A stretch of 64,000 nt of DNA from NCBI GenBank assembly GCA_945861895.1, contig CAMAWF010000008.1, positions 1-64,000 of the forward strand, written 5' to 3'. Under the pieces are notes generated by a model. That model ran no database searches and was not told the origin of the DNA. It saw only the letters and a program-made list of their open reading frames with translations. Both the position numbers and the translations under genes were made by a program. This document shows, one piece after another, positions 1-64,000 of this stretch. Source of the DNA: Rhizobium sp. Q54. Its GTDB lineage: Bacteria > Pseudomonadota > Alphaproteobacteria > Rhizobiales > Xanthobacteraceae. How positions within the stretch are numbered: the first letter of the stretch is position 1; each line of letters starts with the position of its first letter.

Positions 1-1
1 C

Positions 2-1036
2 GACGGTAACCTGCGCCACGAGGCGCAGGTTCCGGAGCGTGTTCATGCCGAAGTCCTGGCGGTGGCGGCAGGCCGCGGCAGCTCCGCCGCCGGTGTGACG
101 ATGAACGACGATGCCGGCAACGTCTGGCTCGTTCGCGCGGTTTCGCCGAAGACATCCGCGTTTGGGGTCATCGCGGTCGACCTGGCGCAGGATTCGCAGG
201 AAAATATCGACGAGGTACGCGGCCGTATCGATGCAGTGCTTGCGGACGCCACCGCGACGCTCGAACGCCTCGGCATCGCGCATGCCATCAGCGAAGCCCG
301 CATGCGTTCGGAAACCGAGAAATTGCGCGAGGCGCTGATCGGGTCGGTCTCGCATGAGCTGCGCACGCCGCTGGCCTCGATTCTGGGCGCGGCGACCGTG
401 CTCAGCTCCGCCCCGGCGCTGGCCGGCGAAAAAAATCTCCAGGCGCTGGTGCATGACGTGCGCGACGAGGCCGAGCGGCTCAACGGCGACATTCAAAATC
501 TGCTCGATGCCACGCGCATCAGCAGCAATGGCGTCAAGCCGCACACCGAATGGGCCGATCCCGCCGATATCGTGCATTCCGCGGTCGAGCGCTGCCGCCG
601 CCGTTTCGGCGACCGCCGGCTCTCGCTCGACATGCCGGGCGATCTGCCGCTCGTCTACGTGGATTCCGTCCTGGTCGAGCAGGCGCTGGTGCAGATTTTC
701 GACAACGCCGCGAAATACTCGCCGCCCGGCTCGCGCATCGATGTCATGGCGCGCATGCACAATGATGCGATCGTGCTGGCGGTGAGCGATGAAGGCACGG
801 GATTGGCCGGCGACGACAATAAACGAATATGGGAACGGTTTTTTCGCAGCGAGCAACATGCCGCGACGACCAAAGGCTCGGGCCTCGGGCTTTGGATCGC
901 CAACGCCTTCATCGCGGCGAATGGCGGAAAAATTTACGCCGTTAGCAACGGCGCCGGATGCGGCACCACGCTGTCGATCGAACTGCCGGTAGCGCAGGCC
1001 GCCGCCGCACAGCTGGATGGGTACGCCGATGAGTGA
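2..1036 (+). CDS. Sensor histidine kinase, KdpD-like C-terminal part (truncated by window start; frame open to base 2)
   Basis: HisKA motif SVSHELRTPLASILGA, N-box NAAKYSPPG, GSGLGLWIA ATPase motif; overlaps downstream response regulator. Confidence 0.85.
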   Translation, partial: DGNLRHEAQVPERVHAEVLAVAAGRGSSAAGVTMNDDAGNVWLVRAVSPKTSAFGVIAVDLAQDSQENIDEVRGRIDAVLADATATLERLGIAHAISEARMRSETEKLREALIGSVSHELRTPLASILGAATVLSSAPALAGEKNLQALVHDVRDEAERLNGDIQNLLDATRISSNGVKPHTEWADPADIVHSAVERCRRRFGDRRLSLDMPGDLPLVYVDSVLVEQALVQIFDNAAKYSPPGSRIDVMARMHNDAIVLAVSDEGTGLAGDDNKRIWERFFRSEQHAATTKGSGLGLWIANAFIAANGGKIYAVSNGAGCGTTLSIELPVAQAAAAQLDGYADE

Positions 1037-1778
1037 GCCCGCTCCCATCGTTCTTGTCGTTGACGATGAAATTCAAATCCGGCGCTTCCTGCGCACCGGC
1101 TTTGAACTCAACGGCTTCGTCGTGCACGAGGCCGGCACCGGCGCCGAAGCGCTGCGCTCTGCGACGCTGCGGCCGATCGATCTCGCGATCATCGATCTTG
1201 GACTGCCGGATATGGACGGGTCCATCCTGGTTGAACAGATCCGCTCGTGGTCGAGCATGCCGCTTATCGTGCTGTCGGTGCGCTCAAGCGAGGCTGAGAA
1301 GGTGCGCCTGCTCGAACTCGGGGCCGACGATTACGTCGTCAAGCCGTTCGGAATGGCGGAGCTGCTGGCGCGCGTGCGTGTGGCGTTGCGCCGGCAGATG
1401 CGCGCGGTGACCGGCGAGTCGATCGTGAAAATCGGCCCGCTCACCATCGATCTCGCCACCCGCGCGGTCTCGCTCAATGAGACCCGGCTCACGCTGACGC
1501 CCAAGGAGTACCGGCTATTGCAGGTCCTGGCGCAGCAAGCCGGCAATGTGGTGACGCATCAGCACCTGTTGAGAGAGGTATGGGGATCAACCCATGTGCA
1601 GGATACCCATTACCTGCGCATCTTCGTGCGCAAGCTGCGGCAGAAGATCGAGATCAATCCCAACAGTCCGCGCATACTGGTGACCGAACTCGGCGTCGGC
1701 TACCGGTTGGCGCAATCGGCCGCCGACGGCGAAAACAATGCCTTGAGCGTTGCCGAGGCGCCGGGCGCAAAACCGTAA
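1029..1778 (+). CDS. OmpR/KdpE-family response regulator
   Basis: Receiver VLVVDDE...DLGLPDMDG...VKPFGMAELLARV plus winged-helix LTPKEYRLLQVLAQQAGNVVTHQHLLREVWG. Confidence 0.9.
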   Translation: MSEPAPIVLVVDDEIQIRRFLRTGFELNGFVVHEAGTGAEALRSATLRPIDLAIIDLGLPDMDGSILVEQIRSWSSMPLIVLSVRSSEAEKVRLLELGADDYVVKPFGMAELLARVRVALRRQMRAVTGESIVKIGPLTIDLATRAVSLNETRLTLTPKEYRLLQVLAQQAGNVVTHQHLLREVWGSTHVQDTHYLRIFVRKLRQKIEINPNSPRILVTELGVGYRLAQSAADGENNALSVAEAPGAKP

Positions 1779-1872
1779 GGCGCGCAAGCGGCCGGTCCAG
1801 GGGCGGTAAATGACCCGCTGCAAAAGGCCCTGTTTTCTTGACAGTTTGGCCCTCGACCGCCATAAGCATGCC

Positions 1873-1898
1873 CGCGCGGGCCTTAGCCCGCGCGTTTT
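1873..1898 (+). terminator. GC-rich hairpin CGCGCGGGC-CTTA-GCCCGCGCG followed by TTTT, between response regulator and rplU
   Basis: Perfect 9-bp stem then TTTT; second stem-loop AGGGGTG/CACCCCT follows at 1903-1921. Confidence 0.65.
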
Positions 1899-1998
1899 AC
1901 GCAGGGGTGCAAAACACCCCTAAAAACACACAAAAACCGACTGAAAGAAGCCGGTCCGGACATCACCGAGCACCGGAATCGAACACGAGGGAAGAACG

Positions 1999-2508
1999 AT
2001 GTTCGCGGTCATCAAGGCCGGTGGCAAACAGTATCGGGTCGCCGCCGAAGACGTGATCCGGATCGACCGGGTCAAGGGCGAGCCCGGCGAGATCGTCGAG
2101 TTCGGCGAGGTGCTGGTGCTGGGCGGCGACAAGCCGCAACTCGGCGCGCCCACGATCTCCGGCGCCACGGTCGCCGGCGAAGTGCTTCAGCACACCCGCG
2201 GCGACAAGGTTATCGCTTTCAAGAAGCGCCGCCGCAAAAACTCGCGGCGCAAGCGCGGCTATCGCCACGAATTCAGCGTCATCCGGATCACCGAAATCCT
2301 GACCGACGGGCAAAAGCCCTCGAAGACGGCAAAGCCGAGACCTGAGCGCAAGCCAAAGCCGGCGGTGGCGGCGGGCGAGGCCGAGGAAAATGACGCCAAG
2401 CCCAAGGCTGCGAAAACGGCGGGAAAAAAGCCCGGCAAAGGCGCCAAGAGCAAGACCGCGGCCAAAGGCAAGCCGAAATCCGGCGCCACAAAAGGTAAGA
2501 AGAAGTGA
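1999..2508 (+). CDS. rplU: 50S ribosomal protein L21 with long Lys/Ala/Pro-rich C-terminal extension
   Basis: MFAVIKAGGKQYRVAAEDVIRIDRV...KVIAFKKRRRKNSRRKRGYRHEFSVIRI. Confidence 0.97.
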   Translation: MFAVIKAGGKQYRVAAEDVIRIDRVKGEPGEIVEFGEVLVLGGDKPQLGAPTISGATVAGEVLQHTRGDKVIAFKKRRRKNSRRKRGYRHEFSVIRITEILTDGQKPSKTAKPRPERKPKPAVAAGEAEENDAKPKAAKTAGKKPGKGAKSKTAAKGKPKSGATKGKKK

Positions 2509-2561
2509 GATGATTCCGTCACGGATTTAGGCTAGAAGATAGAAGAATTCGAGAGACCAAC

Positions 2562-2834
2562 ATGGCTCACAAGAAAGCAGGCGGATCTTCGCGCAACGGC
2601 CGTGATTCCGGCGGTCAGCGCCTTGGCTTGAAGATGTTCGGCGGCGAAAGCGTCGTTGCCGGCAACATCCTTGCGCGCCAGCGCGGCACCAAGTGGCATG
2701 CCGGGCACAATGTCGGCGTTGGCCGCGACCACACGCTGTTCGCGCTCGCCGATGGAAAACTTCAGTTCGCAACCAAAGCTAAAGGCCGCACTTATCTGTC
2801 GATCGTACCGATGACGGAAGCAGCGGCCGAGTAA
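2562..2834 (+). CDS. rpmA: 50S ribosomal protein L27
   Basis: [29 protein letters not shown]. Confidence 0.98.
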
Positions 2835-2897
2835 AAGGTGGACAAAAATCGAGGTCCGCCGGCATTCAGTCAAACCGGCGGGGCTCAATGGGCTCTG

Positions 2898-2934
2898 AGA
2901 GGGGGAGACGGGATGCCGGCTCCCCCTCTTCGCT
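2898..2934 (+). terminator. Stem-loop terminator after rpmA
   Basis: AGAGGGGGAG...CTCCCCCTCT stem with weak T-tract. Confidence 0.5.
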
Positions 2935-2954
2935 TTTGAAACGGAGCCCGTGTC

Positions 2955-3557
2955 ATGACCTTGCTGGAGCAGATATCGCCGGAGACTTCCCGGGAAGCCA
3001 GTATTCCCGTCCTCGAGAGCAAGCGGCTGGCGTTGCGTGCGCCGCGCCTCGAGGACGCTAAAACGGTAGCGGAGCTCGCCAACGACCGCCGCATTGCCGA
3101 AAACACCGCGCGCATCCCGCATCCCTACAAAATTGCGGATGCAGAAAGTTTCATCGGCGGCGCCAACAAATCGAACGGCGAGGCGGCGTTCCTCGTCACC
3201 CTGCGCGACGGTACCGTGATCGGCGCCTGCGGGGTGGTGACGCTGGAAGCCCAGCCGAGCGAACTTGGCTATTGGTTGGGGGTTGCTTATTGGGGCAAAG
3301 GCTACGCCACCGAAGCGCTGCACGCCGTGATCGACTATGCCTTCACTGATCTTGGCCACGAGTCGCTGCAAGCGGGCGCGCGCGTCACCAACCCGGCCTC
3401 GCGTCGGGTGCTGGAGAAATGCGGCTTCCAATGGACCGGGGTCGGCCTCTATCGCATCCGCGCGCTGGCGAGTTCCGCGCCGATCGACCGTTTCCGGCTC
3501 GACCGCGGCATTTGGTCGGCGCTCAAGGGCTGGGGCCGGATGCGCCGCGTGAGCTGA
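2955..3557 (+). CDS. GNAT family N-acetyltransferase (RimJ/RimL-like)
   Basis: LGYWLGVAYWGKGYATEALHAVIDYAF...NPASRRVLEKCGF. Confidence 0.9.
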   Translation: MTLLEQISPETSREASIPVLESKRLALRAPRLEDAKTVAELANDRRIAENTARIPHPYKIADAESFIGGANKSNGEAAFLVTLRDGTVIGACGVVTLEAQPSELGYWLGVAYWGKGYATEALHAVIDYAFTDLGHESLQAGARVTNPASRRVLEKCGFQWTGVGLYRIRALASSAPIDRFRLDRGIWSALKGWGRMRRVS

Positions 3558-3565
3558 TGGAGTAA

Positions 3566-5814
<2,249 letters not shown>

Positions 5815-5831
5815 GGCCGGCCTCGCTTGAG

Positions 5832-5920
5832 CTAGGCCAATGGCCTAGTCGCCTGACTGCGCCAATGGCCGAGTGTAATGGCTGGCTGCGGTGCTGGGCC
5901 GATGGCCCAATCTCAGCACC
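5832..5920. repeat. Cluster of GGCC-(A/G)AT-GGCC palindromes downstream of proB
   Basis: CTAGGCC-AAT-GGCCTAG (5832-5848), GCC-AAT-GGC (5861-5869), GGGCC-GAT-GGCCC (5896-5908) within GTGCTG...CAGCAC. Confidence 0.7.
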
Positions 5921-6156
5921 GGCGCGCTTTCTGCCGGCGCCGGCCGGCTGCGGACGCCGGGACTTTTCGCCGCGCCGGGCCGGGTCGGCAATTGCAACAG
6001 GGTCCCGTCGGGAAATTCGAGATAGCGCGAATGGACTTGGAATTTGCCTTCGCCGCCGCCGCCCTCGATGACGTATTTGGTGCCAGCCGGGAGGCGGCTG
6101 GGGAGACGGTGTGGATTGACTGCCATGACACCCTCCTTGTCCGTCAACCCTGCCAT
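5845..6156 (-). CDS. Small conserved-looking hypothetical protein
   Basis: [22 protein letters not shown]...[20 protein letters not shown] antisense to no gene; C-terminus overlaps the palindrome cluster. Confidence 0.55.
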
Positions 6157-6317
6157 CCCAATGTGCAGGGCATGTGACGGGGTCCTGCCGGCCTGGGGTT
6201 TTCCACACTATCCCCAGGCTCGCAGGCCTCCAGGCGGGCGGCGGGCGAACTCGCCGAAAACCCTTTGACGTGATAGGAAAACTGCCCGCGAAAAGGGTGT
6301 TTTGGGCATTCGGTACC

Positions 6318-7610
6318 ATGACCGCGCCGCTGAAAACCATAGAGGGCACGGGCGATATCGCCGGTGCGATGCGCGAGATCGGCCGCGGGGCCAAGGCGGC
6401 CGCTCGCGTGCTGGCGCTTTGCCCGACCGCGGCGAAAGACCGCGCTTTGGCGGCCATGGCCAAGGCCGTCAGAGCCCATCAGCCCGACATTCTTGCGGCC
6501 AATGCCGAGGACATCGCCGAGGCCAAAGCGGCCGGCGCTACCGCTGCGTTCATCGACCGGCTGAAGCTGGACGGCAAAGGCGTTGTTGCCATGGCCGACG
6601 GCATCGACATCGTCCGCTCGCTCAAGGATCCGGTCGGCACCGTGCTGGACTCCTGGCAGCGGCCGAACGGCATGACCATCGAGCGCGTGCGCGTGCCGCT
6701 CGGCGTCATCGGCATCATCTACGAAAGCCGGCCCAATGTGACGGCGGATGCCGGCGCGCTTTGTCTTAAATCCGGCAATGCCGCGATATTGCGCGGCGGC
6801 TCGGAAAGCTTCCGCTCGGTGCGCGCGATCCATGCCGCGCTGGTGGAAGGCCTGCGCGAGGCTGGCTTGCCCGAAGACGCGATCCAGCTGGTGCCGACGC
6901 GCGACCGCGCCGCGGTCGGGCTGATGCTCACGGGACTCGACGGCAATATCGACGTGATCGTGCCGCGCGGCGGCAAAGGCCTGGTCGGCCGCGTGCAGGC
7001 GGAAGCGCGCGTGCCGGTATTCGCCCATCTCGAAGGCGTTTGCCATATTTTCATCGACAAGGCGGCATCGCCCGCGATGGCGAAATCGATTCTGCTCAAC
7101 GCCAAAATGCGCCGCACCGGCGTCTGCGGCGCCGCCGAGACGCTGCTGGTCGATCGCGCGGCGGCGAAATCGCAACTCAAGCCGCTGGTCGAGATGCTGC
7201 TCGACGCCGGCTGCGAGGTGCGCGGCGACGCGGCGACGCAGGCGGTCGACAAGCGCGTCAAGCCCGCGAGCGAAGAGGATTGGTCGACCGAATATCTCGA
7301 CGCCATCATTTCCGCCAAGGTGGTGGACGGACTTGGCGAGGCGATCGATCACATCGAGCGTTACGGCTCGCATCACACCGACGCCATCGTCACCGAGGAC
7401 CAGCAGGCGGCGGAGAAATTCCTCAACCAGGTCGACTCCGCCATCGTCCTGCATAACGCCTCGACCCAATTCGCCGACGGCGGCGAATTCGGCTTCGGCG
7501 CCGAGATCGGGATTGCCACCGGCAAGCTGCACGCGCGCGGGCCGGTCGGCGTGGATCAACTCACCAGTTTCAAATATCGCGTGCGGGGCTCGGGCCAAAC
7601 ACGGCCGTGA
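6318..7610 (+). CDS. proA: Glutamate-5-semialdehyde dehydrogenase (gamma-glutamyl phosphate reductase)
   Basis: [30 protein letters not shown]...[17 protein letters not shown]-type motifs; follows proB. Confidence 0.97.
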
Positions 7611-8221
7611 TCGGAATTCCCCCTCACGCACCGGGCCTGCGTATCGGCCTGTTCGGCGGCACCTTCGATCCGCCGCATGAGGCGCATCTTGGCGCCACGC
7701 TGCTGGCCATGAAGAAGCTGCGGCTGGACCGCGTGTGGTGGCTGGTGACACCCGGCAATCCGTTGAAAGACACGCGCGGGCTGGCGCCGCTGGAAGCCCG
7801 CATCGCGGCGGCGCGTGCGCTCACGCACCATCCGCGCATCGATGTGACCGGTCTCGAAGCCGTCATAAACACGCGCTACACTTACGACACCATAAAATGG
7901 CTGGTCACGCGCTGCCCGCAGGTACACTTCGTTTGGATCATGGGCGCCGACAATCTGCGCAGTTTCCACCTCTGGCAGCAGTGGCGTGGCATCGCGCAAT
8001 TGCTGCCGATGGCGGTGATCGACCGCCTCGGCCCAAGCCTTTATGCACTCGCCGGCGTGGCCGGACAGGCGCTCGCTCGCGCCCGCGTGCGGGAAGGAAT
8101 GGCTACGCGCCTGCCGGAACTCAAGCCGCCAGCCTGGGTCTACCTGCACGGTCTCAAATCGCCGCTGTCGTCCACGGCGCTGCGCGCGGTGCGGCGGCAA
8201 GACAAGGCCCGCGAAGGTTGA
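7607..8221 (+). CDS. nadD: Nicotinate-nucleotide adenylyltransferase
   Basis: [26 protein letters not shown]...WIMGADNL. Confidence 0.96.
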
Positions 8222-8310
8222 AAACCGCCCCTGAGAACCACTATCTTTGTCGGTGCGCCCCGGCGGAAATTGCCCGCAGCGCATACGACCAACAGAAAGG
8301 TCAATAACCC

Positions 8311-8721
8311 CTGTCCACACCTGCACTCTTACGGGCAGCGCGTCGTGCGCCCGAACCCGTCTCCAAGCTGCGTCCCGATGCGACGGAGACGCTCCGCCTC
8401 GTCCTTGCCGGTCTGCAAGACATGAAGGCCGAGGACAGCATCACCATCGATCTCACCGGCAAATCCTCGATCGGCGACTACATGGTTGTGAGCAGCGGAC
8501 GGTCGCAGCGCCATGTCGGCGCCGTCGCCGACAATGTCGTCAAGGTCATCGAAGCCGCCGGCGTGCGCGGCGTGCGCGTCGAAGGCATGCGGAATTGCGA
8601 CTGGGTGCTGATCGACGCAGGCAGCGTCATCGTTCACGTGTTTCGGCCGGAAGTGCGCGCCTTCTACAGCCTTGAAAAGATGTGGGCGCCCGGCAGCACG
8701 CAACGGCGGCGGCCGAGCTGA
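8311..8721 (+). CDS. rsfS: Ribosome silencing factor RsfS; start inferred as CTG 8311 (first in-frame ATG, 8422, truncates the fold)
   Basis: ETLRLVLAGLQDMKAEDSITIDLTGKSSIGDYMVVSSGRSQRHV...DWVLIDAGSVIVHVF; in-frame TAA at 8305. Confidence 0.88.
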   Translation: MSTPALLRAARRAPEPVSKLRPDATETLRLVLAGLQDMKAEDSITIDLTGKSSIGDYMVVSSGRSQRHVGAVADNVVKVIEAAGVRGVRVEGMRNCDWVLIDAGSVIVHVFRPEVRAFYSLEKMWAPGSTQRRRPS

Positions 8722-8743
8722 GCCCCGGCGAAAGCGGCGCGAC

Positions 8744-9226
8744 ATGCGTATCGTCGTTGCCGCCGTCGGACGGCTGAAGCAGGGACCGGAAGCCGAGCTG
8801 GCCGAGCGTTACCGCAAGCGCGCCGCCCAGACCGGCCGCAATCTCGGACTGCGCAACATCGAGATCGTCGAAATCAAGGAGAGCCGGGCGCAGGACGCCG
8901 GCCGGCGCATGATCGAGGAATCGATCGCGCTGGCGAATGTGATCCCGGAGGGCGCCGTGACCGTCGTGCTCGACGCCCGCGGCGAAAACATCGACAGCGC
9001 GAGCTTCGCGGCCTGCATCCAGAAATGGCGCGCGGACGGCCGGACGGCGGCGGTATTCCTGATCGGCGGCGCGGACGGGCTGGCGCCCAGCCTGCACGAC
9101 AAGGCGGCCTTGCGCCTGTCGTTCGGCGCCGCCACCTGGCCGCACCAGCTGGCGCGCATCATGCTGCTCGAACAGATCTACCGCGCCACCACGCTGCTGG
9201 CCGGGCATCCCTATCACCGCGCCTGA
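8744..9226 (+). CDS. rlmH: 23S rRNA (pseudouridine1915-N3)-methyltransferase
   Basis: MRIVVAAVGRLK...FLIGGADGL...TWPHQLARIMLLEQIYRA...GHPYHRA. Confidence 0.95.
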   Translation: MRIVVAAVGRLKQGPEAELAERYRKRAAQTGRNLGLRNIEIVEIKESRAQDAGRRMIEESIALANVIPEGAVTVVLDARGENIDSASFAACIQKWRADGRTAAVFLIGGADGLAPSLHDKAALRLSFGAATWPHQLARIMLLEQIYRATTLLAGHPYHRA

Positions 9227-9331
9227 GCGGTTCACCGTTTTGTGAGTCGGTTCCCGGTTTTGGTCTTAATCCGGTACCAATTGGCATGGTTAGTGCTTGC
9301 TCTCCCACGGTGGGGGCGTAACTTGGCTTCG

Positions 9332-10681
9332 ATGATTTGCATTGCGGCTCGCCGCCATCTCGATCCGCGCCATGCGCTTGTCACGGCGCTGGCGCTGGCA
9401 TGGCCGCTGACGCCTCACACTGCGGCATTCGCCGAGCAGCCGCGCCACTTCGCGCAGGCCGCGCAGGATTTTGGCAATCCCAACGCAAAAATCGAAAATC
9501 TGCAAAAGCGCGACCGTGAGCTCGAAGCCACGCGCGCCGAGCAGAAAAAGGCGGCGGAGACCGAATCCGCGCTCAAGCGCGAGATCGAAACGCTGGGTGC
9601 CGACCGGCGCAAGCTCAACCAGGATTTGATCGATACTGCCTCGCGTGTGCGCGGCCTGGAGAGCCGCATCGTCGCGACCGAACGGCGTCTGCAGCCGCTC
9701 GACGACAACGAACGCAGCGTGCGCAAGTCGCTCGACGGCAGGCGCGCTGTCATCGCCGAAGTGCTCGCCGCCTTGCAGCGCATCGGCCGCCGCCCGCCGC
9801 CCGCGATCATGGTTGCGCCGGAGGATGCGCTGCAATCCGTGCGCACCGCCATCATGCTGGGCGCGGTGCTGCCGGAGATGCGCTCCGAAGCCGAAGCGCT
9901 GGCCACCGACCTCGCCGAACTTTTGCGCGTGCGCAAGGAAATCGCCGATGAGCGCGACAAGCTTGCGCGCGACCTCGTGGCGATACCGCAAGAGCGCATA
10001 CGCATGACGCTGTTGATAGAAGAGCGGCAAAAGAAACAAGCCGAGACGGAAAAGGCGTTGCAGGCCGAAGTGGCGCGCGCGGGTGCGCTCGCACGCCAGG
10101 TCGATAATCTCAAGGATCTGATCGCCAAGCTGGAGCAGAGCCTCGACAGCGAGACCCGCGCCGTCCGCGAGGCCGCCCGCAGCGACAGCCGGCCGGCGCT
10201 TTCAGCCTTCCGCGACCCCGGACGCCTGGCGCCAGCGGTCGCTTTCGCTTCCGTGCGCGGACAAGTTCCAATGCCGGTTAACGGCGTTAAAGTTCGCGAT
10301 TATGGCGCGCCCGATGGGCTCGGTGGCCTCGAAAAAGGGCTTTCCCTCGCTACGCGGGCAAGCGCCCAGGTCACCACGCCCTGCGACGGATGGGTTGTTT
10401 ACGCCGGCCCGTTCCGCTCATATGGGCAACTCTTGATCCTCAATGCCGGCGGCGGGTATCATATCCTCCTCGCAGGGATGGAACGGATTTCCGTCGATCT
10501 CGGCCAGTTCGTGCTGACCGGCGAACCCGTTGCCGTGATGGGAGGCGGATCGCAGATTGCGGCCGTTCTCGCGACCGGCTCCAGCCAACCGGTGTTATAC
10601 GTCGAGTTCCGTAAGGACGGGATACCCGTCGATCCAGGCCCATGGTGGGTCGCAAATGAAGGCGAGAAGGTTCGCGGATGA
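9332..10681 (+). CDS. Murein hydrolase activator EnvC-like, coiled coil plus M23-type peptidase domain
   Basis: Coiled coil then TPCDGWVVYAGPFRSYGQLLILNAGGGYHILLAGM; ORF opens at 9242 but ATG 9332 fits a signal peptide. Confidence 0.88.
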   Translation: MICIAARRHLDPRHALVTALALAWPLTPHTAAFAEQPRHFAQAAQDFGNPNAKIENLQKRDRELEATRAEQKKAAETESALKREIETLGADRRKLNQDLIDTASRVRGLESRIVATERRLQPLDDNERSVRKSLDGRRAVIAEVLAALQRIGRRPPPAIMVAPEDALQSVRTAIMLGAVLPEMRSEAEALATDLAELLRVRKEIADERDKLARDLVAIPQERIRMTLLIEERQKKQAETEKALQAEVARAGALARQVDNLKDLIAKLEQSLDSETRAVREAARSDSRPALSAFRDPGRLAPAVAFASVRGQVPMPVNGVKVRDYGAPDGLGGLEKGLSLATRASAQVTTPCDGWVVYAGPFRSYGQLLILNAGGGYHILLAGMERISVDLGQFVLTGEPVAVMGGGSQIAAVLATGSSQPVLYVEFRKDGIPVDPGPWWVANEGEKVRG

Positions 10682-12015
10682 TGCGCAAGACTTCCCTTAT
10701 TCTCCTTGGCGCGGCTGCAGGCGCGGCCCTGACGCTGTTTGCCACCCAACCACGTCTGGTGTTCCTCGGATCGAGCGCCAAGGCGGCAGTTGCCGACACC
10801 TACCGGCAGCTCAACCTCTTCGGCGACGTATTCGAGCGCGTGCGCTCCGACTACGTGGAGAAGCCGCAGGACAACAAGCTGATCGAGACGGCGATCAACG
10901 GCATGCTGGCCGGGCTCGACCCGCATTCGAGCTACATGGACCCGAAGAGCTTCAAGGACATGCAGGTGCAGACCCGCGGCGAGTTCGGCGGGCTCGGCAT
11001 CGAGGTCACCATGGAGGACGGCCTGATCAAGGTGGTGGCGCCGATCGACGAGACGCCGGCCGCCAAGGCCGGGATCATGGCGAACGACATCATCACCCAT
11101 CTCGACGACGAGGCGGTGCAGGGCCTCACGCTCAATCAGGCGGTCGAGAAGATGCGCGGGCCGATCAATACCAAGATCAAGCTCAAGGTCATGCGCAAGG
11201 GCCAGGACAAGCCGACCGAGATTTCGATCACGCGCGACATCATCCGCGTACGCTCGGTGCGCTGGAACGTGGATGGCGAAGATGTCGGCTATATCCGTCT
11301 CACCCAGTTCAACGAACAGACCACCGATGGCTTGAAGAGGGCGATCGCCGATCTCAGCGGCAAGCTCCCCGACGCCAAGCTCAAGGGCTATGTGCTCGAC
11401 CTGCGCAACAATCCGGGCGGCCTGCTCGATCAGGCGATCTCGGTGTCGAATGCCTTCCTGCAGAAAGGCGAGATCGTTTCCACCCGCGGCCGCAATCTTG
11501 AGGAGACGCAACGCTTCAACGCGCGCTCCGGCGACCTCACCAAAGGCAAGCCGGTCATCGTGCTCATCAACGGCGGTTCGGCCTCGGCGTCGGAAATTGT
11601 CGCGGGCGCGTTGCAGGATCACAAGCGCGCGACCCTGATCGGCACGCGCTCGTTCGGCAAAGGCTCGGTGCAGACCATCATTCCGCTCGGCTCCGGCAAC
11701 GGCGCATTGCGGCTGACCACTGCGCGCTACTTCACGCCGTCCGGCCGTTCGATCCAGGCTAAAGGCATTTCGCCCGATATCGAATTGCTGCAAGACGTGC
11801 CGGACGAGTTGAAAGCCAAGACCGACACCAAGGGCGAGGCTTCGCTGCGCGGCCACCTCAAGGCCGAAGGAGCCGAGGAAACCGGTTCGCAGTCGTATAT
11901 CCCGCCGGACGCCAAGAACGACAAGGCGCTCAATTTGGCGTTCGACCTGCTGCGCGGCATCAAGGTGAATTCGGCGTTCCCGCCGCGCACCAAAAACGCC
12001 GCCGCACCGAACTAA
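10678..12015 (+). CDS. ctpA: S41 family carboxyl-terminal processing peptidase
   Basis: PDZ GGLGIEVTMEDGLIKVV; catalytic NGGSASASEIVAGALQDHKRATLIGTRSFGKGSVQ. Confidence 0.95.
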   Translation: MMRKTSLILLGAAAGAALTLFATQPRLVFLGSSAKAAVADTYRQLNLFGDVFERVRSDYVEKPQDNKLIETAINGMLAGLDPHSSYMDPKSFKDMQVQTRGEFGGLGIEVTMEDGLIKVVAPIDETPAAKAGIMANDIITHLDDEAVQGLTLNQAVEKMRGPINTKIKLKVMRKGQDKPTEISITRDIIRVRSVRWNVDGEDVGYIRLTQFNEQTTDGLKRAIADLSGKLPDAKLKGYVLDLRNNPGGLLDQAISVSNAFLQKGEIVSTRGRNLEETQRFNARSGDLTKGKPVIVLINGGSASASEIVAGALQDHKRATLIGTRSFGKGSVQTIIPLGSGNGALRLTTARYFTPSGRSIQAKGISPDIELLQDVPDELKAKTDTKGEASLRGHLKAEGAEETGSQSYIPPDAKNDKALNLAFDLLRGIKVNSAFPPRTKNAAAPN

Positions 12016-12038
12016 ACGGACGGCATGATTTACGCTCC

Positions 12039-12070
12039 GGGGCGGCCCAGCGGCCGCCCCGATTGTTTTA
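12039..12070 (+). terminator. Rho-independent terminator after ctpA
   Basis: GGGGCGGCC-CAGC-GGCCGCCCC followed by GATTGTTTTA. Confidence 0.7.
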
Positions 12071-12119
12071 GAGCATGATCCCGAAAAGTGGGAACCGGTT
12101 TTCGGAAAAGATCATGCTC
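12071..12119. repeat. Palindromic intergenic repeat, family A (GCATGATC...ACCGGTTTTCGG...GATCATGC), copy 1
   Basis: Terminal GAGCATGATC/GATCATGCTC; inverted copy at 21438-21485. Confidence 0.85.
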
Positions 12120-12217
12120 AAACAAAAAGCCAGAGCCAGGCCCTGATTCGATCGGAACCGATCAGACTCGAAAGCCCCGTGCTAGACTCGCCCGCATGAT
12201 TCGCGAGGGTTTAGGCC

Positions 12218-13420
12218 GTGACGGCGGATGATCTGAGCGCCCCGCTCGGCCAGAAAAAACGCAAGAAGCGCTTTGTGTTCCCGGTCGCTTTGCCCAAGGC
12301 GGTCGCCGGATTGCTCGGTCTATTCATTCTCACTGTGGTGGCGTGGAGCAGCCTGGTGGACGATCCCTTCGGCGGCGAGCCGATGGCCGTCGTCGCAACC
12401 AAGCCGCCGGCGCCCAAGACAGCTAAGACAGCCGAGGCGGCCGCCGGGGCACCGGCGAGCGGAGAGTCTCCGTCACGTTACGATGGGCCGGCAGCCAGCC
12501 AAGCCGCAGCGTCCGCGCCGCCCGGCGGCGGCAACACGATCAATATTATCGACGGCGCGAGCGGCAAGACCCAGCAGGTGGTGATCCCGGCGGCCGCCGG
12601 GGACAAGCAGGCCGCCAGCATCGACCAGCGGCACCTGGAGAAAACGCGTCACGGCAACGTTCCCAAAATCGCGGAAGACGGCAGCCGGCCTTCCAGCATC
12701 TACGCACGCCCGCTCAAACTTGCCCCCGGCAAGGCCGACGCGCCGCGCATCGCCATCGTGGTCGGCGGGCTCGGTATTTCCACCGCCGGCACCAGCGAGG
12801 CGCTGGCCAAGCTGCCCGCCGCGGTGACATTCGCCTTTGCACCCTATGGCAACGATATCGACAAACTTGTGTCGCGTGCGCGCGCGGCCGCGCATGAAAT
12901 TCTATTGCAGGCGCCGATGGAGCCGTTCGATTATCCCGACAACGATCCCGGCCCGCAGACGCTTTTGACCTCGCTGACGGCCGAGCAGAACGTCGATCGG
13001 CTGCAATGGCTGATGAGCCGGTTCCAGGGCTATGTCGGCATCGCCAATTATATGGGTGCGCGCTTCACCTCCTCGGAGGCGGCGCTGGCGCCGGTGCTGC
13101 GCGAGACCGCCAAACGGGGACTGATCTTTTTCGACGACGGCACTTCGCCGCGCAGTCTTGCGGGCCAGATCGCGGGCGGCGCGAACATTCCCTTCGCCAA
13201 GGCGGAGATCGTGCTCGACACGGTACCGACGCCGGTGGAAATCGACCGCGCGCTCGGCCGGCTGGAAATGCTGGCGCGCGACCGCGGCACCGCCGTCGGC
13301 ATCGCCACCGCATTGCCGGCGGTGATTGCGCGCATCGCGGAGTGGTCGAAGAAAGTCGAGGGCCGCGGCTTCGTGCTGGTGCCGATCACCGCGGTGGCGA
13401 TCAAGCCGAAGTCGAGCTGA
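12218..13420 (+). CDS. Divergent polysaccharide deacetylase family protein
   Basis: [12 protein letters not shown]...[49 protein letters not shown]. Confidence 0.9.
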
Positions 13421-13433
13421 CGCGCGGCGCATC

Positions 13434-13937
13434 ATGCCCGCTTACGACTCCCTGCCCTATCGCCCCTGCGTCGGCCTCACGGTATTCAACCGCGAAGGGC
13501 TTGTGTTCATCGGCCGGCGCTCAAGCGGGCCCGAGCACATCGACGCCACTCATATTTGGCAAATGCCGCAGGGCGGCATCGATGCCAGCGAAGACCCCTA
13601 CAAGGCGGCGCTGCGCGAGCTGCACGAGGAAACCAATATCCGCTCGGTGGAAAAGCTCGGCGAGATCGCCGAATGGCTGGCCTACGACATTCCGCGAGAT
13701 ATCGCCGGCCAAGCGTGGGGCGGGAAATATCGCGGGCAAAAACAGAAATGGTTTGCGCTGCGATTCACCGGCAAGGAAAAAGAGATCGACATCGCGCATC
13801 CGGCCGCCGGCCACGATCCGGAGTTCATCGCCTGGCGTTGGGAGCCGATGAAGAATCTGCCCGCGCTGGTCGTGCCGTTCAAGCGGCAGACCTACGAGCG
13901 GGTGGTGAAGGAGTTTGGGAAGTTCGCCAAATCGTAA
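13434..13937 (+). CDS. rppH: RNA pyrophosphohydrolase (Nudix)
   Basis: [21 protein letters not shown]...[27 protein letters not shown]. Confidence 0.95.
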
Positions 13938-13941
13938 TCCG

Positions 13942-13986
13942 TCATCCTGAGGTGCGAGCCCGAAGGGCGAGCCTCGAAGGATGGCG
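13942..13986. repeat. Palindromic intergenic repeat, family B (GTCATCCTGAGGTGC...CTCGAAGGATG), copy 1
   Basis: Internal AGCCCGAAGGGCG hairpin; related copies at 16795-16838 and 16869-16911. Confidence 0.8.
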
Positions 13987-13994
13987 GATGAGCG

Positions 13995-14405
13995 CTAATG
14001 CAGCGCCGTGCCGGTGAGATGCTGCTGCACGCCTTTGAAATGGTCGAGCCGCGCGATCGCCTTGTCGAGCTCGGAACTCGGCTCCAGCTTGGCGATGCGC
14101 GCTTCCATCTCGGCGATGCGCGCCGCGACCACGCCGCGGTCGAAATCCTCGATCTTGTCGGCCACGTCGGCCAACACAGTGAGCCCGCCGGCGGAAACTT
14201 CCGCAAAACCGCCAAGCACGACGACGCGCTGCATGCCGCCTTCGCCGTGGATGGTGAGGATGCCCGGCCGCAGCACCGCAACCAGCGGCGCGTGGCCGGC
14301 AAGCACACCAAAATCGCCCTCGGAGCCCGGCACGTCGACCTGCTCGACCTTGCCCGAGAACGCGAGCTTTTCCGGCGAAACCAGATCGAAATGAAAGGTG
14401 GCCAT
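13995..14405 (-). CDS. atpC: F1 ATP synthase epsilon subunit
   Basis: [50 protein letters not shown]. Confidence 0.96.
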
Positions 14406-14425
14406 CGTTCAGGCTTTCCGTGCGG

Positions 14426-15883
<1,458 letters not shown>

Positions 15884-15902
15884 TTACAAATTTCTCTAAG
15901 CG

Positions 15903-16778
15903 TCAGAGCGCTTCGGCGCCGGAGATGATCTCGATCAGCTCCTTGGTGATCATCGCCTGGCGGGTGCGGTTATAGGTCAGCGTCTGCTTGCGGATCATCT
16001 CGCCGGCATTGCGGGTGGCGTTGTCCATCGCGCTCATGCGCGCGCCCTGCTCGGAGGCGGCGTTTTCCAGAAGCGCGCGGAACACCTGCACCGCCAGATT
16101 GCGCGGGAGAAGTTCGCCGAGAATTTCCTCTTCCTCCGGCTCGTATTCATAGGCCGCGGCGGGGCCGCCTTGCTTGGACGGCTCGAACACCGGCGGGATC
16201 ACCTGCTGCGCGGTCGGGGTCTGCGCGATCACCGATTTGAAGCGCGAGAAGAACAGCGTGCAGACATCGAACTCGCCGGCCTCGAAGCGCTTGATGATAT
16301 TGTCGGTGACCATCTGCGCCTGCGCGAAGCCGATCTGCTTGACGCCGCGCAGTTCGATCACTTCCACGATTTGTTTTTCATACAGCCGGCGGAGCTGGTC
16401 GAAGCCCTTGCGGCCGACGCAAAGAATCTTGACCTGCTTGCCTGCGTTGGCGAGCGCATTGGCGCGTTCGCGCGCCAGCCGCACGATGGACGAATTGAAC
16501 GGCCCGCACAGCCCGCGCTCGGCAGTGCAGACCACAAGCAGATGCACTTTGTCGGCGCCGGTGCCGGCCAGCAGCCGCGGGGCGGAATCGCTGCCGGCCA
16601 CCGCGGAAGCGATGTTGCCGAGCACCCGGTCCATGCGTTCGGCAAACGGACGCGCCGCTTCCGCCGCCTGTTGCGCGCGGCGCAGCTTCGAGGCCGCGAC
16701 CATCTGCATGGCCTTGGTGATCTTTTGCGTCGCCTTGGTGGAGGCGATGCGATTGCGCATGTCCTTGAGGGAGGCCAT
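15903..16778 (-). CDS. atpG: F1 ATP synthase gamma subunit
   Basis: [36 protein letters not shown]. Confidence 0.98.
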
Positions 16779-16794
16779 CGCGCTACTCTCTCTC

Positions 16795-16911
16795 CGTCAT
16801 CCTGAGGTGGACGCGCGTAGCGCGGCCCTCGAAGGATGTACGGCCAATATTTGCAAAACCTTGGCCGTCGCCCTTCGAGGCTCGCTTCGCTCGCACCTCA
16901 GGGTGACGGAT
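16795..16911. repeat. Composite inverted pair of family B repeats between atpA and atpG
   Basis: CGTCATCCTGAGGTGG... (16795-16838) and inverse ...CCTTCGAGGCTCGCTTCGCTCGCACCTCAGGGTGACGG (16869-16911) around CGGCCAA...TTGGCCG. Confidence 0.85.
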
Positions 16912-16931
16912 CATGTTCATTACTTGGAGCA

Positions 16932-19024
<2,093 letters not shown>

Positions 19025-19162
19025 CGGGGTTCGTCGAACTGCACAATCTGGCAAGCTTGGCTTGCAAGCTTGGCGCCGTCGCGGAAGAGGCGGCGCAAAC
19101 TCTTGGAATCCAAGAGGGAATTCCGACCTCGGAGGACGTCGCGGAAGCCCGCGGAAACCCTC

Positions 19163-19180
19163 GCAAAATCGCGATTTTGC
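19163..19180. promoter_or_regulatory. Perfect 18-bp palindrome GCAAAATCGCGATTTTGC between priA 3' end and atpH
   Basis: Read directly; upstream of atpH in transcription direction. Confidence 0.45.
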
Positions 19181-19238
19181 TAACACAGCGGGGACGGCGG
19201 TGCAACACGGCGCAATGTCGCGAAACCGCGAAATATGC

Positions 19239-21422
19239 TCAAAAAAAGCTCTGCGGATCGACATCCACTTGCAGCTTGACGCTGCCGCGCGGCTTCGGCG
19301 CTTGGGCGAGCCATTGCCGCAGATAGCCCGAGAGATCGAAGGCGCGCGGCGATTTCACCAGCAGCCGGAAGCGATGCCGCCCGCGCACGACCGCGACCGG
19401 CGCTTCCGCCGGTCCCAGCACGCGCACGGCTTCGTCATGCGGCGCGGCGGAGGCCAGCTGGCGCGCGTAGCCTTCCGCCGCATGCCGGTCGCCGGCGGTG
19501 ACGACCATGCTGGCAAGCCGGCCGAACGGCGGATAGCCGGTCGCCTCGCGCAGCGCGATCTCGCTGGAATAAAACGCGTCGCGGTCGCCGACGATGAGCG
19601 CGCGCATCACCGGATGTTCCGGCTGATGGGTCTGCAAAAATCCATGCCCCTGCCCGGCCTCGCGCCCGGCGCGGCCGACCACCTGATGCAGCAGTTGGAA
19701 GGTGCGCTCCGCCGCGCGCGGATCGCCGTTGCCGAGGCCCAAATCGGCATCGACGACGCCGACCAGATTGAGTTTCGGAAAATGATGCCCCTTGGCGACA
19801 AGCTGCGTGCCGATGACGATATCGAAGCGGCCTTGCGCGATGTCGTCGAGTTCCTGCCGCAGCCGCTCCACCGACTCCACGAGATCGCTCGACAGCACGA
19901 GGATGCGGCTGCCGGGAAACAGTTCGGCCGCCTCCTGCTCCAGCCGTTCGACGCCGGGGCCGACCGGCATAAAGCTGTCGGTGGCGTGGCATTTCGGGCA
20001 TTCCTTCGGCTGCGGCGTCGAGAAGCCGCAGTGGTGGCACACAAGCTGCCGGCGGAATCTGTGGTCGACGAGCCAGGCGTCGCAGTCCGGGCAATGCATG
20101 CGGAAGCCGCAGGCGCGGCAGAGCGTGAGCGGCGCATAGCCGCGCCGGTTGAGGAACAACAGCGCCTGCTCGCCGCGCGAGAGCGCGATCTTCACGGCTT
20201 CGGCGAGACGCGGCGCGATGAAGCGCCCGCGCGGCGGACCCTCGCGCGTCATGTCGATGGCTTCGATCGAGGGCTGATGCTGGCCGCCGAAACGTTCCGG
20301 CAAATGCAGCCGTTTGTAGCGTCCGCGCCGGGCGTTGACTTCCGTCTCCACCGACGGCGTCGCCGAGGCGAGCACGATGGGGATCTGCGCGACATTGGCG
20401 CGCACCACCGCCATGTCGCGGGCGTGATAATGCGCGCCGTCTTCCTGCTTGTAGGCGGGGTCGTGCTCTTCATCGACCAGGATCAATCCGAGATCGGCAT
20501 ACGGCAAAAACAGCGCCGAGCGCGCGCCGACGATCACCGGCACTTGGTTGGCCGCCACCGCGCCCCAAGTGCGTGCGCGCCTGCGCGGCGTGAGTTGCGA
20601 ATGCCATTCCGCCGGCGGCACGCCGAAGCGCGCGGCGAAGCGGTCGCGGAATTGCGCGGTGAGTGCGATCTCCGGCATTAGGATCAGCGTCTGCCGCTTG
20701 CGCCGGATATTTTCCGCCACCGCCTCGAAATAGACTTCCGTCTTGCCCGAACCGGTGACGCCGTCGATCAGCGTCGCGCTGTAGCCGCCGCGCGCGACGG
20801 TTTCGCGGATGGCATCGGCGGCCGCGCGCTGCGCCGGGGTGAAATCCGGCGCCAAAAAATCGGGGTCGGGCGGCGACGCCACCGGCTCCGTCGGCAGCAC
20901 CACGGTTTCCAGAGTGCCTTCGTCGATCAAACCGTCGATCACGCCGGTGCTGACGCCGGCTTCCTTTATGGCGTTGCTTTTCGAATGCGTCAGCCCATCG
21001 GCAAAAAACTGCAATGCCCGCGCCCGCGCCGGAGTCATGCGTGCAGGCGGCGGACCCGCAAGCCGCACGCCGACGCGCTCGCGCTCCGGGCCGAGATGCT
21101 CGCCCATGCGCAGCGCCATGCGCAGCACCATGCCTCGCGGCGAGAGCGTGTAGTCGGCGACCCAATCGATAAATTTGCGTATTTCGCCTTTGAGCGGCGG
21201 GATATCGAGCTTGCCGGCAACGTCCTTCATCCGGTTGTGCAGACGCGAATTTGGCGACGCGTTCTCGGCCCACACCGCGCCGGTCACCGCGCGGGACCCA
21301 AGCGGCACCGTCACCAGGTCGCCGGGGTTCAAATCGAGCCCGTCCGGCACCCGGTAGGAATAGGCCCGGTCGAGCGCTACCGGCACCAAAACATCGACAA
21401 CACGCTTGGTCATTGGCGTCAT
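19239..21422 (-). CDS. priA: Primosomal protein N' (replication restart helicase PriA)
   Basis: [46 protein letters not shown]; zinc cysteine motifs. Confidence 0.97.
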
Positions 21423-21437
21423 GGGCTTTTTTGCTTG

Positions 21438-21485
21438 CGCATGATCTTGGCCGAAAACCGGTTTCCACTTTTCGGGATCATGCGC
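21438..21485. repeat. Palindromic intergenic repeat, family A, inverted copy 2
   Basis: GCGCATGATC...CCGAAAACCGGTTTCCACTTTTCGG...GATCATGCGC. Confidence 0.85.
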
Positions 21486-21546
21486 TGGTCTGGCCGATTC
21501 CGGGCGCTTAAGGAAGGGTGAAGGAAAAATGGCGATGATCGCCGCC

Positions 21547-22512
21547 ATGTCCAATCCCCGCCGCAGGGAAGACGATCTCTCTTTCGCCGCGCCCGACGTG
21601 GCGGCCGAGATAACGCGCTGGCTCGGCTATCTTGGAACCGAAAAGCGGATGTCGCCGAAGACGCTGGAGGCCTACCGGCGCGACGCCGGCCAGTTTCTTT
21701 TCTTTCTCGCCGGACATTTCGGCGCCAGGCCGTCGCTGGCCAAGCTCGCCAGGCTCAAGCCGCAGGACGTGCGCGCCTTTATGGCGGCGCGGCGCGCGCA
21801 AGGCATCGGCAGCCGGTCGCTGATGCGCGTGCTCGCCGGTGCGCGCTCGTTCGCGCGTTTCCTTGAGCGCAGCGGCAAGGGAAAAGTGGCTGCGCTTTCC
21901 GCCGTGCGCGCGCCGAAAGTGAGCAAGACGCTGCCGAAGCCGCTGACCGTCGCCGCCGCCAAGCGCATCGCCGACACTGAATTGCGCGCGGGCGAAGCGC
22001 GCGAACCCTGGATCGTCGCGCGCGATGCCGCGGTGCTGGCACTGCTCTATGGCTCGGGCTTGCGCATTTCCGAAGCGCTCGGCCTGCGCCGCATGGACGT
22101 GCCTGCGCCCGGAGCGGGTGACGTCATCATTGTCACCGGCAAAGGCAACAAGCAGCGCATGGTGCCGGTGCTCCCGCAGGTGCTCAAGCTGATCGCGGAT
22201 TACGTCGCGCTCTGCCCGTTCGACCTGGCCGCGGACGGCGCGTTGTTTACCGGCGCGCGCGGCGGGCCGCTGTCGCCGCGCATCGTGCAGCTTGCGATGG
22301 CTCAACTGCGCGGCGCGCTCGGCCTCGCCGAAACCGCAACCCCGCACGCGTTGCGGCATTCCTTCGCCACCCATCTGCTGGCGCGCGGCGGCGACCTGCG
22401 CGCCATCCAGGAACTGCTGGGACACGCCTCGCTCTCGACGACGCAGATCTACACCGCCGTCGATAGCGAGCGGCTGTTGGAAGTCTACCGCAGCGCCCAC
22501 CCGCGCGCATAA
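21547..22512 (+). CDS. xerC: Tyrosine recombinase XerC-like
   Basis: LLYGSGLRISEALGLRR...TPHALRHSFATHLLARGGDLRAIQELLGHASLSTTQIYTAVD. Confidence 0.93.
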   Translation: MSNPRRREDDLSFAAPDVAAEITRWLGYLGTEKRMSPKTLEAYRRDAGQFLFFLAGHFGARPSLAKLARLKPQDVRAFMAARRAQGIGSRSLMRVLAGARSFARFLERSGKGKVAALSAVRAPKVSKTLPKPLTVAAAKRIADTELRAGEAREPWIVARDAAVLALLYGSGLRISEALGLRRMDVPAPGAGDVIIVTGKGNKQRMVPVLPQVLKLIADYVALCPFDLAADGALFTGARGGPLSPRIVQLAMAQLRGALGLAETATPHALRHSFATHLLARGGDLRAIQELLGHASLSTTQIYTAVDSERLLEVYRSAHPRA

Positions 22513-22609
22513 AACTAACATTTATTCGACCTATAAGGCGCGCTAATCCCTTGCGCGGCGGCCCGACTTCGTTTCATCGTTTGCTGCCGAGATACTTCCG
22601 GAGGGGGCT

Positions 22610-23194
22610 ATGGCGGGACCGCACGAAAATCTGGAGCATGCCGAACACGCTGCGCATACCAACAAGAACATCGCTCTGCTGATTTCGGTGATCGCGCTGT
22701 TTCTGGCGTTTTCGGAAACGCTGGGAAAGAGCGCGCAAACGTCGGCCATCAGCTACAACGTCGAAGCCTCCAACCTGTGGGCGTTTTTCCAGGCCAAGAC
22801 CATCCGCATGACCACGCTGACCACCGCGGCCGAGACGCGGAAGATCGATTCCGCCGCAACCGCCGAGGCCGCGATCAAGGACGTCATGGCGAAGCAGATC
22901 GACACCTGGCAGAAGACCGCGGCGCGCTACAACGACGAACCGGACACCAATGAGGGGCGCAAGCAGCTCGCCGCCCGCGCCAAGGACGCCGAGAGCAAGC
23001 GCGATACCGCGATGGCGCGCTATCACCATTACGAGGTGGCTTCAGCCGCCTTCCAGATCGGCATCGTGCTGGCGTCAGCCACCATCATCACCAGCATGAT
23101 GATGCTGGCCTGGCTTTCGGTCAGCTTGGCGGGCCTCGGTCTTATGTTTACGGCGATCGGCTTTTTCGCGCCGCATGCAGTGCACCTGTTCTGA
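22610..23194 (+). CDS. DUF4337-like membrane protein
   Basis: HAEHAAHTNKNIALLISVIALFLAFSETLGKSAQTSAISYNVEASNLWAFFQAKTIRMTT. Confidence 0.8.
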   Translation: MAGPHENLEHAEHAAHTNKNIALLISVIALFLAFSETLGKSAQTSAISYNVEASNLWAFFQAKTIRMTTLTTAAETRKIDSAATAEAAIKDVMAKQIDTWQKTAARYNDEPDTNEGRKQLAARAKDAESKRDTAMARYHHYEVASAAFQIGIVLASATIITSMMMLAWLSVSLAGLGLMFTAIGFFAPHAVHLF

Positions 23195-23202
23195 CGTCGC
23201 GA

Positions 23203-23970
23203 TCAGCTACGAACGCGGCCGCCGTCGACGTTGAGCGTTTGCCCGGTGATGAAAGCGGCGTCGTCGCTGGTGAGAAACGAGACAGCCCCAACCAGGTCGT
23301 CCGGCTCTTCCGGCCGCTTGATCGCCTGAAGCTGCGCGACGGATTTCAGCTCATCGTCCATGGTGGCAAAGCCGGCGCGCGGCGCGCGCCCGAGCGCGCC
23401 CGGCGTGCGCGTGAGGCCGGGCTGGATGGCGTTGACGGTGATCCCGTGGGCCCCAAGTTCGCTCGCCAGCGCACGGGTGAATCCGACGACGCCGGCCTTG
23501 CTGGTGACGTAGTGGACGAAGCCGGTGACCACCGAACCGACGGTGCTCGACGACAAGTTGACGATGCGGCCCCAGCCGCGCTGCTTCATGCCCGGGACGA
23601 AGGCTGAAGTGACGAGGAAAAGCCCATCGAGATTGGTCGCGAGGATGCGCCGCCAGTCGGCAAAGCTCATAGTGTCGAAAGCCTGATTGGGAAACAGCCC
23701 GGCGCAATTGATGAGAATGTCGCAGCTGCCGAATTTTTTCTCGACCCCGCGCGCCATCGCCTTGACCGACTCCTCCGAGGATACGTCGCATTTGCAGGCG
23801 AGCGCCTGCCGGCCGGCGGCCTCGACCATTTTCACCGTGGCATCGGCCGCGCCGATATCGGCGATGGCCACATGCACGCCCTCTTCCGCCAGCCGTTTTG
23901 CAAACGCCTGCCCCAGCCCGCTGGCGCCGCCGGTGATGACGGCAATTTTGTCCTTGTGGCCTTTGGCCAT
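23203..23970 (-). CDS. SDR family NAD(P)-dependent oxidoreductase
   Basis: VITGGASGLGQAFAKRL; YVTSKAGVVGFTRALASELG. Confidence 0.93.
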   Translation of the reverse strand: MAKGHKDKIAVITGGASGLGQAFAKRLAEEGVHVAIADIGAADATVKMVEAAGRQALACKCDVSSEESVKAMARGVEKKFGSCDILINCAGLFPNQAFDTMSFADWRRILATNLDGLFLVTSAFVPGMKQRGWGRIVNLSSSTVGSVVTGFVHYVTSKAGVVGFTRALASELGAHGITVNAIQPGLTRTPGALGRAPRAGFATMDDELKSVAQLQAIKRPEEPDDLVGAVSFLTSDDAAFITGQTLNVDGGRVRS

Positions 23971-24014
23971 GGCATTCCCCCGAACGAGTTTTTGATAACG
24001 CTGCGCCGAAGGCG

Positions 24015-25418
24015 TTACATATGAATGCTGCGCTTGCCGACGGCGAGTGCTGCTTCCTTCACCGCCTCGGAAAGCGTCGGATGCGCATGACAGGTGCGCG
24101 CGATGTCCTCGGCGGACGCGCCGAACTCCATCGCCACCGCCGCTTCCGCGATCATGTTGCCGGCGTCGGCGCCGAGGATATGCACCCCGAGCACGCGGTC
24201 GGTCTTGGCATCGGCCAGAATTTTCACGAAACCGTCGGTGGTGCGGTTGACCTTGGCGCGGCCGTTGGCGGTGAACGGAAATTTTCCAACGTTGTAGGCG
24301 ACGCCGGCGGCTTTGAGTTCCTCTTCGGTTTTTCCGACGGAAGCGATTTCCGGATAGGTGTAGACCACGTTGGGTATAGCGTCGTAGTTCACATGGCCGG
24401 CTTGGCCGGCAAGAATTTCCGCCAACGCCACGCCTTCGTCCTCGGCCTTGTGCGCCAGCATCGGGCCGGCAATGACGTCGCCGATCGCCCAGATGCCGGG
24501 CACGCTGCTGGCGTAATACGCATCGACCGCGACACGCCCGCGCTCGTCGAGCTTGACGCCGGCTTCTTTCAGACCGAGCCCTTCGGTGTAAGGCACGCGG
24601 CCGGTGGCGACGAGCACCACGTCGGCCTCGATCATTTCTCCGGCGCCGCCTTTCGCCGGCTCGACCCGCGCTTTCAGCGTCTTGCCGGAGGCGTCGATCA
24701 GCGTGACCTTAGACGCGAGCTTGAATTTCAAACCCTGCCTCTCGAAAATGCGCTGGCTCTGCCGGCACACATCGGCGTCCATGCCCGGCAGGATGCGGTC
24801 GAGGAATTCGACAAAGGTCACGTTGGCGCCGAGCCGCCGCCACACCGAACCCAGTTCGAGCCCGATCACGCCGGCGCCGACCACCAGCAGGCGCTCCGGC
24901 ACCTTGGCGAGCGCGAGCGCGCCGGTCGACGACACGATGCGCCGTTCGTCGATCTCGATGCCCTTGAGCTTGGCGACACCGGAGCCGGTGGCGATGACGA
25001 TGGCCTTGCCCTCGAGCATCTGCGATTTTCCGTCGGCAGCTTTGACCTCGACCTTGCCGGCGGCGGCGATGCGCGCTGCGCCATGAAAAGCATCGATCTT
25101 GTTTTTCTTCAGCAGGTAGTCGACACCTTTCACATTGCCGTCGACGCCTTCGTCCTTGAACGCCATCATCGCCGCGAGATCGAGCTGAGGCTTGCCGACG
25201 CCGATGCCCATCTTCGCGAACGAGTGGCCGGTTTGCTCGAACAGTTCCGATGCGTGCAGCAGCGCCTTCGACGGGATGCAGCCGATGTTCAGACAAGTGC
25301 CGCCGAAGGTGGCGTTCTTTTCCACCACGGCGGTCTTCAGGCCGAGCTGCACCGCGCGAATGGCGCAGACATAGCCGCCGGGGCCGGTGCCGATGACGAT
25401 GAGGTCGTAGGTGGGCAT
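24015..25418 (-). CDS. lpdA: Dihydrolipoyl dehydrogenase
   Basis: MPTYDLIVIGTGPGGYVCAIRAVQLGLKTAVVEK; GGTCLNIGCIPSKALL. Confidence 0.97.
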   Translation of the reverse strand: MPTYDLIVIGTGPGGYVCAIRAVQLGLKTAVVEKNATFGGTCLNIGCIPSKALLHASELFEQTGHSFAKMGIGVGKPQLDLAAMMAFKDEGVDGNVKGVDYLLKKNKIDAFHGAARIAAAGKVEVKAADGKSQMLEGKAIVIATGSGVAKLKGIEIDERRIVSSTGALALAKVPERLLVVGAGVIGLELGSVWRRLGANVTFVEFLDRILPGMDADVCRQSQRIFERQGLKFKLASKVTLIDASGKTLKARVEPAKGGAGEMIEADVVLVATGRVPYTEGLGLKEAGVKLDERGRVAVDAYYASSVPGIWAIGDVIAGPMLAHKAEDEGVALAEILAGQAGHVNYDAIPNVVYTYPEIASVGKTEEELKAAGVAYNVGKFPFTANGRAKVNRTTDGFVKILADAKTDRVLGVHILGADAGNMIAEAAVAMEFGASAEDIARTCHAHPTLSEAVKEAALAVGKRSIHM

Positions 25419-25422
25419 GACA

Positions 25423-25905
25423 CTATTTACCGTTGACGCCAAGGAAGTCTCGAATCAAATCCCATCGTTCTTTGTAGTTTTGATAGTTAGGAATTTTCTT
25501 GAGAATCACCCTGCCCCATTTACTTTTTTTATCTCTATGCTTCTTAACGAAGCTGCTTGGAAAGACGTAGCATTCTGGCTGTCTTCTCCCCTCACTCCAT
25601 CGTTTTGGATCAAGATTATATTTGTATCTAAAGCCACGATTGAGTTGCGCTAAAACAACGAAGTCGCAATCGAAATTCTTGATCAGATATCCGGTCGCAT
25701 CTGAAGCCCATCGACTTTTCACCTGTATTCGTGCGGTAGAATTTTTTTCCGGTAGAACTGCAACTAAGTCATAGCCGGGCATGTAGCGATAACTTTTATA
25801 CGCATCAATGCCTTCAATGAGCAGATTCCCCAAAACAAGAAATTCAGCGCCTTCAGATTCAAGTCGAGTATTCTGACGCTTGTTTCTCGGTTTTCCGCTC
25901 GTCAC
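25423..25905 (-). CDS. Putative PD-(D/E)XK nuclease-like protein, low-GC insertion in the suc/lpd block
   Basis: ESEGAEFLVLGNLLIEGIDAYKSYRYMPGYDLVAVLPEKNSTARIQVKSRW fits E...D...(Q)xK; GTG start immediately after sucB stop. Confidence 0.65.
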   Translation of the reverse strand: MTSGKPRNKRQNTRLESEGAEFLVLGNLLIEGIDAYKSYRYMPGYDLVAVLPEKNSTARIQVKSRWASDATGYLIKNFDCDFVVLAQLNRGFRYKYNLDPKRWSEGRRQPECYVFPSSFVKKHRDKKSKWGRVILKKIPNYQNYKERWDLIRDFLGVNGK

Positions 25906-25906
25906 T

Positions 25907-27124
25907 TTACAAATCCAGCACGATCCGCGCCGGGTCTTCCAGATTCTCCTTCACCCGCACCAGGAAGGTGACCGCCTCGCGGCCATCGACGATGCGGTGA
26001 TCGTAGGAGAGCGCGAGATACATCATCGGCCGAATTTCGATCTTGCCGTCGATCGCCACCGGGCGCTCTTGAATCTTGTGCATGCCGAGAATGCCGGACT
26101 GCGGCGCGTTGAGGATCGGCGTCGACATCAGCGAGCCGTAGACCCCGCCGTTGGAGATGGTGAAGGTGCCGCCCTGCATGTCCTCGATCTTGAGCTGGCC
26201 GTCGCGCGCGCGCTTGCCCAGCTCGGCGATGGTTTTTTCGATGCCGGCGAGCGAGAGACGATCGGCATCGCGCACCACCGGCACCACCAGGCCCTTCTCG
26301 GTGCCGACCGCGACGCCGATATGATAATAATTCTTGTAGACCAGATCGCTGCCGTCGATTTCGGCGTTGACCGCGGGAACGTCCTTGAGCGCCTGGATGC
26401 AGGCGCTCACGAAGAAGCCCATGAAGCCGAGCTTCACGCCGTGTTTCTTCTCGAACAATTCCTTGTATTGATTGCGAAGGTTCATCACGCCCGACATGTC
26501 GACCTCGTTGAAGGTCGTGAGCATGGCGGCAATGTTCTGCGCGTCCTTCAGGCGGCGCGCGATGGTCTGGCGCAGCCGCGTCATCGGCACGCGTTCTTCG
26601 CGCGATGCGTCGTCGGCCGGCGAGGGCGCGCGCATCTGTACCGGCGTCGAGACCGGCACCGGCTGCGCCGCGGCGCGCTCGATCGCCGCCATCATGTCGC
26701 CCTTGGTGACCTGGCCGTGCTTGCCGGAGCCATCGACCCTGGCCGGGTCCATGCCGCTTTCCGCCGCCATTTTTCGCACCGAGGGCGGAAACGGCAGATC
26801 GACCACAGGCGGCTTGACCGCGGACGCGGGCCTTGCCGCCGCGGCGGGCTTCTCCGCCGGCGCAGCAGCGGATTTGGCCGGCGCGGCGGCGCCGTCCTTG
26901 ATCTGGCCGAGCAATGCGCCGACCGCGACCGTGGCGCCGTTTTTGACCGCGATTTCGGTCAGCACGCCCGCGGCCGGCGCCGGCACTTCCAGCGTCACCT
27001 TGTCGGTTTCCAGTTCGACCAGCGGTTCGTCAACGGCAACGGCATCGCCCGGCTGCTTGAACCATTTGCCGACGGTCGCCTCGGTGACCGACTCGCCCAG
27101 AGTGGGAACGCGGATGTCAGTCAT
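25907..27124 (-). CDS. sucB: 2-oxoglutarate dehydrogenase E2 (dihydrolipoyl succinyltransferase)
   Basis: Lipoyl domain [44 protein letters not shown]. Confidence 0.97.
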
Positions 27125-30093
27125 CAGGCCAGCGCCTCATCGAGCAATTGCTTCAACTGCGAGAGATGTTTGACCATCTGGCCGACCGCCGTCGAGGCCG
27201 ATGCCGGCCGCCCCGCATAGCGCACGTGCTTGTGCTTGGCGCCGATCTGATTGAGCACCCATTGCAGGAAGGTGTCGACGAAAAACCACGCCCCCATGTT
27301 GCGCGGCTCTTCCTGGCACCAGACGATCTCCGCCTGCTTGAAGCGCGAGAGTTCGGTGACCAGCGCCTTGGTCGGGAACGGATAGAGCTGCTCGACGCGC
27401 AGCAGGTAGACGTCGTCGATGCCGCGCCGCTCGCGCTCCTCGTAGAGATCGTAATAGACCTTGCCGGAGCACAGCACGACGCGGCGGATGTTATCGTCCG
27501 ATACCAGCTTGATCTTTTCGTTCGGCAGTTGTTGCGCGTCGTCCCACAACAGCCGGTGGAACGACGTGCCGTTCGCCATCTCATTGAGCCTGGAGACCGC
27601 GCGCTTGTGGCGCAGCAGGCTTTTCGGCGTCATCAGGATCAGCGGCTTGCGGATTTCGCGTTTCAACTGGCGGCGCAGGATGTGGAAATAATTCGCCGGC
27701 GTGGTGCAGTTCGCGACCTGCATGTTGTCTTCGGCGCACATCTGCAAAAAGCGCTCAAGCCGCGCCGAGGAATGTTCCGGCCCCTGCCCCTCGTAGCCGT
27801 GCGGCAGCAGGCACACGAGACCCGACATGCGCAGCCATTTGCGCTCGCCGGAGGAAATAAACTGGTCGAACACCACCTGCGCGCCGTTGGCGAAATCGCC
27901 GAACTGCGCCTCCCACAATGTCAGCGCATTGGGCTCGGCGGTGGAATAGCCGTATTCGTAGCCGAGCACGGCCACTTCCGAGAGCATCGAGTTTAGCACC
28001 TCGTAGCGCGCCTGGTCCTTGGCCAGATGGTTGAACGGCGTGTGGCGCGCTTCGGTGTCCTGATCGAACAGCACCGAATGGCGCTGCGAGAAGGTGCCGC
28101 GCTCGCTGTCCTGACCGGACAGCCGCACCGGATGGCCTTCGCGCAGCAGCGAACAAAACGCCAGCGCCTCGCCCGTCGACCAGTCGATGCCCTCGCCGGC
28201 CTTGATCGCTTTTGCGCGCGTGTCGAGAAAACGTTGCACCGTGCGGTGAACATTGAAGCCCTGCGGCACCACGGTGATCTTGTCGCCGATCTCGCGCAAC
28301 ATCTCGATGGCGACGCCGGTATTGCCGCGGCGCGGATCGTCTGCATCCTGCGCCGGCTTGAGCCCGGCCCAGCGGCCATCGAGCCAATCGGCCTTGTTGG
28401 CCTTGTAGCTCTGGCCGGCTTCCTGCTCGGCCTCAAGCCGCGTGCGCCAGTCGGCCTTCATCTTCTCGACTTCGCCTTCGGTGACGACGCCTTCGGCGAT
28501 CAGCTTGTTGCCGTAAATTTCCAGCGTCGTCGGATGCGCGCGGATCTTCTTGTACATCAGTGGCTGGGTGAACGACGGCTCGTCGCCCTCGTTGTGGCCG
28601 AAGCGCCGGTAGCAGAACATGTCGATGACCACCGGCCGCTGGAATTTCTGCCGGTATTCGGTCGCCACCTTGGCGGCGAACACCACCGCCTCCGGATCGT
28701 CGCCGTTGACGTGGAAAATCAGCGCCTCGATCGTCTTGGCGACGTCGGACGGATAGGGCGAGGAACGCGAATAGCGCGGATATGTCGTGAAGCCGATCTG
28801 GTTGTTGACGATGAAATGCAAGCTACCGCCGGTGCGGTAGCCCTTGAGATCGGACAGCCCGAAACATTCGGCGACCACGCCCTGGCCGGCGAACGCCGCG
28901 TCGCCATGAATGAGCAATGGCATCACCATCGTGCGATCTTCGGGCGTGGCGCCGTGCTGATCCTGCTTGGCGCGCACCTTGCCGAGCACAACCGGATCGA
29001 CGATTTCGAGATGCGAGGGATTCGCCGCAAGCGACAAATGCACTTTGTTGTTGTCGAACTCGCGGTCGGACGACGCGCCAAGATGATATTTCACGTCGCC
29101 TGAACCTTCGACTTCGTCCGGCGTGGCCGAGCCGCCCTTGAATTCATGAAACAAGACACGATGCGGCTTGCCCATCACCTGGGTGAGTACATTGAGCCGG
29201 CCGCGATGCGCCATGCCGAGCACGACTTCCCTAACGCCGAGATTGCCGCCGCGCTTGATGATCTGTTCCAGCGCCGGGATCAGCGACTCGGCGCCGTCCA
29301 GGCCGAAGCGTTTGGTGCCGGTGTATTTGGTGTCGAGAAATTTCTCGAAGCCTTCGACCTCGACCAGCTTGTTGAGGATCGCGCGCTTGCCCTCGCGCGT
29401 AAAGCTGATCTCCTTGTCCTTGCCCTCGATGCGCTCCTGAATCCAGCCTTTTTGCGCCGCATTGGAGATGTGCATGAATTCGACGCCGAGCGTCTGGCAA
29501 TAAGTGCGGCGCAGGATCGCGACGATTTCGCGCATCGAGGCGAATTCAAGCCCCAACACTTTGTCGAGAAAGATTTTGCGGTCGAGATCGGCGTCGGTGA
29601 AACCATACGAGCGCGGATCGAGTTCCTGCTCGTTCTTTTCCGGCTCCAGCCCGAGCGGATCGAGCTTGGCGTGGAAATGCCCGCGGATGCGGTAGGCGCG
29701 GATCAGCATCAGCGCGTGAATGGAATCGCGCGTGGCCTGTTGCACATCGGTCGGCGAGAGTTCGACGCCGCCGGTTTGCGCTTTCGCCGCGATTTTCTCG
29801 CCGATTTTCTCGCTGATTTTCTTACCGGTCTCGGCCCATTGCCCGTCGAGCGCGGCGACCAGCTCGTCGCTGGCGCGCGGCGGCCAGTTCGGCTTTTTCC
29901 ACGAGGCGCCGCGCGCGGTCTTGGCGACGTTGGCGGCGTCGTCCTTCAGGCTCTTGAAAAATTCCTGCCAGCCGGCATCGACCGCATTGGGATCGGCCGC
30001 GTAGCGTGCATGCAGGGCTTCGATATAGGCGGCATTGCCGCCATAGAGGAAAGAGCTGCGGGCAAAGGCGGTGTTCGCGTCTTGGCGGGACAT
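27124..30093 (-). CDS. sucA: 2-oxoglutarate dehydrogenase E1
   Basis: [59 protein letters not shown]. Confidence 0.98.
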
Positions 30094-30223
30094 GGCGTCG
30101 GAGTCCTTGGCAGGGCCTCTCGCGAAGCTCGCCATCATGCGAATCGGCCCGTGAAAACGGGCGGCTTTATACTTTTACTCTATTTATGACGTGGTCACGG
30201 CAGCGAAAAGGATAAATACCGAA

Positions 30224-31108
30224 TCAGCCCATCAATACTTCGACCAGCGTCTTCCCTATCCGGGCAGGCGACGGTGATACCTTGATTCCGGCCGATTCCA
30301 TTGCGGCAATTTTGGACTCCGCATCGCCCTTGCCGCCGGAAATGATCGCACCGGCATGGCCCATGCGGCGGCCCGGCGGGGCGGTGCGCCCGGCAATGAA
30401 GCCGACCGTCGGTTTCCTGCGGCCCTTCTTGGCCTCGCTTTTGAGGAATTCCGCCGCATCCTCCTCGGCCGCGCCGCCGATTTCGCCGATCATCACGATG
30501 GATTCGGTCTTCGGATCGGCCAGAAACATCTCCAGCACGTCGATGAATTCCGTGCCTTTGACCGGATCGCCGCCGATCCCGACGGCCGTGGTCTGGCCAA
30601 GACCCTCGCGGCTGGTCTGGAACACCGCTTCATAGGTGAGCGTGCCGGAGCGCGACACGATCCCCACCTTGCCCGGTTTGAAGATGTTGCCCGGCATGAT
30701 GCCGATCTTGCATTCGCCGGCGGTCATCACGCCCGGACAGTTGGGTCCGATCAGCCGCGACTTGGAACCGGACAGCGCGCGTTTGACCTTCACCATGTCG
30801 ATCACCGGGATGCCCTCGGTGATGCACACGATGAGCGGAATCTCGGCCTGGATCGCTTCGCAGATTGCGTCGGCGGCTCCCGCCGGCGGCACGTAGACCA
30901 CGCTGGCGTCGGCGCCGGTTTTCTCGCGCGCCTGCGCGACCGTATCGAACACCGGCAGATTGAGGTGCGTCGAGCCGCCTTTGCCCGGCGAGGTGCCGCC
31001 CACCATCTTGGTGCCATAGGCAATCGCCTGCTCGGAATGGAAGGTGCCGTTCTTGCCGGTGAAGCCTTGGCAGAGAACTTTTGTATTTTTGCCGATGAGG
31101 ACGGACAT
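30224..31108 (-). CDS. sucD: Succinyl-CoA synthetase alpha subunit
   Basis: [50 protein letters not shown]. Confidence 0.98.
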
Positions 31109-31121
31109 GCTGATGTCTTCC

Positions 31122-31544
31122 TTAACCTCCCCCTGAAAGGGGGAGGTCGGCGCGCCAGCGCCGGGTGGGGGTCATTTCCGATGACCGCAGTTTGGAAATT
31201 TTGGCAGCGATTTCTTCCAAGACACCGGACAAATTCTCACTCATATCGGAATTCCAAAATCGCAACAGAGTTACGCCGCGTTCACTGAGCCAGCGCGTTC
31301 GTTTTCGATCTTGCCGCGCGACTTTCTGCCCGGCGTGCTGCCCACCGTCGAGCTCGATAGCGAGACCCAGAGCCGAGCAATAAAAATCCAGGACAAACGG
31401 TCCAGCCGGATGTTGTCGGCGGAAATCGACGCCGAGCTGCTTGTTGCGAATCTTTTGCCATAAGCGCGTCTCGACATCTGTCGCTTCGCGCCGCAGGCGG
31501 CGGGCGCGAGCAATTTTAACTGGATTGTTGTTGAAGCGCGACAC
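31122..31544 (-). CDS. DUF559 domain endonuclease-like protein (Vsr/PD-(D/E)XK-type)
   Basis: [56 protein letters not shown] 31544 lies just inside the right TIR (longer ORF to 31622 reads through the TIR). Confidence 0.85.
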
Positions 31545-31596
31545 GACCCCCCCCCGGCTCGCCTTGCGAGCCGACCTCCCCCTTTCCGGGGGAGGT
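31125..31596. mobile_element. Putative TIR-bounded cassette carrying a DUF559 nuclease, inserted between sucD and sucC
   Basis: Left TIR 31125-31173, right TIR 31545-31596; each is outer palindrome + inner palindrome + G-rich tract. Confidence 0.65.
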
Positions 31597-31618
31597 GAAG
31601 CAAAGGTTCCTGCCGCGC

Positions 31619-32788
31619 TCACGCACCACCTTTGACGGCCTCGACGATTTTTTGCGCGGCGTCGTCGAGATCGTCGGCGGAGACCACGTTGAGTTTAGAC
31701 TCCGCGATGATCTTCTTGCCGAGATCGACATTGGTGCCTTCCAGCCGCACCACCAGCGGCACTTTCAATCCAACTTCCTTCACCGCCGCCACCACGCCCT
31801 CGGCGATGACGTCGCATTTCATGATGCCGCCGAAAATATTCACCAGGATACCCTTCACGCTCGGGTCCGAGGTGATGATCTTGAATGCCGCCGCAACTTT
31901 CTCCTTGGTGGCGCCGCCGCCGACGTCAAGGAAGTTTGCCGGCGCCATGCCGTAAAGCTTGATGATGTCCATGGTCGCCATCGCAAGACCTGCGCCGTTG
32001 ACCATGCAGCCGATGGAGCCGTCGAGCGCGATGTAGTTGAGGTCGTATTTCGACGCCTCGATTTCCTTTTCGTCTTCCTCGGTCAGATCGCGCAGCTCCA
32101 CAATGTCCGGGTGGCGATAGAGCGCGTTGCCGTCGAAGCCCACTTTGGCGTCGAGGCAAATCAACTTGCTGTCCTTGGTGACGACGAGCGGATTAATTTC
32201 GAGCAGGCTCATGTCCTTTTCGGTAAACGCCTTGTAGAGCCCGCCGAGCACCACGCTCATTTGCTTCTGCAATTCGCCATCAAGCCCGAGCGCGTGCGAC
32301 ACCAGCCGGACATGGAACGGGCAAATGCCGGTAACCGGATCGACGCTGACGGTGAGAATTTTCTCCGGCGTCTTGTGCGCGACTTCCTCGATATTCATGC
32401 CGCCTTCGCGCGACACCACCAGCGCGACGCGCGAGCTTTCGCGATCGATCAGCATCGAGAGATAGAACTCGCGATCGATGGCCGAGCCTTCCTCGATATA
32501 GAGGCGGCGCACTTGCTTGCCGTGCGGGCCGGTCTGATGCGTCACCAGCGTGCTGCCGAGAATACGCGCGGATTCCTTCTTCACGTCGTCGATAGATTTC
32601 ACCACCTTGACGCCGCCGGCCTTGCCGCGTCCGCCGGCATGAATCTGCGCCTTCACCACCCAGACCGGACCGCCAAGCTCGTTCGCGGCCTTGACCGCCT
32701 GATCGACCGAGAATGCCGGCGCGCCGCGCGGCACCGGCACGCCGAAGCCGCGCAGCACCGCTTTCGCCTGATACTCGTGGATATTCAT
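31619..32788 (-). CDS. sucC: Succinyl-CoA synthetase beta subunit (ADP-forming)
   Basis: [43 protein letters not shown]. Confidence 0.98.
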
Positions 32789-32804
32789 CCGCCCGCGCTT
32801 TCGT

Positions 32805-33788
<984 letters not shown>

Positions 33789-33920
33789 CTAGGATGCGCC
33801 GCGGGATCGCGGCATGCGGTGGTTATCCGGTCCGGCGATTGGCGACAAGGAACCCGTTGTTTGCTGCGGCCCCGTGGCCCTTAGCCCGTCCGTAATACAT
33901 TATTTCACAACTCCGTTGCC

Positions 33921-33952
33921 GCCAAGTCTTCAAGTAAGCCAAGTCTTCAAGT
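33921..33952. repeat. Tandem 15-bp direct repeat GCCAAGTCTTCAAGT (17-bp period) between zapE and mdh
   Basis: Identical copies 33921-33935 and 33938-33952; partial third GCCATCAAGT at 33958. Confidence 0.75.
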
Positions 33953-33961
33953 CACAAGCCA

Positions 33962-35155
33962 TCAAGTTTCGACGATTTTGGCCGCCCAGTCGGGCGCCTG
34001 GCGTTTGGCCTGCGGCCCGTGCGGCAGACCGAGATAGGACTGCGAGCGCATCTCGATCAGGCGCGAGGCCGTGCGCTTGAACTCCTGCGCCTCAAAGCCG
34101 TCAGCCGCCCGATACAGCGCATCCGGCTCCGCCGCGGCCGAGGCGACCAGCTTCACGGCGTGGTCGTACAACGTGTCGACCAGGATGATGAAGCGCTTGG
34201 CCTCGTTGCGGCGGTCGTAATCCATCGCCGGGATACGATCGAGGATGACGGTGTGAAAGGCGTAGGCAAGCTTGAGATAGTCGGCGGCCGCGAGCGGTTG
34301 CCCGCATAATTCGCCGAACGAGAACCGCGCCACGCCCATCGCCGCTTTCGGCACCGGCACGCGACGTCCCTTGACCGTGAGTTCTTGCCTGGCGCCCGCT
34401 TGTCCGCCGGCCAGGCGGCGCCAGGCTGCATCGAGCGCGGCATCGACCAAGCTTTGCGATTTCGCATCGGCCGCGACATGCCACACCGGCACGCCGGTGA
34501 GTTTCTCCAGCCGAAAATCGGTGCGCGCTTCCAGCGGCGCGATCTCCAGATGCCGTTCAAGCAAGGCGATGAACGGGAGAAACAAATCACGATTGAGTCC
34601 ATTTTTGTATAGCTCGGACGGCGCGAGGTTCGAAGTCGCAACCAGAACCACGCCGTGCTCGAACAGGCGCGTGAACAGGCGGCCGAGAATCATGGCATCG
34701 GCAATGTCGGTGACATGAAATTCATCGAAGCAGAGCAGCCAGCTCTCCTCGGCAATCGCCGCGGCGGCGAGCTGGATCGGGTCGTGCTCCGCGAGTTGCC
34801 CGGACTTTTGTTGTTGCCGGTAGCCATGCACGCGCTCGTGCACATCCGCCATGAATTCGTGGAAATGCACGCGGCGTTTGCGCAGCACTGGACTTGCCTC
34901 GAAGAACAAATCCATCAGCATGGTCTTGCCGCGGCCGACCTCGCCGTAGACGTAAAGGCCCTTGAACGGCGCTTTGCGCTTTTCCCGGCGGCGGAACAGC
35001 CAGCCGAGCACGGAGGACTTGCGCGCGACGCGATGAAACGCGATGCGCGATCCAAGCCGCGTGAAAGCGTCGACGAGCACCGCCTGCCCGGGATCGGGCT
35101 CTATCTTGCCGGAGGCGGCGAGCGCCTCGTAGCGCGTGCTCAAGGTTTCGGACAT
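33962..35155 (-). CDS. zapE: Cell division protein ZapE (AFG1-like ATPase)
   Basis: GLYVYGEVGRGKTMLMDLFFE; LLCFDEFHVTDIADAMILGRLF. Confidence 0.95.
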   Translation of the reverse strand: MSETLSTRYEALAASGKIEPDPGQAVLVDAFTRLGSRIAFHRVARKSSVLGWLFRRREKRKAPFKGLYVYGEVGRGKTMLMDLFFEASPVLRKRRVHFHEFMADVHERVHGYRQQQKSGQLAEHDPIQLAAAAIAEESWLLCFDEFHVTDIADAMILGRLFTRLFEHGVVLVATSNLAPSELYKNGLNRDLFLPFIALLERHLEIAPLEARTDFRLEKLTGVPVWHVAADAKSQSLVDAALDAAWRRLAGGQAGARQELTVKGRRVPVPKAAMGVARFSFGELCGQPLAAADYLKLAYAFHTVILDRIPAMDYDRRNEAKRFIILVDTLYDHAVKLVASAAAEPDALYRAADGFEAQEFKRTASRLIEMRSQSYLGLPHGPQAKRQAPDWAAKIVET

Positions 35156-35401
35156 GGGAAATGATCGGTGTCCGGCCAGCGGAGTGCGACACCTAGGGTG
35201 ATACGGCGGCGGTGTAAATTGGCCCTGTGTACACAGGCCGGCGGCGGTCATGCGGGCCGGAATGGGCAAAATCGCACACGTTGCCTGCCTTTTAACCATG
35301 CGCTTTTTGCAGGCGAGGGTCCCGCTGGCCAGACTCCGGTCGTTATTTTGCTGCAATGCACCATATAACTAAGAGCTTGGCGATTCGGAGATTTTTACAG
35401 A

Positions 35402-35974
35402 ATGCAGGATGCACTTCCGGACGGCGGCATGGTCCGCAAATTGTGGATCGGTGAGGCCGACCTTTATCGCGAACATCTGCTGCGGCTCGACGCCGACAGC
35501 CGCCGCACCCGCTTCGGCGGCACGGTGTCGGACGCCACCATCGCCAGCCATACCGCCACGGCCGGTCTCGGCACCGTGATCCACGGCTTCTTCGTGAACG
35601 GAACGCTGCGCGGCGCCGCCGAGTTGCGGCGCATCGGCAAAGCCTTCGCGCCCGAGGCGGAAGCGGCTTTCAGCGTCGAACAGCCCTGGCAGAGCCGCGG
35701 CGTCGGTTCGGTGTTGCTGGAGCGCACATTGCTGGCCGCGCGCAACCGTGGCATCAAGTCGTTGCAGATGATCTGCATCGCCGACAATCGGCGCATGCAG
35801 CAGCTTGCGCGCAAATTCGACGCCGATTTGAGCTTCGATTTTGGCAGCGTGGTCGGCGAGGTCGATCCGCCGCGATCGACGCCGCTATCGCTGATGCGCG
35901 AATTTGTCGCCGACGGCCACGGCATCGCCACCGCCATCCTCGACGTGCAATCGCGCTTGTTCAAGCCGGTGTAA
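35402..35974 (+). CDS. GNAT family N-acetyltransferase
   Basis: AAFSVEQPWQSRGVGSVLLERTLLAARNRGIKSLQM. Confidence 0.88.
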   Translation: MQDALPDGGMVRKLWIGEADLYREHLLRLDADSRRTRFGGTVSDATIASHTATAGLGTVIHGFFVNGTLRGAAELRRIGKAFAPEAEAAFSVEQPWQSRGVGSVLLERTLLAARNRGIKSLQMICIADNRRMQQLARKFDADLSFDFGSVVGEVDPPRSTPLSLMREFVADGHGIATAILDVQSRLFKPV

Positions 35975-35987
35975 TCCAACTCTTATT

Positions 35988-36042
35988 GTCATTCCGGAGC
36001 GCGCTGAAAGCGCGAACCCGTTGGCTCGGCTTCCGGAATGAC
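35988..36042. repeat. Palindromic intergenic repeat, family C (GTCATTCCGG...CCGGAATGAC), copy 1
   Basis: Terminal inverted GTCATTCCGG/CCGGAATGAC; related copy 54458-54558. Confidence 0.8.
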
Positions 36043-36050
36043 GAAGATGG

Positions 36051-36086
36051 CTACGCCGCCAGCGGATACGTCGCCTCGACCACATA
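36051..36086 (-). pseudogene. Orphan 3'-end remnant of thpR encoding YVVEATYPLAA-stop
   Basis: 36 nt match thpR end at 39560-39595 with 4 mismatches, all synonymous or stop-to-stop. Confidence 0.8.
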
Positions 36087-36142
36087 CTGTCCTCACAAGC
36101 CTTTTACAGCTGTCGTAAGGCAGCGTGTGTATGTGTTTATCG

Positions 36143-36153
36143 TATTGTACACA
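36143..36153. promoter_or_regulatory. TATTGTACACA motif copy downstream of the gntR gene
   Basis: Identical 11-mer at 36986-36996 upstream of the gntR gene. Confidence 0.45.
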
Positions 36154-36166
36154 CTTGTTTCAATAT

Positions 36167-36895
36167 TCAGCGCAAATTGACGCGCTTTGCGCGCAGTTCC
36201 ATCTGCTCCGGCGGTTCCGAATTTTGCAGAATTTTCATAGCGCCTAAATTGACGCGGGCATTGTGCGCACGCATGGCTTCATAGGCGCGTTCTGCGGCAC
36301 CATCGAGGATTGCGTTGACAATTGCAGCGTGCTCGTCGGTCGATCGCGCCATCACAGCGCTTGCATTGCTCCTTGGTTCGGGTCTGCGGAACGGTGACAA
36401 ACGGAATCGCAAGTCGCGCGCTGTGCTGTCCAGGGTGGTATTGTGCGCGCCGGCACAAATGAAGTCGTGGAATTCCTTGTTGATCTCGAAATATCTGGAA
36501 AGGCTGCGCTCCTCTATGATCGCTAAAGCCTGCTCATGAAGATCGCGCAACCGGCCTTTCTCCAGGGCACTCATGCGATGCGCGGAAAGTCGCGCGCATA
36601 GACCCTCGATCTCACATTCCGCCTCCAGCATGTCGATCAGTTTGTCAGCTCCAATCCGGGTCACAACACCGCCACGCCGAGGAGTAAGGTCAATGAGATG
36701 GCGCGCTCCCAGTTCACGCAAGGCTTCGCGTACTGGAGTTCGTGAAACACCGAACTGAGTCGCAATGCTCTGTTCATCCAGACGATGACCCGGCGGCAGA
36801 TCGCCTACGATGATTTGGTTCGCGAGTCTCTCGTAGATCTGCGAGCCCAGCGTAGTGTCCTGATCGATCCGCATCCCCGAATTCTTACGTGCCAT
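36167..36895 (-). CDS. GntR family transcriptional regulator (FCD/FadR subfamily)
   Basis: LGSQIYERLANQIIVGDLPPGHRLDEQSIATQFGVSRTPVREALRELGA plus all-helical FCD domain. Confidence 0.93.
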   Translation of the reverse strand: MARKNSGMRIDQDTTLGSQIYERLANQIIVGDLPPGHRLDEQSIATQFGVSRTPVREALRELGARHLIDLTPRRGGVVTRIGADKLIDMLEAECEIEGLCARLSAHRMSALEKGRLRDLHEQALAIIEERSLSRYFEINKEFHDFICAGAHNTTLDSTARDLRFRLSPFRRPEPRSNASAVMARSTDEHAAIVNAILDGAAERAYEAMRAHNARVNLGAMKILQNSEPPEQMELRAKRVNLR

Positions 36896-36985
36896 TTGTC
36901 GTTCCTTTTGGATTTGCAACTGAGGGAATCGCCATTGCAACAGCAATTACATATCCAATAAGTCTACATTATAGGCGGCTTGCTT

Positions 36986-37018
36986 TATTGTACACAATAT
37001 GTGCAATATTGTATGCAG
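36986..37018. promoter_or_regulatory. Candidate operator in gntR/monooxygenase divergent intergenic region
   Basis: TATTGTACACAATATGTGCAATATTGTATGCAG. Confidence 0.45.
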
Positions 37019-37051
37019 ATAGGGAAACTCAAGTTGCACAGAGACCATTAG

Positions 37052-38215
37052 ATGCGAACAGCAGTCGTTTGCGGTGGTGGGGTTGCCGGATTGAGCGCCG
37101 CCATTGGGCTAGCCCGAACGGGCTGGCAGGTGGACGTGTACGAGCGCGGTTCCGCCATTCGCGAGATTGGAGCCGGTATCTTCATCAAGGGAAACGGTCT
37201 CCGGGTACTTGAGAATTTTGGTGTTTTGGAAAAGATTCGTCGAGACTGCGTTGTCTTGCGAGAAGCGCGAATACTCGACAAAGACGGACGCTTGTTGCAG
37301 CAACGTATCCTCAAGGAAGTTAACACCGTTTGGAACGTCAAACGCGAACTTCTAATTCGTGCTCTCTTCGATCGCGCAGTCCAACTTGGCGTTCGGATTC
37401 ATGTCGATTGTCCCGTCGATACGATGTCCGAGGACGGGACCGCGGTGATTCGCGGCGAGCGAATTCGCGCGGACGTGGTCATTGCCGCTGATGGCGTGAA
37501 CTCTGTCGCGCGACGCGATCTGGGTTTGAATCGCAAAGTCAGCCTCCCTCTCAGCGGTGCGATTAGGCTTTTGGTGCCCCGCACTGCATTCGAGGCTGGC
37601 GATATGACCCGTGAATTCTGGTCTGGCCGCCTGCGTATCGGAGTGGCGCCCTGCACGCCGACGGAGGTCTACAGCTATCTCGCGGCGCCCTTGAACGACA
37701 CGCGGGCTGCGCGCGCGCCGATCGACGCGAAATACTGGGCAGCAAGCTTTCCTGCGCTTGCAGCGGAAGGATTCTTCGACCGGGCCGCCATCGCGGGTGG
37801 CGTGCACCACCCCTATCCGTTCGTCGGAATCGAAGCATGGTCCAAGGGACGAGTTGCGTTGGTCGGGGACGCCGTTCATGCGCTACCGCCGACGCTCGGT
37901 CAGGGTGCTGGCCTTTCGTTGATGAACACCTTGCTCCTGGGCGAATACCTGGCCAGTGCGCCGGACGTCGCTAAAGCATTGGTCCGGTGGGAAAAGGATT
38001 GGCGCTGGGTCTCTGACCGGACTCAATTTTGCGCGCGCCGCTACGACTGGATCACGTCCGAATGGCCGCCCAGCGTTTATGGGTTGCGCGATGTAGTGAT
38101 TTGGAGCGTCGGCAAGTCGCGCCGTCTCAACGATTACATGCGCATCGCCGATCGGGTCGATGCCCCTCGCCGACAGCTGCTGCCTTCCGCCGAGTTCAGG
38201 TCGGCGGCGCTTTGA
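37052..38215 (+). CDS. FAD-dependent aromatic monooxygenase (salicylate/6-hydroxynicotinate hydroxylase-like)
   Basis: VVCGGGVAGLSAAIGLARTGWQVDVYERG; VALVGDAVHALPPTLGQGAGLSLMN. Confidence 0.93.
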   Translation: MRTAVVCGGGVAGLSAAIGLARTGWQVDVYERGSAIREIGAGIFIKGNGLRVLENFGVLEKIRRDCVVLREARILDKDGRLLQQRILKEVNTVWNVKRELLIRALFDRAVQLGVRIHVDCPVDTMSEDGTAVIRGERIRADVVIAADGVNSVARRDLGLNRKVSLPLSGAIRLLVPRTAFEAGDMTREFWSGRLRIGVAPCTPTEVYSYLAAPLNDTRAARAPIDAKYWAASFPALAAEGFFDRAAIAGGVHHPYPFVGIEAWSKGRVALVGDAVHALPPTLGQGAGLSLMNTLLLGEYLASAPDVAKALVRWEKDWRWVSDRTQFCARRYDWITSEWPPSVYGLRDVVIWSVGKSRRLNDYMRIADRVDAPRRQLLPSAEFRSAAL

Positions 38216-38473
38216 GTTGAAATTCCATGCTTGCCCGAGGTTCGCGATGATTGAGAACGACGTCATCAATTCAGAAAAGCGGCAGCTTGACCCCGCCGCG
38301 CTGGATCATCAATCGGTCTACGCTCGGAAATTTCATCACTCAGCAAGCAGTTCCTCTTGGTGAGATGCAGTGAACAAGAGTTCGCGCATCGTGCCCGACG
38401 TTCGACGACGACAAAGGTCCATTGCGTCCACAAGCAGCGTGTTCTTTCGATCGTGATACACAAGGAGAGTGAC

Positions 38474-39463
38474 GTGACCCATCTCGCGACGCTTACGCTA
38501 ACTCTGCTTTTCGCACTTGCATTTCCGGTCGTGGCACGAGCTGCCGAGCCGGTTTCGGCTTACCCATCAAAGCTGGTGCGGCTCATCGTGCCCTATCCAG
38601 CGGGTGGTTCGAGCGACATTGTCGCGCGCATGATGGCTATTAAGTTGGCGGATCGCTGGAAGCAGAGTGTCATAGTAGAGAACAAGGTAGGCGCATCCGG
38701 CATTATCGCAACGGACTTCGTGGCAAATTCACCCCCCGATGGATATTCAATTCTGGTCGGATCGAATTCTGCTACGACCATTGCGTCGCACCTGAGCACC
38801 AAATCATCGACGTTCAAGGGATTAAGCGACCTCGTCTCTCTGACCAACGTTTTGAGCGTTCCAGCCGTGCTTGTTGTGAATCCGAGGGTTCCCGCCAACA
38901 CGATTGCAGAGTTGATCGCACTCCTCAAACAAAGCCCGGGAAAATACAATTATGGCAGCTCTGGTGCGCAGAGCGGCTACCACCTTTCGATGGAGCAATT
39001 TCAAATGATGACGGGCACCAAGATGGTGCACGTTCCCTACGCCGGTATTGCCCCAGCCGAGCTTGCGCTCATCTCGGGCGATGTGGAGGTTCTGCTCGAT
39101 TCGGGACTCACGTCGCTTCAGCACATTCGTTCTGGCCGGATGCGAATTCTTGGCATTGCCAGTCTGGAGACATGGCCCCTGGCTCCGGAATTCCCGTTGA
39201 TGTCAGCGACGCTGCCCGGATTTCAGTCGTTGTCGTTCATCGGACTTTTTGCAGCACGCGACACGCCCACCGAACTAGCGGCGAAAATCACCAGCGAATT
39301 TCGAGCAATTCTCAACGAGTCAGAACTGCATCAGAAACTTATTAATCTTGGAGCCATTCCCTCAAGCATTGGTATGTCATCCGAGGATTTTAAGAAATTT
39401 CTCGAGATCGACGCCAAGACCTGGGGCGATGTGATTCAAGCAAGCGGCGGAAAAAAGAATTGA
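38474..39463 (+). CDS. Bug family (tripartite tricarboxylate) substrate-binding protein
   Basis: GTG start after AAGGAGAG; signal peptide; YPSKLVRLIVPYPAGGSSDIVARMMAIKLADRWKQSVIVENKVGASG. Confidence 0.93.
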   Translation: MTHLATLTLTLLFALAFPVVARAAEPVSAYPSKLVRLIVPYPAGGSSDIVARMMAIKLADRWKQSVIVENKVGASGIIATDFVANSPPDGYSILVGSNSATTIASHLSTKSSTFKGLSDLVSLTNVLSVPAVLVVNPRVPANTIAELIALLKQSPGKYNYGSSGAQSGYHLSMEQFQMMTGTKMVHVPYAGIAPAELALISGDVEVLLDSGLTSLQHIRSGRMRILGIASLETWPLAPEFPLMSATLPGFQSLSFIGLFAARDTPTELAAKITSEFRAILNESELHQKLINLGAIPSSIGMSSEDFKKFLEIDAKTWGDVIQASGGKKN

Positions 39464-39559
39464 CATTCGTTGGCGCCAACTGTGTTTGGATCGCGCGTTC
39501 GATTGGAATGGTGGGAGCGGCAGACTCGATGATGTGTTTGCCTGCCGCTGAGAGTATGA

Positions 39560-40096
39560 TTAAGCCGCCAGCGGATAGGTCGCTTCGACCACATAGGGGC
39601 CGCCGCCGGTGGAAGCGCGCGCGGAAAATAACACGAAATGCGAGACCGGAATCGGCAGCGAGCGGAAATGCGCGCGCGCAGAGAGATAGTCGGCCACATC
39701 GCGGCTGGATGAATCGCGCAGCCGCGCGAGCGTAACGTGCGGGGTGTATTTGCGCCCTTCCGGCTCAAGCCCGATGCGCCGCAGCAGCCGCTCCTGCTCC
39801 GCTTGCGTTTCGATCAGCGAGGGCGCCGGCGCGGCGGTGGCCACCACCGCACGCGGCTTGCGGCCGCCGAACGACGTGAGCCCTTCGAGGCGCAATTCAA
39901 ACGCCTTGCGTTTCACCTGGCCGAGGATGAACGCCGCTTCGCGCGCGACCACATCGTCCACGTCGCCGATGAAGCGCAGCGTCAAATGATAATAATCGGG
40001 ATCGATCCAGCGCGCGCCCGGCAGTCCGCCGCGCAACATGGAAAGTGATTGCGCGATCTCGGACGGGATTTCCAGCGCGGTGAACAGGCGCGGCAT
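39560..40096 (-). CDS. thpR: RNA 2',3'-cyclic phosphodiesterase
   Basis: MPRLFTALEIP...YHLTLRFIGDV...YTPHVTLARL (HxTx motifs). Confidence 0.93.
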   Translation of the reverse strand: MPRLFTALEIPSEIAQSLSMLRGGLPGARWIDPDYYHLTLRFIGDVDDVVAREAAFILGQVKRKAFELRLEGLTSFGGRKPRAVVATAAPAPSLIETQAEQERLLRRIGLEPEGRKYTPHVTLARLRDSSSRDVADYLSARAHFRSLPIPVSHFVLFSARASTGGGPYVVEATYPLAA

Positions 40097-40103
40097 GGAC
40101 GTC

Positions 40104-40793
40104 TCACGAGGCGCGCGCCGCGCGCACGCGGGCGATGAGTTCTTCGACCTTCGGCATGATGTTTTTCACGATCGCGTCGATGCCGGCGGCGGTAGGGTGC
40201 AGGCCGTCGGGCAAATTCAGCTTGGGATCGGCCGCAACCCCTTCGAGAAAGAATGGATAGAGGATCAGAGCATAGCTTGAGGCCAGCGACGGAAAAATGA
40301 CATCGAACGCCTGCACGTAGTCCGTCCCCATGTTGCGTGGCGCCCGCATGCCCGCAAGCAGAACGGCGATGCGGCGGTGCTTGAGCCGCTGCACGATCGC
40401 CTCCAGCGCCGCACGCGTCAGTTTCGGATCGACCCCTCGCAGGGCGTCATTGGCGCCGAGCTCGAGGATGACCGCCTCGGTGCCCTCCGGCACCGACCAG
40501 TCCAGCCGGCCAAGCCCGCCGGAGGCGGTGTCGCCGGAGACGCCGGCATTTGCCACTTCCGCCGCGATGCCCTTGGCCTGCAAGGCTTGGCCGAGCCTGG
40601 CGGGAAATGCCGCATCGGCGGGCAGGCCATAGCCGGCCGACAGCGAATCGCCCAACACCACGATGCGTACCGGCCGGTCGGCGGCTACAACGGCCGTCGT
40701 GCAAACAATCGTGAGCAGGGCAGCGACCGCGAGACGCTGGACCCGGGCGGCCTTTCTCCCATATGAGCGGGACTGTAATTGGAATGACCACAT
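40104..40793 (-). CDS. Arylesterase / GDSL lysophospholipase-like (TesA-like)
   Basis: RIVVLGDSLSAGYGLPADAAFPARL; signal peptide; DGLHPTAAGI. Confidence 0.92.
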   Translation of the reverse strand: MWSFQLQSRSYGRKAARVQRLAVAALLTIVCTTAVVAADRPVRIVVLGDSLSAGYGLPADAAFPARLGQALQAKGIAAEVANAGVSGDTASGGLGRLDWSVPEGTEAVILELGANDALRGVDPKLTRAALEAIVQRLKHRRIAVLLAGMRAPRNMGTDYVQAFDVIFPSLASSYALILYPFFLEGVAADPKLNLPDGLHPTAAGIDAIVKNIMPKVEELIARVRAARAS

Positions 40794-41493
40794 GACGGAT
40801 CTCTCGCGGGCGAGCCCGGCGATTGCACTGGCCGGGGTGAACCTCTCGCTCGGGCATGGCGCAGCCCGTGTTCATATCCTCAAAGATATCGACCTGAATA
40901 TAGGCCGCGGCGAGGCGATTGGCCTGATCGGGCCTTCCGGCTCGGGCAAATCGACGCTGCTGATGGTGATGGCGGGACTTGAACGGCCGGATACCGGGAA
41001 CGTCACGGTTGCCGGCGAGGACCTGGTCCGGCTCGACGAGGACGCGCTGGCGCGCTTCCGCGGCCGCAATGTCGGCATCGTGTTCCAGTCGTTCCATCTC
41101 ATCCCCACCATGACCGCACTGGAAAACGTGGCGGTGCCGCTGGAGCTGGCCGGCATCGCCGACAGCCACGAGCGCGCGCGGCATGAACTCGGCGCAGTCG
41201 GGCTCGCCGACCGGCTCGACCACTACCCGGCGGAACTTTCCGGCGGCGAGCAGCAACGCGTTGCTGTCGCGCGCGCGCTGGCGCCCAATCCGGCAATCCT
41301 GGTCGCCGACGAGCCGACCGGCAATCTGGACGAGACGACCGGCAAGCAGATCATCGATCTTCTGTTCACGGGCCACGTGGAGCGCAAGACCACGCTGGTG
41401 CTCGTCACCCACGACAATGCGTTGGCCGCGCGCTGCGAACGGGTCGTGCGGCTGCGCTCCGGCCGCACCGAGAGCGTCAGCGTGCCGGCATGA
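40792..41493 (+). CDS. ABC transporter ATP-binding protein (YbbA/LolD-like)
   Basis: Walker A GPSGSGKST; LSGGEQQRVAVARAL; VADEPTGNLDE. Confidence 0.95.
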   Translation: MTDLSRASPAIALAGVNLSLGHGAARVHILKDIDLNIGRGEAIGLIGPSGSGKSTLLMVMAGLERPDTGNVTVAGEDLVRLDEDALARFRGRNVGIVFQSFHLIPTMTALENVAVPLELAGIADSHERARHELGAVGLADRLDHYPAELSGGEQQRVAVARALAPNPAILVADEPTGNLDETTGKQIIDLLFTGHVERKTTLVLVTHDNALAARCERVVRLRSGRTESVSVPA

Positions 41494-44069
41494 GCGTCAC
41501 CCTCGGTCAAATGCCGGTTTCGGCACGTCCGGATAGATTTCTGGCGGCGCGTTTTGCGTTACGCGAAATGCGCGGCGGATTGCGCGGCTTCTATGTTTTC
41601 ATCGCCTGCATCGCGCTCGGCGTCATGGCCATCGCCGGCGTTGCTTCGGTCGCCGGCAGTCTCGCCAACGGCATGGCGCGCGAAGGGCGGGTGATTCTCG
41701 GCGGCGATCTTGCCTTCACGCTGATCCACCGCGAGGCGGACACGGCCGAACGGGATTTTCTGCGGCGGCGTGGCGACGTGTCGGTCGCCGCCACCATGCG
41801 CGCGATGGCGCGGGCCGGCGACGGCGGCGCGGCGCTGGTCGAGATCAAGGCGGTCGATGCCGCCTATCCGCTGCACGGAAGCGTTACGTTCGATCCCCCC
41901 ATGACGCTCGCAAGCGCATTCGCCGCGCGCGACGGCGCCTTCGGCGCTGTCGCCGATCCGGCCTTGCTGGTGCGGCTCGATCTCAAGCCCGGCGCGCGGC
42001 TGATGGTCGGCGCGGCGGCAATTGAGATTCGCGCGGTGCTGACGGCCGAGCCCGACAAGCTCGCCGGCGGCATCGGCTTCGGGCCGCGGCTGCTGACAAG
42101 CGAAGCCGCCTTGCGCGCCACCGGCTTGCTGCAACCCGGCAGTCTGGTGCGCTGGCATTACCGGTTGCGCCTGCCGGCGGGCGATGCGACCGACGCCGCC
42201 GCTAAAAAACTTGTCGCCGATACGCGCGCGCAATTGCCGGAAGCCGGCTGGGATATCCGCACCCGCAGCAACGCCTCGCCGCAGCTCGAGCGCAATGTCG
42301 ATCGCTTTACCCAGTTTCTCACCATAGTCGGGCTGACCGCGCTGCTGGTCGGCGGGGTCGGCGTCGGCAACGCGGTGAAAGGCCATCTCGACCGCAAGCG
42401 TGACGTGATCGCGACCCTAAAGGCGCTCGGCGCCACCGGCAAACGCGTGTTTGCGATCTATCTCACGCAAGTCATGGCGCTGGCTCTGCTCGGCGGCGCG
42501 ATCGGGCTCCTGCTCGGGGCGACGCTGCCGTTCCTTGTCGCCTGGGCCTTCGGCGCGATCATTCCGCTGCCGATCGAGCCGGCGCTGCATCCCGGCCAGC
42601 TCGCGCTGTCACTGGTCTACGGCTTGCTCACGGCCCTGGCCTTCGCGCTGTGGCCGCTCGGCCGCGCGCATGACGTGCCGGTCGCGGCGCTGTTTCGCGA
42701 CGCGGTGGCGCTGGAACGGCGCTGGCCGCGCCGGGTCTATATGCTGGCGACCGCGCTTGCCGTGCTCGTGCTTGCCGCGCTCGCCATCGTGCTTGCCTAC
42801 GACCGGCGCGTGGCGACGATCTATATCGCCACGGCGGCCGGCGTGTTCGTCACCCTGCGTCTGGTCGCAAGCCTGCTGATGCTCGCCGCCCGGCACGCGC
42901 CGCGCGCACGCTCGACCGTCTTGCGCATGGCCATCGCCAATATCCATCGTCCCGGCGCGCTGACGCCGACCATCGTGCTTTCGCTCGGCCTCGGACTCGC
43001 ATTGCTTGTTACCGTGATCGAGATCGACGGCAATCTGCGCCAGCAATTCGCCGCGGCGCTGCCGGAAAAAGCGCCGTCGTTCTATTTCGTCGACATCCCG
43101 TCGGCCGATGCCGAGCGTTTCGGCGCCTATGTGCGCGAACGCGTCCCCGAGGCCAGGCTGGAAGAAGTGCCGATGCTGCGCGGGCGCATCGTTTCCGCCA
43201 ACGGAATCAGGGCCGAAAACATCAAGCCCGCGCCGGAAGCCGCCTGGGTGCTGCAAAGCGACCGCGGCATCACCTACACCGGCGAAATTCCCAGCGGTTC
43301 GCGCGTGGTGGAAGGCGAGTGGTGGAAACCGGATCATGCCGGCGAGCCGCTGATCTCATTCGAGAAGAAGATCGCCGACGGCCTCGGTCTCAAGCTCGGC
43401 GATCCGGTCACCGTCAACGTGCTCGGCCGCAACATCACCGCGCGCATCGCCAATTTGCGGACCGTCGACTGGCAGAGCCTGGGAATCAATTTCGTGCTGG
43501 TCTATTCGCCCAACGCATTCCGCGGCGCGCCGCACACGCATATGGCGACGCTGACTTATCCCGGCGGCAGCACGCCGGTGCAGGAAAACGCGGTCATCAA
43601 ATCGGTCGCCGAGGCATTTCCGATGGTGACAACGGTGCGCGTGAAGGATGCGCTCGACGCCATCGGCAAGATCGTCGGCAATCTCGTGGTCGCGATCCGC
43701 GGCGCCAGCACGATCACGCTCATCGCCGCCGGATTGGTGCTTGGCGGCGCGCTCGCCGCCGGCCACCGCCACCGGGTCTACGACGCCGTGGTGCTCAAGA
43801 CGCTCGGCGCGACGCGGCGGCGGCTGTTGAGCGCCTACCTGCTGGAATATCTTATGCTCGGGGCCGCCACCGCCGTGTTCGGAGTGTTGAGCGGTTCGCT
43901 CGCAGCCTGGCTGATCGTCACCGAGCTGATGCACCTCGATTTTACCTGGCTGCCGGCCCCGGCGCTGGCGGCGACCTTGGGCGCGGTCATTGTCACCGTG
44001 GCGCTGGGTCTGGCCGGAACCTTCTCGGCGCTGGGCCAGAAGCCGGCGCCGGTACTGCGCAATCTCTAG
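41490..44069 (+). CDS. FtsX-like permease (YbbP-like ABC permease)
   Basis: 859 aa, multiple TM segments; overlaps ATPase gene by 4 bp. Confidence 0.92.
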   Translation: MSVTLGQMPVSARPDRFLAARFALREMRGGLRGFYVFIACIALGVMAIAGVASVAGSLANGMAREGRVILGGDLAFTLIHREADTAERDFLRRRGDVSVAATMRAMARAGDGGAALVEIKAVDAAYPLHGSVTFDPPMTLASAFAARDGAFGAVADPALLVRLDLKPGARLMVGAAAIEIRAVLTAEPDKLAGGIGFGPRLLTSEAALRATGLLQPGSLVRWHYRLRLPAGDATDAAAKKLVADTRAQLPEAGWDIRTRSNASPQLERNVDRFTQFLTIVGLTALLVGGVGVGNAVKGHLDRKRDVIATLKALGATGKRVFAIYLTQVMALALLGGAIGLLLGATLPFLVAWAFGAIIPLPIEPALHPGQLALSLVYGLLTALAFALWPLGRAHDVPVAALFRDAVALERRWPRRVYMLATALAVLVLAALAIVLAYDRRVATIYIATAAGVFVTLRLVASLLMLAARHAPRARSTVLRMAIANIHRPGALTPTIVLSLGLGLALLVTVIEIDGNLRQQFAAALPEKAPSFYFVDIPSADAERFGAYVRERVPEARLEEVPMLRGRIVSANGIRAENIKPAPEAAWVLQSDRGITYTGEIPSGSRVVEGEWWKPDHAGEPLISFEKKIADGLGLKLGDPVTVNVLGRNITARIANLRTVDWQSLGINFVLVYSPNAFRGAPHTHMATLTYPGGSTPVQENAVIKSVAEAFPMVTTVRVKDALDAIGKIVGNLVVAIRGASTITLIAAGLVLGGALAAGHRHRVYDAVVLKTLGATRRRLLSAYLLEYLMLGAATAVFGVLSGSLAAWLIVTELMHLDFTWLPAPALAATLGAVIVTVALGLAGTFSALGQKPAPVLRNL

Positions 44070-44300
44070 CTTTGCGACATTCGGCCGCGTCGAATTTGCC
44101 AGCCTTAATGGAGGGTGTTTCTGCTATAAAACCGGGCTTGCCGGACATTAACGTTTAGCAATCCAGCAAATAATATTGATCGGACATATCTGGCGCGGAC
44201 GGCAATCTCGCACTAGATTCCAGCACAAAGGCGTTGGCGGCCGGTTGCCGCTGCCGCCACAACTGACCGGCCAGTACGCCGGAAAAGAGAGGGAACTTCG

Positions 44301-45059
44301 ATGTCGGATTTCGACCGGAACATAGCTGCCCGTCGCGGCTTTGGTGCCGAACAGGCGGTCGCGGTTGATGCAGGCCTGCGCGCCTACATGATCCGTGTTT
44401 ACAACTATATGGCAACGGGCGTTGCCCTGACCGGCGTCGTCTCGTGGCTGACGTTCAATGCCGCGGTCACGACCGGCGCCAACGGCGCGCTCGCCTTGAC
44501 CTCCTTCGGCCAGACGCTTTACAGCGGCCCAGTCGCGATCGGGCTGTTCCTCGCCACGCTCGGGCTCGTGTTCTTCATGAGCTTCCGGATCGACAAGCTG
44601 CAGGTAAGCACCGCGATGGCTCTCTTCATGGCCTACGCCGCGCTGCTGGGCGTGATGCTGTCGTCGATATTTCTCACCTACACCGGCACATCGATCACGC
44701 GCGTGTTCTTCATCTCGGCGGCTTCATTCGGCGCGTTGAGCATGTACGGCTACACGACGCAACGCGATCTGTCGGCGATGGGCTCGTTCCTGATCATGGG
44801 GCTGTTCGGCCTCATCCTCGCGATGCTCGTGAACATGTTTCTCAAGAGCACGGGCCTCGACTTCGTGATCTCCGCCATCGGTGTGCTGATTTTCGCCGGT
44901 CTCACGGCGTGGGACACGCAGCGGATCAAGGAGATGTATGACGTGTCGGACGACGGCACCATCGCCGGCCGCAAGGCCGTGATGGGCGCGCTGGCGCTCT
45001 ACCTCGACTTCATCAACATGTTCCTGTTCCTGTTGCGCTTCCTCGGCGACCGGCGCTAA
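44301..45059 (+). CDS. Bax inhibitor-1/YccA family membrane protein
   Basis: LRAYMIRVYNYMATGVALTG...GLTAWDTQRIKEMYD...GALALYLDFINMFLFLLRFLGDRR. Confidence 0.95.
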   Translation: MSDFDRNIAARRGFGAEQAVAVDAGLRAYMIRVYNYMATGVALTGVVSWLTFNAAVTTGANGALALTSFGQTLYSGPVAIGLFLATLGLVFFMSFRIDKLQVSTAMALFMAYAALLGVMLSSIFLTYTGTSITRVFFISAASFGALSMYGYTTQRDLSAMGSFLIMGLFGLILAMLVNMFLKSTGLDFVISAIGVLIFAGLTAWDTQRIKEMYDVSDDGTIAGRKAVMGALALYLDFINMFLFLLRFLGDRR

Positions 45060-45085
45060 GCAAGCCGTCGTAATCCCAAGAATTG

Positions 45086-45121
45086 AAGCGCCCCGGCCAC
45101 ATGCCGGGGCGCTTTTGTTTT
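45086..45121 (+). terminator. Strong rho-independent terminator after the Bax inhibitor-1 gene
   Basis: AAGCGCCCCGGC...GCCGGGGCGCTT then TTGTTTTG. Confidence 0.9.
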
Positions 45122-45137
45122 GTTATCTTTGCGCTGC

Positions 45138-45674
45138 ATGACCCTGGTTCCCATCCGCCCCGCGACAGCAAGCGACATCCCAGCCATCGCGGGCATTTAC
45201 GCCCATGCGGTCATCCATGGCACCGCTTCGTTCGAGATCGAACCGCCGGATGAAGCGGAGATGATGCGGCGGATGCGCCAGCTCCTCGACAATGATTTTC
45301 CTTACATCGTCGCGCAGATCGATGGCGCGCTCGCCGGCTACGCCTATGCCGGACCCTATCGCGCACGGCCGGCTTATCGCTGGACGCTCGAGGACTCGGT
45401 TTATATCGCGCCGCATATGCAACACCGCGGCATCGGCCGCGCTTTGCTCGACCGGCTGATTGCGGATTCGCAGGCGCGCGGTTTCCGGCAGATGATCGCG
45501 GTGATCGGGGACTCCACGCTGCAAACGCCATCGGTCGCGTTACATGCCGCCGCCGGTTTTCGTCTCGTCGGCACGCTGGAGAATGTCGGCTTCAAGCACG
45601 GGCGCTGGCTCGACAGCGTGCTGATGCAGCGTCCGCTTGGCGATGGAGCGACCACCAACCCGCAGCGGAATTAG
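45138..45674 (+). CDS. GNAT N-acetyltransferase (phosphinothricin acetyltransferase-like)
   Basis: IRPATASDIPAIAGIYAHAVIHGTASFEIEPP; VYIAPHMQHRGIGRALLDRLI. Confidence 0.92.
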   Translation: MTLVPIRPATASDIPAIAGIYAHAVIHGTASFEIEPPDEAEMMRRMRQLLDNDFPYIVAQIDGALAGYAYAGPYRARPAYRWTLEDSVYIAPHMQHRGIGRALLDRLIADSQARGFRQMIAVIGDSTLQTPSVALHAAAGFRLVGTLENVGFKHGRWLDSVLMQRPLGDGATTNPQRN

Positions 45675-45749
45675 TCGGGATGTTCCTTTAGGCGTTTATA
45701 CAACCACACCACCTATAGTCCTATGCCATAGTTCCCATAGGGGGAGGGT

Positions 45750-46478
45750 ATGGGCACTTTCGTTAAAGCATTTTTCGGCGCTGCCATCGGCAGGCTTTTT
45801 GTCATTATTGGCTTGGCTATTCTCGCAGCACTCGGTTTCAGCGCCGACTATGTGGCTCGCAGTGCCATGAGTTGGTTCGGTACCAGCCCCGCAGATGCTA
45901 CTGTAACTGTTCTGCGCATCGCTGGCGCTATTATTGGCGTGCTTTGCGTGCTCACTATCGCAATCCCATTCATTTGGACGCTTATTCGTCCACGAAAATT
46001 TACGGCGAGTTTCGACGCAAAGCGCGATATTCACGCCGCCCTTCCACAATTCAATCCGCAAACTGGTCAGCAACTTCCTAACCGGGTGACCTATGTGCAC
46101 GTTCACGTTGAAGCATTGCGGTCGAACGTGACGCCGTGCACGGGAGCTATCACAGCTCTAGAAAAATTGGGCCCACAGGGGGAAACAATCGCTAGACTCG
46201 ATGCAACTCGCCAACTGATCTGGGCACCTCGAGAGCATCGTCAATTTCAGCAGACTATTGCCCCCCGTTTGCCTCAAGACCTAGATTTGTTTCGGACTAT
46301 CGAAGGCGTGGATCGATTGGAAGTTTTGTGTGAGGGCCACCCACAATCGTGGCTTGACTTCTTCAACCACCCGGGTCGCTATCGCATCACGGTCGCCGTC
46401 CACGGCGGCGAGCGCACTGAGATAGTCCAGGTTACAATCGAGTGGCGGGGTAAGTGGGACAATTTCGACGCTACCTAG
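45750..46478 (+). CDS. Orphan hypothetical protein with two N-terminal TM segments and a soluble C-terminal domain
   Basis: 242-aa ORF, lower GC than neighbours; no family recognised. Confidence 0.65.
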   Translation: MGTFVKAFFGAAIGRLFVIIGLAILAALGFSADYVARSAMSWFGTSPADATVTVLRIAGAIIGVLCVLTIAIPFIWTLIRPRKFTASFDAKRDIHAALPQFNPQTGQQLPNRVTYVHVHVEALRSNVTPCTGAITALEKLGPQGETIARLDATRQLIWAPREHRQFQQTIAPRLPQDLDLFRTIEGVDRLEVLCEGHPQSWLDFFNHPGRYRITVAVHGGERTEIVQVTIEWRGKWDNFDAT

Positions 46479-46518
46479 ACTTCGACGGTTGCTTCTCGCC
46501 CCGGAATAACAAAGTTGG

Positions 46519-46902
46519 TTAGCCGGCCACCACCTGCAGCGAAGGATCGAGCGCGCGCAAGACGCGCTCCAATTCATGACCGCGGCGTACAATCAGCCCG
46601 GTCGCTGAAATCACGCTATAGGTACCTTGCTTGCGCGCCAGCCGGGGGCTTTTCTCGATGCGGTAGATCGGGACTTCGGAAGCACGGCGGAAAACCGAGA
46701 ACACGGCGCGGTCCTTCAAAAAATCGATGGCATAATCGCGCCATTCCCCGGCGGCGACCTTGCGGCCATAAAGACTGAGGATGCGGCTGAGTTCGCGGTG
46801 GCTGAAAGTGACCTGATTTTGCGGGGGGGCGGCCGGAAATCTGACTGGGCTCCTGCCCCCCATATTCTCGCTTGGATCGATTTCGCCGGGACCGAACGTC
46901 AT
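46519..46902 (-). CDS. DUF2794 domain protein
   Basis: QVTFSHRELSRILSLYGRKVAAGEWRDYAIDFLKDRAVFSVFRRASEVPIYRIEK. Confidence 0.88.
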   Translation of the reverse strand: MTFGPGEIDPSENMGGRSPVRFPAAPPQNQVTFSHRELSRILSLYGRKVAAGEWRDYAIDFLKDRAVFSVFRRASEVPIYRIEKSPRLARKQGTYSVISATGLIVRRGHELERVLRALDPSLQVVAG

Positions 46903-47101
46903 GCGGCGCCTCCTCCTGGTTGCTCCGATGATCGCGCCGGACGCGACCGGCGGCAAGAGCCCCCACATGGCCGAATTTGCGGCAAATCGCGCAAAATCGG
47001 GGGTTGGGCGATCACGCATTCGTTAATGCAATCATAATGCCGCCCAATTTTGGTCAATCGCCCGTCATGCTGGCCTGCGATATGTAACACCGTTGCCTCA
47101 A

Positions 47102-47237
47102 GGCCCGGTCCGGTTCGAGTTCCGGATTCTCAGCCCCCCAGCCCCCCGGGGCTCGACCGGCCGGGCCAGTTTGTAAGTTCCGTGTACGGTTCAATCCCCA
47201 ATAACTTTAGGGCCGGCTTCGCGCCGGCCCTTTTTTT
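47102..47237 (+). ncRNA. Candidate structured small RNA (three-way junction plus terminator)
   Basis: P1 GGCCCGG/CCGGGCC, P2 TCCGG/CCGGA, P3 AGCCCC/GGGGCT, terminator 47210-47237; no plus-strand CDS immediately upstream. Confidence 0.45.
47210..47237 (+). terminator. Rho-independent terminator on plus strand
   Basis: GGGCCGGC-TTCGC-GCCGGCCC-TTTTTTT. Confidence 0.9.
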
Positions 47238-47266
47238 GAATTCGTTTCGATCGGAAGTTATTGCGC

Positions 47267-48013
47267 TCAGCGGATAGAAGCGAATGCCGCACCCAGCATG
47301 GTGCCCGGTTTGGGGGCGTTGCCCGACTGGATCACCACCGCCACCGCATCGGCGCCGTCACGCTCGATATCCGCGAGCGGCACGCTCCAATTGCCGGCCG
47401 CGCCGGTCCAGTCGCCAAGCTTGGTCCAGCGGCGAACCACGTTGTAATAGGTGACGGTGTGGCCGCGGTTTTCGCCCCGCCCGATCGCGACCGGCACCGC
47501 CTTCGTTATCGCGCACAGCCACACTTCGCCCGCGCCGCTGCCTTTGGCGGCGCTGGCGACGGTGACGCGGCCGTCCGCGACCGACAGCGACACCCTCAAC
47601 ATCAGCGTATCGGCGCTCTTGCGGGTCTGCTGGATGGCGCGTTCGATCGCCGCCTTGTCGCTGCCGAGCGCATGCACCTTGCCGTTGACGACCACTTGCG
47701 GGGTATAGACTTCGCGGTCGCCGCGCGTGCGCGAATAGTCGCGCTGGCGTTCGGAATGACTGTGCAGCGCCAGCGTGTCCTTCCAGCCGAGATAATCCCA
47801 GTAGTCGACCGGCAATGACAGCGCCACGACGGTGGGATCGCGCCGCAATTCGCCGAGCAGCTTGTCGGCGGCGGGGCAGGACGAACAGCCCTGACTGGTG
47901 AAAAGTTCGACCACCGCGCGCGGCTCGGCGCCCCAGGCAGGCAGCGTCGTGCACAACGCGGCGGCGGCGATCGCAGCTATTCCGATTTGGCGGTAGAACA
48001 TGTTGCTTCCCAT
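47267..48013 (-). CDS. DUF1223 secreted thioredoxin-like protein
   Basis: AVVELFTSQGCSSCPAADKLLGELRRDPTVVALSLPVDYWDYLGWKDTLA. Confidence 0.93.
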   Translation of the reverse strand: MGSNMFYRQIGIAAIAAAALCTTLPAWGAEPRAVVELFTSQGCSSCPAADKLLGELRRDPTVVALSLPVDYWDYLGWKDTLALHSHSERQRDYSRTRGDREVYTPQVVVNGKVHALGSDKAAIERAIQQTRKSADTLMLRVSLSVADGRVTVASAAKGSGAGEVWLCAITKAVPVAIGRGENRGHTVTYYNVVRRWTKLGDWTGAAGNWSVPLADIERDGADAVAVVIQSGNAPKPGTMLGAAFASIR

Positions 48014-48134
48014 CACCCCGCCGCCCAATGCAGGCGACTCATAGTCGCCCCGGCGTTCACCTGCCACTCACTTCGCGGTGAGATTGCGAGCCGCCAGAAC
48101 CGGGCGCCTGCCTGCGCTGCGCCGGCGTACAAAT

Positions 48135-50840
48135 TCAGGCCGCGAGATGGCGCAGCACGTACTGCAAAATGCCGCCGTTCTTGAAGTAATCGAGCTCGTC
48201 GAGGGTGTCGATGCGGCAGATCAGCGGCACGCGCTTGAGCCGGCCATCGGCGGCGACGATTTCGGCAATCAGCCGCTGGTGCGGCTTGAGTTCGCCGTGC
48301 AGGCCGCGAATCGTGACCTGCTCGTCGCCCTTGAGCCCGATCGATTGCCAGGACTGACCTTCCTCGAATACCAGCGGCATCACGCCCATGCCCACCAGGT
48401 TCGAGCGGTGGATGCGTTCGAACGATTGCGCGATCACCGCGCGGATGCCGAGCAGCACGGAGCCCTTCGCCGCCCAATCGCGCGACGATCCGCTGCCGTA
48501 TTCCTTGCCGGCGAAAACCACCAGCGGGGTCCGGGTGGATTTGTAGCGCATCGCGGCATCGTAGATCGGCATTTTCTCGCGCGAGGGATAGTGCACGGTG
48601 ACCCCGCCCTCGACGCCCGGCACCATTTGATTCTTGATGCGGATATTGGCGAAGGTGCCGCGCATCATCACTTCGTGATTGCCGCGCCTGGTGCCGTACT
48701 GGTTGAAATCGGTCGGCTTGACCTTGTGCGCGATGAGATATTTTCCGGCCGGAGAATTCGCCTTGATCGAGCCGGCGGGCGATATGTGGTCGGTGGTGAT
48801 GGAATCCAGGAACAAGCCGAGGATGCGCCCGTCGACGATGTCCTCAAGCGGCTTCGGCTTTGGACGCATCCCGTTGAAATAGGGCGGGTTCTGCACATAG
48901 GTGGATTTGCGGTCCCAGGCGTAAGTCATGCCGCCCTTGATGCTGATCTTGCGCCAATTGGCATCGCCCTTGAACACGTCGGCGTATTTGCGCGCGAAAA
49001 TCTGCTTACTGATGTTCTTGCGGATGAACTCGGCGATTTCCTTGTTCGAGGGCCAGATGTCCTTGAGATAAACCTTCTTGCCCTTCTGATCGGTGCCGAG
49101 CGGCTCTTTCGCCACATCGACATTCATCGAGCCCGCAATCGCATAAGCGACGACGAGCGGCGGCGATGCGAGGTAATTCGCGCGCACGTCGGCATTCACG
49201 CGGCCTTCGAAATTACGATTGCCCGAGAGCACCGCGGCGGCGACCAGATCGCTGTCGTTGATGGTCTTGGAAATTTCCGGCGGCAGCGGCCCGGAATTGC
49301 CGATGCAGGTGGTGCAACCGAAGCCGACCAGATTGAAACCGAGCTTGTCGAGATCCTTCTGCAAGCCGGACTTGTCGAGATATTCGGCGACGACCTGCGA
49401 GCCGGGCGCCAGCGAGGTCTTTACCCACGGCTTGACGGTGAGCCCCCTGGCCGCCGCCTTGCGCGCCAACAGACCGGCGCCGATCATCACGCTCGGGTTG
49501 GAGGTGTTGGTGCAGGAGGTGATCGCGGCAATCACCACGTCGCCGTGGCCGAGATCGTGCTTGCGCCCCGGCACCGGCAGGCGCTTTTTCGCCTCCGCCG
49601 CCTTGCCGAATTCCTTGTCCATCGAGACCGCGAAGCCGGCCTTTACTTCCTTGAGCGCGACGCGGTCCTGTGGACGCTTCGGGCCCGCCAGCGACGGTTC
49701 GACCGAAGCAAGCTCGAGCTTGAGCACGTCGGTGAAAATCGGGTCCGGCGTCGTCTTGGTGCGGAACATGCCCTGCGCCTTGGCATAGGCTTCCACCAGC
49801 GCGACGCGATCCGACGAACGGTTGGTGTCGGTGAGATAGCGGATGGTGTGGTCGTCGATCGGCGAGAAGCCGCAGGTGGCGCCGTATTCCGGCGACATGT
49901 TGCCGAGCGTGGCGCGGTCCGCGATCGACAAATCGGCGAGGCCGGGGCCGAAGAATTCGACGAATTTGCCGACCACGCCGCGCTTGCGCAGCGTCTCGGT
50001 GACGGTGAGCACGAGGTCGGTGGCGGTGACGCCTTCCTTGAGCTTGCCGCCGAGACGAAAGCCGATGACCTCCGGCAGCACCATCGACAGCGGCTGCCCG
50101 AGCATGGCGGCCTCCGCCTCGATGCCGCCAACGCCCCAGCCGAGCACGGACAGCCCGTTGACCATGGTGGTGTGGGAATCCGTGCCGACCAGCGTGTCGG
50201 GATAGGCGACATCCATCGCCGCAGCCTTGCCGTCGACTTTGACCTTGTCTTTTTTGCTCCACACCGTCTGCGACAGGTATTCGAGATTGACCTGGTGGCA
50301 GATGCCGGTGCCGGGCGACACCACGCGGAAATTGTCGAACGAGCGCTGCGCCCATTTCAAAAACTTGTAGCGCTCTTGATTCTGCCGGTATTCCTCGTCG
50401 ACATTTTTCTTGAAGGCGGCGTTGTTGCCGAAGAACGTCACTGCGACGGAATGATCGATGACGAGATCGACCGGCACCAGCGGGTTGATCTTCTTGGGGT
50501 CCCCGCCGAGCAGCTTCATCGCATCGCGCATGGCGGCGAGATCGACCACCGCCGGCACGCCGGTGAAATCCTGCATCAGCACGCGGGCCGGGCGGAACGC
50601 GATTTCATGCTCGGAGGATTTGGTCTTGAGCCAATCGGCGACCGCCTTGATGTCTTCCTTGGTGACCGTGCGGCCGTCCTCGTTGCGCAGCAGATTTTCC
50701 AGCAGCACCTTCATCGAAAACGGCAGGCGCGAAATGCCTTTCAGGCCGTTTTTCTCGGCGATGGGCAGGCTGAAATAGGCGTAGGTCTTGGTCCCAACCT
50801 TGAGGGTCTTGCAGCACCGGAAGCTATCGAGCGAAGTCAT
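48135..50840 (-). CDS. acnA: Aconitate hydratase A
   Basis: SLDSFRCCKTLKVGTKTYAYFSLP; GFGCTTCIGNSGPLP; AGKEYGSGSSRDWAAKG. Confidence 0.98.
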   Translation of the reverse strand: MTSLDSFRCCKTLKVGTKTYAYFSLPIAEKNGLKGISRLPFSMKVLLENLLRNEDGRTVTKEDIKAVADWLKTKSSEHEIAFRPARVLMQDFTGVPAVVDLAAMRDAMKLLGGDPKKINPLVPVDLVIDHSVAVTFFGNNAAFKKNVDEEYRQNQERYKFLKWAQRSFDNFRVVSPGTGICHQVNLEYLSQTVWSKKDKVKVDGKAAAMDVAYPDTLVGTDSHTTMVNGLSVLGWGVGGIEAEAAMLGQPLSMVLPEVIGFRLGGKLKEGVTATDLVLTVTETLRKRGVVGKFVEFFGPGLADLSIADRATLGNMSPEYGATCGFSPIDDHTIRYLTDTNRSSDRVALVEAYAKAQGMFRTKTTPDPIFTDVLKLELASVEPSLAGPKRPQDRVALKEVKAGFAVSMDKEFGKAAEAKKRLPVPGRKHDLGHGDVVIAAITSCTNTSNPSVMIGAGLLARKAAARGLTVKPWVKTSLAPGSQVVAEYLDKSGLQKDLDKLGFNLVGFGCTTCIGNSGPLPPEISKTINDSDLVAAAVLSGNRNFEGRVNADVRANYLASPPLVVAYAIAGSMNVDVAKEPLGTDQKGKKVYLKDIWPSNKEIAEFIRKNISKQIFARKYADVFKGDANWRKISIKGGMTYAWDRKSTYVQNPPYFNGMRPKPKPLEDIVDGRILGLFLDSITTDHISPAGSIKANSPAGKYLIAHKVKPTDFNQYGTRRGNHEVMMRGTFANIRIKNQMVPGVEGGVTVHYPSREKMPIYDAAMRYKSTRTPLVVFAGKEYGSGSSRDWAAKGSVLLGIRAVIAQSFERIHRSNLVGMGVMPLVFEEGQSWQSIGLKGDEQVTIRGLHGELKPHQRLIAEIVAADGRLKRVPLICRIDTLDELDYFKNGGILQYVLRHLAA

Positions 50841-51092
50841 GGCGGACGTTCCATTTCCGGCCGGGGACAGCGGCGAGGTTCCACGGTAAGCTATTATCAG
50901 AACAAGGTTTTGTCCTTGCTGGCGAGGTCCGCGCGATACTTTTCCACGGCGCGGGCGCAGCGCCCGGCTTATAAAAGCTTTTTATGCCGGACACCATATA
51001 AACGAGAGTCGTCAACAAGATGCCATGGATTCTAGGACCTTTCCGGAGATTCCCATGCCCCGGCCGGGTTCTGCCCAATGCAGGCGGGGCCG

Positions 51093-51692
51093 ATGCGCCT
51101 TTGGGCTGAAAACCTGGCCTGTGTCCGCGGCGGACGCGAGGTATTCGCCGGGGTGAGCTTCGCTCTCGGCTCCGGCGAGGCGCTGCTGGTGACCGGGCGC
51201 AATGGGGCAGGCAAATCCTCATTGCTGCGTATGGTCGCCGGGCTGTTGCGCCGCTCCGCGGGTAGCCTGGGGCTGGACGCGGGCGAGGCCGACCACAGCA
51301 TCGCAGAACAGGCGCATTACCTCGGCCACCAGGACGCACTGAAGCCGTCGCTTTCGGTTTTGGAAAACCTGTCGTTTTGGGGGGCCTATCTCGGCGCCAG
51401 CCCGGCGAGCGGGAAAGCGCTGGACGCCGTAGGCCTGCGCGACCTCAGCGGCCTGCCGGCGGCGTATCTGTCCGCCGGGCAGCGGCGGCGGCTGTCGATT
51501 GCCCGGCTGGTGGCGGTGAAGCGGCCGATCTGGCTGCTCGACGAGCCGACCTCAGCACTCGATTCGCCCGCGCAGAGCCAGCTCGCCGAGCTGATGCGCG
51601 GGCATTTGCACGGCGGCGGCATTATCGTTGCGGCCGCGCACGGTCCGATCGGACTTGAGCGTGCGCGCGAACTCAAGCTGGGCGCTGCATGA
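51093..51692 (+). CDS. ccmA: Heme exporter ATP-binding protein CcmA
   Basis: [42 protein letters not shown]. Confidence 0.95.
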
Positions 51693-52357
51693 AAGAGCTT
51701 GCCGCACTTCTGATGCGCGACATCAAGCTCGCGGTGCGTGCCGGCGGCGGCGCGCTGATCGGTGCGCTGTTTTTTCTTATCGTGGCGACGCTCTTGCCGT
51801 TCGCCATCGGCCCCGATCTGGCGCTGCTGGCGCGCATCGGCCCGGCGATGCTCTGGATCGGCGCCTTGCTGGCGAGCCTGCTCGCGCTCGACCGGCTTTT
51901 TGCTACGGATTACGAAGACGGCTCGCTCGATCTCATCATGATGGGCCGCGCACCGCTCGAATTTGCGATCTTGGCAAAAGCGCTGGCGCATTGGCTCACC
52001 ACCGCGCTGCCGCTGGTGGTGGTCGCGCCGCTGCTCGGGTTGCTGCTGAATATGGAATTCCAGTCGATGACATTCGTCGCGCTCACTCTATTGGCCGGAA
52101 CGCCCGCGCTCACCTGTATCGGCCTGATCGGCGCGGCGCTTGCGGTTACCTTGCGCCGCGGCGGATTGCTGCTGGCGGTGCTGGTGCTGCCGCTGACGAT
52201 CCCGGTGCTTATTTTCGGCGTCGCCGCCAGCAACGCGGCGATAGCCGGCCCGGTGCCGTTCGGCCCACCTTTCACCATTCTCTGCGCGCTGAGTCTGGCG
52301 AGCATCGTGATCGGCCCGTTCGCGGCAGCGGCCGCGCTGCGTCACGGACTGGAATGA
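51689..52357 (+). CDS. ccmB: Heme exporter permease CcmB
   Basis: 222-aa TM protein; [27 protein letters not shown]; operon context. Confidence 0.95.
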
Positions 52358-52380
52358 TGCGCGTTTTTTAGGAGCGACAC

Positions 52381-53112
52381 TTGGCCCTGATCGATCTCGC
52401 CAATCCCTCGCGTTTTCTCGCGCTCGCCGGCCGCGCGCTGCCGTGGCTGGCGTTTGCCACCGCGCTCGCTTTCGGCGTGGGCCTTGTCATGGCCTTCAAC
52501 GCGCCCGACGACTATCAGCAGGGCGCGACGGTGAAGATCATGTTCCTGCATGTGCCGGCGGCCTGGCTCGGCATGTTCGGCTGGACGCTGATGAGCCTCT
52601 CTGCGTTTGGCACGCTGGTGTGGCGGCATCCGCTCGCCGACGTGGCGGCGAAGGCCGCGGTGCCCATCGGCGCTGCGTTTACGCTGCTTTGTCTCGTCAC
52701 CGGCTCGCTCTGGGGCCGCCCGATGTGGGGCACCTCTTGGGTGTGGGACGCGCGGCTCACTTCGGTGCTGGTGCTGTTCCTGATGTATCTCGGCGTGATG
52801 GCGCTGTACCGCACGGCGGAAGACCCCGCCCGCGGCGCGCGCGCCGCCGCCATCCTCACGCTGGTCGGCGCGATCAATCTGCCGATCATAAAATTCTCGG
52901 TCGACTGGTGGAACACGCTGCACCAGCCGGCATCGGTGATACGTCTCGGCGCGCCGGCGATCCATCCGGCGATCCTTACGCCGCTGCTGGTGATGGCGCT
53001 TGCGTTTCTGCTTTTGTTTTTGACGTTGCATCTTGCCGCCATGCGCAACGAAATCCTGCGCCGCCGCGTACGTACGCTGCGGTTAATCCAGGCCGACGAA
53101 AGCCACGCATGA
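52381..53112 (+). CDS. ccmC: Heme exporter protein CcmC
   Basis: MFLHVPAAWLGMFGW; GRPMWGTSWVWDARLTSVLVLFLMYLG (WGxxWxWD). Confidence 0.97.
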   Translation: MALIDLANPSRFLALAGRALPWLAFATALAFGVGLVMAFNAPDDYQQGATVKIMFLHVPAAWLGMFGWTLMSLSAFGTLVWRHPLADVAAKAAVPIGAAFTLLCLVTGSLWGRPMWGTSWVWDARLTSVLVLFLMYLGVMALYRTAEDPARGARAAAILTLVGAINLPIIKFSVDWWNTLHQPASVIRLGAPAIHPAILTPLLVMALAFLLLFLTLHLAAMRNEILRRRVRTLRLIQADESHA

Positions 53113-53282
53113 ATCTCGGAGCGCATGCCGGTTTCATCGTCGCCGCCTACGCGGCAGCGGCCGCCATGGTCGGCGTGCTCATTTTGTGGGTGGCGCTCGA
53201 TTACCGCGCGCAGCGGCGCAGCCTCGACGAATTGGAACAGCGCGGCATCACGCGCCGCTCGCAGACCAAGGAAACGCCATGA
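53109..53282 (+). CDS. ccmD: Heme exporter protein CcmD
   Basis: 57 aa MNLGAHAGFIVAAYAAAAAMVGVLILWVALDYRAQRRSLDELEQRG, overlaps ccmC and ccmG by 4 bp. Confidence 0.9.
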   Translation: MNLGAHAGFIVAAYAAAAAMVGVLILWVALDYRAQRRSLDELEQRGITRRSQTKETP

Positions 53283-53863
53283 GCGCGACGCCAGGCCGCG
53301 CACCGGCGCGGCGAAATCTTGTCGTGCTGCTGCCGCTCGCCATATTCCTCGCGCTTGCGGCGCTGTTTCTCTTCCGGCTCGGCAGCAGCGACACCTCGCG
53401 CATACCATCCGCCTTGATCGGCCGCCCGGCGCCGGCGACCGATCTGCCGCCGCTCGCCGGACTGACGCGCGACGGCAAGCCGGTGCCCGGTCTCACGAGC
53501 GGAGATTTCCCCGGCAATGTGACGCTGGTCAATGTCTGGGCATCATGGTGCGTGCCCTGCCACGACGAAATTCCGTTCCTGGCGCAATTGGCCAACGACA
53601 AGCGCATCCGGCTTGCCGGCATCAATTACAAGGACCAGCCCGACAACGCCCGGCGCTTTCTCAACCGCTACGGCAATCCATTCGCCGCGGCCGGCGTCGA
53701 TGCCAATGGCCGCGCCTCGATCGAATGGGGCGTCTATGGCGTGCCGGAAACTTTTCTGGTCGGCCGCGACGGCAGCATCGCCTTCAAGCTCATCGGCCCG
53801 ATCACGGCGGAAAATCTCGCCCGCGCGCTGATGCCTGAGATCGAGAAGGCAGTCGCACGCTGA
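53279..53863 (+). CDS. ccmG: Thiol:disulfide interchange protein CcmG/DsbE
   Basis: VNVWASWCVPCHDEIPFLAQLA; YGVPETFLVGRDG. Confidence 0.95.
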   Translation: MSATPGRAPARRNLVVLLPLAIFLALAALFLFRLGSSDTSRIPSALIGRPAPATDLPPLAGLTRDGKPVPGLTSGDFPGNVTLVNVWASWCVPCHDEIPFLAQLANDKRIRLAGINYKDQPDNARRFLNRYGNPFAAAGVDANGRASIEWGVYGVPETFLVGRDGSIAFKLIGPITAENLARALMPEIEKAVAR

Positions 53864-53865
53864 CG

Positions 53866-54429
53866 CTATTGCTTCGTGCCGGCGTCGTGCTTCACCAGCA
53901 GCGGATATTGCAAAGCGGCGAACAGGAACGTGAGCGGTAGCACGCCGAACACCTTGAAGCTGACCCAGAAATCCGTCGTCTGCGTGCGCCAGACGATTTC
54001 ATTGAGCACGGCCAGCGCGAAAAAGAACACGATCCAGCGCAGGGTGAGCTTGCGCCAGCCTTCCGCGGTGAGATTGAACACCTCGCCGAACACCACCGCG
54101 AGCAGCGGCTTGCGGAAGATCAAGCCGCCGGTCAGCACCACCGCGAACAGCACATAGATGATCGTCGGCTTGAGCTTGATGAAAAGTTCGTCGTGCAGGA
54201 TCAGCGTCAAGCCGCCGAACACCAGCACGATGAAGGCCGACACCAGCGGCATGATCGGCAGATGCCGCGTGAGCGCGTAGGACACCGCAAGCGCGATCAC
54301 GATCGCCAGCATGAACGCGCCGGTGCCGGCGAAAATGCCGGCGCGCGCATTGACGATGAAAAAAATCAGCAGCGGCCCGAGTTCGAGCGCGAATTTGAGG
54401 ATCGGGTTGAGTTGTCTATTTTCGGCCAT
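53866..54429 (-). CDS. yciB: Inner membrane-spanning protein YciB / septation protein A
   Basis: [60 protein letters not shown]. Confidence 0.93.
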
Positions 54430-54457
54430 GCTGGCTTTTAGCGCGTGTCTCGCTTTT

Positions 54458-54558
54458 TGTCATTCCGGGGCGCCGCAAAGCGGCGAACCCGGAATCCATA
54501 ACCCCGGTCTGTGAATATGGATTCCGGGCTCGCGCCTTCGGCGCGCCCCAGAATGACA
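54458..54558. repeat. Palindromic intergenic repeat, family C, copy 2 (extended double hairpin)
   Basis: TGTCATTCCGGGGCGCCGC...CCCGGAATCCAT/ATGGATTCCGGG...GGCGCGCCCCAGAATGACA. Confidence 0.85.
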
Positions 54559-54564
54559 GAGAAA

Positions 54565-55494
54565 TTATTCCAACCCGACCAGCGCCCGCGCAAACTCGCG
54601 CGCCGTAAACGGCGCCAGATCGTCGACCGCTTCGCCGACGCCGATGAAATGCACCGGCACGGCGAATTTTTCCGCAATCGCCACCAGGATGCCACCGCGC
54701 GCGGTGCCATCGAGCTTGGTCATCACCAGCCCGGTGACGCCCGCGGTCTTGATGAATTCCTCCACCTGCGACAGCGCGTTCTGCCCAACGGTCGCGTCGA
54801 GCACCAGCAACACGGCGTGCGGCGCGGCGGGTTCCACCTTGCGTATCACGCGCAGCATCTTTTCCAGTTCGCCCATGAGTTCGGTTTTGTTTTGCAGGCG
54901 GCCGGCAGTATCGACCAGCACCACGTCGAAACTTCCCGTCTTCGCTTCGCCCAGCGCATCGAAAGCGAGCCCCGCGGCGTCCGCGCCCGGCTCGCGCGCA
55001 ACGACGGTCGCGCCGGTGCGTTCGCCCCATATTTTCAGTTGATCGATGGCGGCGGCACGAAACGTATCGCCGGCGACCAGCATCACTTTCTTGCCCTCGG
55101 CGCAGAATTTCGCCGCCAGCTTGCCGATGGTGGTGGTTTTGCCCGAGCCATTGACGCCGACGACGAGAATGACGAACGGCGCGCCTGCAAGCGCGAGCGG
55201 CTTTGCCACCGGCGCCAGCACTTTTTCGATTTCCGCCGCCAGCACCGATTTCACCTCGTCCGGCGCGATTGCTTTGTCGAAGCGGCCTTCGCTCAAGGCT
55301 GCCGTGATGCGGCTTGCGGTGCCGACGCCCAAGTCGGCGCGGATCAGCGCGTTTTCCAGGTCTTCGATTGCTGCGGTGTCGAGCTTGCGCTTCGACACCA
55401 GATCGGAAATGGCGCCGCCGAGCGACGATGACGAGCGCTTCAGCCCGCCGCTCAGGCGCTGCCACCAGCTTCGATTCTGCGCGTTGTCGTTCAT
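54565..55494 (-). CDS. ftsY: SRP receptor FtsY
   Basis: VVGVNGSGKTTTIGKLAAKF; LVDTAGRLQNK; TKLDGTARGG. Confidence 0.97.
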   Translation of the reverse strand: MNDNAQNRSWWQRLSGGLKRSSSSLGGAISDLVSKRKLDTAAIEDLENALIRADLGVGTASRITAALSEGRFDKAIAPDEVKSVLAAEIEKVLAPVAKPLALAGAPFVILVVGVNGSGKTTTIGKLAAKFCAEGKKVMLVAGDTFRAAAIDQLKIWGERTGATVVAREPGADAAGLAFDALGEAKTGSFDVVLVDTAGRLQNKTELMGELEKMLRVIRKVEPAAPHAVLLVLDATVGQNALSQVEEFIKTAGVTGLVMTKLDGTARGGILVAIAEKFAVPVHFIGVGEAVDDLAPFTAREFARALVGLE

Positions 55495-55539
55495 CCTGCG
55501 CCCGTGATAGCCCATTTGTTATGGCATTGCGGGTCAGTT

Positions 55540-55648
55540 CCCCTCCCCCTTGTGGGGAGGGGTCAGGGGTGTGGGTCGGAGTTGAAGCATTTTCGATGCC
55601 CCATGCACCACCCCCCTCCCCAACCCTCCCCCCACAAGGGGAGAGGGA
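55540..55648. repeat. MITE-like inverted repeat pair related to the DUF559-cassette ends
   Basis: CCCCTCCCC-CTTGT-GGGGAGGGG (55540-55562) and inverse CCCTCCCCCCACAAGGGGAGAGGG (55625-55647) with G/C-tracts facing inward. Confidence 0.75.
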
Positions 55649-55670
55649 GCGGAGAGTCAGAGTCATTGTC

Positions 55671-56360
55671 ATGACACCGGAAGAGATGCTCGCCCGCCTG
55701 CTCTACCGCGACGGCTTGATGCTGGTGATCGACAAGCCCGCCGGCATTCCGGTCCACCGCGGGCCGAAAGGCGGCGAGAGCCTGGAGGATCATTTCGATG
55801 TGCTGCGCTTCGGCCTGCCGCGCGCGCCCGCGCTGGCGCACCGGCTTGACCGCGACACCTCCGGCTGCCTGGTGCTCGGCCGTCACCGCAAGGCGTTGGC
55901 CGCGCTCGGAAAAATGTTCAAGCAGGGAAAAATCGGAAAAACCTACTGGGCCGTGGTCGAAGGCGCGCCGGACGAGGACGAAGGCCGCATCGATATAGCG
56001 CTTGGCAAACTGGATGAATCGCGCGGCTGGTGGATGAAGCCCGATCCGAAAGGACAACCTGCGGTCACCACCTGGAAGGTTATGGGACGCGGCGGCGGAC
56101 TCACCTGGCTCGCACTCGAGCCGCATACCGGGCGCACGCATCAGCTTCGCGTGCATTGCGCCGAAATGGGCTGGCCGGTTCTCGGCGACAATATTTACGG
56201 GCGCGCGCCGCGCGCGGGCGGACCGGCGTTGCATCTTCATTCGCGCGAGATCGTCGTGCCGATTTCCAAGAACAAGCCGCCGGTCGCGGTCAGCGCGCCG
56301 GTGCCGGCGCATATGCAGGAAAAACTGCGCGCCTGCGGCTGGACCGGCGAGCCTCAGTAA
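55671..56360 (+). CDS. RluA-family RNA pseudouridine synthase
   Basis: LVIDKPAGIPVHRG; ALAHRLDRDTSGCLVLGR; PHTGRTHQLRVHCAEMGWPVLGD. Confidence 0.93.
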   Translation: MTPEEMLARLLYRDGLMLVIDKPAGIPVHRGPKGGESLEDHFDVLRFGLPRAPALAHRLDRDTSGCLVLGRHRKALAALGKMFKQGKIGKTYWAVVEGAPDEDEGRIDIALGKLDESRGWWMKPDPKGQPAVTTWKVMGRGGGLTWLALEPHTGRTHQLRVHCAEMGWPVLGDNIYGRAPRAGGPALHLHSREIVVPISKNKPPVAVSAPVPAHMQEKLRACGWTGEPQ

Positions 56361-56983
56361 AGCTGCGCCTTGATGCGCTCCGGCGCTTCGCGGTCGTAGG
56401 TCTCGCCGCCGAGTTTTCCGCCGCTGAGTTCTGCGATGATTGTGCCGGTGCTCGGCAGGCTCTTGCGGTCGACCTGATGCGCGGGATCCCACAGCTTGGA
56501 GCGCACCACCGCCTTCGAGCAGTGGAAATAAATGCTCTCGATGGTGACGATCAGCACGCCGCGCGCCGGTTTTCCGTTGACTGCGAAGCTCTCGCGCAAT
56601 TCCTGATCGACCGAGAGCACGGCGCGGCCGTTCACGCGCAGCGTCTCGCCGACGCCGGGGATGAGAAACAGCAATGCGATACGCGGATCGCGCACGAGAT
56701 TGTGGAAGCTGTCGGTGCGGTTGTTGCCGGGCCGGTCGGGGATCGCCAGCGTCCTTTCGTCGACGATGCGCACGAAGCCGGCGGCATCGCCCTTCGGCGA
56801 GCAGTCGAGACCTTCCGGGCCGCTGGTGGCGACCACGACGAACGGCGCGGCCTCGATCAGGCGGCGGTAGCCTTCGTTAATGTGGTCGATTTCCTTCACC
56901 ACCGGGCCGACGCCGGCCTTCGGCTTGGGATAAAGCGCTTCAAGCGCCTCGGTGGTGGTCACCAGATTCCGGTCCGTCTGCAT
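56354..56983 (-). CDS. Pyridoxamine 5'-phosphate oxidase family (FMN-binding) protein
   Basis: PFVVVATSGPEGLDCSPKGDAAGFVRIVDERTLAIPDRPGNNRTDSFHNL. Confidence 0.88.
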   Translation of the reverse strand: MQTDRNLVTTTEALEALYPKPKAGVGPVVKEIDHINEGYRRLIEAAPFVVVATSGPEGLDCSPKGDAAGFVRIVDERTLAIPDRPGNNRTDSFHNLVRDPRIALLFLIPGVGETLRVNGRAVLSVDQELRESFAVNGKPARGVLIVTIESIYFHCSKAVVRSKLWDPAHQVDRKSLPSTGTIIAELSGGKLGGETYDREAPERIKAQLY

Positions 56984-57001
56984 CGAGCAATCCCCTTGTC
57001 A

Positions 57002-58216
57002 TCAGGCCGCCAATAGCTGCCGGCCGTCATGCCCGCCGACAATCACGTCTAGCATAATTCCGGGCTCGGCGGGAACCGCCAGCCGCACGCAAGTGAACTG
57101 CTCGGTGCGCCCGATGCCGCCGCGTTCCGTGAGCACGCGCCGCGTCGCGCCGATTTCATCGTCGAGATGCCGGCGCAGGGCGGCATCGCCTTTGTCGCGC
57201 AACCGCCGTGCGCGCTGCTTGATGGTGCCGCCGTCGAGCTGCGGCATGCGCGCGGCAGGCGTGCCGGGGCGCGGCGAAAACGGAAACACATGCAAATGCG
57301 TGAGGCCGCATGCGTCGACCAGGTCGAGCGAATGTTCGAACATCGCCTCGGTTTCGGTCGGGAAGCCGGCGATAATGTCGCCGCCGAAAATCACATCCGG
57401 ACGCAGCCGGCGCACGCGCTCGCAGAATGCAATCGCATCGGCGCGCGAATGGCGGCGCTTCATGCGCTTGAGGATCATGTCGTCGCCGGATTGCAACGAC
57501 AAATGCAAATGCGGCATCAGCCGGGGTTCGTTGGCGAGCGCATCGTAAAGATCGTCGTCAGCTTCGACCGAGTCGATCGAGGACAGCCGCAAGCGCTCCA
57601 GCGCGGGTACATTTTTGAGGATTTCCTTCACCAGCGCGCCCAACCCGGGCACGGCATAGCTGGTGATGTCGACGCCGGTGAGCACGATTTCGCGGTAGCC
57701 GTTTTCAACGAGCCGGCGCGCCTGCGCGACGACTTCCGACACCGGCAGCGAACGGGAATTCCCGCGCCCATAGGGGATGATGCAGAACGTGCAGCGGTGG
57801 TCGCAGCCGTTTTGCACTTGCAGGAAGCCGCGCGCGTGATCCTTCACGCCGTCGATCGGATGCGCCGTCAGCCGCGTCACCTGCATGATGTCGCCGACGG
57901 ATATTTTTTCAGTCGCGCGCAAGGCATCGGCGATAAGTTTTTCTTCGTTGCCGAGAACGCTATCCACCTCCGGCATCGCGGCAAAAGTCGCGGGCTCGGT
58001 CTGCGCCGCGCAGCCGGTGACGACGAGACGCGCATCCGGCCGCGCACGTTTGAGCTTGCGAATCGATTGCTTTGCCTTGTTCACGGCTTCGGCCGTCACC
58101 GCGCAGGTGTTGACGATGACGGCATCGGACAGTCCCGCGGCCGCGGCTTTTTGCCGGATCACTTCCGACTCATACAGATTGAGCCGGCAGCCGAAGGTAA
58201 CGACATCGACGCTCAT
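57002..58216 (-). CDS. mtaB: tRNA t6A37 methylthiotransferase MtaB
   Basis: [37 protein letters not shown]; radical SAM. Confidence 0.95.
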
Positions 58217-59091
58217 TGCGCCGCGCCTTGCGCCGCAAACAGCGCAGGATCGAAACGGCCTTCGGATTCAAACTCCACCGGCCCGGTCATCAGCACATGA
58301 TCGTCGCTTGCGCGCCATTCGACCTGCAAATCGCCGCCCGGCAGCGTGACCGTCACCTTGCGCTCGGCGCGCTTGTAACGCGCCGCCGCCACGACCGCGG
58401 CGCAGGCGGCCGAACCGCAGGCTTTGGTCAAGCCGGCGCCGCGCTCCCAGGTGCGGATGATAATATGTTCGCGCGTCTTGATATGCGCGAGCGTGATATT
58501 GGCGCGCTCGGGAAAGATCGGATGGTTTTCCAACAGCGGGCCGAAGCGCGCGAGGTCGTAGGCTTCCACGTCGTCCACCCAGAAGATCGCGTGCGGATTG
58601 CCCATGCTCACCACCGAAGGCGAATGCAGCACCGGCTTGTCGATCGGACCGATTTGCAATTCGATGACACGGGTGTCGCGGAATTCCTCGGCCAGCGGAA
58701 TCTCGTCCCACTTGAAGCGTGGCTTTCCCATGTCGACTGTGAAGCGGCCGTCGGCGCCCTTCCAGCAGGAAATCAGCCCGGCCTTGGTTTCGAAGCGCAT
58801 CTTGTCGGCGCCGGTTTCCTGCGCGATGAGCGAGGCAATGCAGCGCATGCCGTTGCCGCAGGCGCCGGCTTCCGAGCCGTCATTGTTGTAGATGCGCACG
58901 AAAGCGGCGGTGCCCGGCGTGCGCGGCGCGTAAAGCGCCATCAACTGATCGTATGGCGCGCCCTTCGGTCCGGCGGCGGCGCGCGCTTCCTCGGCGCTGA
59001 TCGCGACCGCCTTGCCGCGAAAATCCACTACCACGATCTCGTTGCCGAGACCGTTCATCTTGACGAAAGCGTGGTTGGCGAGCGCGCTCAT
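58213..59091 (-). CDS. dapF: Diaminopimelate epimerase
   Basis: [46 protein letters not shown]. Confidence 0.97.
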
Positions 59092-59210
59092 GGTCCGGCC
59101 CGGTATCGACCCGGTTTATATGGTGAAACGGCGACCGATGGCCAGTGGCGTGCTAACATTGCGCTTGGGGCGAATCGCCAAGAGCGCCGCATTTGAGCGG
59201 GAGAGCTTTC

Positions 59211-59798
59211 ATGTCATGCACTCGGCTGGCGGCATCGATTTTTCTCGCAGCGGCGCTGCTTTTGGCCGTGCCGCCGGTGCTTGCACAAAATCCCCCGGCC
59301 GCAACTCCCGCGCCGGCGGAACCGGCGCAGCCTGTCGATCCGTTCGGCGAAGAGGTGACGCTGCCGGAAAGGACAATCGTCTATCTCAAGGGACATGGCA
59401 CCTGGGATTCCGCCTTCGAGACACTGGTCGAATCCTTCAAGTCGCTCAACCAGTATCTCGACAAGCAGGGCATTACGCCGACCGGCCCGGCCATGACGAT
59501 CTACACCGAGACCGACGACACCGGCTTTAATTTCCAGGTCGCGCTGCCGATTGCCGAAGCGCCGAAAAATCCGCCGCGCGGCGACATCGCCATCGGCAAG
59601 TCGCCCTCCGGCAAGGCGTTCAAATTCGTGCATCGCGGGTCCTATGACGCGATGGACACCGCCTACGAGGCGATCACCAATTTCCTCGACGAGAAGCGGC
59701 TTGAGGCCAAGGATCTGTTCATCGAGGAATATATCGCCGATCCGCTGAAGACCTCCGCGGACAAGCTCATCGTCAACGTCTATGTGCCGACCAAGTGA
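59211..59798 (+). CDS. Secreted GyrI-like/AraC effector-binding-fold protein
   Basis: Signal peptide MSCTRLAASIFLAAALLLAVPPVLAQ; GKAFKFVHRGSYDAMDTAYEAITNFLDEKRL. Confidence 0.75.
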   Translation: MSCTRLAASIFLAAALLLAVPPVLAQNPPAATPAPAEPAQPVDPFGEEVTLPERTIVYLKGHGTWDSAFETLVESFKSLNQYLDKQGITPTGPAMTIYTETDDTGFNFQVALPIAEAPKNPPRGDIAIGKSPSGKAFKFVHRGSYDAMDTAYEAITNFLDEKRLEAKDLFIEEYIADPLKTSADKLIVNVYVPTK

Positions 59799-59970
59799 AC
59801 CCGACGCGGGACCGGGTTGCCTTGACTTGAACACCCCCCGCCCCTAGTTTCCGCCCGCACACGCCAAGAGACGTGATTACTGAGCCGCCGCCCGGTCCTT
59901 TCAGAGGCCGGAGGTCCCCGCCCGACAGCGCAATGCGCCCTCGGGCGCGAAATTGTTTGTTGGGTCAACG

Positions 59971-61512
59971 ATGTTCGATAGCCTGTCGGAAAAACTCGGC
60001 GGCATTCTCGACCGCATCACACGGCGCGGCGCACTCGCCGAAGCCGACGTCGACGCCGCGCTGCGCGAGGTCCGCCGTGCGCTGCTGGAGGCCGACGTTG
60101 CGCTCGACGTGGTGCGCGTATTTATCGAGCGCGTAAAACAGGGCGCCGTCGGCGTAGAAGTGGTCAAGTCGGTGACGCCCGGCCAGATGGTCGTCAAGCT
60201 GGTGCACGATCAGCTGATCGAAACATTGGGCGCGCAAAGCCAGGCGATCGATCTCAACGCGCCGGCGCCTGTTGCGATCATGCTGGTCGGCCTGCAAGGC
60301 TCCGGCAAGACCACCACCGCCGCCAAGCTCGCCAAGCGGCTGACCGAGCGGCAAAAGCGCAAGACCTTGATGGCCTCGCTCGACGTGCGCCGGCCGGCGG
60401 CGATGGAACAGCTCGCCGTGCTCGGCCGCGACACCGGCATCGATACGCTGCCCGTGGTCGAGGGCCAGCAGCCGGTGCAGATCGCCAAGCGCGCGCTCGA
60501 AGCCGGGCGCCTCGGCGGCTACGACGTGGTGCTGCTCGATACCGCGGGGCGCACCACGCTCGACGAGGCGATGATGGTGGAAGCGGCGGACGTGAAGAAA
60601 GCCGCCAATCCGCACGAAATTTTGCTGGTCGCCGATGCACTGACCGGACAAGACGCGGTCAATCTCGCTCGCGCGTTCGACCAGCGCGTGGGGCTCACCG
60701 GCATCGTGCTCACGCGCGTCGACGGCGACGGCCGCGGCGGGGCAGCGCTTTCCATGCGCGCGGTCACAGGCAAGCCGATCAAGCTCATCGGCACCGGCGA
60801 AAAGATGGACGCGCTGGAAGAGTTCGATCCCGCGCGCATCGCCGGCCGCATCCTCGGCATGGGCGACATCGTCGCGCTGGTGGAAAAAGCCGCGGCGAAC
60901 ATCGACGCGGAAAAAGCCGCCCGCGTCGCCGAGCGCATGCGTAAGGGCGCGTTCGATCTGTCCGACCTGCGCGAGCAGCTCACGCAGATGACCAACATGG
61001 GCGGCATTGCGGGGCTGATGGGCATGATGCCCGGCATCGCCAAGATGAAAAATCAACTCGCGGCCGCCAATCTCGACGAAAAGGTCTTGAAGCGGCAGAT
61101 GGCGATCATCGATTCGATGACGCCGAAGGAGCGCCGCAACCCTGACGTCCTCAAAGCCAGCCGCAAGAAACGCATCGCCGCCGGCTCCGGCACCACGCCG
61201 GAGGCGATCAACAAGCTGCTCAAGATGCACCGCGGCATGGCCGACATGATGAAAGCAATGGGCGGCGCCAAGCGCGGCCCGATGGCCGGGCTGGCGCAGG
61301 CGATGGGCATGGGTTCGGGCATGCCGAGCCCGGAAGACATGAAAAAGCTCGCCGAAAAAATGCCGGGCGGATTGCCGCCAAATCTGCCGGGCGGAATGTC
61401 CGGCCTGCCACCGAAATTTCCCGGAACGCCGGGCGGCCTTCCCGGTCTCGGCGGAAAAATACCAGGCCTCGGCGGGATGCCGGGGTTTCCAGGCTTGGGA
61501 AAAAAGAAATGA
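59971..61512 (+). CDS. ffh: Signal recognition particle protein Ffh with Gly/Pro/Leu-rich C-terminal tail
   Basis: MFDSLSEKLGGILDRITRRGALAEADVDAALREVRRALLEADVAL; GLQGSGKTTTAAKLA. Confidence 0.98.
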   Translation: MFDSLSEKLGGILDRITRRGALAEADVDAALREVRRALLEADVALDVVRVFIERVKQGAVGVEVVKSVTPGQMVVKLVHDQLIETLGAQSQAIDLNAPAPVAIMLVGLQGSGKTTTAAKLAKRLTERQKRKTLMASLDVRRPAAMEQLAVLGRDTGIDTLPVVEGQQPVQIAKRALEAGRLGGYDVVLLDTAGRTTLDEAMMVEAADVKKAANPHEILLVADALTGQDAVNLARAFDQRVGLTGIVLTRVDGDGRGGAALSMRAVTGKPIKLIGTGEKMDALEEFDPARIAGRILGMGDIVALVEKAAANIDAEKAARVAERMRKGAFDLSDLREQLTQMTNMGGIAGLMGMMPGIAKMKNQLAAANLDEKVLKRQMAIIDSMTPKERRNPDVLKASRKKRIAAGSGTTPEAINKLLKMHRGMADMMKAMGGAKRGPMAGLAQAMGMGSGMPSPEDMKKLAEKMPGGLPPNLPGGMSGLPPKFPGTPGGLPGLGGKIPGLGGMPGFPGLGKKK

Positions 61513-61546
61513 AACAGTTCAACCATTCAGTGCGAAAGGAAAATGA

Positions 61547-61960
61547 ATGTCCCTGAAAATCCGCATGGCCCGCGCCGGCACCAAGAAGCGGCCGTTCTAT
61601 CACATCGTCGTCGCCGACTCGCGTTCGCCGCGCGACGGCCGTTTCATCGAGCGCATCGGCTATTTCAATCCGCTGCTGCCGAAGGAAAAGACCGGGCGGC
61701 TCAAGCTCGACCTCGACAAGGTCAAAGCCTGGATGGCGAAGGGCGCAACGCCATCGGACCGCATCATGCGTTTCCTTGACGCCGCCGGCGTGATGAAGCG
61801 CCCGAAGCGCAACAATCCGGAAAAGGCGGTGCCGCGCAAGGAACGCAAGGCCAAGGCCGAAGAAGCTGCGAAGGCCGCCGACGCCGCCAAGAGCGCTCCC
61901 GCGCCGGCCGCAAAGCCCGCCGCTGCACCGGCCGAACCGCCGGCTCCGGCGGCGAGCTGA
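61547..61960 (+). CDS. rpsP: 30S ribosomal protein S16 with Ala/Lys/Pro-rich extension
   Basis: [43 protein letters not shown]. Confidence 0.98.
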
Positions 61961-61980
61961 TGCGCGCGGTGTAGGCCGCC

Positions 61981-62499
61981 GTGGCCACGCGCATTTGCGT
62001 CGCGCAAATAGGCGCCGCGCATGGCCTGCGCGGCGAGGTGCGCTTGCGGCCGTTCACGCAAGATCCGATGGCGGTCGCACGCTACGGTCCGCTCGAGAGC
62101 GAAGACGGCAAGCGCAGCTTCAAGATCGCGGCGCTGCGCGCAGGCAAGGATCATCTGGTGGCGCGGCTCGCCGGCATCGAGGATCGCGATGCCGCGCGCG
62201 CGCTGACCAACATCAAGCTCTACGTGCCGCGCGAGCGGCTGCCGCCGGTCGAGGACGCCGATACGTTTTATCACGCCGACCTCATCGGCCTTAGCGCAGT
62301 CACGCAAGACGGCACTGCGCTCGGCAGCGTGCTGGCGGTTCATAATTTCGGCGCCGGCGACTTGATCGAGATTGCGCCCGATGCCGGCGGCGAGACGCTG
62401 ATGCTGCCGTTTACCGATACGACCGTGCCGGAAATTGACCTCAAGACGCGGCGCATCGTCGTCGTGCCGCCGGCCGAGAGCGAGGCGGAAGAAAAATGA
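61981..62499 (+). CDS. rimM: 16S rRNA processing protein RimM (GTG start)
   Basis: VAQIGAAHGLRGEVRLRPFTQDP; PRRIVVVPP-type C-terminal PRC barrel. Confidence 0.95.
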   Translation: MATRICVAQIGAAHGLRGEVRLRPFTQDPMAVARYGPLESEDGKRSFKIAALRAGKDHLVARLAGIEDRDAARALTNIKLYVPRERLPPVEDADTFYHADLIGLSAVTQDGTALGSVLAVHNFGAGDLIEIAPDAGGETLMLPFTDTTVPEIDLKTRRIVVVPPAESEAEEK

Positions 62500-62529
62500 T
62501 CGTCGGGCGCGTAACACAACTTCCGCTCA

Positions 62530-62602
62530 TTCCCGCGCAAGCGGGAATCCAGATTCGTGGACTTCGAAATGATGACTCCTGGGTCTCCGCGAAAGCGGGG
62601 AC
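62530..62602. repeat. Palindromic repeat, family D (TTCCCGC-GCAA-GCGGGAA plus GTCTCCGC-GAAA-GCGGGGAC) between rimM and trmD
   Basis: Two adjacent hairpins read directly. Confidence 0.8.
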
Positions 62603-62614
62603 GAACGGAGAGGT

Positions 62615-63313
62615 ATGATGTGGCATGCCAGCGTGCTGACGATTTTCCCGGACATGTTTCCGGGACCGTTGGGCCTGAGCCTCGCCGGCAAGGCGCTCGC
62701 CGCTAAAATCTGGGCGCTCGACGCCATCGATATCCGCGCGCACGCCGCCGGCAAACACCGCACCGTCGACGACACCCCGGCCGGCGGCGGACCCGGCATG
62801 GTGATGAAGACCGACGTATTGGCGCGCGCACTCGACGCGATCCCGCCGGACGGACGCCCGCGCCTCGCGATGAGCGCGCGCGGCACGCGGCTGACGCAAA
62901 GCCGGATCGCGGCGCTGGCGGGCGGACCCGGCGCCGTCATCTTGTGCGGGCGCTTCGAGGGCATCGACGAGCGGCTGATCGCGGCGCGCCAACTGGAAGA
63001 GATTTCCATCGGCGATTTTGTGCTCTCCGGCGGCGAAATCGCCGCCCTGGCGCTGCTCGATGCCTGTGTGCGTCTGCTTCCCGGCGTCATGGGCAAGGAG
63101 GCCTCCGGCGCCGAGGAAAGCTTCGCCGCGGGGCTGCTGGAATATCCGCAATACACCAAGCCCCCGCTTTGGGAGGGCCAGCCGATCCCGGAGGTGCTGC
63201 TTTCGGGCGACCACGGCAAAATCGCGCAATGGCGCCGGGCGGAGGCCGAACGGCTGACGCGCGAACGCCGGCCGGACCTTTGGGCGGCTTACTTGGCCCG
63301 GAAAAAGCCTTAG
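62615..63313 (+). CDS. trmD: tRNA (guanine37-N1)-methyltransferase
   Basis: [51 protein letters not shown]. Confidence 0.97.
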
Positions 63314-63418
63314 CCTGACAGGGTGACAAGCCGGAGACTTTGTCGTAGAAGCTCGCCAACCCATTCAGACCCGACAGGACCGCGCGCCTGATGACGGCGC
63401 TGCCGACGGAGAATTGCC

Positions 63419-63895
63419 ATGAACCTGATCCAAGAACTCGACAAAGAGCAGCTCACCAAGCTGTCCGCCGGCAAGGAGATTCCCGACTTCTCGCCGGGCG
63501 ACACCGTGCTGGTCAACGTCAAGGTGGTCGAGGGCGACAAAAGCCGCGTGCAGGCTTACGAGGGCGTATGCATCGGCCGTTCCGGCAGCGGACTGCACGA
63601 AAACTTCACGGTGCGGAAGATTTCCTACGGCGAGGGCGTGGAGCGCGTCTTCCCGCTGTATTCGCCAATGATCGACTCGATCACGCTGGTGCGCCGCGGC
63701 AAGGTGCGCCGCGCCAAGCTGTATTACCTGCGCGGACTGCGCGGCAAATCGGCACGCATCACGGAGAAGCAGGACCACCACGGCAATGAGGGCGAAGCGC
63801 CGGCAGCGAAGAAGGCCGCTTCCAATCCGGCGCCGAAGGCCAAGCCGGCTGCGGTAAAGCCTGCGGCCACCCCCAAGAAAGCGGCGAAAAAGTAA
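63419..63895 (+). CDS. rplS: 50S ribosomal protein L19 with Ala/Lys/Pro-rich extension
   Basis: [46 protein letters not shown]. Confidence 0.98.
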
Positions 63896-63923
63896 CTCCG
63901 GCCGTTATTCGGGAACGCATTAG

Positions 63924-63948
63924 GGGGTCGCCGTTGCGGCCCCTTTTT
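63924..63948 (+). terminator. Rho-independent terminator after rplS
   Basis: GGGGTCGC-CGTT-GCGGCCCC-TTTTT. Confidence 0.85.
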
Positions 63949-64000
63949 CTTGGCCCCGGCCGGCGCTACATATCCGGCGTGGCTTGGCCGATCGAGCCTG

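Follow-up and report, generated by a model that had tools for sequence, protein, structure and literature searches.

A short gene enclosed by inverted palindromes lies between sucD and sucC in a 64,000-nucleotide stretch of DNA from Rhizobium sp. Q54 (hereafter the window), and its arrangement raises the question of whether a single nuclease can disperse its own gene together with the palindromic ends of that gene. An earlier interpretation, made from the letters of the DNA (the sequence-only reading), had proposed that the DUF559 nuclease encoded here may process or disperse its own ends, as an analogue of the REP/RAYT system built on a different nuclease fold. In the present work, the anatomy of this cassette, its distribution and its likely mode of spread are described.

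Organization of the Cassette between sucD and sucC

The two inverted palindromes that bound the cassette were confirmed, from both sequence and folding, at positions 31125–31147 (ACCTCCCCCTGAAAGGGGGAGGT, at the 3' end of the gene) and 31574–31596 (ACCTCCCCCGGAAAGGGGGAGGT on the minus strand, at its 5' end). The inverted arms are 41 nt long and 88% complementary, and the near identity of the ends that had been claimed earlier holds to the base, with a single mismatch in the outer 27 nt. As single-stranded DNA each end folds into two adjacent hairpins (z = -4.7 and -5.0), and none of 200 shuffled sequences (0/200) was as stable. An inner hairpin with a G-rich stretch behind it is present at both ends, viz. 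CGGCGCGCCAGCGCCG at 31148–31163 at the 3' end, where it fills the second loop of a boxC/TM-type motif, and CGGCTCGCAAGGCGAGCCG on the minus strand at 31555–31573 at the 5' end (sequence and folding). The third, G-rich arm of the 3' end (GGGTGGGGG, 31163–31171, plus strand) would, judging from its sequence and the pattern in PMC4666352, represent the third strand of the TM/boxC triplex motif, and its counterpart in the sequence of the 5' end is GGGGGGGGG (31547–31555, minus strand). The spacings proposed earlier are both exact: the sucD start codon (ATG, 31108) is 16 bp away, and the sucC stop codon (31619) 22 bp.

The gene is located on the minus strand and consists of 140 codons (31122–31544), extending from a GTG start codon at 31544 to a TAA stop codon at 31122–31124, with its DUF559 domain at 31197–31511. 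The stop codon lies past the left palindrome, and the C-terminal tail of the protein, within 31122–31544 on the minus strand, is encoded across this palindrome by read-through. A second element in the window, at 55540–55647, is an inverted doublet (CCCCTCCCCCTTGTGGGGAGGGG ... CCCTCCCCCCACAAGGGGAGAGGG) that contains no gene and whose third arms point inward.

The DUF559 Protein

The identification of one DUF559 open reading frame inside the cassette is borne out by a match to Pfam PF04480 over the whole domain (110.5 bits against a Pfam gathering score of 20.6; E 5e-32). The AlphaFold model of the protein (pLDDT 91) was matched by Foldseek to NGO0050 of N. gonorrhoeae (3hrl), to the EDxHD homing endonuclease I-Bth0305I and to Vsr, with values of 3.6e-6 (3hrl), 7.6e-4 (3r3p) and 0.012 (1cw0). 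An alignment of 55 DUF559 proteins contains 16 invariant residues, including E25, D53, E64xD66 and H70, and like I-Bth0305I and Vsr these proteins share the predicted catalytic fold and the conserved E, D, H and D. By its predicted fold, the cassette protein is thus a nuclease of the Vsr/I-Bth0305I type (EDxHD, PD-(D/E)XK superfamily), and it falls in one family with VsrA of Caulobacter (CCNA_02930) and YcjD of E. coli. The genes of DUF559 cassettes are under purifying selection (median dN/dS 0.36, with values <0.5 in 92% of pairs); these values and the conserved catalytic residues exclude a pseudogene. A role in defence was also considered and set aside, as PADLOC gave weak partial-domain matches only.

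Distribution of the Inverted Ends

Of 150 genomes from the family (Xanthobacteraceae), 139 contain DUF559, with up to 10 matches per genome. At 115 family loci, which like the other DUF559 locus samples were chosen by similarity to the cassette-type DUF559 and describe that clade rather than every DUF559 protein, a perfect stem of at least 7 bp was found on both flanks in 82%, whereas windows located 500 bp further out gave 2.7%. The left and right ends of the same 115 loci matched each other (score of at least 50) in 70% of cases, vs. 9% for swapped loci and 0% for the far windows. The median length of the cassettes is 461 bp, and a matching signature was found in 30 DUF559 loci sampled elsewhere in the class. 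Among 80 named loci, ends of the form CCYTCYCC...GGRGARGG are present on both sides in 74% and on at least one side in 95%, and these loci span the Alpha-, Beta- and Gammaproteobacteria, Chloroflexota, Melainabacteria, Desulfobacterota, Rokuibacteriota, Nitrospirota and candidate phyla. The possession of inverted ends, seen by the sequence-only reading at one locus, is therefore general among these DUF559 homologues, in the family, in the class and in many phyla.

The 3' palindrome lies inside the open reading frame in 74 of 101 loci. In 10 of 11 mixed loci the upstream end has a hairpin and the downstream end a short T-loop; many other loci carry two hairpins or two short loops, and the asymmetry between 5' and 3' ends is no more than suggestive.

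Relationship of the Ends to boxC/PIT/TM-ECO Repeats

Based upon their sequence pattern, the cassette ends belong to the boxC/PIT/TM-ECO family of "intrastrand triplex" repeats, for which the pattern CCCTCNCCC N3-6 GGGNGAGGG N3 GGGNGAGGG has been described (Holder, 2015; PMC4666352). According to the same study, TM-ECO is found in 23 copies in MG1655 and in 3610 copies across 262 proteobacterial genomes, five inverted TM pairs in E. coli each combine one type A and one type B unit, the repeats are unstable on their own, and no mobility functions were found near boxC/PIT/TM repeats (PMC4666352). The strict layout, viz. C-arm, loop, G-arm, 3-nt loop and third G-arm, is seen in many DUF559 ends with the loops TTA, TTG and CCG, and the ends in the window represent a variant of it, in which CCTCCCCC arms enclose a second-loop hairpin in place of the strict 3-nt loop. 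Membership of the ends in the GTAG or CGTC REPs was also considered, and the sequences do not fit either group.

Of 5426 E. coli genomes, 5395 contain boxC-like sequence, with a median of 19 sites, and non-coding doublets with inward third arms occur in this species as well. The E. coli gene ycjD encodes a DUF559 protein; its stop codon is located in a degenerate boxC unit and a complete type-A unit lies ~150 bp downstream (locus L345, ~2700–2930, NC_000913). Of these 5395 genomes, 3334 contain the ycjD region and ~2,000 lack it. As an empty-site case ycjD proved unsuitable, since four strains lacking it carry a TetR/efflux region beside fabI, which leaves no clean junction. No TM motifs were found in the four 50-kb stretches of MG1655 that were scanned, and the open literature searched (subscription papers being outside its scope) contained no link of DUF559 or ycjD to boxC/TM repeats.

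Dispersed Palindromes and Their Co-variation with DUF559

The genome from which the window is derived contains 35 exact CTCCCCCN5GGGGGAG palindromes but only 1 copy of the reversed control pattern, and hence these palindromes are not due to chance; wider patterns gave 65 and 102 palindromes, vs. 0 in the reversed control. Many gene-less inverted doublets are present, their units ~80–190 bp apart and their third arms nearly all inward, as in the cassettes. Among the palindrome pairs listed at a distance of ~400–500 bp, DUF559 is the sole content. Of four DUF559 matches in this genome, the three catalytic genes (C8, which is that of the window, C17 and C54; loci L001–L003) each lie between paired palindromic units of their own variety (3/3), and the fourth (L004) lacks both the ExD...H core and the palindromes. 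No Y1_Tnp gene (PF01797, RAYT) was found in the source genome, which rules out a resident RAYT as the mobiliser.

The two ends of a locus share one stem type (CCTCTCC or CCTCCCC) in 91 of 108 cases, and this type changes 14 times on the DUF559 tree, vs. 38.5+-2.7 times for shuffled labels (minimum 30 in 300 shuffles). The nearest DUF559 of another genus shares the stem type in 89% of cases, compared with 53% by chance. Stem type thus tracks DUF559 phylogeny, which is the co-evolution of enzyme and repeat that characterizes REPtrons.

Genomes with a cassette-type DUF559 contain a median of 25 palindromes, vs. 2 in genomes without it (p 3e-7), and the corresponding numbers for the wider pattern are 62 and 20; the correlation of abundance is strong for CCTCCCC units and weaker for the wider pattern. 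Dispersed copies number up to hundreds per genome. Some genomes without DUF559 (G018, G073, G078, G095, G114, and G146) nevertheless contain 62–101 palindromes of the wider pattern, and no DUF559 remnants were found in the stretches of such genomes that were read. Three of them with no detectable DUF559 (G018, G078, and G095) carry arrays of up to six alternating units.

Empty Sites and Junctions

In most genomes of the same genus with a readable gap, the sucC and sucD genes abut or overlap (TGATG or TAATG), and empty sucC-sucD alleles, as the idea of a mobile cassette implies, thus exist in most of the related genomes read. A DUF559 cassette occupies the gap in three same-genus genomes including the source, with different flanks, and other short inserts are found in two. 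A relative (L054) carries a CGTC-type repeat in this gap, which thus takes different repeat families. In another genus, the dnaN-recF gap (199 genomes found, 70 read) is seen in empty, single-unit, cassette and cassette-plus-unit states. The exact insertion ends could not be derived from either gap, because the flanks are too diverged or re-arranged.

When 87 cassettes were examined for target-site duplications, none was seen at any offset, and the cassette in this respect lacks the hallmark of a classical insertion sequence with a DDE transposase; the inverted identity of the two flanks drops to chance at about +5 to +6 bp. A boxC doublet between hrpB and mrcB of E. coli is present or absent within otherwise near-identical flanks, and at the one closely matched empty site ~13 nt are exchanged for ~115 nt, which is not a clean insertion and involves no target duplication. 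At the same place in E. coli UTAK-23 (L411), a loop-to-loop deletion between two boxC units has left one hybrid palindrome.

A Parallel GIY-YIG System

The dnaN-recF gap of ten genomes (L211, L214, L216, L222, L227, L228, L236, L242, L244, and L247) contains an open reading frame for a GIY-YIG nuclease between CGTC-type REPs, a class of REPs reported to lack association with transposase genes (Di Nocera, 2013; PMC3733652). Matching inverted ends were found in 18 of 29 GIY-YIG loci from the Xanthobacteraceae (62%; L375–L404), vs. 0% for far windows and 4% for swapped loci, and the GIY-YIG nuclease is a candidate partner of the CGTC REPs. A 149-bp dnaN-recF gap (L209) holds an internally deleted GIY-YIG cassette, a non-autonomous derivative that has kept both CGTC ends.

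Proposed Mobility of the Cassette and Alternative Explanations

The closest parallel to these observations is provided by the REPtrons, in which genes for RAYTs (Y1 HUH tyrosine transposases) are flanked by REPs and accompanied by REPIN/BIME doublets (Nunvar, 2010; PMC2817692; PMC3733652). Like these, the DUF559 cassette has one nuclease gene enclosed by a pair of inverted palindromic units, its ends co-evolve with the enzyme, non-coding doublets are dispersed in the genome, no target duplication is seen and intergenic sites are preferred. It differs from them in that the defining Y1 HUH domain of RAYTs (PF01797) is absent from the encoded protein, which is a DUF559 protein of unrelated fold with no catalytic Tyr, in that the ends are boxC/TM units instead of GTAG or CGTC REPs, and in its occurrence in many phyla. 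With boxC/PIT/TM-ECO the cassettes share the pattern, which forms the end of many of them, the inverted pairs of two sub-types and the genomic instability; these repeats have been described as orphans without a gene or mobility function, whereas in the DUF559 cassettes they bound a nuclease gene, and their second loop is often occupied by a hairpin. Unlike EDxHD homing endonucleases, the DUF559 cassettes are associated with no intron or intein, have short palindromic ends and are found in multiple copies at unrelated intergenic sites.

We consider that the cassette is probably a self-mobilising single-gene nuclease element resembling a REPtron, in which a Vsr-type nuclease replaces the Y1 transposase, and we infer that DUF559 binds and cuts the cassette ends and drives their spread. 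The unit at each end consists of a C-rich arm, a loop, a G-rich arm, a second loop or hairpin and a third G-rich arm. DUF559 would recognise this end in its folded form (hairpin or triplex), when it becomes single-stranded in the course of repair or at replication forks, and would nick or cut there. Either the cassette itself, freed or copied, or more commonly a short pair of ends without a gene, on which the enzyme acts in trans, could then reach a new intergenic site, where host repair would insert or copy it without a target-site duplication, in a scheme that parallels how REP/RAYT elements are thought to work. An analogue of REP/RAYT on a different nuclease fold, as proposed by the sequence-only reading, is the best-supported interpretation because the ends are general, empty alleles exist, the ends co-vary with DUF559 phylogeny, doublets are dispersed and no Y1/RAYT gene is present. 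It is supported only in part, because the ends at sucC-sucD could not be mapped, no target duplication is seen, palindrome-rich genomes without DUF559 exist and the action of the enzyme is our own deduction.

These palindrome-rich genomes would be expected if the boxC/TM palindromes were spread by host replication and repair or by an unrecognised transposase, with DUF559 as cargo, as in a composite transposon. The instability of TM repeats by themselves (PMC4666352) and the loop-to-loop deletion in L411, which implies no enzyme, are also consistent with such hitch-hiking, but we regard it as unlikely, in view of the palindrome pairs ~400–500 bp apart that hold only DUF559 (among those listed), the co-variation of end type with DUF559 phylogeny across genera, the lack of a RAYT in the source genome and the association in many phyla. 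Another function for the nuclease is suggested by its fold similarity to Vsr and by VsrA of Caulobacter, a related protein and the only DUF559 to have been studied, which gives an SOS response in vivo when ScmA cytosine methylation is missing, is itself SOS-induced and has been interpreted as a mismatch-repair enzyme (PMC12907096). If DUF559 proteins in general resolved hairpins, triplexes or mismatches, the palindromes could be an autoregulatory substrate and the gene could spread by ordinary horizontal transfer; this appears quite improbable, as it leaves unexplained the two inverted ends on almost every copy, the presence of more than one unrelated copy in a genome (as many as 10 matches), the doublets and the empty sites. 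Stable stem-loops at gene ends might also suggest bidirectional terminators or stabilisers of mRNA ends around a mobile gene, with no role in mobility. We consider this very improbable, since the open reading frame runs through the 3' palindrome in most loci (74/101), the inverted order is maintained together with the third arm, copies are dispersed in up to hundreds per genome, and earlier tests reported in PMC4666352 detected neither promoter nor terminator activity of PIT/boxC.

Biological Significance

Homing-type nuclease cassettes, with DUF559/EDxHD and in parallel GIY-YIG enzymes, may represent a new class of mobile element that moves itself and thousands of doublets by cutting folded ends, and from which the boxC/TM repeats of E. 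coli and, via GIY-YIG, possibly the alphaproteobacterial CGTC REPs would be derived; for this broader proposal we see about an even chance. Since the 1990s the boxC/PIT/TM repeats have counted as orphans, and DUF559, present in E. coli as ycjD, is the first candidate enzyme for them. The results suggest that selfish repeats of the REP kind have had more than one origin, in association with unrelated nucleases, and the DUF559 proteins, which are annotated as unknown or as repair proteins in very many genomes, would gain a function.
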